Source: Henckelia pumila
Taxonomy: Eukaryota > Streptophyta > Magnoliopsida > Lamiales > Gesneriaceae
NCBI RefSeq assembly: GCF_033568475.1
Contig: NW_027331831.1
Coordinates: forward strand, 3,472,001-3,536,000
Direction of reading: 5' to 3'
DNA: 64,000 bases
The translations under genes were made by a program, and so were the position numbers. Position 1 is the first letter of the stretch, and each line of letters begins with the position of its first letter. Below, one piece after another: positions 1 to 64,000 of the stretch. The notes under the pieces were generated by a model. That model had not been told where the DNA came from. It ran no database searches and saw nothing but the letters and a program-made list of their open reading frames with translations.

Positions 1-1157
1 GATTATATATTTTTTCCAAATTATATACCGGGTTCTCGATATTTTATACTAAATTGGGTCCATATTGTGCCAATAATTGGATTTTTTGTGCCAGATAAAA
101 GGTATTTTATGCTCATCCTCGGCATATGTTTTTTTTTTCCTTGAAATATCCAAATAACACATTAAGGATTATTTTTCCATCAACGTATACTATTCATTAG
201 AATCAAGTGTCCAAGAGAAGATTAAATATTTTTTCCAAATTATATGTCGTGTTTTCGATATTTTATACTAAATTGGGTCCATATTGTGCCAATAATTTGA
301 ATATTTGTGCCGGATAAAATGTATTTTATGCTCATATTCGACATATATTTTTTTTTTTTGAAATATCCAAATAACACATTAAGGAGTATTTTAGCATCAC
401 CTAGAGTATAAATTAGAATTATGTGTCCAAGAGAAGATTATATATTTTTTCCAAATTATATGCCGGGTTCTCGATATTTTATACTAAATTGGGTCCATAT
501 TGTGCCAATAATTTGAATATTTGTGCCGGATAAAATGTATTTTATGCTCATATTCGACATATGTTTTTTTTTCCCTTGAAATATCCAAATAACACATTAA
601 GGAGTATTTTAGCATCACCTAGAGTATTAATTAGAATTATGTGTCCAAGAGAAGATTATATATTTTTTCCAAATTATATGTCGGGTTCTCGATGTTTTAT
701 ACTAAATTGGGTCTATATTGTGCCAATAATTGGATATTTTGTGCCAGATAAAAGGTGTTTTATGCTCATATTCAACATATGGTTCTTTTTTTTTGAAATA
801 TCCAACTAACACATTAAGAAGTATTTTAGCATCACCGTAGAGTATTAATTAGAATCAAGTGTCCAAGAGAAGATTAAATATTTTTTCCAAATTATCTGCG
901 AAGTTCTCGATGTTTTATACTAAATTAGGTCCATATTGTGCCAATACTTGAAGTATTTGTGCCGGATAAAATGTTTTTTATGCTCATATTCGACATATGT
1001 TTTTTTTCCTTGAAATATCCAAATAACACATTAAGGATTATTTTTCCATCAACGTAGACTATTAATTAGAATCAAGTGTCTAAGAGAAGATTAAATATTT
1101 TTTCCAAATTATATGCCATGTTTTCGATTTTTTATACTAAATTGGGTCCATATTGTG
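1..1157. repeat. Tandem satellite, ~217-bp unit, about 6 copies
   Basis: The unit can be tracked by the block GATTAWATATTTTTTCC at 1, 220, 436, 654, 872 and 1089, giving steps of 216-219 bp. Every copy carries a 'loss of GGGTCC' landmark (ATTGGGTCCATATTGTG), a GTGCCRGATAAAA block and an ATATCCAAATAACACATTAAG block. Copies differ by scattered substitutions and by T-tract length. The array continues off the left edge and stops abruptly near 1157 in mid-unit, where unrelated sequence leading to the protease pseudogene begins. Short open frames inside it are chance. Confidence 0.93.
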
Positions 1158-1320
1158 ATAACATCATGACAGTTGTGATAAAAAAATCACAAGTTTACGA
1201 ATACAACTTGACATTATATGTAGTGCAAACATTTTTGTTAGTCAAGCTAATATATCAAATAATTCCAGCAAAATGGTTTCATCCATATAAGGAAATCTTC
1301 ATAGATTTCTAATGAAATCT

Positions 1321-4264
1321 TCATACATTTCTACCGAAGACCCCATTACTATCAATTAAAATGCTTGCAGCGATACGTGCTCTAACACTATTCATTGTAC
1401 AATCTTTTTCGTGCGTCCACGCTACATCGTCATCACGAGAATAGCACTTCACCCACAAACATGTGTAAACACCATAATCCATATCTGCACCTTGTTGTCG
1501 ACACATAACTCGATTCACATATTCCCCTATGTTATAACCGCACATAATCCTCATATACCCAACTAAGAATCTTGCCTATGAAAAAATCACAACCAAACAT
1601 CATTTAATATTATAAAAATATACTTGTGATATAATGAATAATTAATATTTAACTTACGTAAGATCTTGCGGATCCAAGTGCCTTGGCGGTATCTATCGAG
1701 TTTCACAATTCAAACTCATTTTTCTCTACTTTGTAAAGAAGCAAAAACCAGTGACTTTGGCTGAAAATTGGGAAGAACAAAAACCTGCACTTGTCCATCA
1801 AATTTCTATTTAGTGCTTCTAATTTTCCCCTCGAATCGTTTGTCAAACTTGATAAAAAATTACGGTAGCCATTATCTTTCAATATCCGTCTTGTGTTTAG
1901 CCTCGATAGCGCACCCAACACCTCAAACTAAGCAATAAAAATTGGTAATTATTATCTTCTCGTATTTCATATACAAAACACACTATTAAACATTGCAAAA
2001 TATACGAACCTGGACTGTCGTATCCATGCAAAAGATTTCGAAACCATTTTTCCAACCATATCCACTTATAATTTGCATATAACAATTGATGATATTATCT
2101 TCAACGAATTCCCAAACAACAAATCACACAGTTCGGATCCACAAATTCGAAATCTTTCATCTTCCCACACGATTCCACTACAAGAATAATAATATTGTTG
2201 ACAACTCCAGTTAAATAAAGGAAAAGCAAGAAATCAATTATAAAAATGGTAAAAATTATACCTTAATTTTTCCCCTTAATTAGAAAAATGGTAAAAATTA
2301 TACCTTAATTTTTCCCCTGTGAGATAATCAATTATGATCTTGCGATCCTTTTCTGAGACTTCTTCACAACCACAAAAATCTTCCATACCTTTGTATTTTT
2401 TAAGCTCCAACTCAATTTTTTCATCCAATTGTTTCTGTTCATCCGAACTTGTGTCGCCCTGCGAAAAAATATTTACCAAAAAAAACAAGAAAATAAAATA
2501 TTAAATGACATCCATAACTTAATCTCCAAACAACAAAATTATACGCAAAAATTCAAAATGCATGATACCTCATCACTAATTATAGTCAAATCTTTGTTTT
2601 TCTTGATTGATTTTTTTTTTCCGCCTTGGGGTGGAACTTGGAGGAGTGACAAACATATTTGGTTTTCTTTTTTTCACGCGATCAGTCCTTATCATTACAT
2701 TCTTCACAATTGAAGATATCACACTATCGATTGCATCTACTTGTGAGCCAGCGACATCATTAGATTTATCACTTTCATCTACACCTCTAGAAGAATTCTG
2801 GGGGAGAACCTTATTTACTTCAACATCCAACTTTGTCAAACCAACACCATCACCTTTACTAAAATCTGTTACAACATCAACATCTTCATATTTATCATAT
2901 CCTCCTAAATTTTCATCAAAATATTTTGCCTCCTCATTTGACAACTTAACATTTTGGCCATCATTTCTCTCCTCGTCCAGCTCTCCATCTACCCGAACAC
3001 CAATATTTTTTGTCATCATTCCATTAGTTTCACAAAACATTTGTCTAATTGTTTGATTCTCAAGGCGTCGATCCTCTGCAAGTTTTTCCAACCTCCTATA
3101 TTTGCATGTTATTTCATCCTCCTTCATTTTAGATGACAACTGTAAATTTACCACCTAAAAACTTGACATCAATTCTCAATTGCATTCTAAAATACATTTC
3201 ATGAATTATTTGTTTACCTTTTCATTTCCAGCCCTATCACCAAATAGCTCAAGTTCCTCACCGAATGGAATTATGTCAAACACCTTTCACAAATAAAAAT
3301 AAACAGTCACCTCTGTAGGACTGAAAATGAATCTGAAAACAAAATACCTTAGTGCGATTTATTTTTTTAAGTAAAGCCTCCGCATCTTCTACTTTTAGTG
3401 GTATCTTGCTATCGCCCTACTTAAACAACCTTGGAAATGTACGTGGAGAGCAGGATAATTTTTCCAATGAAGAGACTTTTTCATATACCCAAGCCTAGAT
3501 AAATAATGATTAAAATGTTATGATACAAAAAATAAAAATAATATTAAAAAAAAAACTCACCATCAACCCGACAACACAACCATCCAAGTATGTTTTTCTT
3601 CCAAATTTTCCTTTCGAATAGCCAATATGTGAATAAATTTGATCACATAAAAATCTATGTGCAGCATCTCCCCATGAATATCCAAAAAAGTTCGTCAAAT
3701 CATCAATATAATAAAATACGAAGCGAGATGTCAAATAGGTACTCAGAGGAAATACTATGCAATTCAAGGCAAACAAAATATACATCCTGAAAAAATCATC
3801 TAAATCTGATTCATCATTTGATTCGGCTAATAAAAGGAGATTTTCAGAAATCGATTTTCTCGTGGCTTTGCTAAGCTTCCCTGAAAAATAACGTGACAAA
3901 AAGTTTGACTTCATTTCAAGGTCTTGGTTAACCGGTTGGCCTCCATGCGGCAAACCGAGGACGATAGAGAACTCGAAGGATGTGAAAGGAACGACAATGT
4001 CATTTCCAAATATAAAGGAGGAGGATTGGATGTGGAAACTCTTTAATACCGCATCAACTCTGGTACTGTAGATGGGAAGTTTAGGCATCTTCAACCATTT
4101 ATCAAAAGGCGTACCTATAATCCTTACTCGTTGCCTCTTATTGATTTTTGGTTCAACCTTGTTCATTATTTTTCTAAAATAAGTATAAGAACATCTTGAC
4201 ATGACATCTCTTTTACTTTTCATTTGAGCCTCGTTTTCATCAACAATTTTTTTTCCCCATTTCT
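1321..4264 (-). pseudogene. Ulp1-like (C48) cysteine protease pseudogene with N-terminal plant mobile-type domain
   Basis: Multi-exon minus-strand gene read by homology. Exon 4264-3561 encodes an N-terminal domain of the kind found with plant Ulp1-like proteins (DUF1985-like; motifs FTSFEFSIVLGLPHGG and DGCVVGLM). Further exons lie near 3491-3350, 3283-3218, 3154-2577 (acidic linker), 2470-2300, 2150-1990, 1929-1660 (FFPIFSQSHWFLLLYKV, with the protease His-Trp) and 1560-1321. The last exon has QQGADMDYGVYTC where active enzymes have Q-x-x-x-D-C-G: the catalytic Cys codon reads TAT, not TGT. In-frame stops occur in the expected frame at 3417-3419 (TAG), at the end of the linker exon, and just after NEFEL (TGA where Trp is usual). 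It is therefore unlikely to make an active enzyme. Such genes are often carried by Mutator-like elements, but I found no terminal repeats here. The 5' end is uncertain and may reach ~5390. Confidence 0.8.
2242..2317. repeat. 34-bp direct duplication inside the pseudogene
   Basis: The block from AAAAATGGTAAAAATTATAC to TTTTTCCCC occurs at 2242-2275 and again, identically, at 2284-2317, separated by 8 bp. It spans the donor side of a pseudogene exon on the minus strand, so the splice donor is duplicated. It looks like a recent local slip or repair duplication. Confidence 0.85.
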
Positions 4265-5587
4265 ACATAACAGGAAAATAATAATTTCATTATAATCAAT
4301 TTTAATACAACATAAACCTCTGAATTTAGTACAAACAACACATAGCATCAAGTTTAATGATATAAAATATCACAAAGAAAAACAATGCAAATCACACCAA
4401 AAAATCCAACAAACCAAAAATTATGCATCAAAACTAAACGAATAAGATAAATAAATCAACCAAACTGACAAAAATTGAAGAAAAATTCATTCAAAGCACA
4501 CCATAGTAATTCACATATTTTATTTAATATAATACATCAAACATATATGATAGCATAACGTAAAAAAATCTATACATGTAGAAATCAAGTGTAATGGAAA
4601 AAAATCATGTAATTATTTTCGTTCGTTCGATTCATGTAGCAAGCCGAACATGTTTGCTTTTACAACTCCATGAACAAGAACCTGAGAGCGTGGGTACTAA
4701 AAAAAATATTTACAATAATTGTTTATAATATCTAATTATTTATATTAACGAGTATTCACAAAACTTCAATGAGTCAATGAAGATTGCAATAAACCAATTA
4801 ATATTTATAATTAAAAATACCCACAGCCTAATCATGTTGCTTAAACATAGAATCCATATAGATATAAGGTGCGCAAATGAGTTATTGAAACATTCAAATG
4901 AGCCGACGAAGAATTACAATTAAAAAAAACCACAGCGTAGGTGCTCAAATACCAATCTCGTAACCCTAGATCCCATTTTCTACACCAAATTTCAATCCAA
5001 AATCCTATTTTACAAATTAATAAGCACACAAGCCCATAACAACATAAGAATTACAAAAGAGCGCAAACCGGGTTCAAGCTTCTCGGATCTGCGGAAGGCC
5101 CCTGCGAGAATTACAATTTCGAACAGGAAGGAGATTCTGAAAAATTGAATGGGAATGGAGACAATAACGTGGAGAAGCTTGCGTATTCCCGTATTAATGG
5201 CGAGTAACTACGGCGTCGGCGAGCTATGGTGGCATCAACGATCGCATCGCAGACAAGTGGAGGGAGGAGAGGAGACGGGGTGAAGCAATCCTGAGTTTGA
5301 AGCGATGCAAAGGCGACTACATAGACCCGACTTCGCCGGTCGTTGGGCAAGTTTTCCGGTGATGAGCCAAGTCGGCCGGTGGATGATTTGGGGCTTAGGG
5401 ATTTCTGGGGTGAAGAATTCTGCCGAGTCGCGCGTGAAGGAGGGGATGAAGGTGAGAGAATAACAAATGGGAAATAAAATGGTAAATTATTTTAAGAAAT
5501 GTGCAAGCAATAGGGAGTAAAAAATAAGAGAAAAGCTTTGTCAGGTACTAAATTTAAAGATTTATTAGCTTGGGTACTGAACACTAA
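4265..5587. other. Pseudogene upstream region, no separate gene seen
   Basis: AT-rich DNA with two less AT-rich islands (about 4630-4690 and 5050-5460). On the minus strand 5350-5111 is an open stretch starting MPNDRRSRV that could be a relic leader exon of the protease pseudogene, but nothing in its translation is recognisable. No RNA gene or transposon ends are visible. Confidence 0.5.
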
Positions 5588-5784
5588 GGCCCCGTTTGGA
5601 TTTGGTAGACATTTTTTTTAAAAAGCACTTTTTTAAGCTATAATTTTTGGCTTTTGAAAAAGCTCTAATTTTGACTTAAAAAAGTGTTTATTTAAGCACT
5701 TTTTTGGTCAACCAAACACTTTATTAAATGAAAAGCACTTAAAAAAGTGCTTTTTTGGCCTAGCTTTTGAAACCAAATAGACCT
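5588..5784. mobile_element. Tourist-like MITE (~197 bp)
   Basis: Imperfect terminal inverted repeats: left GGCCCCGTTTGGATTTGGT, right end reading inward AGGTCTATTTGGTTTC. Subterminal copies of AAAAAGCACTTTTTT and its complement make the element fold back on itself. It is flanked by TAA on both sides, as for PIF/Harbinger-type MITEs. It has no coding capacity. The right edge is uncertain by one or two bases. Confidence 0.7.
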
Positions 5785-7069
5785 TAAGTTTATTTTGTGA
5801 ATGGGGATTTTACTCAAATTTACCGTTATATTAACCATTGGTTTTTGTCACGTAGCTAATTTACCACGTTTAGAAAATCATCACAGTAATGAAAATTCAA
5901 CACGTGGCAAATCGCCAATGTAATAGGAAATATTATAACAATTGTTGCAGATGATTTTTTTTCCCTCCATTTATAGACTACTAGTTGTAATTATATTTAT
6001 AAATATTATTGGTAATTATTATTACAATTGCTAGACGACAAAAAACATTTGTTAGACGATTTTACGAATCAATTTTATGAGATCGATCTTTTATTTGAGT
6101 TACTCATTAAAAAAGATTATTTTTTATGCCAAAAATATGATTTTTATTATAAATTTGGGGTGATTAAGTTAGGTTGGGTTGACTCTTTCATAAGAGACAT
6201 ACTAATAAGTATTAGTTGACCTGTTGTATAAAATATTGTTATTATCTATTAATTGACCAATGTTATTCAATATTATAGTCATGAAATCGATATACAATAC
6301 AAATACATACGAGAAATCGTAAAATTTATTTACGAGGATAATTTGGTCATTAAAAATAATATAATAAGATTTTTTTAAAAAATAAGTTGTTGATGCTAAA
6401 TTTTAGAACTGAAAAAAAAGATGGAGATTTCGTTTTTGTAAGAAGCCAAATTTGAAAAAGATATCGATTATCAAATATCTGTAGTTTTGAAGAACAAAGC
6501 AACATAATTTAACGGTGGATGATGGAGCTGACATATTTGAACGGTAGATGATCCATCAAGGGCCCCACTCAGTCGCCATTATCCCAGTTTACGGCATCTT
6601 CTTCTTCCATATAAATTTCAATCCACTGTGTTGTGTAGTATGTGTTGATTCATCCATCGGCCAAAAAGTTGTGCTTTTTCTCAGTTGATTCCTAGGTTTT
6701 TGACTTTATCCCGATTCAACGCCTCCGTCCCATGATTTCTAGGGTTTTGGTTTCATGACCTAATTCGACTGATTCATCCGCCCTTTTAATCCTTCTCTGA
6801 CTTTTGCCTATCGTTTTGTATAACATTGAATTATTAAATGAGATGGCAAGGGTAATCGGAGGAGAAGTGAATCTGAACTCTTCGTCGTGTTCGCTGCGAG
6901 TGAATATCTTCGGATGTCTATTCCAATTTGGGTCTAACATTGATTCGTTTTCCGTTGCTTGCGAAGCCTTCTCCGATCCTCTGTTTTTCTAACCCGAGTT
7001 TCATTGTACAGTTTAATTGTGCTTTTTTTGTTTTTTTCCCTTATTGTTTTGTTATAATTTTTTTGGAGA
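5785..7069. other. WNK upstream spacer and 5' leader
   Basis: 5785-6500 is AT-rich with no convincing reading frame; around 6170-6240 there is a weak relic of the dispersed repeat seen at 19.06 and 45.7 kb. From about 6530 the composition becomes more balanced, with pyrimidine-rich tracts and a short TATAAAT at 6610-6616, which fits a promoter and 5' leader for the kinase gene downstream. The transcription start cannot be fixed from sequence. Confidence 0.45.
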
Positions 7070-10000
7070 ATGGATTGTGTGAATAATGATTGCCGGACGC
7101 AGAAATTGGATAAGAAAATGAAGATCGAGGCTTTAGATTCTGATGTTGTTGAAATTTCCCCGGACAGGCGGTATCTTCGGGTATTGACATCGTACTGATT
7201 TTTGTTTGTTTAATTATTTCTTGATTTTTGATAAATTTGTTTAATTTCCGAATCTCGTGCGCTGGTTTATACTTTCTTATTGATCAGTTTAGGTAGGCGC
7301 TACTGTTTTGTAAAATGGATTGAGGTTCAAGCTTATTAACTATTATTTTATTTTACACTTCTCTTTACTGCATTTATTGATAAATCTCATCTTTTCTCTG
7401 TACATCAAACTTAAGGGACGCCAGAATAATTGTTTTGATGTAGCAGCGTAAGTGGTGATTTTATTTTCTAATGATATGAATAATGTGCAGTGCGGATCAA
7501 TCTCACAAGTTTATTATTGATTTAGTTCATATTTGGGTTACTCCCTTTCTTAATTTCTTAAGCGGATTCTCCCTTCAGGCATCAGAAGCCTTGGCTGATA
7601 GGATAGATCAGACATTTATTATGGAATAAGTTTTGGTTTGTTCTGTCATGAACTCAAGCTTCACCAGAATGTGCACTCTCTTTTGGTCTAGTTGTCAAAG
7701 TAGAAGTAAGATGACTTGTGAGATTATGGGGTAACCCAAATATGAACTAAATCAATAATAAACTTGTGAGATATGGTTTACCCTGAGTCGAGATTATTTT
7801 GATCTGCCAAATTTTAAGATTGTTTCCTGAGTGCAAATAAATATTGTAAATTTTATATGCGCCATAAAATGACTTCTTATAGCCATCTCCAAAAGAGGTA
7901 AAATAATGTTTTGTGTTTTGGAAATTCTTGGGTTAATATTCTCACTGTTTGAGATATCTGGACATTTTTTGCAAAGATGGGCCAATATCTTCTACACTTT
8001 TGCTACCGCCCTGATGCCGATCCCACACTCCATCATTTCCCAAAGAGATAAAAAAAGGCTGTACTAATTGCAAGTTGGCTTGTGTTGGTAGAAGAAAATG
8101 TGTGCAACTAATTTGATTGCGCCTTGTACTATGGATATTTACTATTGATTTCTGCTTTTTATTGGTTTGTTTCTTTCTTCAGCTTTTTGAATCTATCCAC
8201 TTCGGTTATTTTATTACCTTTCTCTTTTTCTTCCTCCAGTATAATGAAATCCTGGGGAGGGGAGCATTCAAAAATGTGTATGCTTCCTTGCCTATCTTTT
8301 AAATTACGTTCTAATTTGATGCTTGTTTCTCATCACTTTTGTAGATTTATATCCTAGATTAAAAGTTTATCTGCCCCCAATTTTTTACTCCTTTTTCTTT
8401 TTCAGTTACAAGGGGTTTGATGAAATCGAGGGTGTGGAAGTTGCATGGAGCCAAGTGACTATTGAGGATGCCCTGCAGTCCCCCGAACATCTGGAGAGGC
8501 TGTATTCTGAGGTTCATTTGTTAAGAACACTGAAACATGAAAATGTTATTAGGTCATATGCCTCTTGGGTGGATGACGAGAAGAAAACCATTAATCTGAT
8601 CACCGAGTTATTCACTTCAGGAAGTTTGCGGCAGTGAGTTTTCTCATACTGTTTCTCTTGACTTTCAGTTTGTATGTCTTGCCGTTTTGTTATTTTTTAT
8701 TTATTTCTGTTTTAACTAGGTTTAACGATGTGCTTTTTTCTTGTTTAGGTACCGTAAGAAGCATAAGAGTGTCAACATAAAGGCCATCAAGAACTGGGCA
8801 AGGCAGATCCTTCGTGGGCTCAACTATCTTCATACTCACAATCCACCTGTTATTCACAGGGATTTAAAATGTGATAACATTTTTGTCAACGGAAATCATG
8901 GGCAAGTTAAAATCGGAGATCTTGGATTGGCTACAATAATGCAACAACCCACTGCCAGAAGTGTTATTGGTAGTTGTTTGTTTACCTGTAAGAATGTCTT
9001 CAATTCAGGGACCATCATCCTCATAGTTTTATTGTCACTTCCAATTTTCCTACAGGTACACCTGAATTTATGGCACCAGAGCTATATGAAGAGGAATATA
9101 ATGAACTGGTGGACATTTATTCTTTTGGGATGTGCATGTTAGAGTTGATTACCTGTGAATATCCATACAGCGAATGCAAAAATCAAGCACAGATATACAA
9201 GAAGGTTACTTCTGTAAGTTTCACTTTTACCTTGTTGTACTGTGCTAAAATGATCCTTTAAGCCGTTAAATGGGTTAACTGCATCTGATGATGTAATTTT
9301 CCTACTGTCTAAAATTGTAGGGCATAAAGCCTGCTGCCCTGGGAAAAGTGAAGGATCCTGAAGTGAAAGATTTCATTGAAAAATGTTTGGCTCCAGCTCC
9401 TCAGAGGTTAAGTGCTGCTGAGCTCTTGAAAGGATCGTTCCTTTTGTCTGAAGATCACAAGGATTTCCCTTGTGCTCCTCCACAACTTTCTGATGTTATG
9501 TCCAAATCATCAAACTCAGTAAGATCTGATTCTCTTGTGATGGATGTGGACACATCTTACAAAACGCTATCAGGTAGCACTTTCGCAGAAAGCATCGTGG
9601 GAACATGTCTCTCAACTCTTGAACTTCGGAGATGGAATGAGAGAAATGAATTTACCTTAAAAGGGGAGAACTGTGATGGTAATTCAGTATCTTTAAACTT
9701 GAGGATTGCTGACTGTTCTGGTACGTAATTATAACATCGCAAATATCTCTTGTTAAAACCATTCCTGGTTTGATTTGTCCCACTTGAAAACTTGTTTAAC
9801 GTTCGAAACATCTGTAACAGGCCGGGTTAGGAATGTTCACTTCGTGTTTTATCATAATGCTGATACAGCACTTTCACTTGCTGCGGAGATGGTTGAACAG
9901 CTTGATTTGTGGAAAGATGATGTTGCTTTGATAGCTGAGTTGATCGACTCTTTAGTTTCAAGACTTTTAACCAAATGGAGTACACCATCTGGAAGTTTGA

Positions 10001-10536
10001 ATGGGGGGAAGAATTTTGTCAACGACTCTGCTATGCATTACAATAACCAAATCGCTGTCTGTGATGCTAGACAACATTGTTCAAACAGCATTCCTTCAAA
10101 AGAAGCTCGTGAGCAGAACAGATCTTCACAATTCATGGAATTGAATTGCACCAGTAGAGAATCAACTGGAGCATTGTCCCAACACACCTTACCGACTTCT
10201 GTTATCGAGCATGTGGAAGATTTGGGATCAGCTGACTATGTTGTTGTGGAGAAAAATAGAAATAGCATCAGGGAGTCCTTGATGAGTGAAAGTATAAGAA
10301 ATTCAGGGACATCTTTTGCTGGTTCTTGGAACACAGCATCTAGTGAAATGGATTTTGGAGTTTCTTCTCTTTCTCTGGGGGACAAAGAAAACAATATGTG
10401 CCATGATCTGAAGGTGGAGCTTGATGCCATCAATTTGCATTATCAGCAGCGTTGCTGTGAACTTCTGAAGATGAAAGAGGAGGCAATTGAAAACGCCAAA
10501 AAGAAGTGGATGCTGAAGAAAATATCAGCTGTTTGA
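7070..10536 (+). CDS. WNK: WNK (with-no-lysine) serine/threonine kinase, WNK8-like, 623 aa
   Basis: Seven exons: 7070-7180, 8240-8277, 8406-8633, 8749-8969, 9056-9213, 9321-9720, 9821-10536 (1872 nt, in frame). The kinase domain is about residues 38-305. The WNK signature is clear: Lys48 sits in the glycine loop (GRGAFKNVY) while the usual subdomain II lysine is absent (EVAWSQ, 61-66). The catalytic loop is HRDLKCDN (H162-D164), the metal motif is DLG (183-185) rather than DFG, and GTPEFMAPE follows. Residues ~361-435 form an OSR1_C-like domain (NEFTLKG ... [15 protein letters not shown]). The C-terminus is a charged, coiled-coil-like tail ([18 protein letters not shown]) like plant WNK8-type kinases. 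Plant WNKs act as cytoplasmic kinases in ion, osmotic, clock and flowering-time signalling; the exact paralog is inferred. Intron 1 is over 1 kb and carries a long inverted repeat. Confidence 0.95.
7500..7772. repeat. Perfect 42-bp inverted repeat in WNK intron 1
   Basis: The arm 7500-7541 (starts ATCTCACAAGTTTATTATTG) is the exact reverse complement of 7731-7772, with 189 bp between them. Both arms lie in intron 1, so the pre-mRNA can form a long uninterrupted stem. No coding content is seen. It may be a young foldback MITE or a rearranged duplication. Confidence 0.9.
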
Positions 10537-11026
10537 GGTGATAAGACATGTTTTCGGGTAGAAAAGCTTCTCATTTTCTTCTCAGCTTGGTTTTGCTTGC
10601 TTCTCATCAACTTGATTAGGTCGAATAGTTGATAAAATATGTGCACAAGTAGTTACTTCTTTGATTGGATTTTGACGAACCTTGGTATTTTTTTGTTCTT
10701 TAGATGAACCTTGGTTTGCTCGTGGTGTTACTGAGTTTTTTGAAATTGTGTGCACACTAATAATTTTGCATTGATATTGGTTGCCATTTGAAGCTAGTCC
10801 CCTACTAATATTTTTTTAGCTAAATGGGACAGCCTTAAAGTTTGTGTTTGCGTTGGGATAAATTTTACCGACTACGATTTTTGGTGCAACGGCAACGTTT
10901 TTGTTCCAGTTCATTGCTGCAAGAGTCAAATGTTATGAAGTGCAAGAAAGGTAATTGTTGGGGAAATTGCTTTTAAGCTTTTCGTGCTACTGCTTATTTC
11001 CTCCTTAAATTAAGATAACTAATAAC

Positions 11027-11072
<46 letters not shown>

Positions 11073-13229
11073 TTTTGTAGTCAGAAACAAGCTTTGAAAA
11101 GATGTATTAATTCATGAAAAAATAAAATCTCTATGGAATAACTTTGGGATTGTGTGAATTAAATCGGCTAAAAGATGTATTAATTCATGAAAAATAAATT
11201 GGGTATTTATAATTTTATCGATTAAATTAAATAGGGATGAATATTGTCTAGTCCATTGAAGAATATTTTAAAACAGTTATTGATAAATTAGAATAATGAA
11301 AAAAAATAAAAGTCATATTATTTAAAGATTTCTTGGTGAATAAAAGGATAAGATTCGAAGCTACTAATCTAAAATCGTGATACATGTGAACCTTTGAGGC
11401 CTGTTATGTGCAAGGAAGATAGTAGTACTCTATATTTTTTCTTATGGTTCGAGAAATGGAAATTATAAATAACATGTAGTTGCATTGAACTTGTAAGAAA
11501 AATATAATTAACAATATAATATGGAGTATATAAAAAAGTGTGAACGTCATTAATTTATTTAAATTATTAATCAATAAATAAATAGTTCAATTAAACACGA
11601 CAAAAGACTTAATTATGCACGCAAATTGCATGATATCCGAGAACAAAAATGATTAGTTTATGCTAAACGGAGAGTTTATTTTCGATATAATTTATAAAAA
11701 GAGATTGATATGAACATTTTGTATAAAATGCCGGTCAAAATCGAACAGCATTGCCGACAACAATCAGCAAATACAATTTTGGGACCAGAGAACTCTCTTC
11801 CTTTATTGTCAATTGACAAATGACAATAGATTTATTTTTCTTTAAGTTGAGAAATATCTTCCTGTCCCAATTGTTTTAAAAAAATAAGGGCAAATAGGTT
11901 TGGTAGAGTAGATGAATTATTGGTTTATATCTTTACATTCTCATAATTTTATTTTCTGATAACAAACTGTTTTATAGTTTTATGACTTTTATCAATACAA
12001 TGGAAAAAATATCTAATAAAATATCAGGACTCGATTATTTTCAAAAAATAATTATAATTTAAAAAGATTGTTCGTTACATAAATGTTTGCTTGAATTTTT
12101 GTTTCAACTATTTAGAGGATAAAAGGCAAAAGGATAAATATTAAATATTATGTATATAAAAATATGATAATTGAGTAATTGCTTGAATATTATACATCTG
12201 CCTCGATAACTTTAAAACTTCTTCAAGGATAAATTCGCCCATTTAAACATAACATTGACAACTCAAAATGGGTTATAATTATAGTTATCAGTATTAGGTA
12301 GGAGTGCAAAAAACAATAGCATTCAAGCGCAAATTCTCTATTTTTTTATGGATATTTTCAGAAATAGGGGTTATGATCCTAAGGGGTTAATAATAAGATG
12401 CTAGAGTGTGTTATCCTCGCTACAGATCCATCGTTCATAACCGACTCAAACACTACACTTAACCTCACATGAAAAAAATTCTGTCCAGGATTCCCTCTGA
12501 GGGTGATGCATGTCGGAAGCTGAAATAGGAACAAACACCTCAACGAAAAAATTTCAGCCAATTTCTTTGACCTTGTGAGTGTGAGAACTAATCAAGTTTA
12601 TAAGTCATTTTATCATAACTATCTACAGAATGTACTGCATCGAAGTTGAATTGAAGCTCTCTTTGCAGGTAGCACAGAAAATAATTCAAGAGCACCTGCT
12701 GTTTAATTAGTTATTATTATGCTACTTAGTAGCAATAAAGTTCTCAATATTTCCTCATGGATCATAACTTTAAAGATATAATTTAGCAGTGACAAAATTT
12801 CTAATTCATGTTTTGTTGTGTAAATGTCTGTCATAAACTAGAATGGAACACATAATCAGCCAATGTCCAAGAATGGCTAAACTCTTACAGAATCAAAGAA
12901 ACATGAGGACGCTTATATATTGAGATGCAAGAATAATAGTTATTTCAATAACACATAGATGAGCTAGCAATTGTGACATTAACCAGAATCAAAGATAGAA
13001 GCCATTGAAAGAATCATCTTGTGATGTTAACATATATGTACATACATCAATCATAAAGACATTCACAAAATCCCAAACTTTAAACATGCTTTTTATGCAA
13101 CAAACATGGAACATATGCAGAAGCAACAATGAATGGGGCGCAATTTCAATATGAGAAGATCTTTTTGACGGGCAACAAGACAATCAGGCTGTACACTTTA
13201 TATGGAGACATCAAGAACTTTACCACAAA
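10537..13229. other. Spacer between WNK and Yippee gene
   Basis: The first ~200 bases should be the kinase 3' UTR. The rest is AT-rich with a TA microsatellite at 11030-11069 and no gene that I can support. About 12370-13229 is slightly less AT-rich and may include the 3' UTR of the minus-strand Yippee-like gene, whose stop is at 13230. Confidence 0.5.
11030..11069. repeat. TA dinucleotide microsatellite
   Basis: Uninterrupted (TA)n, about 20 units. Confidence 0.95.
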
Positions 13230-13918
13230 CTACCAGTTCTCTTTAACGATTTTCGACTTTTCTAGAATGATTTTTCCTTCCTTGTACTTTTGAGTTTCCT
13301 CATAAGCCTTCTCGTATTTCCACCCCAATTCCTCATGACAGTCGGAGCAAAAGACGTCCGCTACTGTATGAAGGCCAGTCAGCAGCCGCCTATCTTCTTT
13401 AGGCCCCAGAGAAATGTTCATAGCGTGGGAGAACAGAAATGCTCGACCATTTTTTCCCTGTCATGAGTACCATCAATACATGTAAGGACCAACATCTAAC
13501 TGAATTTTCTTTTCTTGCTATCAGAATCTAAAATAGAAGTGATTTCTTGAAATGCAACTTCAAATCCCAAAATCTATGATCTATCTTACCTCTGCTCCTC
13601 TTTATTCTTGGCTCAACCGCCGCTACTAAAATAGAATTACCGCAAGAAAAGTGACAAAATGAATTGTGAAGTTTATCATCATCTAATAAAGAATCCCTAT
13701 TGAATTTCCGGAAAGATTTATATGAAATGAGTTCACTCCAAGTCCAAAAGCCAAAAGAACACGTCCAGCAAGTTCAAAGAAATTCAGTAACGAAAAAACC
13801 AAAGGAAAACTAGCTGAAATTTCACCTGAAATGCTTTAGAGATTACATCATCATGAAGGGCAACATGATTTCTACAATTGCAGCAACTGTACAACCTCGG
13901 ACCAATAATCTCAGCCAT
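13230..13918 (-). CDS. Yippee-like zinc-binding protein, 106 aa
   Basis: Two exons on the minus strand: 13918-13826 (31 codons, start [10 protein letters not shown]) and 13457-13230, joined at [11 protein letters not shown] with a clean GT..AG intron. The protein has the Yippee/Mis18 zinc fold: C12-x2-C15 (SCCNC), then [38 protein letters not shown] with the second C-x2-C (CSDC), and [18 protein letters not shown] near the C-terminus. The length of 106 aa is normal for plant Yippee proteins. Animal members take part in cell-cycle and E3 ligase (CTLH complex) functions; the plant role is poorly defined. A spliced 5' leader is likely because the start lies near the exon edge and a CAG|GTGATT donor is visible on the minus strand near 14410. 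Confidence 0.93.
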
Positions 13919-15098
13919 TTGATTCCCGAAATTCACACCACAACCGTAACAGCTGCTTCAAATCAAGATCCTGTAATTTTAGAAAGACCTCAAAGATCCT
14001 TTCTTGGTAATGCCAAAGTCATTTCAAAACACGGACGGGATAAAGACTTCACCTAATTCCGATTTCGACTCCAGAGAAAGTCAATTTATGCTATCTTCTT
14101 TTATCCCACCAGTTATTATCTGTTTTCGAAAATTAGAAAACAAAGGATAAGAACAAGAAAGGAGAAAGAAGACACTGAAAAATGAATAAAACCCACAAAA
14201 TAGTCACACTAAAGAATTCACTTCTGAAATCATATTGTAAGCGTGAAAATAATATAGATGAAGCAGGCTTCCAACAGCAAAAGGCCAAACAAGAAATAAA
14301 CAAAACCCATCAGAATTACTGACCCATTACCAGAAAGTAGGTGGAAAATTCAAGAATCTACAAGTCCCTTTTGCGGTTATGGAAGAAAATTTTAGTGCGC
14401 AGAATCACCTGATCACCGTGTCACTCGCGAAAAGACTGGGGTGAATTAATTGCAGAGGGTTTAGCAATATGGCAAAACGACGGAGTTTTCGTGGGTCGGG
14501 TTATTGGTATATTGTTGAGTTTGTGATTTGATGGGAGAAGAAGTATCAAGAAACCTTTGAAATTTGGGATTCCATGGTGGTGTAATTGCGTGCCGCAATA
14601 GAACACGAGAGTTATGAGTGCAAATCACGCTTCATTTAAAATTCTTGAATTAACTTGCAAATAAAATATTAGAGAAAAAGGTGTAGAATCGAAATAATAT
14701 AATGGCACTTACTTTGGATTTTAGCATTACCGAAACACATTTGCTCAGATTTAGACTCGTGGATTATTTTGCTCGTTAAGCCATTTCTAATATCAATCAA
14801 ATATACAAATGAAAAATATGGGCAATATTTTATCAGATTTTCAAAAGTCCACTTATTTAACCAACATCTGTATAAGCAGCATGGGAATTAAACTACGAAA
14901 TAAAGAAAGGGATCGTGCATAAAAAAACATTTGATGAATGCCCCATAAATGCATTTCGGATCTCCTTGCAATTATCCAGCCTCAATGAAATTTAGTATTA
15001 AATTCAAGGAATGTTACAAGAATAAAACCAAACAGAGCAGTTTGTAATCCAATTCTCAGAGCAAGTGAGTCAAGTGACTAGATTGTTGATTCCAAAGG
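13919..15098. other. Yippee 5' leader/promoter and spacer before MYG1 3' end
   Basis: The minus strand between about 14640 and 14410 has balanced composition and ends in a good donor site, so it is a candidate untranslated first exon of the Yippee-like gene. The stretch 14640-15098 is spacer plus the MYG1 3' UTR. No other gene is seen. Confidence 0.4.
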
Positions 15099-18000
15099 TT
15101 AAAGCTTCAAAGCAGCTCTCGCCATAGCAAGTGCACCTTCATAAGTTTGATTTCCACCTATAAACCCGCTCATATGTACAAACACGCAATCGGGAATCCC
15201 GGTTTCTCTAGAGAGTTCGTCGTCTCTCAAACCACGCCACTGAACAGGAAGTGCCTTCCGACTCTCAAATCTATCGGGAGCTATTGCCACTGCCTGAACT
15301 CGCCAATGTTTGCTACGGTCATCCTAAAACATTTTATAGTGAAATAATCTTGGTTAACCTTACAATAAGTGGATATATCGATGCAAATTATTGGAACTAT
15401 ATAACAGCTCAATTTCCGAAAGAAAATGTGGAAAAAATGACACAAGTTTTAAGAACTGGATGAGAGTATATTAATCACGGATTGTGGCTTTAAACTTAAA
15501 AGCCAGATTTAAGAACTACCAGATAAAGCACATATTTAAGAGATGGGTTGATCTTCTCCTCTTCCTCGAGCTCAAAAAGGTGAAGCTTCCACTGTTCAAG
15601 ATAATTAAAGAGAGGTGAAGTTCAAGTTGAATTCAGTAATAGCAAAGGAGATTATGCAAGCTCAATCAAAAGAGAATCTGATATTGTAAATAATTTTTTT
15701 GAAACGCGGCTGTCATAATTTCATAACAGCATCACACAAATCCTTAGCAAAGATGCTTTTTCTAGAGCTGATGCATGAAAGATAAGATTCCAAGGTTATA
15801 GTAGATAGACCCAAATGTTTTTTTTTAATATAAGATAGCCAAAAAACCACAAACAAGAGTTCTATGATGGATAAATTAGTTAGAGTAAAGAACAAAAATG
15901 CATGCACAAATTACAATGTATTATGTGATAAAAAAAAAAAAGGTTTTGAGACAAGAAGAAACTGTAATAACATAGAGAAAGTCCTGTACAAATTTCAGAA
16001 CCAGGTTTCTCAGATAAATTTTCTCCATTTCATATATTTTAAGAGACAACTAGGAAAATGTCCACTTATATTTCAAGACACGTTTTATAAGTCTCTCTAG
16101 ACATTCTGAATATTAACCCCTGTAAGTTGTACAAACATGAACATACAACAATCAACAAAAAATCATTTATGAAGGATAGGGATAGGCTAAACCGAGTATG
16201 AAGTTGAATATGTTGCTGTTCATGACAAAACTACAAATGATAAAATATTTACGTTGTCCAAGATTTGACCAAAAAGCACTTACTGGACAGAATCTATCCA
16301 GGATCATAATTTCTCCGCTAGGATCAACATCATGCCTCGCTGTTAGACATTCCATCACAATTGACCGAGCAGGTAGCCATGATCGTGCATGACTGCGGAT
16401 GCTCTGATTATAAAAAATAACTTCTTAGAATAAGCTTAAACAGTTAAACTTGAAACCATAAGTTCATAAGCCACTTTAAACTGATGATAAATTTCAGGTT
16501 CAGCCAGAACATTAGTGAATCAATTTCAGGTATAAAATTCACCAATATAAAAAAAATCAATAATTTCTCTAGCATCAAATTTACGAGGAATTAGTTCGAA
16601 AAGCGACAAATAACAGCACCATCCAAATTAACTTGAGGAAACCTTACGTCCAAAAACTCACTCCCAGCTAGAGTCATTGCACGATCAAAGGCTGCATTTT
16701 CCTTCTCAGCTGATTGATCAGGATCAATCCAGTCCAAATTTAATTTTCCAACCCGTGAAGACAAGTGCGTACCATTTACGTACCTTGGAGTCTGGTCTGT
16801 ATCATACTGATTGATTCCATTGTCAATGGCATCAATTGCCTGTCGACATTAGAAAAAAACATACATGAATGGTTATAACTCTGCTATGAATACCTCAAAA
16901 TTATACAAAGAGACCATAAAAAAAGCAAGGCAAAGCCAGAAAAAACATTTTGAAATCGTGGAGGTATTGTGCTTAATGCAATAACACCATCTATTCCTAT
17001 TGGATAGTTTCTCGTACTAAAAAAAATGATTCTTTGTTGAAAAGGAAAAAAAAGACCTAGAGAAATATAATCTCCAGTAATATATGCCAAGATTGAGCGC
17101 TAGGTCCTTTTTCAATCATAGCAGCCCAATCACATATAAAAAGAAATTTCTGTTCAAGTACCTTTGATATTTCAATTCTTGAAGTTGGAGAATTAGTTAA
17201 TTATGTTTGGAATATATTGTCGTTTCTTGACATTAGACTAGTGCATTATCTTAGAAGATATTCTATTTCTTGAGTTAGGAGATCCTTTCTTTAGTTAACT
17301 CCTGTATTTTAGCCTCTCATTAGGAAAACATCTGTTGAAAAAATAGCAAGTCTCTAAGGAAATGAAAGGGAAAAAGTTCTATTCCAACTATACTCCTACA
17401 ACGATATCAAGTCCGAGATTCGAAATCCTCATCGAGGTACCATAACTGTGACTTAGAATTATCTTTATAGAGCTTTGGGATGAGATGACACAATTCTATG
17501 AAGTTGGTGATGTCTTTTGATTTCCACAAGAGCTTGACAGTGGATGAGGATGAAATCTGAGGCTTATTGCAAGGATCAGAGACCTTTCCATTCATCCAGG
17601 AGGCCATCGCAGAAGCGAGAATGGAGGAAAGAAGGGATAATGTTATGCTTTTCTCTTCAAACCTGGAAGCCTCATCGTGAACAGGAGAACAATTTGGATA
17701 GCCAATTACTTGAAAAAGGCAAAATATGGATGAGGTCAAACCAAATGAACCCATGGAACAATTTTCGCAAGAAACTTTGACTTACTTATAATACATGCTG
17801 GGAAATCATTAAAAAGTAAGAGAGCATAATAATTTAGATCTTCTATAGAGATCAAGAATTCACAAGTCAACCATGCAACAATAAAAGGCTGGATCTTATG
17901 TGACCAACACATTTATATCAATCCCAGACTCCCAAGCGTAGAGCAAAATGATAATAATAAAAAAGGTTTATAAATACAAAAGGTTAACTACCTCCATGAA

Positions 18001-18872
18001 GCTTTTATAAACTACGAGAAACAATCGTTGCACGTCAGGATGATCTTCATCAACTTTAAGCTCCTTGGCAATGATCTCCTTCCCAAAATGCTACATATGA
18101 AAGTTCACAACCAAGATTACCCTTAAAAACCAAAAACATAGAAGAAGCTGTTTCACATGTAGACTTCCAAAATTTGAAGTACTCTTGTGAAAGATTAGAA
18201 CAATCTGTCTTCGTTCTAAAATAATTTAGTTAGTTGTACCTCATATCTCACTATGAAGTAAAATAAAACGACTACAAACAATACCTTACCAACTTTGTAA
18301 CTAATCCGATCGACTAGATGACAAAAATTGAGCTCGAGGGTTCTATAATGCATATTTACCTTGTAAACAAGACCAGCACTACTAAGCTTGGTATTAAATC
18401 CATGTCCAAAAACTTCATCAAAACCCTTCTGATGATGATCATAACGGTCCTTTGCGGGATCATATACTCCACCAACATCAAGCACGGCATCAAGCGTATC
18501 AAGTACCTGCAGTAGTTCAGGCGTTTAAACAAACACGTTACCTACGTATCTAATTACTTGAAAATAACAATAGAAGTGCGGAGGGAAGATGATAAAATAC
18601 TTCAAAACATTAGTTATTTCATAGTTCGGGGTGGGATGAGATAATTTGACCTGAGAATCACGCGTACGGACGATGTGAGCTTCTGAAAACTTGTTGGTGA
18701 GGCGAATCATGAAGCAGCCGAGGGCTTCGTCACAGTGGAAGCTTCCATTGTGGGTACCCACTCGTTTCACGGCGGCGGTGGACATCAGAGACACGGGGAG
18801 GCGGAATAAAGTTGGAGGACTGAAGAGGCGGAAAGGAGTGAAGAGCGATGTTCTTGTTAATACTTTGAGCAT
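15099..18872 (-). CDS. MYG1: MYG1 family metal-dependent exonuclease (UPF0160), 358 aa
   Basis: Seven exons on the minus strand: 18872-18651, 18506-18360, 18090-17992, 16839-16648, 16403-16284, 15591-15520, 15323-15099. All junctions are GT..AG and each exon is a whole number of codons. The N-terminal ~33 residues ([17 protein letters not shown]...) are Arg/Ser/hydrophobic and acid-free, like a mitochondrial presequence; a second Met at residue 30 could give a cytosolic form. The conserved core is [14 protein letters not shown] (38-51), [14 protein letters not shown] (90-103, DHH metal motif), [31 protein letters not shown], and the C-terminal block [19 protein letters not shown]. Characterised MYG1 proteins are DHH-type 3'-5' RNA exonucleases of nucleus/nucleolus and mitochondria. 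No motif residue appears missing, so it should be active. Confidence 0.95.
17160..17780. mobile_element. Possible old retroelement scrap in MYG1 intron 3
   Basis: This stretch of the 1.15-kb intron differs in texture from its surroundings. Minus-strand translation shows a short segment with a faint likeness to copia gag (a Trp-Met patch followed by TVKLLWKS). The likeness is weak and no ends or target duplication are visible. If real it is a broken fossil. Confidence 0.25.
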
Positions 18873-19059
18873 TTGGGGTTTATGGCGCTCTAGAAATTAT
18901 ATGAAACGACACCGCTCGTGCTGCAATGCCTCTCCATGTATATCACCGTATATATATGCTCCAAATATTTGTTCATGTATAACCCCACGTTAACGTCCTT
19001 TTACGTCTATAATTTTTATAAAAAAATTTGTCAATTCAGTGATCTAGAAATGAATAAAT

Positions 19060-19245
19060 AGTCTCTCGTGTGATGGTATCGTAGATATATGTAAAATAAT
19101 TAATAATTCGATTTAGCTCATAGTTACTATGAAACATAATATTTTTTTATATAAAATATAATATTTTTTATAAGTCGAGTCAACCAAGATATCGATTGCG
19201 TAAAATTTATTTGTGAGATCGTCTTATACATATTTTTGGATTTAA
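19060..19245. repeat. Dispersed repeat with GTGAGAC-type ends (degenerate copy)
   Basis: This stretch contains AATTCGATTTAGCTCATAGT, GAGTCAACCAAGATATC and TTGTGAGATCGTCTTATAC. These blocks occur in the same order in a repeat family I associate with Lamiales genomes; related pieces occur near 22240-22400 and 45715-45860. The class is unknown. Confidence 0.4.
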
Positions 19246-19344
19246 TACTCTATAATTATTAAATTTGTAGAATTTAAATAATTATACTTAAGGCGAAAGT
19301 TGGAGTGTTGGAGCAACATGTGGAGTTGATGCTAATCCACGGCC

Positions 19345-19571
19345 CGGGCTATGCTACACCGGGTGAAGATCACCCGGTGCTGCATCTGCCCTTGATTGGG
19401 CACCCGGGCCCACTTCATTAGGTATGGAGCCCGCCTCATGCCCAATGAATGGCAGACGCTGGACCGGGTGTAGATCATCCGGTGTAGCGTAGCATCTACC
19501 GTGAGCCTCATGCCCAATGAATGACAGATGTTGTACCGGGTATAGATCATCCGGTGTAGCATAGCATCTAC
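19345..19571. repeat. GC-rich palindromic block with a 72-bp tandem duplication
   Basis: Two similar units (19433-19500 and 19505-19571) each run from GCCTCATGCCCAATGAATG to TAGCATCTACC and contain ACCGGG...TAGATCATCCGGT. A partial third relative lies upstream with a perfect hairpin, CACCGGGTGA / AGA / TCACCCGGTG, at 19357-19379. This is a sharp GC-rich island in AT-rich DNA with no gene in it. Confidence 0.85.
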
Positions 19572-20127
19572 CCTAATCAACCTAATGTTAAATCCAAAAA
19601 GTTCATAAAGATATGAACCTCCGTTATATAATGTGAATCTTTGTTCTTTCATCTTTTTTTTATTTATTTTTTATTTGATCATTGAGTTTATTGCACCAAA
19701 CCCCCATTTGAAATATTGAAAATACACATTTATTACATGCAAGATTTTAATAGGCATAACACATGTTGTTGCGGTGCCTAAAACCATTTTTTTGACAATA
19801 TTAGGCCTATAGTGCAATATTATGCATATAGTATGAAAATATCCTTCTATTATTGTAGTATTTTTCATATTTACTCAAATACATCATTTGTAGTTGTGAA
19901 AAAAACTGTGTATTATGATGTAGGTGATGTATTTGAATATATATTAAAATTATTACAATAATATAAGGTTATTTTCTATCAAAATCTTAATATTATTAAA
20001 AAAATGATTATTTTAGTGTAAAAACAACACATGTTTAACAAAATCGATGTGACAAGGGTTAAATGTATAGCTCTCTAAAATATTAAAGGATTGTGCTGCC
20101 TATTAAAATTTTACTCTGAAGGCGCGG

Positions 20128-21418
20128 GGAAAAATTAGCATTTTAGTCCTGTATGTTGGTTTCATTTTGGTTTTGGTCCTGTATATTGGCTTGTTTTGGA
20201 AAATATTCTGTAACTTTGTTTTTATTTTGGATTTAGTCCTACATGTTGATTGTTTTGGTTTTGGTCCTATAAGTTGAATTAATTTTTGATTTTGGCCCTA
20301 TATAAAGTTATGTTTTGAAAAAAAGTACAGGAATTTGGATTTTTTTTGGATTTAGTCCTATTAGTTGACTTATTTTTTTATTTTGGTCGTGGAAAAGATA
20401 CGGTTTTGACCAAATTAAGCTCAGTTAAGTTAGAATAAGCGCCTATGTTTTTTTATTTTAAAATAATAAATTAAATTTAGAATTTAAAAGTTGACTTTCC
20501 AACTTCACCGATTAAGCTTTTATAATAAATATTTTTTTATGATTTTATAATTAAATAAATTAGGTTTAAAATTTAGATGTTGACCTTCTAATTATTTTTT
20601 AAAATAGTAATTATGTTCTAAAAGGTACAATAACTTTTTTTTTTTTTCCTCCGTCGCCGAAACTGGATGGAGCAGCAAAATTTTACTTATTTGCAGTGTT
20701 CTAAAAAGCACGCTTAAACGGCGATTAAGCATGATAAAAGTGAAACATACCTAAAAAGCTCTGCTTTCGAGAAAAGCGAAACAAAAAAAGTCAACCATAG
20801 TTGAAAACGATAAAAAAATATATTATAGTGTTACTTTTTAAATGAACGAAAGTATGTTTTAAATATATTTTTAGTTTTTTAGCTAATTTTGTTAATTTAG
20901 GTTGGAACTTATTTATATGATCATTAATATGTGCTTAGTGGGCGAACACTTAGTGCCAAATAAATAAAAAAATCGAAGTTACAGTTGAGAACGATATAAA
21001 TGAATGTTTGTTTGTTACTTTTTAAAAGAACAAAAGTATGTTACATTTAATACATTAAATTAACATATTTTAGATTTTATTAAATTATTTAGATTAAAAA
21101 AAGTTTAAGCGTAAAAAAATATTTTTTTATTAGTCAGTTGTAATTATCTCAAACCAATAAGCAGATAAAACATGAAAGAATAAAAAATATTTATTATAAA
21201 AATAATTAGAGATCAACTTCTAAATTTCAAAACATGATAACATATAGGACGAAAACCAAAAAACAAACCAACTTACAGGACCAAAACCAAAATAACCCAC
21301 TATATAGGACTAAATCCAAAAAACAAATCGAGTTACAGGATCTTTTTCAAGACAAGCCAACATACAGAACCAAAACCAAAAAGAAGCCAACATACAGGAC
21401 CAAAATGCTAATTTTCCC
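20128..21418. mobile_element. Mutator-like foldback element, non-autonomous, ~1.29 kb
   Basis: The ends are long inverted repeats: left GGAAAAATTAGCATTTTAGT followed by CCTGTATGTTGG, mirrored at the right end. Short TTTTGGTCCTRTAWGTTG motifs recur several times inside each arm. Flanking duplications are GAAGGCGCGG (20118-20127) and GACGGCGCGG (21419-21428), 9 of 10 identical, in the Mutator size range. There is no transposase. Interior 20640-21200 is AT-rich filler. Confidence 0.8.
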
Positions 21419-21692
21419 GACGGCGCGGTCTGGTGAAAAAACTCTTTGATCATTTTTCCGTCCTTTTGATTACTGCTCTTTTTTTGGGCGAAAGGAATAC
21501 CGATTTTTTTTGGCTATTGGGGACTTGGGGTTGGGTTTAATGACCGAAAAACTTGGGCTTATTGGTCCATTATGTTTGGACTTTTTTGGAAGTCCAATTA
21601 TCTATTCACTTCAACCATTGGGCCAGGTGACAATTAGCCTCTGCACTGCACGCACAACCAATTGCACGAGGTAAATGATCCAAGCTCATTTA

Positions 21693-21816
21693 GGTACGGT
21701 TGAGCAGCTTTTACGAAATACTTTTAAATTTTTATTTTATAAAATTTTAAAATTTTGTGAAATTTTGTGAATAAAAAGATTAAAAGTATTTTTTAGAAGT
21801 TTTCTCAAACACTATC
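21693..21816. mobile_element. Tourist-like MITE (124 bp)
   Basis: Foldback sequence with ends GGTACGGTTGAGCAGCTTTT and (inward from the right) GATAGTGTTTGAGAAAACTT, flanked by TTA on both sides. It is related at its ends to the MITE in the MIR166 loop. Confidence 0.65.
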
Positions 21817-22235
21817 TTACTCTTATTATTATTATTATTATTATATAAAAAAATTAAATGTTCATTTACTCTTCTTAAGAAGCGTTGACAAAAATTATGA
21901 TTAGAGTTGATTAAATTTATGAATTATGAAAAATGGAGAGTAATCAAAATTGTTCAAACAAAAATGGGAACTGAAATTCATGGATAATGTTTGATATTAT
22001 TAATTTTTAACCAAATTTTATTTTTCTATTTGTCAAATCACATATGTCGGTGTCGCTTCTTTTCTATGTTCCCTGATTGGACCACACATTTTCCTTTCAA
22101 TTAATAACTTTTGAAAGGAATCGAATTTTACCGCAGTTAACAACTTTACATATTCAGGGATGATAATTAGTTCGGGTAGATGGAACGGTATTCGACCTGA
22201 ACCTAATCCATTCAAGTTGGGTTTAAATAATAATA

Positions 22236-22400
22236 CTAACATAAAAATTCTTGTGAGACAATTTCACAGGTAATTTTGTGAATTGTGTAATGGTAATTCG
22301 ATTATGTATCCGTACGGGTATATATCTTTATTTTATGTCAATTTTTTTTCTTTTACATGTTGGATGAACTGGTCTCATGGATATAAGACTATGATATCTT
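22236..22400. repeat. Dispersed repeat relic with GTGAGAC-type end
   Basis: Begins TTCTTGTGAGACAATTTCAC and continues with GGTAATTTTGTGAAT. It resembles the start of the family seen at 19.06 and 45.7 kb but is decayed. Confidence 0.3.
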
Positions 22401-22590
22401 TATAATGATTTATTGACCACAACATTATTGTAATATTGTACGTTTTTTCACAAAAGAAAATGACAAATAACAAAAAGGAACCGACACTTTTTGGAAAGGG
22501 CGTGACTTGTCTTCGTGGATTGTACGGGCTGTGTTATTGGGCCGCAGAACGTGGGTCAACACTCAAAAAAGGTTTTACAAGGATAGTTTA

Positions 22591-23601
22591 AGGGGATAAT
22601 GTTATGTGTACATCTATACTTATATTACAAATATTAAGGAAGAATATTATAATTGGTTTCTTGGTATGTTTAATTTCAAATTATATAAAAAAATCCCATA
22701 AAAGTGTCAAATTAGAAAAAATAGATATCATATTAAAATCAAACACCTTAAAAAACTAAATGTTATATTATATACATACAACACATTATATTTATGTATC
22801 ACGTTACATACGCAAAGCGTGTACGTTATCGCTAGTAAAATATTATATAAAAAGTTACAAGTTAATTTTAAATTAAAAAATTATTTCAAACTTTCTAAAA
22901 ATTATTTTTTTTTCAAACTATTATTGTTTATTTTTGCTAAAAAAATACTTTTATGAATTTTTTAAAATATTTTCTATTACTTATTGTCTAGTTTTACAAT
23001 ATTCAATCTTGTGTCTTAACTATATCATAGATATTTCAGTTTTTGAATAATATTTATGATTTTAGTTTAATATTTTTTCTCGAACATGTTTTTTGTATTT
23101 GGCCAATCAAATTGAGTTATTTGAAAACAGTAAATTTTAATTTTAATTTTTCAAATTTTATGAGAAATATTGTAATATCTTAGTGATGGCATACAATTGT
23201 ATGATTTTACTTTAATATTTTCTTTAGAATTTTATTTTATACTTGACCAATCAAGTTGAGCTATTTGAAAAGAGTAGGATTCAATTTTTTTAAAATAATA
23301 TATACTATTATGTGTAATCACTGAAAGATCACAATATTTATCATCAAATTTTGAAAAATTAAAATTAAATAATATATACCGTCGTATGCAATCATTAAAA
23401 AAAAATTAATATTCGAAAAAAAAATTTATATCGTATAATTAAGACACTCAATTTGAATCTTGAAAAAAAAAAAGTCATTGAAGTATTTTTTAGCAAGACA
23501 AACAATTGAAGTTTGAAAATAAATAATTTTTAGAAAGTTTTGGGATAATTTTCTAATTTAACATAAGTGTGCAACCCTCTATGTATATATAACATTATCC
23601 C
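22591..23601. mobile_element. TIR DNA element (~1.0 kb), AT-rich, with nested Helitron
   Basis: The left end GGGGATAATGTTATGTGTAC is matched by the right end read inward, GGGATAATGTTATATATAC. GTTTA flanks both sides (22586-22590 and 23602-23606). Inside, a ~90-bp segment (23051-23140) recurs in diverged form at 23200-23290. No transposase frame is present. A small Helitron has jumped in 22 bp from the left end. Confidence 0.65.
22613..22835 (+). mobile_element. Short non-autonomous Helitron (223 bp)
   Basis: It starts TCTATACTTATATTAC and ends with the hairpin ACGC-AAA-GCGT followed by GTACGTTATCGCTAG. A 3' hairpin about 11 nt before CTRR is the Helitron signature. The host bases are A before and T after, as expected for A^T insertion. 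Confidence 0.75.
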
Positions 23602-24923
23602 GTTTACAAAATATGTGGATCAACACAACCTTAATCCATTTATATATTATTTTAATTGATCCAATATTATTTTAATTGATCCAAATGTGGTTAAAGATTC
23701 AAAAGTCAACCATCGATTCCGGAACTGGATCCAATAATTATCATAATCTTGCACGTGAGCAATACATATATAACTTCATAAATGGTTTGCTAATGTCAAT
23801 TCGTCTAAATTGTTTATTTTTTGGGTACAAAATCAGCACTAAAAAAATCATTTCAAATTTCATTAACGTGCCTCGTTTATAAAAATGTAAAACGATGTAC
23901 TGTACTAGGTTTATTGGAAGTTGGAATGAGATGTCAAATGAATCACATGATGCTACAATTTTATTCAAATTTATAATAGTAGTGATGTTCTTAAAAACGC
24001 GAAAAAAAGCCAATAAGTATGAAACTCGAGAGAAAATATTCGTTTAGAACAAAAGCATGAAATTGATCGATAGTGTTAAGCTTGTTAAAAGCATGAAAAA
24101 AAACACAAAATTTTAAAATAAATTTTCTAAATTTTTTTTAAACGAATAAGTTATGTAATATTTTTAAAATAAAAACTCTAAAGGGATCGATTTTTTTTTA
24201 AAAAAAAATTTATGTCTTAAACCTTTTACTTATCTGTGACTAAGAAACGACACTTGACCCAACAATGATCAACAAAAGTTTTATTTCACACAAGTTTTGA
24301 GACCATATTTTTTAATAACTTGAAAATTGTGTGTATTTAATTTTTAAAAAAATTACCTAATGTACTATTCAAATCTTCAACAAATCGGCTCGATTTCAGT
24401 AACCTCACTCCATTACGAACGCTCAAAGGTAATTGCAAACAACCAGATTTGTCTTATATGCTCTAAAATATAAATTCAACCACTTCAAAGTTCATACTCA
24501 TTTCACTCGTATGGATATGCATGAATCTAGTTGTCTGATACATTAAAAATTCTATATGGACCGAGACTCTCTTCCTATAAATAAGGGGTCTCAAACCCTT
24601 ATTACGATATGTTGTCCACGACTTTTTCTACAATTATTTCATACTTTTTTACACGCTTTTTTATACACTTACTTATATATGCTTTCTATTGAATTCTATA
24701 CTGACTTGAGCGTCGGACTGGCTTCGCCTCCGAGCGAGCCATCTCACATGTTTTCTTTGATACACATGAATATTTGGGATCATTCAGATCGGTTTATTGA
24801 AAAAATTGGTTCGTTGATTATCAGTTCGAAGTAATTTATTTGATGCGAAATTTTTGAACACATCAATTTTTTTAGCAAAATAAGAATGAGAAATCTTATT
24901 GTCAGTCATTCTTTTTTCACTCC
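23602..24923. other. AT-rich spacer with a likely old LTR scrap
   Basis: There is no gene. At about 24540-24760, CCTATAAATAAGG, a run of T-rich sequence, and TGACTTGAGCGTCGGACTGG followed by a short GC-rich tail have the texture of the 3' part of a plant LTR. It is a fossil fragment without visible partner or ends. Confidence 0.4.
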
Positions 24924-25385
24924 TCAGCTTGGGTTTCGAATTTGGAATAAGCTTCCAGATAATGTCTTGAAGTGTAATGCCGATGCTGCTGTGCTCGAGA
25001 GCTCTCCTCATAGTGGCTATGGTTGCATTATCCGTAATTCAAATGGTGTAGTGATAAACACGACTCATGGTACCTTGTTGGGACGGTTTGACTCCACTAT
25101 TGCTGAAACTTTGAGTATCAGATAATTCCTTAATTGACTTAAAATCTTTGAATGTTCACACATCATACTTGAATCCGATGCTCTTCTGATCATTGAAGTA
25201 CTTAACAATTCGAAGCCAGACCCGTACAGTTTAAGCTTAATAGTTGAAAATTGTAAGAATTTCTCATCTTGTTCGTGATTGTCTTTAGATTAGTGAATCA
25301 GGATGCTAGGAAAATTATTTCTATGCCTTCATTTGATTGCTGGCATTAATTTATTGAATGTATTTTATCAAATTCGATCGGCCTC
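24924..25385 (+). pseudogene. LINE-type RNase H (RVT_3) relic
   Basis: Translation gives KCNADAAVLESSPHSGYG, then CIIRNSNGVVIN and STIAETLSIR; a following stretch reads HIILESDALLIIEVLNNSK. This is the order of the RNase H domain at the C-terminus of plant LINEs (D..., G-x-I-R, AE-L-x-A/I-R, ESD). Stop codons break the frame after SIR and twice further on, and no reverse transcriptase lies upstream. It is a dead 3'-end fragment. Confidence 0.8.
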
Positions 25386-26415
25386 CTTAAAACACTCAAG
25401 TAAATATTGTAACGATGATTATTATGTAAATTTCTAATTTATGCGACCTATGATGCTCGTTTAATCAAAGAGGGGGAATTGGACAGTCATGTAACATAAC
25501 GTCATTCTGGAAGTGCTCACAAAAATACAAAGCCACCAAGTTGGACATTTTCGGCTCAAAGTTCATCATTCATTGAGTACCTTTTTCTTTAATTTGTGTC
25601 AACTCATTTTCACTCCTTTGGAAGCTTGCAGGTATATATAACAACTAGCAAGTCAGGGTGCTTGTAACTTTCAATTGTAGACGGAGTTAAGGGACGTTGA
25701 ACCGTTTTCCCTAAACGACTTTGTCTGTTTTGTATTACGTTCGTCTCTAAATTTATAATAATAGTTATTTTTTTAAATGATTTACCCACACAACCTCTTA
25801 TTCAATAAAAAATCATTTTGTTCTCCTTTAATTGAATTTTCTAGCTCCATCTCTTTCAATGATAAACTCCAATTGTACACAACTATACACATACATAGAT
25901 ACATATATAATTATATATACATATATATGCACACACACACATATGAGAAAATGTTTTTTATTTCTTCTGTGCCGACCACCAAAAAAATAAAGATAGGATA
26001 GGAAATGAAATGAAATGAAAACAAAAAGTAATATAAAGCAAGAGGATAGGTTCCATGAATGAGAGTGGACTCTAGTAGAGGTGGAGACTGGAGTCAGAAG
26101 ATTTGCAAAGAGCGCAAACTAATATTTTCTTTAAAAAAAAAAAAAATTAGAGAGATGAAATTCTAAATTTTCTACGAATTAATATATAAACAAAAAAGCA
26201 TAATAAATAAAGGGTCCCTGCCACCCATTCTGGGTCTCCACCAGGACCACCACCTGACTCGAGGCTTTGGAATTTTTTAATCAGAAGACATTTATATATA
26301 AGTCAATGATGGCCAATGCCATTATCTAGGACCCATAAATTACAAGCCCTAAATGGCCACATCTAGCTTGGATGAACAAAATTTATGATATTTTTCTTCA
26401 AAAATCTTTTATGTA
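25386..26415. other. Spacer upstream of the copia insertion
   Basis: No gene is seen. A TA/CA-rich patch lies at 25875-25945 and a poly-A run near 26133. The purine-rich stretch 26000-26110 has no recognisable content. Confidence 0.5.
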
Positions 26416-26420
26416 AATAC

Positions 26421-26693
26421 TGTTGAAAATATATATAAATATATATTATTATTTATTGTTGAATGTTGAAGGTTGAAAGTTGAAAATTGAGTTGTAAAAT
26501 ATTGAAAATTAGTGTGTGATGATGTAATTAATGATGTATTAATTTTTGACTAATCTCCAATTGAGATCTATAAATAGGTCTCTCCATTTGTGTAGAAAAA
26601 CACAATTGTGAAGAGAAAAAAATTTTATAAAGTGTAGAATTTTGAGTTTTTGAGTTTTTACTTTTTACCGTAAATTTTTACTTTTTCACAACA
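26421..26693 (+). repeat. 5' LTR of the copia element
   Basis: 273 bp, TG...CA ends. It contains CTATAAATAGG (a TATA box for the element transcript) and a short run of GTTGAA repeats near its start. Confidence 0.95.
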
Positions 26694-27664
26694 CGTTATC
26701 AGCACGATCGCTCGAAGGTTCTCTATATTTTCCGACGCTCCAAAATACAAGAAGAAGTTAAAAATATTCAACAAGTAAGAATTTTTATTTTACTGTTTAT
26801 ATATTTTTATTGTGTATATATTAATATATAATATCATGTTATGAAAAAAATAAGTTTTTTTCAAAACTTGTTATAAATCCTGGGAGGATGTTAAGACGAC
26901 ATCCCACACTCCCGGTAAGGGATACGACAAGTATAAAAGCCTCTAAGGTTTTTAAACAATAACGTGATATATATTTATTATGTATATATATTAACTATAT
27001 TAATATATAATTTCATGTTATTATATAAAAGGTTGTCTACGACACCGATCTTATAATAATGTGATATGATATACTATACCTGACTTTATACTAACTATAT
27101 TGGTATAATTTCACAACATTATATAAAAGGCTGTCTACGACACCGATCTTATAATAATGTGATATGATATACTATACCTGACTTTATACTAACTATATTG
27201 GTATAATTTCACAACATTATATAAAAGGCTGTCTACGACACTGACCTTATAATAATGTGATATGATATACATAATTATTTAATTATGATTATCATTATAT
27301 GCATTACATGATTATCACGAATTTTTATTCAACATACTCAATTTTTTCTTTACCCCCAACGGTCACAAACGGTAACAAAACGGCTAGTTTTTGCCCTATA
27401 AATATGTTCACTCAAACTCATTTTCAATCACACCAAATTCATTCTTTCTCTCAAAATATTTTATCCTCGGTTTTTTCGAAGATGGAGATGATGACATTTA
27501 TAAGGATATTTTTCATAACGACTATGATCATCATGCTCACGAGTCTTTTACTCACCAGCGATTTTCCAACACATATTTTTTCTCTATTTGTATACGCACT
27601 TGTAATTTACGTTCTTTCATTATTTTGTATTGTCATATTTATGGAAATTAACTAATAAAATGCA
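26694..27664 (+). repeat. Copia leader with ~96-bp tandem repeats
   Basis: An untranslated leader of about 970 bases. A unit starting TTATATAAAAGGYTGTCTAC recurs near 27022, 27118 and 27214, about 2.5 copies with a 96-bp period, the first two nearly identical. Confidence 0.85.
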
Positions 27665-27685
27665 TTGTTATTTTCTAGTACCACC

Positions 27686-28725
27686 ATGTCGAACTTGGCG
27701 AAACTCGAATTCATTGCACTTGATATAACCGGAAAGAATTATATGCCATGGACCCTCGATGTAGAAATGCATCTCGAGTCATTGGGTCTTAACGAAACTA
27801 TCAAAGAAAATAACATATCATCCTCACAAGATAAAGCAAAAGCGATGATATTTTTACGCAGACATCTTGATGAGGGGTTGAAATGTGAATATTTGACCGA
27901 AAAAGACCCAATGATTTTGTGGAAAGGGTTAAAAGAACGTTTTGAGCATATACGAGAAGTTATACTTCCGACCGCACGAGATGAATGGAATACTTTAAGA
28001 TTCCAAGATTTTAAAAAGGTGAGTGATTATAATTCTGCGATGTATCGAATTGTCTCACAGCTGAAATTTTGTGGGCATAATATTACTGAGATGGAAATGC
28101 TTGAAAAGACATTTTCCACATTCCACGCATCAAATATAACTTTACAACAGCAATATAGAGTGCGTGGATTTTCAAGATACTCAGAACTCATCGCATGTTT
28201 ACTCGTGGCGGAAAAGAATAATGAATTACTCATGAGAAATCATCAGTCCAGACCTACTGGTTCAACGGCATTTCCTGAAGCAAATGTCGTAAGTAAAAAT
28301 GAAAACCAAAATCAAAGATATAGACAAGATTTTGGTCGAGGTCGTGGACGAGGACGTGGGCGTGGACGTGGGCGTAGAAATGATCGCGGTCGTGGTCGAG
28401 GCCGTGGATTTGAAAATAAAAGAGATAGTTATTTCAATAACTCATCTCAAAGGAACGTCACGAACCACCCACAAAAGAGGCAGCATGATAATACGGGTGA
28501 AAATGAAAATCATCCAAAAAGAACTGAGAGTGTTTGTTATAGATGTGGCACTCCAGGACATTGATCAAGAACTTGTCGAGCCCCTGAGCATCTGTGTAAG
28601 CTCTATAAAGATTCAATAAAGGGGAAAGAAAAAGAGACCAATTTTACTGAAAACATTGACCATGCAAGTGGTTCAATGAATTTAGATGCTGCCTACTTTT
28701 TGAATGATTTCGAAGATATTGATTA
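27686..28725 (+). CDS. Copia gag region (fossil)
   Basis: The product starts MSNLAKLEFIALDITGKNY and shows the copia UBN2-type capsid region, an Arg-Gly-rich basic stretch (GRGRGRG) and a CCHC nucleocapsid zinc knuckle. It belongs with the downstream pol region of the same element. Confidence 0.85.
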
Positions 28726-28868
28726 AATGTACTGGTGGGAAAAGAATGTAACAATGTAATTTTTATATTGTAAAACATATTATATTTTGCATGTATTGTT
28801 TTATTCTGCAATTAAATTGTAACATATTATAATTTGCATGTATCTTTCTTAATTGATTTTATTGCATA

Positions 28869-31800
28869 TTGTTTTTGAAGATCATTATGGAAAATGCTAT
28901 GATCAAAGATGGAAATAATGCACTGGAAGTTTGCATACCAGATAGTGGTACAACGCACACTATCCTCAGAAATGAAAAATATTTCTTGGAATTAAAACCA
29001 ACAAAAACAATGGTGAATACAATATCATGTCCTGTAGACTTGATTGAAGGATGTGGCAAAGCACAATTTTTGTTACCTAATGGTACAAAATTTTTTATAA
29101 ATAGTGCTTTATATTCACCACGATCACAAAGAAATTTGTTGAGTTTTAATGATATATATTCTCATGGTTATGATACGGAAACAATAACCGAAGGAAATGA
29201 GAAATATATGTGTCTTACTACATATAAATCAGGAAAGAAATATGTAGTTGAGAAATTATCAATGCTCCCTACTGGATTGCATTATACACATATAAGTCCA
29301 ATCGAATCAAATATGGTTATTGGAAATTCTTCAATACTAACAAATTGGCATGATCGATTGGGACATCCTGGTTCAATAATGATGCGAAGGATTATAGAAA
29401 ATACAAGTGGTCATCCACTGAAAGACCAGAAGATCTTTCAGAATAATAAGTTTCAGTGTAAAGCATGTTCTCTGGGGAAACTTATTATAAGACCATCACC
29501 AGCTAAAATCCAAAAGGAATCACCCATATTTCTTGAACGTATTCAAGGTGATATTTGTGGGCCAATTCATCCACCATGTGGACCATTTCGATACTTTATG
29601 GTATTGATCGATGCCTCTAGCAGATGGTCACATGTATGTTTATTGTCCACTCGAAATGTGGCATTTGCAAAATTGATGGCTCAAATAATAAAATTGCGGA
29701 ATCAATTTCCCGAATATACGATCAAGAAAATAAGACTTGATAATGCTGGAGAATTTACTTCCCAGACTTTTAACGACTATTGTATGTCGATGGGAATTAC
29801 TGTTGAACATCCTGTAGCTCATGTTCATACACAAAATGGATTAGCTGAATCATTGATTAAACGTCTGCAGTTGATTGCTAGACCAATGATTATGAGAACG
29901 AAACTCCCTATTTCTATATGGGGACATGCAATTTTACATGCTACTGCATTGATTCGCATCAGGCCAAGTGCATATCATAAACACTCCCCATTGCAGCTTG
30001 TATTTGGCAAAGAACCAGATATTTCTCATTTGAGAATTTTTGGATGTATGGTGTATGTGCCTATTGCACCACCTCAAAGAACAAAAATGAGACCTCAAAG
30101 AAAGAATGGTATTTATATCGGCTATGATAGTCCATCAATCATTAGATATCTTGAGGCTCAGACAGGCGATGTGTTTACAGCACGGTTTGCTGATTGTCAT
30201 TTTGATGAAAATAACTTCCCAATGTTAGGGGGAGAAAAGAAACACATCGAAAAAGAAATCACATGGTATGTACCATCATTATTACATTTGGATCTTAGAA
30301 CTAAACAATGTGATAAAGATGTACAGCAAATTGTGCATTTGCAAAGAATAGCAAATCAAATGCCAGATGCATTTGCAGACACAAAAGGGGTAACAAAATC
30401 ATATATACCTGCTGTAAATGCCCCTGCTCGAGTTGAAATTCCAAAGAAACAAAATGAATACATTCATGATGTCATAAAACGCCTGAAGCGTGGAAGGCCA
30501 ATCGGTTCAAAGGATAAAAATCCTCGGAAAAGAAAATACATAGAGAAAAATGATGATCAGAAAATAGAAAATGGTGTTCCAGAAGAAACACACGATGATG
30601 AAAATATTTTGTCAGAACCACAAACTGACGAGAATCATGAAATCTCTATCAATTATATTAATACTGGAAAAATATGGAACCGAAAGAATGTACAAGATAT
30701 TGATGAGATATTTTCGTACAATGTGGCATGTGACATCGTAAATGAAGATAATGAACCAAAATCTTTTGGTGAATGCAAAACTCGAAAGGATTGGTCAAAA
30801 TGGAAAGATGCCATCCAGGTTGAATTAAATTCGCTAAATAAACGTAGTGTTTTTGGACCTATAGTCCTTACACCTAAAGGTGTTAAACCTGTTGGGTACA
30901 AATGGATTTTTATTCGAAAGAAAAATGAGAAAAATGAAATAGTGAGATATAAAGCTCGACTTGTTGCACAAGGTTTTTCTCAAAGACCTGGAATTGATTA
31001 TGAAGAAACATATTCTCCTGTTATGGATGCAATTACGTTTCGGTATTTGATCAGTTTAGCAGTGTCTGAAAACTTGGACATGCGTCTAATGGATGTTGTT
31101 ACAGCTTATTTATACGGATCACTTGATAGTGATATATACATGAAAATCCCTGAAGGATTTAAGATGCTAGAAGCACAAAGTTCAGAACCCAGAGAATTTT
31201 ATTCTGTGAAATTACAAAGATCATTGTATGGGTTAAAGCAATCCGGCCGAATGTGGTATAATCGGCTAAGTGAACACTTGATGAAAAAGGGATATGTAAA
31301 TGATCCAATATGCCCTTGTGTTTTCATCAAGAAAACAACATCGGGATGCGTGATTATTGCTGTATATGTTGATGATTTAAACATCATTGGAACGAATAAA
31401 GAAATTCAAGAAGTGATGTTATACTTGAAGGAAGAATTTGAAATGAAAGACCTTGGAAAAACCAAGTATTGTCTTGGTTTACAAATTGAACAAAAAGAAT
31501 GTGGAATTTTTGTTCACCAGTCTAATTATACAGAGAAGGTCCTTAAACGTTTCAATATGGATCAATCAAATCCTTTAAGTACTCCAATGGTTGTCAGATC
31601 ATTGAATATAGAAAAGGATCCATTTCGTCCATGTGAAGATGATGAAATTGTTCTTGGTCCTGAAGTACCATATCTAAGTGCCATTGGTGCCCTTATGTAT
31701 CTTGCAAATTGCACTAGACCAGACATATCTTTTGCAGTAAATTTATTGGCAAGATTCAGTTCATGTCCAACGAAGAGGCACTGGAACGGAATTAAACATA

Positions 31801-32363
31801 TATTCCGTTATTTACGAGGAACGACGGATTTGGGACTTTTGTATCCAAAAGATACAAATCAGAGAATAATTGGTTATGCTGATGCTGGATACTTATCTGA
31901 TCCACATAAGGCACGTTCCCAAACCGGATATGTATTTACTCGTGGAGGCACTGCAATCTCTTGGCGATCACAGAAACAAACACTTGTTACAACTTCATCA
32001 AATCATGCCGAGATTATTGCACTACATGAAGCAAGCCGTGAATGTGTCTGGCTTAAATCAATGACTCGGCATATCCAAACTTCTTGCGGATTATCAGTGG
32101 ACAAGAATCCAATCACACTGTATGAAGATAATGCCGCATGTGTTGCCCAAATGAAAGAAGGATACATCAAAAGTGACAGAACTAAACATATTCCTCCTAA
32201 ATTCTTTGCATACACTCAAGAGCTGGAGAAGAATAAAGATATTGATATCTGTTACATTCAATCAAGTGAGAACTCATCCGATCTCTTCACAAAGGCACTT
32301 CCCACGGCGATATTCAGAAAACACATTTATAATATTGGGATGCGCAATCTACGAAATATGTGA
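28869..32363 (+). CDS. Copia pol region: protease, integrase, RT, RNase H (fossil)
   Basis: A long open frame of 1164 codons. Domains in order: aspartic protease (DSGTTHTIL, ~residue 26), GAG-pre-integrase zinc module (HDRLGHPG ... CKACSLGK, ~160-205), integrase core (GDICGP, DNAGEFTS ~290), reverse transcriptase (KARLVAQGFSQRPGIDYEET; YVDDLNII ~831) and RNase H (YADAGYLSD, EDNAACVAQ, SSDLFTKALP near the end). The order integrase before RT marks Ty1/copia. It acts only for the element itself. Confidence 0.95.
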   Translation: MFLKIIMENAMIKDGNNALEVCIPDSGTTHTILRNEKYFLELKPTKTMVNTISCPVDLIEGCGKAQFLLPNGTKFFINSALYSPRSQRNLLSFNDIYSHGYDTETITEGNEKYMCLTTYKSGKKYVVEKLSMLPTGLHYTHISPIESNMVIGNSSILTNWHDRLGHPGSIMMRRIIENTSGHPLKDQKIFQNNKFQCKACSLGKLIIRPSPAKIQKESPIFLERIQGDICGPIHPPCGPFRYFMVLIDASSRWSHVCLLSTRNVAFAKLMAQIIKLRNQFPEYTIKKIRLDNAGEFTSQTFNDYCMSMGITVEHPVAHVHTQNGLAESLIKRLQLIARPMIMRTKLPISIWGHAILHATALIRIRPSAYHKHSPLQLVFGKEPDISHLRIFGCMVYVPIAPPQRTKMRPQRKNGIYIGYDSPSIIRYLEAQTGDVFTARFADCHFDENNFPMLGGEKKHIEKEITWYVPSLLHLDLRTKQCDKDVQQIVHLQRIANQMPDAFADTKGVTKSYIPAVNAPARVEIPKKQNEYIHDVIKRLKRGRPIGSKDKNPRKRKYIEKNDDQKIENGVPEETHDDENILSEPQTDENHEISINYINTGKIWNRKNVQDIDEIFSYNVACDIVNEDNEPKSFGECKTRKDWSKWKDAIQVELNSLNKRSVFGPIVLTPKGVKPVGYKWIFIRKKNEKNEIVRYKARLVAQGFSQRPGIDYEETYSPVMDAITFRYLISLAVSENLDMRLMDVVTAYLYGSLDSDIYMKIPEGFKMLEAQSSEPREFYSVKLQRSLYGLKQSGRMWYNRLSEHLMKKGYVNDPICPCVFIKKTTSGCVIIAVYVDDLNIIGTNKEIQEVMLYLKEEFEMKDLGKTKYCLGLQIEQKECGIFVHQSNYTEKVLKRFNMDQSNPLSTPMVVRSLNIEKDPFRPCEDDEIVLGPEVPYLSAIGALMYLANCTRPDISFAVNLLARFSSCPTKRHWNGIKHIFRYLRGTTDLGLLYPKDTNQRIIGYADAGYLSDPHKARSQTGYVFTRGGTAISWRSQKQTLVTTSSNHAEIIALHEASRECVWLKSMTRHIQTSCGLSVDKNPITLYEDNAACVAQMKEGYIKSDRTKHIPPKFFAYTQELEKNKDIDICYIQSSENSSDLFTKALPTAIFRKHIYNIGMRNLRNM

Positions 32364-32528
32364 AGAATCATTCATGTTGACATCAGGTGGAGTTTACGTG
32401 GCTGCACTCTTTTTTCCTTACTATGGTTTTTGTCCCAATGGGTTTTTCCTAGTAAGGTTTTTAACGAGGCAGTATACAACACGTAATGGAGATAGTCATT
32501 CTATCATGATCATCATCACAAGGGGGAG

Positions 32529-32801
32529 TGTTGAAAATATATATAAATATATATTATTATTTATTGTTGAATGTTGAAGGTTGAAAGTTGAAAATTGAGT
32601 TGTAAAATATTGAAAATTAGTGTGTGATGATGTAATTAATGATGTATTAATTTTTGACTAATCTCCAATTGAGATCTATAAATAGGTCTCTCCATTTGTG
32701 TAGAAAAACACAATTGTGAAGAGAGAAAAATTTTATAAAGTGTAGAATTTTGAGTTTTTGAGTTTTTACTTTTTACCGTAAATTTTTACTTTTTCACAAC
32801 A
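32529..32801 (+). repeat. 3' LTR of the copia element
   Basis: 273 bp, identical to the 5' LTR except for one A/G difference. Confidence 0.95.
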
Positions 32802-32806
32802 AATAC

Positions 32807-35470
32807 TTTATTATTATTATTATTGTTATTATTATTTGTTGGAATACGACCTCCTTTAATTTAATTTATGTTGGACTTTAGACTTATTGTGGGCTTTCTT
32901 CTAAATGAAAATTTGGACAAGTAATTGAGCTTGTTAAGTGGATGGTTAAGTGGGTAAAATGAGTCTCCCACATAAAAAAATAAACATGAAATGAGTGAGA
33001 ATATTTTGTGTTACAATTTATGAATGTGTAAAAATGACGCCGTGAAAATGTGGTATAGTATTATTCCAAAGGACCACATCAAAGCAATATATATAGTGTT
33101 TACGTTTGAAATTGTATGACTTGCATTCTTGATGGATATTTCTTTGTTAATTTCAGTACCACTCATTTGACTTTGAGTTGCTTTTCTTTTTCTTTTTTGA
33201 ATTTTGCTATCCAAAAATTTTAAGCTTGTAGGGAAAATTTTGATCCCATGGATCAAGTTGAGGGATGTATTCCAAACGACATTCATTTTGAGCGTATATA
33301 TTTCAAATTCTCCAAAATTTAATTTGTTATGATTTTGAATTTGAAATTCACTTCGATTTTGTTCATCCAAGAAAGTCGAGGAATTAATTTGGATCTCAAA
33401 TCCATCATTGCAAGTACAAATAATAGATAACGGTGACGAGAAATGCGCATCTACTTGCGTTATTTTTATTCGTTTTAAAAATTATTATTAGTAAAAAAGA
33501 ACGCGATTGAAGGCGTTTTATTGGAAAAAAACAATATTTTAATAGCCAAGTGCCAAATATTTACAGGTTTTGGGGCCGTGTGTTCAAAATATTGTTACTT
33601 AACATATATATATATATAAAAACATCAAGAACAATGTATTAGTAACTATATATGTGTTAATATTATAAAAGCAACTTTGGATATTAAACTAGGAAAAGTT
33701 ATTCAGATTGGGCTTGTCTTGAAATTAAGCATTACCCAACTAATTAAGCTTCTTCATCTTGAAAAGAGTGATCCATTTTAAGATCTCTCCCTAAATCTCA
33801 AGGCACAAAAATGGCCGTACATAGTTGAGATTAAGAGCACAAAATTTACCGGTGAAAGTGGTCAGGGAATCGCATTCTCTTCATTGTTGAGCATTCCTTT
33901 TGAAAAACAGTAGTTTTGTTTGGTTAAAGTTTATGCTGTATATGCGGATGATATCGTCATTAGTTATACTTATGTGTTACTCAAGCACGCTAATTAAATC
34001 ATAAGAATTTTTAATCTTATTTACAAATGGCATCTAAAGTCAGTTTTTTTTTTTATATAATATATGCATATGTAAATAAAATTTAATACGGAGTTCAAAA
34101 TTATCCACCTCAACAATATGTAGAATTGGGATTTGATAATTAATCATCATCTCCAACGAGAGCATTACTTGAGATGGAACATAGACTGTTGGAGTCGTGA
34201 AAAAAATATATCTTTCAATATCAATTAATGTAAAGCTCAAAAGATCCGATGGTTATCAACACATACATCAAGTGTGTTAGTGTGGCATGTAATCTTTCAT
34301 AAAGTTGATGACAAGCTAGGTCTAATCTATTATATGCTAGGTTAATTGGGGTGTTAAATCAAAAACCAACTGGCTAGTTTTCGCCTTCAAGTTGTAGCTT
34401 TTATGTAGATGTATAATATTCTAATTGTAACAAACGGTTTTCAAATTTATATATCTTTTTTATTAAGATGATAGGGTTTATAGAACCCATGATCACCTCT
34501 CCCAATTATGGGAATTATGGGAATGGTGATGCCACTTGACCAAGTGAACTGGTCACCGGCCAAACGGTTTACATACACACACATGCGCGCGCGTGTGTCT
34601 ATATATATATATATTAGTGTTACGACATACGCATTGCGTGTTTGTACAGTTGTTTTTAATTAAATTTCATAATTATTAAAAATAATTAGGGATCGTGCTG
34701 CAATTAAATTTGGTGTAAATGTCAAATGATAAATATCAAAATAAATAGGGATGATTGTGCAATTAAGAAAAAATACCAAACACAATTTTTGTCTCTATTA
34801 TCCCCATATATAGATATATATTATAGTACTCGCGTGCACGCATTGCATGTTTATATAATCCATTTTTTGCAACAAAAAACCAAATAAAAGTAAATAACGA
34901 TTGTGAAAAGCGACGTTTTTTTTTATATAAAAAGTATTAATATTATAAATGTGATATTTTCATAAACAAGAAATCAATAGACAAAATAAAGTGACATTTT
35001 GATAATTAAATAAACATTAATATATATATATATATGTAACTCATTTTCCTAAATAACATTTTCTGTTTTTTTTAATAATGTCAGAAAACCTATCCAAATC
35101 TTCGCTTTGACTTTCCTAGACTTATATAACGACTGACGATATAATTGATCCATACAAGTAGCACATGAGACTTATAGCAACAGTAATTTTTGGCCAATTC
35201 CACACAAAGTTCTGCTTCACATTTGTTTTCAAACTTAATCAATCATGTCGATCCGTGTGATATTTATTTCATAATTCAAATATTAATATTCTTCTCCATC
35301 AATCATTCGAAGTGAAGTATATATATCAAGGTGAGAATATATATATTCTGCGTAGATGAGAGAACCATTTTCCTTGTCACATTAATTCTTGATCGTATTT
35401 AATTCCCTTTTCTTTTCCTACTGAGTTTTGAAGCTGAGAAAGAATCTTTGTTTAATTTCTCTCAGTAGTC
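32807..35470. other. Spacer and YSL promoter region
   Basis: No gene is seen. It contains an alternating purine-pyrimidine tract (34571-34598), a Helitron (34614-34814) and, from about 35330, the leader of the YSL gene. Short TTATTA repeats occur just after the copia element. Confidence 0.5.
34614..34814 (-). mobile_element. Short non-autonomous Helitron (201 bp)
   Basis: On the minus strand it begins TCTATATATGGGGATAATAG and ends with the hairpin ACGC-AAT-GCGT followed 10 nt later by CTAA. A precedes and T follows, as for Helitron insertion. The 3' end resembles that of the Helitron at 22613-22835, though the bodies differ. Confidence 0.7.
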
Positions 35471-38397
35471 ATGAATATCGAAAGTGGAACAAATTCAATG
35501 AAAGAGATTGAAAAGGAGCTGGAGCATGAAGATCAATTGGAAGAAGATGAAACGGAGGAATATCCGAAAAGAACTCAACCGTGGAATAAACAGATCACTG
35601 TTCGTGGCATCGTTGCAAGCATATTGATCGGATCAATCTTTAGTGTGATTGCCATGAAGTTAAATCTCACCACAGGAATTACACCTCACCTCAATGTTTC
35701 AGCGGCACTTCTTGCATTCATTTTCATTAGGACATGGACCAAAGTGCTTCACAAGTTCGGGATCGCCACGGCTCCTTTCACTAGACAGGAGAATACCATG
35801 ATTCAGACATGTGTTGTTGCATGTTACGGCATTGCAATCGGAGGTTGAGGCAGCTTTAAATTTTTTTGTTTCTCTTGTTATATATATATATGCTGTGTTA
35901 CTGAATGAATCTGCGTAACAGTCGGAAAATGCTGACGTGTCACCCTGTTTTTATATTTTTCTCGCTGGATTTCAGGTGGGTTTGGATCTTATCTGCTGGG
36001 AATGAACAAGAAAACGTTTGAGCAATCAGGTGGCCTAAATGTTTTAGGAAACACAGCTAGCAGTATTAAGGAACCTGGGATTGGTTGGATGACTGGTTTC
36101 CTTTTCTTGGTTTGTTTCATCGGGCTTTTTGTGCTGATTCCTCTTCGTAAAGTGAGTGTTTCAAATCCATGAGTTTTAGTTTTTTTTAGATTTTGTATCA
36201 AAGTTAACTTGTGCAACTTGTTTTGAAGTTCAAAAGTTGGAGATTATATTACATCAGTTCTTGAAAAGTTTTGATTTTTTTTAAAAGAATTTTTTGCTGC
36301 TGCTACTTTTCTTTCTCTGTTACTTTAGGATGATCTAGAGATGTATATTTTTCAATGCATTATTGTTATTATAATTATTATTCAGTGTCACTTTAATCCG
36401 ACTTTTAATTGGTCCCCAGATCTTGATAATTGACTACAAGTTGACTTTTCCAAGTGGCATGGCAACTGGAGTTCTGATCAATGGATTCCACAGCAGCGGA
36501 GACAAAATGGCCAAGTAATCATTATTTTTCCACCCAAAAAGTTTTCGAACTTTTATTGATTCTTCAAATCTTAATCTTGGCACATATATATATGCCAAAT
36601 TCACATCTTAATATTTTATCATTATGATTAGCGGCCTAATTAACATATTTTTCAATGATTGATGATTTGTAGGAAGTTAGTGAGGAATTTCCTCAAATCA
36701 TCTTCTTTTAGTTTCCTCTGGGCTTTCTTTCAGTGGTTTTACACTGGAAAAGATGAATGTGGCTTCGCACAGTTCCCTACCTTCGGATTGCAAGCATGGC
36801 GGCAAACGTATGATCGACGAATTTATTTTTGAACTTAGTATAGTCATTCAATTTTGGAAGCTAACAGATTATAGTAAAATATTGCCAAACTTGAATATCT
36901 ATCTATTCATTTTGTTTTTTCAGATTTTACTTTGATTTTAGCATGACTTATGTGGGAACTGGAATGCTATGTTCTCACATTGTTAATATATCATTACTTC
37001 TTGGAGCTGTGCTTTCATATGGTATGATGTGGCCACTTATTACAAAGCTCAAAGGAGATTGGTTTCCTGCAAATATACCAGAAAGCAGCATGATGAGTCT
37101 TAATGGCTACAAGGTCTCAAGTTTTCTTGATTTGATCAGCCGAGATTTTTATAATTTTTTGCTGGATTCTGGGATGAAGCAAGAGCCCTGAAATTTCATT
37201 GATCTGTATATATGTTTCCTTGGCAGGTTTTCATATCCATTGCTCTCCTTCTAGGTGATGGCCTCTACAATTTCGTTAAGATTTTACGCGTTACAATGGT
37301 TAATTTTCATAACAAGCTTAAAACCAGAAGTCTCAACCCAGGTAATTAATTCTCAAGATTTAAGTTTCTGGACAGGTTAAACTTCACATATATATTTTCT
37401 ATTCATTTCAATACTGTTTGTTAATTTACATTTGAAACATAAAACAAAGTGTGTTTTTTCTGTTGCAGTAGGAGAAGTTGATGAAGACAAGGCCTTAAGT
37501 TCTCTAAAGCAAGATGAGATGTTCCTTAGAGAAAAAATACCTCTGTGGGTAGGCGCCTTGGGTTACCTAATGCTGGCCATGATATCTGTCATTTCAATTC
37601 CTTTCATTTTCCCTGAACTCAAATGGTACTATGTTATGGTAGCATATGTTTTTGCTCCATCTCTTGCCTTCTGCAACGCCTATGGAGCCGGATTAACGGA
37701 CATTAACATGTCATACAATTATGGGAAAGTGGGATTGTTCATTATCGCTGCATTAGCCGGAAAAGAGCATGGCGTTATAGCCGGACTGGCGGCTTGTGGA
37801 TTGTGTAAATCCATTATCAACGTTTCCTGTATTCTAATGCAAGATTTCAAAACTGGCCATCTCACTCTAACGTCTCCAAGAGCCATGTTTGTTAGTCAAG
37901 CCATTGGGACGGCTTTAGGCTGCATTGTTTCGCCTCTGACTTTCCTCCTATTTTACAAGGCATTTGATATAGGCAATCCAGATGGAGAATTCAAGGCTCC
38001 ATATGCTCTTATATACCGAAACTTGGCCATCATCGGTGTCCAAGGCTTTTCGGCATTGCCTCAACATTGCTTGCAGCTCTGTTATGGGTTCTTTGCTTTC
38101 GCTATCATGGTAAATTTTGTGAAAGATTTTTTACCAGAGAGAATAGGGAAATGGATGCCACTTCCCACGGCTATGGCGGTTCCATTCTTGATTGGGGGTT
38201 ATTTTGCCATTGACATGTGTGTGGGGAGTTTGGTGGTGTTTGTGTGGGAGAAGATGGATTCGAAGAAGGCGGAGATGATGGTTCCCGCGGTGGCTTCTGG
38301 TTTGATGTGTGGGGAAGGAATTTGGACTCTTCCGGCATCGGTTTTGTCTTTGGTTAAAGTGACTCCACCTATCTGCATGAAGTTCTTGCCTTCTTAG
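35471..38397 (+). CDS. YSL: Yellow stripe-like metal-nicotianamine transporter (YSL1/3 type), 670 aa
   Basis: Seven exons: 35471-35843, 35976-36151, 36420-36514, 36673-36807, 36924-37113, 37227-37341, 37469-38397 (2013 nt, in frame). The acidic N-terminus is followed by KQITVRGIVASILIGSIFSV, NLTTGITPHLNVSAALLAF, PFTRQENTMIQTCVVACYGI, GGGFGSYLLGMNKKT, KEPGIGWM, FPSGMATGVLINGFH, CGFAQFPTFGLQAW and, in the last exon, KWYYVMVAYVFAPSLAFCNA, YGAGLTDINMSYNYGKVGLF and QGFSALPQHCLQ. It ends VTPPICMKFLPS, as in Arabidopsis YSL1/YSL3. The many hydrophobic segments fit the 12-14 helices of the OPT family. Family role: plasma-membrane import of iron(II)-, copper- or zinc-nicotianamine in vascular and reproductive tissue. 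Exact substrate and paralog are inferred. No break is seen. Confidence 0.96.
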
Positions 38398-39687
38398 TTA
38401 GAATCCCTTCAAGTGGTACTACGAGGATAGTTAATATAAGTACAGGGCAAGCAAAAAAAGAGTTTAATTTCTCTCAATGTACTTGACTCGTGTAGCATGA
38501 AACATAAAAAGAAATAGTTATAATAACGCTAACATGTTGAGGGTGTGCATGTAAGGTTCGATTTCGAGCATAAAGAAGGTAAATTTTGAAACTTTTTTTA
38601 AAAAATAGTTGGGAGGAGATTGTTACAATTTGGTATCAAACTCGAGACGTCATCCCATATTTGGGACTCTGGTTTCAAATGAACCATACGTAATCGGCAT
38701 TTAAAACCAGCTTTAAGGAGGATCATTCTCCAAGTTATTGTCAGGATTATCTGAGAACTGGAACAATATATACTTGCACCCCCTCGAGCCTCCCTGTTGG
38801 ACACTTGGACTCTAGCATGTGATTATTGGGCTTTTCTAAAGAATTTTTTTCTACACATATTGGGCTGGGATGACAAAAAGGGCCAGATAAGGCCCAAAAC
38901 GTGTCAGGCATGTTTGATATTGTCCATTCTCTAAAATCAACATGGAAAATATCAATAAGACGAGAGAAATTTACAATTTCAATATTTTTTTCTCAATATG
39001 ATTTATTATATCATACAATAAATAACATGCATCTGCACATCCATAAAGTTTAAAGTTAGAAAGCACTCGGAATAAAAGCCATATATTTAAAAATGTCCAA
39101 GCACATCCAACAATGATTCCCGTGCGAAAGAATCTCACGGATTTACAAACAGATTTTTATGGATTTTTTGTAGACTTTTGCAGGACTTTTATAGAAATTT
39201 GTAAACTTTTTCATACAATTACATGAATTTGTATCTTTAATATATCTTATTATTTTTATTTTTTTTCTTTGAAATAATAATTATTTGACATAAATAATAA
39301 ATTTATTTGAAATATTTTTTTAATTTATTGATGAAATGGATTTTATTTATTTTAAAATGTATATATATATATTAATGTAACAAAATTATAAACTAAAAAC
39401 TTTGCGATTGTGTAAAGTTATTTTTTTAAAAAAAAACATATGATAACTTATCAATTATTTTATCAATTATATCATAAAAATTTATTTGTCAATTTTTATT
39501 TTTTATCATGCCTGTTATCCACTATTCAAATATTTGAATTAAATCATATTATAATTTTTTAAATCATATATTATTATTATTAAATATTAAAATTATTGGT
39601 ATAAATCATAAATTAAAAATCACAAAATATTTCGAAAATTTCAAATTTTTAAATAATATTTTTTATTTTTATTTTAGGAAAAGAACG

Positions 39688-39718
<31 letters not shown>

Positions 39719-41250
39719 TCATTTTGAATATGAGAGAAAGTGAGTGAGATAATGAGTAGTGAGGAAATGTGAGAAAAAGATGGAAATAATAAGTTTAGAA
39801 ATCCATCCAAATCTTTGGGTTATACCAAAGATTTTTTTTTACAAAATATAGTTGTACATTAAGCATTAATATTTGTATGTCCATGATTTTCATGGAGTTA
39901 TTAAAAGTTCATTGACATTTGAATAACACCAGACTTTTGTAGAGTTTTTAAAAGTTAAGGTTGAATATCACTTGACTTTTAAAACTCTAAAAGTTTATTT
40001 TGAATACCACTAGACTTTTATAGAGTATATAAAAGTCATGATTAAATACCAATATACTTCTAAAATTCATAAAAGTCATTAATTTTTCAGATTGAATACA
40101 CCCCTAAGTCATCAAATGCTATACGTTATAATTTCATCAAATGTACATTTGACTCGAGTTTTGTAAATAATTAAAATAACAATTCATTATGTTATCGATC
40201 TATTATACATTTTTCTTAATTTTATTTCACGAATAAAACGATATCGACATATATGATATAGTTTCAAGTATGATGATCAGTTAATTTATATTTTCCATTC
40301 ATATCAAAGTTTTTCCATTAGTTTGCAATGGCAAGTAAGGTTTGTGGTTATTTGTTTATGTATTTAGGTTTGCAAATTAAAGAATCTCCCGCTTATCAAA
40401 GTCTACACGTTGGGTTGTGAAAAAGCTGACACAAAAGGCAATTCAGCCTTTTTCACTTTTCAACCACTCCATTCACCTTTTCATAAACCCCCATTTGTGA
40501 ATTTCATTTAAGAATCTTGAAACTTGCAATCCATTTGTTCACAATTGTTTTCTTTTGAAAGATATACCCACACGTAATGTATAATAATTTAAAGCTAGAT
40601 CATCAATTTATTTATTTTTTACAATAGAAATGTAAATACATCGTTTAATAATGTCATTAATTAGGTTGTAATTATTTTTATAATGCCTAATTAATCGAAC
40701 ATTTGAATTGTTAGTGCAATAAACGAGTCATGGCTCATGAGGATTTATGCATCGAACCCATATTAATTAATTAATAATTAATATATTATTATAAGTAATA
40801 TATATGAAACAAACTGTTCCCAACACGGTTTCTCTTGTGGGAAAAAAGGAAATTGTTTTTAAAAAAGAAATGTCTAGTGCGGAAACCCTTTTTTAGAAAG
40901 AGCTGGCGACAATAAATTTTATTAAGACCTGGTCTAAATTAATTTGGTTTCATTTATATGAAATCGAGTAGAATATTAATTTATATTTTAATTTTTTTAT
41001 TCAATTTGTTTTAAATACATCATAACAGTGAGATATCTCATCATCTAATCTAACCATAATGCGTGTAATATTGAATATAACTCATTAATTAGCCAACTAA
41101 TCAATGCATAAAAATCCATAATAATTAGGAACACCAATTTTATTTTATTTTTTTGTGAGTAAAATCAAAATTATATTTTACACCTTATTTACTATTATTA
41201 ATTATTTTTAGTGATTTGATTTGATTATAAGAAAGGCTTTCTGTTTATTT
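38398..41250. other. Gene-free spacer downstream of YSL
   Basis: The first few hundred bases are YSL 3' UTR. At 38600-38820 there is a less AT-rich patch with no recognisable product. TA runs occur at 39361-39372 and 39689-39716. A 42-bp tandem array lies at 39903-40110. I see no RNA gene. Confidence 0.5.
39903..40110. repeat. ~42-bp tandem repeat, about 5 units
   Basis: AAAAGT starts units at 39903, 39950, 39989, 40031 and 40071. Each unit contains a TGAATANCACY-like block and GACTTTTRTAGAGT or a relative, so AAAAGT and ACTTTT alternate and the array can fold. The right edge reads ATTGAATACACCCCTAA, reminiscent of hAT-type element termini, but the matching left end was not found. Confidence 0.7.
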
Positions 41251-41260
41251 ATTTAAAAAC

Positions 41261-41580
41261 GAGAAAATGTTTTTTTGGTCCAATAAGTTGTTTATTTTTT
41301 GGTTTTGGTTCATTAACTTTTCAAATTTTGGTTTTGATACACTAACTTTTAATTTTCAGTGATTTTGATTCAATTGTTGATGTGACAGTTAGACACATCA
41401 GCATTTTTCGGTGTCACATCATCATTTTCCGATGTCATGTCAGCATTTTTCGGTGCCACTTCAACAATCGGACCAAAATACCCGAAAACCAAAAGTTAAT
41501 ATACCAAAACAAAAATTTGAACAGTTAATGGACCAAAATTAAAAAATAGACGAGTTAATGATCCATAAAAAATATTTTCC
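41261..41580. mobile_element. Mutator-like foldback MITE (320 bp)
   Basis: Ends GAGAAAATGTTTTTTTGGTC and, inward from the right, GGAAAATATTTTTTATGGAT, with recurring TTTTGGTYCATTAACT motifs in both arms and a GTGACA/TGTCAG-rich centre. The 10-bp target duplication ATTTAAAAAC is perfect (41251-41260 and 41581-41590). Confidence 0.9.
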
Positions 41581-42129
41581 ATTTAAAAACCATATATTTC
41601 TATTTTAACCGAAAATATTTTGAGTAGAAAAATGATATAAGTTAGGTTACAAAAACTATCTCAATCAAGAGAATATACGTGCTAGGTATATACACAAATA
41701 AGTGGCTAGAGCAACTTATTTGCCATCAACAACTTGAAATAGCATCCAAGCTAGAAATAAAAGTCGTAACAGTCATGTATAAATTAAATCAACTGTTTCA
41801 AGTCTTCCAAAAGACGCTGAATTAGGAAGAAGAACACATGTTAATTATTTGCCCATATATATATAGACAAACACAAATATTCGAAATAAAAAGAAAACTG
41901 TGGCGTGGGGAGATATATGGGATTTGTGGATCTTATTATAAGATGTAGGTCATGTTTGTTGCCTCGCTTTTATGACTTTGTTTGTCCTTTTTAATAAACC
42001 CCCCCTTATTTATCATCTCCCTTTCCCCCACTCACACACAATATCCCCTCTTCAATAATTCTTTAGTTTTTTTTTCCCCCACCATTATTAATTTACCTCT
42101 CAAACCCTAATCTTTGTTTCATAGAAAAG

Positions 42130-42410
42130 AAAGAATATGGGGGGCTCTTGAGGGGAATGTTGTCTGGCTCGAGGCCGTTCGAAAGATCGATACCATTTCT
42201 TGCTATTTATTTATTTAAGTAGTGTTTGGGAGAACTTCTTAGAAGCAATTCTTAGTTTTTCGTTAACAAAAATTTGAAATTTTGTTAACGAAAAGCTGAG
42301 AAGTGCTTCCTAAAATCTCTCTCAAACACTATCTTAGTCGACGAAAAATCGGAGACGTGGTTAATGACCTCGGACCAGGCTTCATTCCCCCCAATGATCT
42401 CTTGCTTCCC
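42130..42410 (+). ncRNA. MIR166: MIR166 precursor hairpin
   Basis: The mature miR166 sequence (21 nt, starts TCGGACCAGGCTTC, ends ATTCCCC) is present exactly at 42370-42390 on the 3' arm. A typical star strand (GGAATGTTGTCTGGCTCGAG, then G) lies at 42154-42174 on the 5' arm. The arms pair over and beyond the duplex. miR166 guides cleavage of class III HD-ZIP mRNAs (PHB, PHV, REV, ATHB8/15) and so sets leaf polarity, vascular and meristem patterning. A CT-rich stretch with TATTTATCATCTCC near 42005-42060 fits the promoter/start region of the primary transcript, which probably continues to ~43260. Of the 195 nt between star and mature strands, 116 are a MITE. Confidence 0.95.
42218..42333. mobile_element. 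Tourist-like MITE inside the MIR166 loop (116 bp)
   Basis: Ends AGTAGTGTTTGGGAG and, inward from the right, GATAGTGTTTGAGAG; TTA duplicated on both sides (42215-42217 and 42334-42336). The centre folds perfectly: CGTTAACAAAA, a 7-nt spacer TTTGAAA, then TTTTGTTAACG. Removing it leaves a normal-sized loop of about 79 nt. Confidence 0.85.
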
Positions 42411-44329
42411 ATTTGTTCGTGATTTTTTTGAGTCTAATATAGTAAATTGGATCTGTTCGAGGATCCGATGATATATATTGTTATTGAGATGATAGATTTA
42501 ATTAACTTTGGCCTTTTTTTTTATTATTGATTCAGGTGAAGTTATATATAAGGTGGTTGGGTTGCATGTGAGAGCTTGAAGATTGGTGTAATGATTAAAT
42601 TGTTTGACTTTGTGCTTTTTTTTTTCCTGTCAGTTGAAATTTAAACTCTGAACTGAAAGTCATCATCAAGTACCAAGTTTGATTTATTCATCATTACCTC
42701 GCATTAGATCTATCATTACATATATATGCTCATGATGATGATAGATTCAAGAATCTGCTCATGAACTTGTTCCTTTCTTTTCTCTTTTGGCCGCTGCTTT
42801 TATTTCCCTTTTCAGCCAACTCGATCTGATACACACAAACAAATTTTTTTTGAAATTAAAGAAACTTTTTGTTTTTGATTTTTTTTTTTTTACCGCACAT
42901 ATATTTATTTAGTCAACATTAATTCCCGATCCCTTTGTTTTGTCACTAGATTTTAATGTTTTATGTCGGGAAAAGAATGAGAATGAAGAATTTGTGAATC
43001 AATGTTGGCTTATATGACCATTTGCCAATAGGAGTCTATTTTCTTCTCCAATGTTTACCATATCGCTCGCTAGCACCCTCCGAACATAGGCCATTTATTA
43101 CTAATTTTCCGCAGTTGCACCAAAAAACCTTCGATGTTTATTAATGACTCCCATTGATATTCAGATTAATGGGTTAATTAATGGTGAGCTGCATTGACTA
43201 TTTCTCAATTAGCCGTGGGAGCAAGAAGCATTCGAGGGCATCGATCTTCTGTTTTTGGATTGCAGGTAAATATAACATAACAAATTAATTGCTTGTATGA
43301 TTAATTTTTTTTTAATGAATTTAATCTTGGTCATTATTCTAACACTACTAGTATTCATTAATAATACAACCATTAGTACGAAGGTCGGGAGAGTAAATAA
43401 TTTAGAATATATATGCGTATAGTCACGTCTCTTGCTAGCTGTGACTATATAATGACAATCTAATATTCAAGTTTGACAGGACATGCACCCTCAAAAAAAT
43501 AATGCTGTATATTATATATCTTGTGTTATTTATTAAATTCCAATCATTAAATTCAATTTTAGGATTGTTTAAAGAGATATATATATATAATTCATGTTAT
43601 ACATGTTTCCAAGCTTATCTATGATTTCCAATAACGTTACTGTACGTATGATATAAATACACTGCCAGATGGTATAGATGACATATATTTGATCTAGAAT
43701 TAATGAATTGAAGCTCAAATTATAATAATAATTGTCAGCTAGCTGGCAAGGTATTCAAAAACTTGACTGATTGACAAGATGATCTGACACGTGAATACTT
43801 GTGTTGTAGTCATGTAGCTTCAAATCAAATAACTGGTCACCAAATCTGGTAACGTTAATATACATATTATCCTAGCTGTTATTCAAATTTTCCTCTTCAT
43901 TTTTTTAAAAGAGTTTTCCAGTACTTGAACTGTGACGAAAATTGCATGAAATTACTACTGTTTTTTATGGTGTCTGGAGAATGGTAAAGTAAATGAATTC
44001 CCCGTATACATATATATATTTGTAAAATGGGGGGAGTTATGCCAGTAATTTGTAGTTAGATATGTTTCCGAACAACATTGAGTCGAGGAAAATCGCGTGC
44101 AACTCTTGCGGCGCCATGTTAATTTTAAGCAGCACATGTTGATCGTTTTCCTAGCTGGGCTAGAGTAGAATCACACACAACGAATGTTCTAAAATGCGCT
44201 AGCTAAGCGGTTGTCAACCGTTTCGATTCTTAGACATTTATGCTTCTTGGCGATATTAATTACATTATTGGTCGCCTAATTGAAGTTTAGCCAGCTCAAA
44301 ATCCTCATATAGGCGGCCGTGATCTAGAT

Positions 44330-44333
<4 letters not shown>

Positions 44334-44379
<46 letters not shown>
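44334..44379. repeat. TA dinucleotide microsatellite
   Basis: Uninterrupted (TA)n of about 23 units. The Tyr-Ile frame read across it is an artefact. Confidence 0.95.
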
Positions 44380-44384
<5 letters not shown>

Positions 44385-45714
44385 TTTATTTTTTCAATTT
44401 TAAATTTTTTTAAAAGATTATTTTCCATATTTTTCCTGTCACTCTGTCAATTTATATTGAATAAAGATGAAGAATATGTTATGAATTTGGAGTTTGAATT
44501 CAATAAAAAAAAGTATTATTGAGGAAGAATTAGATACTTAGATTAAAAAGAAAAAATCGTCTAGACGGGCCTAAACGTCTAGGTGCTAGAAGATGGGTCA
44601 TGACAATCCGTCTACCTTGTTTTAGAACATTGCACATGCACAATTAATGTCACAATGATCATTTATTCATTCTTTAAAATTGATATCTTATAGGAACCAT
44701 GATAAAAAGAAGTCAATTAAACTGGGAAAACAATATCACAAAATGCTCAGGGTTTCATGCATAATTTCAAATTAAGAATATGGAATAATAAAGTTATGCA
44801 TGAAAACTGGAAAGAGTACAACATAAAAATTAGCTTAGTTTGAGATTCATTTTCAATTGAAATTCTAAAAAAAAAAAAAAGACTACCCAGACATACAACC
44901 ATTGTTTATAATATAAAATTTAAATAAATATAAATTTATGCTTATAATTGTATTAATAAAATAATTTTAAAAAATGAAATGTGTATCTATTTTAATTTAA
45001 CAAAAATATTAGACTTTAAAATAATGTAGGTAAAGGGTAAAATTGATATTATAAGTTGATTTATGTACAAATTAAACCATTTTCAATAGTTCATATACCA
45101 ATTTGATATTTTACCAATAGTTCATGTGTCGAAATTAATTTTATCCCTTTAAAAAATGTTTGGAGACTTGGAATTCTGTTGATGGCAGACGATTAAAAAT
45201 CGGCTAAAAACAAATGCCCTCGAATCCTCGATATACAGACTTTATGTAAACCCATACCTAACATAATGGGCTGATAAAAATTGGGCTTCGGCCCAATTTA
45301 TGTTGAGGGCGGTTAGCGATTGTAAAGTCGGGGTTCGGTGTCATGTGCATGCGTTCCATAATAAAAACTTATTGTGTTTCCATAAAAAATTCAAAAACGT
45401 ATTCAATGTTTTATAGATGAAAAAAAAAATTTAATTATGTACTTGGATAAAATTTACAAAACGTTTTTGAATCTTATTTTAAGAAAATGTTTTCCAAGCT
45501 TTTAAATAGGAATTGAGACGTGTGTTTTGATGTTTTTGAATAAAAAAAGTGTGTTAAACGAGAATTAAAAGGTTTGTATGAACTAATCGTTTAAACACTT
45601 TTTTAATATTATTTTTAACTATAAATCATTTTTTTTTATATAGTTATCCAAACACCTTTTTAACTCTAAAAACAATATTAATAAAACTCTCATAAAACAG
45701 TTTTACATATCAAT

Positions 45715-45860
45715 TTTGTGAGACAGATCATAAAATCGATCTCATGAACAAGATGAATTTTATGTTTAAAATACTATTTTTCACATGACAGATATCAATC
45801 AGATTGAGACGTCTCACAGATATAGACATGCGAGTTTAACTCACAATAGATCTACTTAAA
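45715..45860. repeat. Dispersed repeat with GTGAGAC / GTCTCAC ends
   Basis: Starts TTTTGTGAGACAGATCATAA, includes GATATCAATCAGATTGAGAC and ends near GTCTCACAGATATAGACATG. It has the same layout as the relic at 19060-19245. The class is unresolved. Confidence 0.45.
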
Positions 45861-46184
45861 AAAAATTATATAATAATTATCCAAATTATATTTATTATTA
45901 AAACAAAATTTAAATTTTTTAATAAAAAAACACTTTTATAATGTTTTATAAATATTTTTTCAACCGAAACCTTATTTACCATATATTTTATGATTAATAA
46001 TCATCCTCATCATATATCTCTGGTAAAAATAAAACTTGAAGCCTTTGCTAGTTCGACTTTATGGTATAAATTGATTTTTACAAAAACGTCCATTTCAAAT
46101 TAATATTATCTCATTTAGTACATAATTTCATAAAAATCGATCGTACTGTGTATGATATATAGCATCCTCCATGAGAGGGGTGTT

Positions 46185-46621
46185 TAGGGGTGGGTCGGTA
46201 CGGTATACCGTACCGAAAATCGATTACCGTATACCGTACCAAAAAAATCGGTATGAAATTTTTTCATACCGATACTGTATCGTATATCGAATTTTCGGTA
46301 TGGCGAAAATCTATACCATGTACCGATACCGAATTCAAAAAAAGTTCGGTATACCGAAAAATTGTCGGTATACCGAAAAAAATTCGGTATACCGGCAAAA
46401 AAGTCGGTATACCAAAAATTTTCATATATATATTTTTTTTAAAAAATTATTTTTCGGTATTTCGATATATACCGGTATACCGAAAAAAAAATTACCATAC
46501 CGATATCGATACCGAAAATTTCGGTATGATATCATACCGTACCGAAATTTTCGATAATTGCGATAATTTTTTCGATACGATTTCCGATATTTCAGTATTT
46601 CGATATTTTTTCCCATCCCTA
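46185..46621. mobile_element. hAT-type MITE rich in CGGTATACCG (437 bp)
   Basis: Ends TAGGGGTGGG and, inward from the right, TAGGGATGGG; perfect 8-bp target duplication GGGGTGTT (46177-46184 and 46622-46629), diagnostic of hAT insertion. The body is built of many copies of the palindrome CGGTATACCG and relatives. Frames of up to 151 codons across it only reflect this repeat. Confidence 0.92.
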
Positions 46622-46629
46622 GGGGTGTT

Positions 46630-49600
46630 CACTGTTCATGCCTAACTTGATTATATATGTGCTTCTAGAAGAAGGTAAAAGAAGCATGATTCCTATGTGA
46701 CATGCGATTTATATTGTCGCATCACCCCCAATCATTTAACAAATCAATTATGGGAATGTTTTCAATCACTAAAAAAAATGATTATTAGATTTTGGTTTTA
46801 AAAATAATCACTTCTGTGTGTTTATTAAACTCAAATTATGTGTTAGCTTATGTTTAACTTAATTGAAATCCAAAAGCTAGTCATATGGTGATTATGATTC
46901 CAAAAGTGATTCTAATAAAAAAAAAAATCAATGTTAAAATCACTCTAGCACTTATTTATCAAACATTGCCCAACTTTGATTTTTATATTTTCACATTTGT
47001 TTCCAAACACTATCACCTTTTGATTTTTTTTTAACTTTAATTTCTTATAATCTATAAATTTAAAGACTCCTACAAAAGCATAATATTTTGCAAACACTCT
47101 CTAAAAATGACAACAAAAATGTATATATAGTTTTGATAATTTTTCGTTTCCTAAACAAACGAGAACACATTTCAATTATGACAACAATTAATAATCAAAT
47201 TACATACATATTATTCAAAAAACTCACGAGGCATAGGAATTTCAGAATTACACACTATAAAATATTTAATTTTTTTATAAAAAAAGATTAATTAATAAAA
47301 GGTAGAGGCCTCTATATATGGCGTTTTTTTGCAAGCTAGCTAGCTGATCAGATGTCCAAGCATCGGAAGACATGGTCCACCAATGAAGAAGCAAAATCTG
47401 ATAATTTCTAGTCTTTAATTTATGGAGTAATCGGTCCCTAGCTGATCCTTACCATGATCATATATTCATGAGATATTAATTACAGACACCATCATGTATA
47501 TATTCTGCATCCACACACATGCATGCACATCATCAACATCACATATGAGGTGTCATCATGTTATTATGTCTGTTTTTCCCAACTTGAGAGTCAACGGGAT
47601 GGGCGACTCTATATATTTTCTTTTAATGTTGTTTATTACTTTATTTATTTGAATTTCTGAGGCCCTTCTTTAATACGGAGGCTCCATCGTCATCACTAGG
47701 GGTGGGTTTTCGGTATACCGTAACAAAAATATCGATATAAAAAAAATTCATACTGGTACCGATACCGAAATTTCGAAATTTTGGTATGCAAAAAATCCAT
47801 ATTGATACCGTATAAATACCAAAAAAAAATTTGTTATACCGAAAAAATGTCTATATATCAAAAACATTTCGATACGATATACCAAAAATTCAGTATTTCT
47901 TTTCGGTATCCCAGTCCTAGTCACCACCGCTGACTAGCCAACTTATATGTATATATAAACAAAAGTTTTTGTATTAGGGTACGGTGAGTCCCACGATTAA
48001 AAAAAACCAGAATAAATATATCCTTGTCCAAAAAAAAATTGATGTGACTTCTTTATTCGTCCCCAGTTGTTTTCTTCCCTGGAGGACTCGGTCGAAAGAA
48101 TTATATATATTTTAAATAAATTCGTAACCAGCAACTGTTTTCTTCCCTGGTAATATATTAAAGAGAATTTTAAAAAAATTCGTAATTACCAAGCAAAATG
48201 TACAGTAGTGTTTGTTGAAATTAATTGGTTATAACTTCATCTACATTATGTACGTTTGTGTGATGAAATTGATAGCTTCATATCATGTTGTTATTAATCT
48301 ATTATAACTTCATCTCATATTTAGTACTGATGACAATTTTCTCCATGCGTAAAAATCGAAAAAGTATATGGCTTGGGAGAACTCGCCAATATCCTCATAT
48401 GCACGCTAAAACATCCGTATACGAGATCCTCGTCGTCCCTTGGAAAGAAAAGGAAACTACTCCATCAAGGAATATTGCGCGGCTATCACGTCCCGTTGGG
48501 CTTTCCCTTAGCTTATAATTGATTCCTAACTATATATCATGCATGTAATAAGAATATGTAGTTTACTCATTTTTAAGGATATTGGTAATTAATTTAGTTT
48601 GATTTGTTTTTAAAAACTATGTCATGCATGCATGTATTTAAAATTTTAAAAGAAATTAAAATACAGATTTGTACTGTAGACGTATAATAGGATAATTGAG
48701 TTTTTTTAAAAAACCAATAGGATAATTGAGTTATTATTGGAAATTGTGCATAATTAAGTCCAAGATATAATTTAGTTATGATTGGAAATTGTGTATTAAG
48801 TTCGGAAATTGTGTATTAGGTTCAAAACAAAATGTGAAACATTATAGATAAATTTCATAGGATGAGGGTGAGGAAGTTCAAAATGTTAAAGAAGCAAATA
48901 TTTAGATCAAACTTAAAATTTTCATAAACATGATATAATTTGGACGGATATATACTACACTAGTGAGCTTTAATTTTTATATGAAAAATTTTAATTTTTG
49001 GTTCGTCATGTTAATATTACTAAATTAATTTATAACAATATATATATATATATATATATTTATGTGATAACAAATGATATATATGTGACACAGTAATTGA
49101 TAAATTTATTACTGGTAATTCATAATAATTTTTGTTTTTTTTATTTTTAAAACCAAATTAATTACCTGCTAACCTAAAATTTAGATGTGGCCACTGCATG
49201 TGCAACAGACAACCCAAAAGGTTGAAAAGGTGAGTGATTTATTAATTGAACATTAATTGAGTGAGCTCCTGACATAAAAAAAATACAGTGCATTTAATTT
49301 TACGCGATAAATAATTATTTCTTGAAGTTTTAAATTTTCTAAATTTACAGGTTGGCAAATTGGCGGTATTACAAAATAATAATTTGTGCTCGTATCGTGA
49401 AGAAAAAGTTGATTGTAATAAGAAGAAATTTAATCCTTATGATAAAAACTAAAAATCTAAACTTATTGTTGTATAAAAGTTAAAGTTCTTTCTTTCAAAA
49501 AAAAAAAGAAAGTTCTATGTTAAATTTTTTCAATATTTAGAATACTAAAACTACAACTTTAGTAATTCTTTTTTTAAAAAAATTAATAATGCAAAGCAAA

Positions 49601-50591
49601 TATTATCAAGTTTAAAATTAGAAATTAAAGGATATAATAAAACATTCTTGTTAATTACATGTTTATTAAATTTAGATATTTTTTATATTATGCTTGTGGT
49701 TTTTTTATATATACAATTCAAACTAATTATTGATTAAATTGCTGCTGAAAGCTTTGAAGTATCAATGTATATTAGCGAATAACTATTGAAACATCGACAT
49801 TCTATTTAAAAGTTAGGAGCTGGGTAAAAGTTAACGTTTTGTTGAACACTGAAACATTTAAATAAATCTAATTAATATATTCATTCCGTACTAATTTATT
49901 ATTTTCTAGTTTTCTGGAATAGTGGTACAATTTTAACAGTTTGATATATTCGAAATTTAGTGAGCTAGTATCCCGAATATCAAATTCAAAACCTCTAAAA
50001 GTTGATTATTGGCATGTTTTTTAATGTTTTAAATCGTTGAATTATGTTTTCTAAAATATTATAAATTTTATTGATATCATGTGATTTTCAGTATAAAGTT
50101 GGTTGTTACGTCATTAATAAGAAGCATGCATGAATCTCACAAATGTAGTTAGCGCTCATTTTTTAAAAAAATAAAATAAAGAAATTTAGAAATTTTAGAA
50201 ATCGTGAAACCAATTTCCAACAAAAAAAAATAATATTTTTTATGTCAAAATATTTTTTCTCATTATATATATAGATTGAGTTAATTTATTTCACAAATAT
50301 AAATTTAAAAAAAAAACATTTAATTTTTATTTAATATAATTTAACAGTGAGAAGTACTGTACCAGCCCCCACCGTCTGACCTATGCTCCGTCTGTTATTA
50401 CAGATCAGTGATCAGTCAAAACCAAACTACTATTAATGCATTGTCTGGTAAAAAAATAAATAAAAAAATAGAAATTTAAAAATGGTAAATTTGTGCAATT
50501 GATTTCAAATTATCTGTAATTTTGATCGGATGAATGCCACGTAATATTTGTTAAAAAAAAATGAACCATGCAACAATTACATATATATGAA
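46630..50591. other. Gene-free AT-rich spacer
   Basis: It contains a second hAT MITE (47697-47919), GCTAGCTAGCTGATC at 47335-47350, TA runs near 49039-49060 and many A/T tracts. I see no gene or RNA gene. Confidence 0.5.
47697..47919. mobile_element. hAT-type MITE, second copy (223 bp)
   Basis: Same family as 46185-46621: begins TAGGGGTGGG, continues TTTTCGGTATACCGT, ends TCCCAGTCCTA. Flanks GTCATCAC (47689-47696) and GTCACCAC (47920-47927) are an 8-bp duplication with one mismatch. It is shorter and more diverged inside than the first copy. Confidence 0.85.
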
Positions 50592-53500
50592 TCAACCACT
50601 CGCATTCTTCCATATCTCCTCCAGCTCCCTCGCAAAAGTCTTCTGCCTCCCGACGACTATGGTAATATGATCTTTGTTTTCGACAACTTTAACGTGCGAT
50701 CGCGGGATCCTGGATTTCACGTTGTAACTGCATTCGACTGGGATCAGCTCGTCGTCTTCGCCGTGATATATGTTGATGTCGCATTTGAGCGTATTCTTAA
50801 CCTCGTCCAAGTATCCTTCCATCTTCGCCGCCGCGCCACAGATTATGTTGTGTAGCGTAAGCCACGCCGCGGTGTGTGTGTGACAGAAAAATCCCTCGAT
50901 CAAGTATGTTCTGATCCTGGATCGATACATTATATATATTTTCAACACTCGTGTGAGAAAATGTTCACGATCACTTTTTTTTTTAGTATTTACAAACATT
51001 ACTCGTGACATGATATAAATATATCATTACGTCACGTGCTACATTATTTTTCTAACCTTTTCTTAATTATTAATTTTTTTTTCTTTTTTTCAAATAACAG
51101 AGAACTCTATTCCAACTGTCCCAATTAAAATTATTACTTGGTCCCGGAACCCGACATTAAAATTCTCGAGAAATAAAAATGTGACACTTGTTTTAGTTCA
51201 TAACATATTTTTGGCATTACATGATATCACATTTTTTTCTTTTATGTTCAAATGAAATGCAATTCCCAAACTATACGTGTAGCTTAGGTTACACTCGCTC
51301 CCCACTTGTCATAAATTAATTTGGTGATTAATATTGTTTATTAGCCACATATTATTTGGAATCACTTTTCAATTTGTGGCTTAAATAAATCAAGATTTAT
51401 TACTATTTCAAAAGATCTAAAATGGAAGAAAGTAACAATTCACGAGTTCAGGTTCAGTTGGTGGGGTATTTATTTTTGTGTGGACCGTGGAAAAATTGGA
51501 GTCATTTACTCCATTACCATACAAGTTTATTCTAAAATTCCGAAATAAATTTACGACCTTACTTTCTATATTGGGCCATGAGTTGTCTCGTAAAATATTT
51601 TAAAACAATTAAAGCTAATATTAAAAAATAATAATTAATTATCTAAAAAAATTCGTGGATGCAGATAAATGTAGGAGCTAGTATTATATATGGAGATTGA
51701 ATTTCATGACGAGAGATGTGACCTCATACCAATTATTTTGTATATTGATTATGCATATTAAACAGTTTAATTTACCTATTACAACATGGAATGCCAAGAA
51801 ACTAATGATCCCTATATTTTTGTAGGAGTTAATGCATTACTTAAATAGATATTTTTTCTCCGATATTGAATTGAATTGTTAGGATGAATTCACGCACCAT
51901 ATTAAAACTATTCGCGCTCCAAGAATTAAAATTTTCCATAAAAATGAGAAAATTATGGATGACATACGCACGTGATACATTTATTATCCTTCGGAGTCTT
52001 AAAAATTTAATGTAATGAAAATTAGTAGAGTTTGGGAATATAATTATTTAGAGCTTTTTTATATAAAATAATATATAATAGCAAAATATAGAGTTAAAAA
52101 TGCGTGAATTAAAAGTAGTGCACTAACTTTAAGAGCATGGCACGTGATACTCACGGTAATAATGTGCGCGTGGGAAAGTTAGCTGTACAATACCTGTTCC
52201 GGGTGATCAATTTAGTGAGGAAATCCCAGAGACGGTGGTTTCTGGCCAGGAGAATACAGACGGTGCGGCTGAGGTGCTCGTACCAGCAAGCGACCGACGC
52301 GCCAAATGATATGAGTGGCCACACGCGCCGTGGGGCCACTTTCCTCATGGTGTACTGTGCTGGCTGCTCTCCCTTTGGAGCTGGAAAATATGGCTGCCAA
52401 TATATATATATATATTTTTTCAACCAATTTGCAAAACATAAATATCAACAGGAAAATGATGGACGGATGCCATTTAATGAAATAATAACGAAACTACATG
52501 CAATTAATGACGAAATCCGTGGTAGCCCTATGTTATTGCCCCTTATATCCAAATACAATTTAGTGGGCTTCTATACATCATCTAAATAATAATAATAATA
52601 ATAATAATAAGCCACCCATTTTTCTTCTTGTGTAATATAAGATTTATTCTGGCGTAAAAGAGCATTGATGCTAAATAAATAATATCTGATTGATTCATTA
52701 ATCTCAAACGAAAATAGGACTCACAAAAAAATCCAAATTAGTGGACGAAAACCAAAATTAGACTATTCACAATATTATAAAAAAAAAATGCAAATTTGGT
52801 CATGTGTGACACTTTGCGATTTTGGTCATTTATGTTTTCATATTTCAATTTTAATCATGTATGTTTCGATTTTTGACAATTTCGGTTATTTTTATTCGAA
52901 AATGCTTACGTGGCACTGTACACGTCAGCTTCACATCAGCACTGAATTGATGCCACGTCAGCACGACGTCGGAAAAAGGACTAAAATTGGCAAAAAAAAA
53001 AATAAAGATAGCAGACTAAAATTGAAATTTAAAAATATAAAAAACTAAAATCGCAAAGTGGCAAACATACATGGCCAAAAAAACAATTTTTCCTATTATA
53101 AATTCCAAATGAGATCAACTCAAGAGAGTAAAATTGTATTTTCCCCTCATCAGTTGGAAAATCGAAACATAACATTGGACATATTTTAAAATGTATTTAT
53201 GAAGCTCTCCATATTTAAAATCACACTCTTAATAAAAAAAATCAAACCCGCAAATATAAACCCAAAGATAGAATTCTTAATTTCAACGGGAATTCAAAAT
53301 CCTAGCTAGATAGATGAACCCTCTTCAAGCATCCAACGCCCCTAGAGTTCTTGACAGCCACTAAGTCATAAATAAGCTATCTGCCCATCGTGCAAGAATT
53401 AATTTTAAGCTCTTATTACGTTCAAATCACGTTAGCATTACGGATACATTAAATTTTTTTTTTAAAAAAATAAAAAGATCATTATATAAATATTAGGTCT

Positions 53501-54478
53501 AGTTAATTAATTACCGGAGCAAGCAACGTCAATGACTTGACGGAGGCGGGATGCTTGACAGCAAGTGCAAGAGCCAAAATGCAACCCAAAGAATGTGCCA
53601 CGATGTGGAAAGATTTCACATTGTATGGTTCAAGAACAGATCTTTCGATCATCTCCAAATGTTCCCTCAGAGTGTACAAAGAATCATTCGGTTTCGGGCT
53701 CCTCCCGAAACCAAGCAAATCCACTGCAAGTAATCTGTACTTTGATTTCGTATCCTTTGAGAAGTTTGGGTACAATGTTTCCGTCCAAAACGCTGATGAT
53801 GATATGAATCCATGTATGAACAACACATTTTCTTGCACGTTTTCTGGGTTTTTTTGTTACCATGAACAAAAGGGACAGATTATTAAAAAAAATTTGAAAC
53901 ATCGTTTGCAGAAGAAATTAATCAAAGAGTAGTTTTATAAAGGGCATTACGTACATACCTTTGGGTTCATCAACTTTTACATAGAGTGTGTTTTTACTAG
54001 AAGTCATCCAAGAAGTGCAAGTCTTGCAATCGCAATCGGACCACCTTGGAATAGGGAACGGCTGCTTCGGACCATTGACGACTCTCTCTTGCAGCATTCG
54101 GACACTGGTCGGGTTAACCGTGTACGCGGCCCCGGCTCGTCTGTTGGGCTTTTTCGAGGGATGTACGATGCTAGACTTGGATATGTGGGACATCAACGAG
54201 GGGCGTGTGTAGAGGGTGTCGGAGATTTCTTCGAGTTGAAGTTTGTTCCAATAATTAGTTAAATGAAGTGTATTTCTCGACTCCCTTTGCTCCGATACTA
54301 AGATCTTGCCACTGTAAGATGTGATGGCTTCTTTCGCTGGCAAGCAGTAACAAGGCTTGAATTCTGCTTCCATGAAGAAATCAGCCATTTTGTACACGTA
54401 ACACATCACGAAATCTAAGAGGTCTAGCAGAGTGAACACTAGAAAACTCAATATTTCGTTCAAGAATCTGCCTGACAT
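50592..54478 (-). CDS. BDG: BODYGUARD-like alpha/beta hydrolase, 457 aa
   Basis: Four exons on the minus strand: 54478-53959, 53843-53515, 52393-52194, 50916-50592 (1374 nt, in frame). I chose the start MSGRFLNEILSF because it matches family length; an upstream in-frame Met at 54514 would add 12 residues. An N-terminal hydrophobic segment (residues ~8-25) is followed by EAEFKPCYC, DTLYTRPSL, PRWSDCDCKTCTSW, then the hydrolase domain: ENVLFIHGFISSSAFWTET (179-197), DLLGFGRSPKPNDSLY, nucleophile elbow AHSLG (Ser258), acid in GEDDELIPVE (D404/D405) and His433 in KDHITIVVG. All three catalytic residues are present. Arabidopsis BODYGUARD proteins are outer epidermal wall proteins needed for cuticle and cutin formation; the biochemical substrate is unsettled. 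Introns 2 and 3 exceed 1.1 kb, and intron 2 carries a foldback element. Confidence 0.95.
52585..52610. repeat. AAT trinucleotide microsatellite in BDG intron 2
   Basis: About eight uninterrupted AAT units. Confidence 0.9.
52783..53093. mobile_element. Mutator-like foldback MITE in BDG intron 2 (311 bp)
   Basis: The arms share CACTTTGCGATTTTGGTC-type blocks in inverted order; the right end read inward is GGAAAAATTGTTTTTTTGGC. The centre is rich in ACGTCAGC and its complement. Flanks TATTATAAAA (52773-52782) and TATTATAAAT (53094-53103) are a 10-bp duplication with one mismatch. It is built like the elements at 20128-21418 and 41261-41580. Confidence 0.85.
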
Positions 54479-56222
54479 TGTCAAAAAAGATTTGATTTTG
54501 TCCTTGGTTCCCATTCTTTCACTCCACATACAACCGATCACTAAAAACAAGAACCACTGAGGACTCGATATATAGCGAGAAAGTGGAAGAAGCAAGATTA
54601 ACAAATATTGTTCATGGAGGAATAATTCTGGTGAAGGGTCTCATTGGGGTGTAATTCATATTCAAGGACTGATCCATATATGCCCTCAATAGTTCGAGTG
54701 GAAGATCAAGAAACAGAAGATGGGGTCTCGCAGCCTATTTTTGTCAAGAGACAAATTATAGGACAAGAAACCAACTCCAGATTTTGCACAATAGCTAACT
54801 TCTGTGTTATTTGGGGAAAAAAAATCTTGAAATTTTTTCGAGGGAGAGCTAGGAAATAAAATGCGAGCCGGAAGGGGTCTTTTTAGACGCGTACACTAAG
54901 GTAAGAGAAAGTAAATGAATTCTCTTTGTTACATTAAACTCGGTTTGCTGGGAAGGGGAGAAAGGTTGGTGGTAGTTGAAATATTAGTAACAGCAAACAA
55001 GCTACGTGAATTTATATATCCTCCCCATTTTCAAAGCATTGCTAATTCTGTTTACATATATAGTACTGGTGTATCATAGTGTTTGTGAAGATGGAATTTT
55101 ACACTTCTTTTTTGTGAAGAACATATATATGATTTTGTTTGTGTTGATAATTAATTTTATATCCGTCACCTAGAAGCTATCATTATGTGATTTTATTGTG
55201 CTGCAACCACTTCTTTTAAGTCAAACAAGATAGATAAATAAAAGACATTAAAATGGATCGATCATTTCAATTCCCAACTTCGATACAAAAACTTTACTGC
55301 ATATTAAAAAGTGGTCATGCTATGCATAAGTACTAGAAGAGTATGTTTGAGGTCATAAATTTTATCAGCGGCTCTTAATTATATCACAATCAGTACGCGA
55401 AAACATATTTCACATGCTATATTTTAATTAGACAACTAACGCTTGTACTTTACTTGGGCATTCATGAGTACTGTAGTAATTCAATTCAAACATAAAAACG
55501 ATACGAAGAGTATATCATCAAGACCTTGATGCATATTTCAAAATTATATCCGGATAAGCTTAAATTTTATAATGTCATTGAAGTAACAATATAAATCGTC
55601 ATCAATGTTGAAGTTTTGCATATTTTTCTCGCATGAAAATACTAGCTAGATGTACAAGCTTATTAGGGATTTTACTATATCTCCTGACAAAATTATTTTA
55701 GTCATTGGATAATCGAGGGCCATAGCTTTCGAACATTAAAAATATCATGTAATTACGGATGCGTTATATTGATGAAATCATAAAAACAATCGTGTAGCAT
55801 TACTTCAAATTAAGGAATTGAATTGGTTGAGACAATCATGTAATTGGGAGATTTGTACTCTAAATTGTAACCAAACCATAATAAATATGAGTGCGAAGAA
55901 ATTCAAAGGCATGATGCCACCGGAACATCTTGCATTTATTTATTTTAGCGAATTGCAACCATCTCTGTTAAGCTGCCAATATTTCAAACGACTACCATCT
56001 TTAGCACATGCAAGAGTAGAAAATATCACACTTTAAATGGAGATTCATCTATATAAAATACTAAGAGTTTTGGCGCACTCGTTCCGTGTATTTATATATA
56101 AAAAAAATATCTTGTATAATTAATATAAAAAAACAAGGGTTTTATATTCTAAAAGATAATATATGTCTAAATAGTTGTATTAATTGGTTTAGATGGTTTT
56201 TATGATATGATAGGAAATATAC

Positions 56223-56228
<6 letters not shown>

Positions 56229-56289
<61 letters not shown>

Positions 56290-56290
56290 A
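56229..56290. repeat. Compound (TA)n(TG)n microsatellite
   Basis: About 20 TA units run directly into about 10 TG units. Confidence 0.95.
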
Positions 56291-57153
56291 TAAAATTTCC
56301 AACTTCTTATCTTTTTATATCATCTCTTAGCTTGTATAGTACATATATGCCTATTCATCCAGCAGAAGAGTGGACTATGAGGACCAATAATAATAATTAT
56401 TATTATTTAAAAATGTGATTAGGCCAATTTAGGTCCGTTTAGCCTTTGTTGCTGCTAGCTATATGTGCGTACATTAATTGTGATAACAGTGTATATATTG
56501 ACAGTAAAAGAAATGTTATTTATTCCATTTTAATTAAATGCATAAGTAATGGGGAAAATTAAAAATAATAATAAATTTGTTATACAGTATATGTCATAAA
56601 TATCCTATATAATTGCTTCTTTCAAAATTGGTGTCGAAACTATTAATTGGATGTTATAAGAAACTTTGTAGATGTTGGCAACGACAAATTATAAACTTTT
56701 CGGAAATTTTTCGAGAGGCTATCGGCGTATGAGAATATATATATTAACTACGCTTTATAAAAATTTTTTCCTGTAATATATAAATAAACCCAATTATCTT
56801 ATCCAAAATGAAATAATAATAATAAATATAAAAAATAAATGGGAAGAATATAAATGCATGGCACCGATGGAGTGCTTGGCCAATTATAGGCAAGGCGTGA
56901 TCCTAAATAAATGGGGCCTTAAAAATTTATAACGACGCGTCGCCAATCGGGTGGTGCGAGACGAGAAACGGGTGGTGAAATTATGAGACTTTGGACTTTG
57001 GAGTCCTTGGACTTGGTCAGCCTAAATAATTATAGTAAATATATTAAATTCAAGAAAAAGTATATTGTTAATTGAATTTTATATAGGTATTTTTTTTTTT
57101 TTTTTTTTGTGGCGAGACATATATTATAATTGAGTCTCAAATTTGAAAATTTT

Positions 57154-58083
57154 GAGGGTTTGATAAATTTATAAAAAGCAGTTATAAGTTTTTTAGAATT
57201 TGTAAGCTATTTTAGGAGCTTATAAAATGTCGGATCTTATTTTAAAAATAAGCTTTTGAAGTATTTGGATGAACTTATTTTAAAAAATTTAAAGATGTTG
57301 ATTTGTTTGATATTATAAAATTTTTTTATTGTTAAAATTACAAAAAAAAAGTATAATACTACAAAAATAATGTAAATACTAATATATATATACAAAAATA
57401 TTGTTAAATTTATCATAAATGTTAAACATATATTAAAAAACTAATTTTCATTTTAATTTAGAAAAAATGATAAACTATGTACAAAAAATGGACATAAAAC
57501 ATGGTGGAAGTTGTTTTGTAGAGCTTATAAGCTCTTTCAATTTGTTTGATAATAATTTGATCAAACAATTTATAAGCGGCCAAAATAAGCTATTTGAGAG
57601 CTTATAAACTGTTTTTTTAAAAAAAGATGGGGTGACCTTATTTTTTTTTTTATAAAAAATCTCATTTTAAAATTTCACTTCTCCAAAAAAGTCTTATGTA
57701 TTTCCATAAATCCTTGTCATGTCCTCAATTTATTAAATATTAAATATTTTTTAAAAATGAAATTTCAAAAATAAATATCAATTTTTCTAAATTTAAAAAT
57801 GAATTTTTTTTTTTTTTGTAATATAGGTTTAATATTTATGATAAAATTTTAAAACTATTTTTAAATAAAATTCATAGTATTATACCCCTTTTGATTATTT
57901 TGACAATAAAAAATCTTATAATGTCAAACACATTAACATATTTAATTTGTTTGAAATAAGTTCATCCAAACACTTTAATAGCTTAATTTTAAAATAAGTC
58001 GTGACAAATTATAAGCTCCTAAATAAGCTTATAAGCTCTAAGAACTTATAAACTATTTTTAATAAGTTTAGTTAAATAACCTC
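57154..58083. mobile_element. Foldback DNA element (~0.93 kb), class unresolved
   Basis: The left arm (GAGGGTTTGATAAA, then AGCTTATAA-type blocks and GTATTTGGATGAACTTATTT) is mirrored on the right (GAGGTTATTTAAC inward, and AAATAAGTTCATCCAAACAC). Arms of about 150 bp are imperfect. No clear target duplication was found and the centre is AT-rich filler. Confidence 0.6.
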
Positions 58084-59220
58084 TTAATCATGTATATGAT
58101 CTATTTGTAATTATAGGATAATTCCCACATAGTATTCTTAAAAATAAATTAAATATTTCTTTATTAGTTAGTTCTCCTCGTGGAGTTATATGTGTAACAC
58201 CCGAAAATTTTAATACGTAAATTCGCATGCATAATTAGGGAAAATAATTATTTAAAAATTTATATTTGGTTTAAATGACATTTATGTGTTATTATGTGAA
58301 TTATATGCATGATTTAAAATTTATTTTAGCATTTAACCCGTAATTATTGTATTTTTAGATTTTTGAGTAAATAAGTTATTTGATCGCGTAGACGGGACCG
58401 TGGACGGACGAGATACCAAAATTTTTAACCAAAAATATTTTATGAGTTTATGAGCCTTAAAATAATATTTTAAGGTATTTTGTCAAGAAAATTTTAGTAT
58501 TTAATTATATATTTATTTAGGGGTTTATTTTTAGCCAAAATAAGTCATTTTATTGACTTTTATTAATATTTAAAAATCTCTTAAGTCTTAATTTCGGGAT
58601 AATGGTTTTTAGTATCAGATTATTATTATTTTTAAGAGTTTTAAAGATTTTTCTTAAGGTATAATATCTTTATTTTGAGTAATATCTATTATTAATATAT
58701 TATTTACCCAAAATTTAAACCTAAAACACTCCCTAATCTATTCCAAACCCCATCAGACGCCTCCACCCTTTTCTTCAACCCCTTTTCACGCCTCTTAGCA
58801 GAAAACTCATCCCCCATAGCCGATCAAGCTCTAGTTTTGAAGATTTTGGTTCGTTCGTCGTCCCGGGGACCCGTATACGCATCCATTTTCGTCAATCAAT
58901 TAAAAAGGCATGTTTAATTCCTTTCCTTTACCACCATATAAGCTACTACTCACGTTTTTATAAGAATGTATGAGTTTGACACTGATTTTTATGAGTTCAT
59001 GCAAGAATTTAATGGTTTTTCCTTTGATTCATGAGTTTGCTCTTGTTTGATGCATGTTCATCACGTTTTTATGGTATGGGTTCAAACCAACTGCTGGTCC
59101 ATGGTTCAGAGGGTGAGTAAGGGTCCCTAGGGTAGAGCTAAGTCGGGATTTGAAGCTGGGGTAGGCTAAAATCGAAGATGGAGTTTTCTGCACACGATCG
59201 CAGATTAGGGTTTTGGGGAA

Positions 59221-59690
59221 GAGAGCTTCGTCCTCCTTCCTCAGACCACGACTTGGGGTAAAGCTTGTTGGGTTAGAACCTCCTAGATGTTTTCTAAGTT
59301 TTTTAAGTGGTTTCACGGTCTTTGGTTGTCGGAGGAAGCCGCACGAACAAAAGTTTGGCGACTGCTCAGTCTGCGCGCGAGGAGGAGGAAGGCATCTGGT
59401 GCAGAGCTTCGTTCTCACACCTCAGGCAATGGTTTGGGATGAGGTCTGATGGGTTTGAACCCCATAGATGTTTTCTAGGATTGAGAAGTGGTTTCATGGA
59501 AAAATATGGCCGGAGTAGGGAGAACGATCAGATTTACGGAAGCCGCTCAGGGTTGGACGCGAGCTGGGAGAACAGCCTGTTGCAGGGCTTTGTTCTCCTT
59601 CCTCGAACCACCGTTTGGGCTGATTTTTAGCTTGATGGAAACGTCTTGATGTTAGCTAAGTGCTAGAAGTGGTTTTATGGTCAAATATTG
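59221..59690. repeat. Imperfect ~183-bp triplication within the solo LTR
   Basis: Blocks starting AGAGCTTCGTCCTCCTTCCT (59221), AGAGCTTCGTTCTCACACCT (59403) and AGGGCTTTGTTCTCCTTCCT (59586) each continue to an AAGTGGTTTYAYGG motif. The spacing is about 182-183 bp. Confidence 0.75.
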
Positions 59691-60437
59691 TCTGATCAGA
59701 GAGAAAGAAAGGAATTAGTACAGCTGCACGGAGTTGGTTCTGTGCAGAAATATGCTTGGGTTAAGTTTTGAACTTCTGGGTTTTATTTCGGGCTGGGCTT
59801 GGGCTGGGTGGTCCGGGTTGGGTCTGTGTTATTATGGATCGGGTTAGTAGGGTCCGGGTTCGGGTTAGGTGGGCCGGGCTCGGGTATTTTAATTTTTAAG
59901 TAATTAAGAGTTTAATTGGTTTTTGGGCCAGTTTAATGTTTAAAAAATTATTTGGGATTCCAAATAATTTTATTTGGGCCTTAAATATTTATTTAAGTTA
60001 GTCCAATGATTTTTATGGGTTTGGGAGCCCATGAGAATTTTTGGGCCAGTAAGTGGATTTTTGGGCCAGTCTAGAGTTTTATTGGGTTTAATTAAGTTAG
60101 TGAGCTTAAATATTTTTATTTAGGCCCAGTTAAGTTTAGTTAAGTTATTTGGGCTAAAATATGATAATAGGGCTTTTATTTAAGTTTAATGGGCTTTGAG
60201 TGTGTGGTCAGCAGTCTGGACCAACCCATGAAAATTAACTAAGTCCGGAATATATATTTAATTCTTTTTTTATGCATGAAGTTTATTTTAAGTATAAGTA
60301 TATTTATTATTAAAATTAATTAAATATATATTACGGACATATTTTAAGTGCATGCATACATGAAATATTTTATGATGTGTTTATGATTAAGAATTGAGCA
60401 TGAAAAATATTTTTATGGAAATTGAAGTGGTGTGACA

Positions 60438-60553
60438 GCACAGAGGTGGTTTACCACCGGCACAGAGGTAGTTTTACTACCGGCATAGAAGTGGTTTTAC
60501 CACTGGCACAGAGGTAGTTTACTACCAGCATAGAGGTGGATTTATCCACCGCC
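60438..60553. repeat. ~23-bp hairpin repeat, 5 units, within the solo LTR
   Basis: Each unit begins GCAYAGA and contains a short perfect inverted repeat: GGTGGT-TT-ACCACC, GGTAGT-TTT-ACTACC, AGTGGT-TTT-ACCACT, GGTAGT-TT-ACTACC, GGTGGAT-TT-ATCCACC. Stem sequences vary between units but every change is matched on the opposite arm. Confidence 0.9.
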
Positions 60554-61205
60554 ACGTACGATGGTTTCTAGACTGATCAGTCGGCACGGTTATTAGTCAC
60601 ATTCATGGATATGACCATACTCAGTTTTTATGATTATGACATGCTCAATTATGTTATGTATGATTAGTTATGATGTATGTACGACTGATGATGAATAATT
60701 TTTATGATGCATTTATTTTAAGATCATGCATGCATGTCCACGTAAGTTATATGTATTAGTATGATTATGTGATGCATTATTTTAAACCTCGTTATCAAGG
60801 ATTAGACATGTTGAGCCTCTAGGCTCACTACGCTTATATGGTGCAGGTGAGTATGATGATGTCTATGTAGCTCCTACCGGTGGCGAGGACGTATGAGCGA
60901 GCATGGCAGTGGACCCCGTGACCGTCGCAGTTATTTAGATTATTGCATTGAGTTTTGAAACATGATTTATTTTACTATTGTTTCCGCGTATGAGATTTTT
61001 CAGCAATATTGTTTATTATTTTAAATTGATGCATGAAACATTTTTAAGGATTTATTTATTTAATATTTTTTTTAGGTTACTTAAGAAAAGTATGTTATTT
61101 TTATATACATATATGTATGGGCGTATATGTATGGTATTATTTTTAGTATATTAAAATAAAATAAAAAAAAAGTTTTTCCGCATTTTATTAGTAGTAGGCG
61201 TTTCA

Positions 61206-61624
61206 ATATGTGTAAGACGGACAACCTTATTCATATATAAAATGAAAAGTAATATTTTGAACATTGGACTTGAGTCACAAAAGAAATATATGTACGTATT
61301 ACAAAATTTATTAAGTGGCGTGGTCTCCAATAAGATTAATTGAATCAAAACAATTTGATTAAAAGAAAACTTGTTTGTTAGTATATATATATATTTTGGA
61401 CAGGAAAGTTGATTTTAATTTAAACATGCATTAATTCAAGTACTTACTGTAATTTATATACCAAATCACTAATTTATCAATGGGCTGTGTTTTTAACTTT
61501 TTAGCTTAATGCTCAATGAAAGTACCATTTTATTTGAAATTATCTTTAAAATCAAAAGAAAAATATATCTACCAAAACGGAAATCGGTTCGACGATTCTC
61601 TGAAATTGAACGTGGGCGAACATA
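61206..61624. other. Short upstream region of the last gene
   Basis: About 420 bp separate the solo LTR from the next start codon. It is AT-rich with a TA run near 61382-61394; from 61570 the composition becomes more balanced, as expected for a leader. Confidence 0.45.
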
Positions 61625-61747
61625 ATGGGTTATGTGCTGCGAGTGAGGCTTGCATCGTTCTTCACCGGCGCCGCCGTCGCATCTGCCGCGGGTCTCTATT
61701 ATCTGCATAAGGATTATAAGATAGCTCACCACGCCATTTCTGAACAG
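61625..61747 (+). CDS. First exon of a small single-pass membrane protein (partial)
   Basis: 41 codons from ATG (MGYVLRVRLASFF...) to GAACAG|GTACCG, a good donor. Residues ~9-27 are hydrophobic and small-residue-rich (GAAVASAAGLYYL) and look like one membrane helix; a basic/His stretch follows (HKDYKIAHHAISEQ). GC content is far above the surroundings. It resembles small conserved plant proteins of unknown function in which a short helix precedes a coiled segment; I cannot name it. Later exons must lie beyond 64000, because none is evident downstream in the window. Confidence 0.7.
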
Positions 61748-64000
61748 GTACCGTAGTTTTTGGGGTATTTTTAATGCGTAAATTTTACGAGAGGTTCGGA
61801 TTCGTGATTGTTGGTTAATTTTCTAATTTCATACATTTGATTCTTAATTTAATGGATATGTGAAATCTTTGGTATGAAATACGGTTATTGTAGGTTAAAG
61901 TGAAATCGATGCCCGTCCTTTCTTTCTTTCTTTATTTTTGTTTTGTTTTGTTCATCTGTGGTATGCCTGTCCTAATAAACTGGGTTTATTTGCCTTAGTT
62001 AATAAAAAATGGATTCACTGGGCCTTATGAATTGATTCAGTTCTAGAACATGCTAGGTCGAGCTGTAAATATGCTCAGATTTAAAAGTGGTGAAAATTTG
62101 TGCACAGTTAATTTTGAATTGCATTTACTATGGCAGAATTCTCTGTATGAAGGGTTAACATCCATAGATATGCCTTTATGAAGAGTGTTCGATCGTGCAC
62201 TATCTTGGTTCATGTGGCATTTCTTTAAACACTCGATCAACTCTCAACATTGCTAAAGTCATTTTCAGTCACTTACGTTAGGGCCAGCGCTATCACAGAT
62301 TGCATCCTTTGAAAAATCAAATTCAATATCATTTTCAGTTTTAAACGCATTCTGTCTTGTTAATAATACAATTTTGCATTTTGTTTAGTAAGTTATGGGG
62401 GCTTGTTCTGTCCTTGCAAATTAGTAACTTGCTAGAATAGGAAAGAAATTAGGCCTTCTTTTCACAAGTATTGAGGGAAAGAATGAAAAATCTTGACATG
62501 AATTTATACCTGCTTTAGATAGTGTGGGTAAGAGATCTTTAATGGACAGATGAGTTAATTTCAGTTATCATACAACAATTGCAAAAGTTTGGTTAAAAGA
62601 TAGTGGATTGGAAATATTCTTGCAGTGATACTTGGATTGCTAGGATGTTGGTTGACTGCTCCAGTGTTGGCAAAGATAGTTGTTTAAAAAAAATGTAATC
62701 AACAAACCAGTAATTGAATCTGTCCTTTTCAAAGCCTTAATGGAAAACTTGGAAATCTTTCATGATAAATAATATTCTCTTCAACAAATAGCTCTGTGAG
62801 GATATAATGGAAGAGTAGTAAAAAGCAAAAGTAGTACCATCTCCCAACATCAGTCTATCATGAAGTGCTCTCAATCAGCCGTAGTTACCAAGACTACGTT
62901 CTCGAAATTTCCCCTAGACCAATAAGTATAAACTAAAGCAAGAAAAGAATTTGAGTTTATCGACCCTATTAAACCACTTTGGTCGAGTATTGCAGTCTAG
63001 ACCATCGCAACCAATGGTAGCAACTTTGTTGCTTTGCCAAAACTCCATATGTGTCTGTCAAGAACAGCCATTTTATTGAAAGTTGTAGGATTACGAGTGG
63101 GTAGGTAAAGAATCTGGTAATTAGAGTTGCAAAGGGATTGATGGGGGCACATATTCAGTTTTTGTATGCACGGGTTTCATGAAGCATAGGTCTGTTGTGA
63201 GGTGCAATTGATGTTGCACACCTTTATGATCATAAGATAGATAAGTTACATGTTAATCATAGGTATATCGACTTCAATGGTGCATGTAACTCTCTCATAC
63301 ACTGTCCATCTCATAAACACAGTTCATATTAATTTGGGAGACAATTGGACGATAAGAAGGTTCATAGACCTTTTCCAAATTGTGGAGAACTTGTAGGAAC
63401 AATTTGGCTCATACCAAAGTAACTGAAACATCGAGGGATTTAAAAAGAAAAGAATCGAGAAATGTACCTTAAAGGTCATTCGCAATCAAATATAGAAGAA
63501 TTTTGCAAGGTTAACGTGGACATTAAATTGGTGCTTTCACTGAAGGACTGGTAAGAAGATACGTAGCAGACATTCTGGCTACTGGTGATGTTAAATTGTG
63601 TGTAATTTTGATTTTAGCATGAAGGGTATATCCTTAGGTTACCCATCCAGCCATTTGATTTGTCAATCTCACCTGTGGCCCAAAGCAAGAAGAGTAGTTG
63701 TTTGCTATTGCATCATTGTGGTTGTCAAAATATTAAGGCAGTGTTTGCTTTTGTTTGTTCTTATTTTCCGTTCATTTTCAAGAAAACTCACTCTACCTTC
63801 ATGATTATTAATTTGAAACTAAATTTTCATATTTATCCATAAACACCATATTGCTGTATTTTATTGTTATACAATGCCATATATTTTAAAATCTCGAAAT
63901 ACCCAATACTATTTATAATTATTAATTACCAGACAAAAGTTCATATAATTAATCACTATGGTAAATATTTCTAAAAAAAATGAAAACCACACTTCATTTC
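61748..64000. other. Probable first intron of the last gene
   Basis: Begins with the donor GTACCG. It is unique-looking, moderately AT-rich sequence with a TTTC run at 61918-61933. No convincing downstream exon, RNA gene or transposon ends were found. Confidence 0.45.

Follow-up and report, generated by a model that had tools for sequence, protein, structure and literature searches.

A Tourist-like MITE in the terminal loop of a MIR166 precursor of Henckelia pumila

A MIR166 locus of Henckelia pumila took up a nonautonomous Tourist-like MITE in the terminal loop of its precursor, with duplication of a TTA target. The locus lies in a 64,000-nucleotide stretch of DNA (hereafter, the window) on contig C77 of the 884.7-Mb genome that we searched. 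Our preferred reading, which we consider probable, is that the MITE entered one of at least 14 MIR166-like loci as a side branch, that DCL1 cuts the precursor base first, and that the miR166 output is roughly unchanged. The locus offers a natural experiment on how much a base-first precursor can change in its terminal loop without loss of its product, an open question in plant miRNA biogenesis that becomes directly testable here, since a MIR166 that is otherwise exact carries 116 bp of self-complementary sequence in its loop. It also illustrates one way in which loops become longer and more branched, and in which a transposon can settle in a MIRNA precursor without disrupting it. For the plant itself, its weight is probably small, this being one of at least 14 such loci.

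The precursor (Table 1) scores above the gathering score of 60 that is the cut-off of the Rfam family, and in the cmscan alignment the MITE falls within a long unmodelled insertion, in the loop of the MIR166 model. Its length of 249 nt becomes 130 nt once the insert and one TTA are subtracted. As the first-pass annotation of this DNA had proposed, the mature miR166 is exact: it is the sole match in the window at up to three mismatches and was found in 0 of 100 shuffles. The star strand likewise lies exactly where that annotation had placed it, and the same 21 bases are present at two further MIR166 loci (L009 and L019); we take this sequence to be the usual miR166 star. In the predicted fold, position 42154 pairs with 42388 and 42174 with 42368, which gives the star/mature duplex 2-nt 3′ overhangs, the expected geometry. 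With the mature strand on the 3′ arm, a star with such overhangs on the opposite arm, and a covariance-model score above the cut-off, the locus has the features by which we assigned it to MIR166. When positions 42337-42760 were used to search the assembly for an allelic copy, only the query itself and a 40-base MIR166 match were found.

Table 1. Coordinates of the MIR166 precursor, its insert, and the neighboring gene in the window
Feature	Position	Strand	Basis or remark
MIR166 precursor, RF00075	42147..42395	+	cmscan 74.2 bits, E 6.3e-16; span includes the insert
miR166 star strand GGAATGTTGTCTGGCTCGAGG, 5′ arm	42154..42174	+	sequence at these coordinates
Target-site duplication TTA, left copy	42215..42217	+	40-copy alignment sets the element end
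Tourist-like (PIF/Harbinger-type) MITE, 116 bp	42218..42333	+	genome-wide copies, ends, target duplications, own hairpin
Perfect core helix of the MITE hairpin, 15 bp	42257..42294	+	42257-42271 paired with 42280-42294
Target-site duplication TTA, right copy	42334..42336	+	40-copy alignment
Mature miR166 TCGGACCAGGCTTCATTCCCC, 3′ arm	42370..42390	+	exact match
Alpha/beta-hydrolase gene, exon pieces	50592..54515	-	marks the neighborhood common with the C129 MIR166 paralog; collinear pieces

The insert, located between the star and mature arms, belongs to a dispersed family. A genome search placed it at no fewer than 40 sites including its own, with 83 to 100% identity (from 1795 first-look candidates); the E value was 6.2e-53 for the insert itself and 2.8e-37 for the next copy, and the best other copy is 91% identical over query bases 2-114. 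The family terminal repeat, GGTAGTGTTTGGGAGAGCTTC, of which the copy in the loop has A for the first base G, matched 365 + 363 (728) times in the genome at up to one mismatch, against 0 + 0 for the reversed control pattern; since each element has two ends, the 728 matches are not a copy number. Taken together, the 40 scored places and these 728 matches versus none in the control exclude chance for the MITE. The first-pass annotation had made its reading depend on related copies elsewhere in the genome, and the 39 others scored provide them.

These 39 copies, aligned with their flanks, were the best-scoring ones and thus form a sample biased toward the copy in the loop. They have common, discrete ends, the terminal repeat and its complement (a few copies are without one end), and the alignment sets the ends of our element at 42218 and 42333, as annotated earlier for a 116-bp Tourist-like MITE with TTA on both sides. 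Identical flanking triplets were found at 28 of the 39 other copies, or 29 of 40 when this one is counted (11 unmatched), whereas 2000 shuffles of the 40 flank pairs yielded 12.5 matches on average and 20 at most. The matched triplets are 17 TAA, 8 TTA, 2 AAA, 1 TTC, and 1 ATA, so that TAA or TTA accounts for 25 of the 29. Members of the PIF/Harbinger superfamily are recognized by short terminal repeats and a TWA target. Short and multicopy, with terminal inverted repeats that have discrete ends and a 3-bp TWA duplication, the insert fits, by its sequence features, a Tourist-like MITE of this superfamily. DDE_Tnp_4 (PF13359) transposase domains are common in the genome (at least 173 matches, with 150 of 748 candidates scored). 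Among the four such places examined over 7 kb for an autonomous partner, none had a pair of matching ends; one had two end matches on the same strand, with 3 mismatches of 14.

Against the consensus of the 39 others, the copy in the loop has changes at 8 of the 116 positions compared (6.9%), which makes it the 18th least diverged of the 40. At substitution rates of 0.65-1.5e-8 changes per site per year, the corresponding Jukes-Cantor distance of 0.072 translates into about 5-11 million years, an estimate that should allow for a parent copy other than the consensus. Given this divergence, the MITE is probably not a very recent arrival, though both miRNA arms are exact.

The fold of positions 42130-42410 with and without the insert, a comparison put forward by the first-pass annotation, bears on how the two hairpins coexist. 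With the insert, the predicted energy is -119.7 kcal/mol (z -11.7), and the energies are nearly additive, at -58.3 kcal/mol for the insert-free sequence and -58.7 kcal/mol for the MITE, which by itself forms a hairpin of 44 bp. Each of the 50 pairs predicted for the insert-free sequence is also present with the insert, and the probability of the star:mature pairs is 0.986 in both. The extra pairs outside the MITE are solely 42216:42336 and 42217:42335, between the TTA copies, and 42218:42334. About 1% of MITE bases are expected to pair outside the MITE, and all 97 pairs are found again in the optimal fold of a 701-nt context (42000-42700).

Since its removal keeps all 50 other pairs, the MITE is an added branch in this prediction and not a stem extension. 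The earlier annotation was right that the element is palindromic (55-nt arms, 82% complementary, with a 2-nt spacer) and that it does not open the loop; its proposal that the MITE extends the miRNA stem has to be given up, the prediction instead giving the element a branch of its own at the terminal junction. The perfect core of 11 bp given there was also an understatement, the longest uninterrupted Watson-Crick helix being 15 bp. The predicted outcome is an intact miR166 duplex topped by a multibranched terminal region.

We also considered that the palindrome protects the miRNA duplex, and rejected it. With 200 dinucleotide-shuffled inserts, the star:mature pair probability was 0.985 on average and 0.939 at the minimum, the duplex being equally well formed; with each of the 40 family copies substituted at the site, it was 0.986. 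As the shuffled inserts performed equally, the robustness is a property of the miR166 duplex itself and does not require the palindrome. How efficiently DCL1 cuts is beyond what thermodynamic folding can tell, and the shuffled-insert control shows the method to be insensitive here. We infer from the model that what the palindrome may give the loop is a compact branch without a long unpaired stretch.

Could the MITE stem have been kept for a function of its own? It might serve as a separate source of small RNAs, coupling transcription of miR166 to siRNAs against the MITE family or genes that carry it, and the element is indeed a long hairpin within a MIR precursor, while MITE-derived small RNAs and MIR genes are documented in the available sections of PMC10004981. 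The stem itself speaks against such a role: its energy per base ranks 25th of the 40 copies (26th of 40 when corrected for divergence), and 76% of its bases pair, the third lowest value among the 40. With 6.9% divergence from the consensus and a stem kept no better than those of other copies, there is no sign of co-option, which we regard as extremely improbable; on the present evidence, and by the same energy ranks, we reject conservation of the stem for function.

A broader reading is that the locus is a dual small-RNA gene. Base-first cuts would yield miR166 while the MITE branch would be diced into 21-24-nt siRNAs matching the many dispersed copies of the MITE, so that transcription of miR166 would be coupled to silencing of the MITE family and of genes carrying it, or siRNAs from those copies would in turn methylate and tune the locus. 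We deem this very unlikely. The odds that we attach to these alternatives need not sum to one, as the rivals are not all mutually exclusive.

In the course of events that we favor instead, the insert, once transcribed, would form a separate hairpin of about 44 bp that branches off at the terminal junction, with the miR166/miR166* duplex and the lower stem unchanged. DCL1 would most likely still cut from base to loop, mature miR166 would be produced at about its former rate, and the MITE branch would either be lost together with the loop or give rise to a few siRNAs through dicing. Both the cutting direction and the neutrality we infer by analogy: because the published examples of pri-miR166 are cut base first, the output of miR166 is expected to be largely kept. 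In pri-miR166g, the first cut occurs at the 3′ end of miR166, which for a miRNA of the 3′ arm is the base end (PMC4231765, as excerpted). In pri-miR166c, which has a multibranched terminal loop, cutting can take place both ways, and the base-to-loop direction seems more effective, according to the accessible text of PMC9893293. Like the pri-miRNAs with branched terminal loops described in 2013 (as cited in PMC9893293 and PMC4231765), the locus described here has a predicted multibranched terminal region over an intact miR166 duplex; it differs from them in that one branch is an identifiable transposon. A 15-17-bp segment beneath the duplex is said, in the portion available of PMC7577975, to direct base-first cutting. 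At the MITE-bearing locus, base-first cutting is assumed, since this segment is broken into paired runs of 2, 3, 2, and 7, separated in turn by a mismatch, a bulge, and a 6-nt bulge.

A lower dosage of miR166, or MITE siRNAs from the locus, is possible. The extra branch might recruit DCL1 or another Dicer on the loop side and cause abortive loop-to-base cuts, or siRNAs from sister copies might draw RNA-directed DNA methylation, weakening this copy of MIR166. The added branch and its 44-bp stem are now part of the predicted structure, multibranched terminal loops permit cutting in both directions (PMC9893293, in the text available), and the numerous sister copies could provide siRNAs in trans. 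All eight differences from the consensus lose a C or a G, and six of the eight are transitions from C to T or from G to A, as in methylated DNA, but such losses are also expected in any old element. An apple allele of MIR172p that carries a transposable element accompanies reduced miR172, as summarized in the available portion of PMC8766977. On the other side, the mature strand, the star, and the duplex geometry are intact despite the 6.9% divergence of the insert, so that the locus does not look abandoned. On balance, we consider a change in dosage unlikely, and a largely kept miR166 output remains our preferred reading.

Our RF00075 search returned at least 14 distinct MIR166-like loci in the genome, 12 of them above the cut-off, including the one described here; it scored 45 of its candidates, and further loci may exist. 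The exact mature miR166 is present at 8 of the 14, and the two loci below the cut-off have close variants of it. The MITE-bearing locus is a member of this family by its exact mature and star strands, its duplex geometry, and its above-cut-off score, and stands apart by a terminal loop lengthened by a transposon, its 249 nt contrasting with 93-140 nt for the 13 other precursors. Each of the 14 loci, with 1.5 kb on either side, was also searched with all 40 MITE copies at E values up to 1e-3, and a match inside a hairpin was obtained solely at 42147-42395, the MITE being absent from all 13 other hairpins found, the C129 paralog included. Two further candidates were set aside: L023 (C2:167642542-167642627), a match below the cut-off, is a long near-perfect hairpin repeat without the mature sequence, and L024 is the L019 place read on the other strand.

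The paralog on contig C129 has a precursor of 126 nt and the same downstream alpha/beta-hydrolase gene, with order and orientation kept; its loop has diverged too far for an empty site to be defined to the base. In the window, Pfam Abhydrolase_1 matches 53512-53844 (E 2.4e-25). The hydrolase exon piece has four matches in the genome, itself included. The best two adjoin the MIR166 loci of the window and of C129 (the latter match at C129:713365-713697, with 87% identity), and neither of the remaining two is near any MIR166 place found. The window also encodes an OPT transporter, a MYG1-like piece, and a protein-kinase piece. In Arabidopsis, MIR166e adjoins a BODYGUARD-like hydrolase gene, and MYG1-like and WNK genes lie in the same neighborhood. 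Given this neighborhood and the pieces in the window, the MITE-bearing locus may occupy the MIR166e position.

The conserved surroundings also bear on whether the locus is a decaying MIR166 pseudogene, in which the insertion would be without consequence because the gene is not expressed. Thirteen other MIR166-like loci provide redundancy, and exact arms alone cannot demonstrate transcription; but the arms are exact, the duplex is intact, the Rfam score lies above the cut-off despite the insert, and the hydrolase neighborhood is kept on the paralogous contig. We hold this explanation to be quite unlikely and maintain that the locus probably still yields miR166 at about its former rate.

The MIR166 precursor and the Tourist-like MITE are each of known kinds. 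The element is a typical Tourist-like MITE (PIF/Harbinger) in its shortness, its terminal inverted repeats, its TTA/TAA duplications, and its many copies; in itself it shows no difference from this class, and what is unusual is its position in a MIR166 loop. Long MIR166 precursors have been described, such as soybean pre-miR166z with 244 nt (PMC5286673, in the part available). The nearest precedent seen is the apple MIR172p transposon allele (Yao et al. 2015, cited in PMC8766977), which is associated with reduced expression and large fruit, as the accessible text relates. It resembles the present case in having a transposable element at a conserved MIRNA gene and differs in its miRNA family, the position of the insert in the hairpin not being given in the available portion of PMC8766977. 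MIR genes derived from MITEs are also reminiscent of the present arrangement, having a MITE hairpin within a small-RNA precursor; in those described in the sections available of PMC10004981, the MITE supplies the miRNA, whereas the MITE described here splits the loop of a miRNA that is older and conserved. Our searches of the open-license literature, including the accessible parts of PMC2773440, PMC10004981, PMC3558349, and PMC11706861, brought up no case of a MITE within the terminal loop of a conserved MIR gene; as an argument for absence, this is weak.

Copies of the same MITE family also occur in the vicinity of other MIR166 loci. A copy lies within 1.5 kb at 3 of the 14 MIR166-like loci (E up to 1e-6). 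Full-length members are present less than 1 kb downstream of the L010 and L015 hairpins (at 1958-2088 and 2240-2363, respectively, with the MIR166 strand taken as +), outside the hairpins, and short, weak matches occur near L012 and L021, again outside the hairpins (E up to 1e-3). Such proximity possibly reflects merely a preference of the family for gene-rich DNA. Four copies or fragments of the family are contained in 40 kb of C129, and a second, more diverged copy is present in the window at 21700-21816.

Two MIR166 hairpins stand in tandem at C3:182684903-182685229, about 120 bp apart; similar MIR166 pairs have been reported in several plants (PMC2773440, in the part available). About 560 bp upstream of the MITE-bearing hairpin, an inverted repeat at 41252-41589, with 136-nt arms that are 76% complementary and 66 nt apart, may be another MITE-like element in the promoter region of this MIR166. 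Elsewhere in the window, a long open frame at 28857-32363 (RVT_2, integrase) belongs to a Copia-type retrotransposon.
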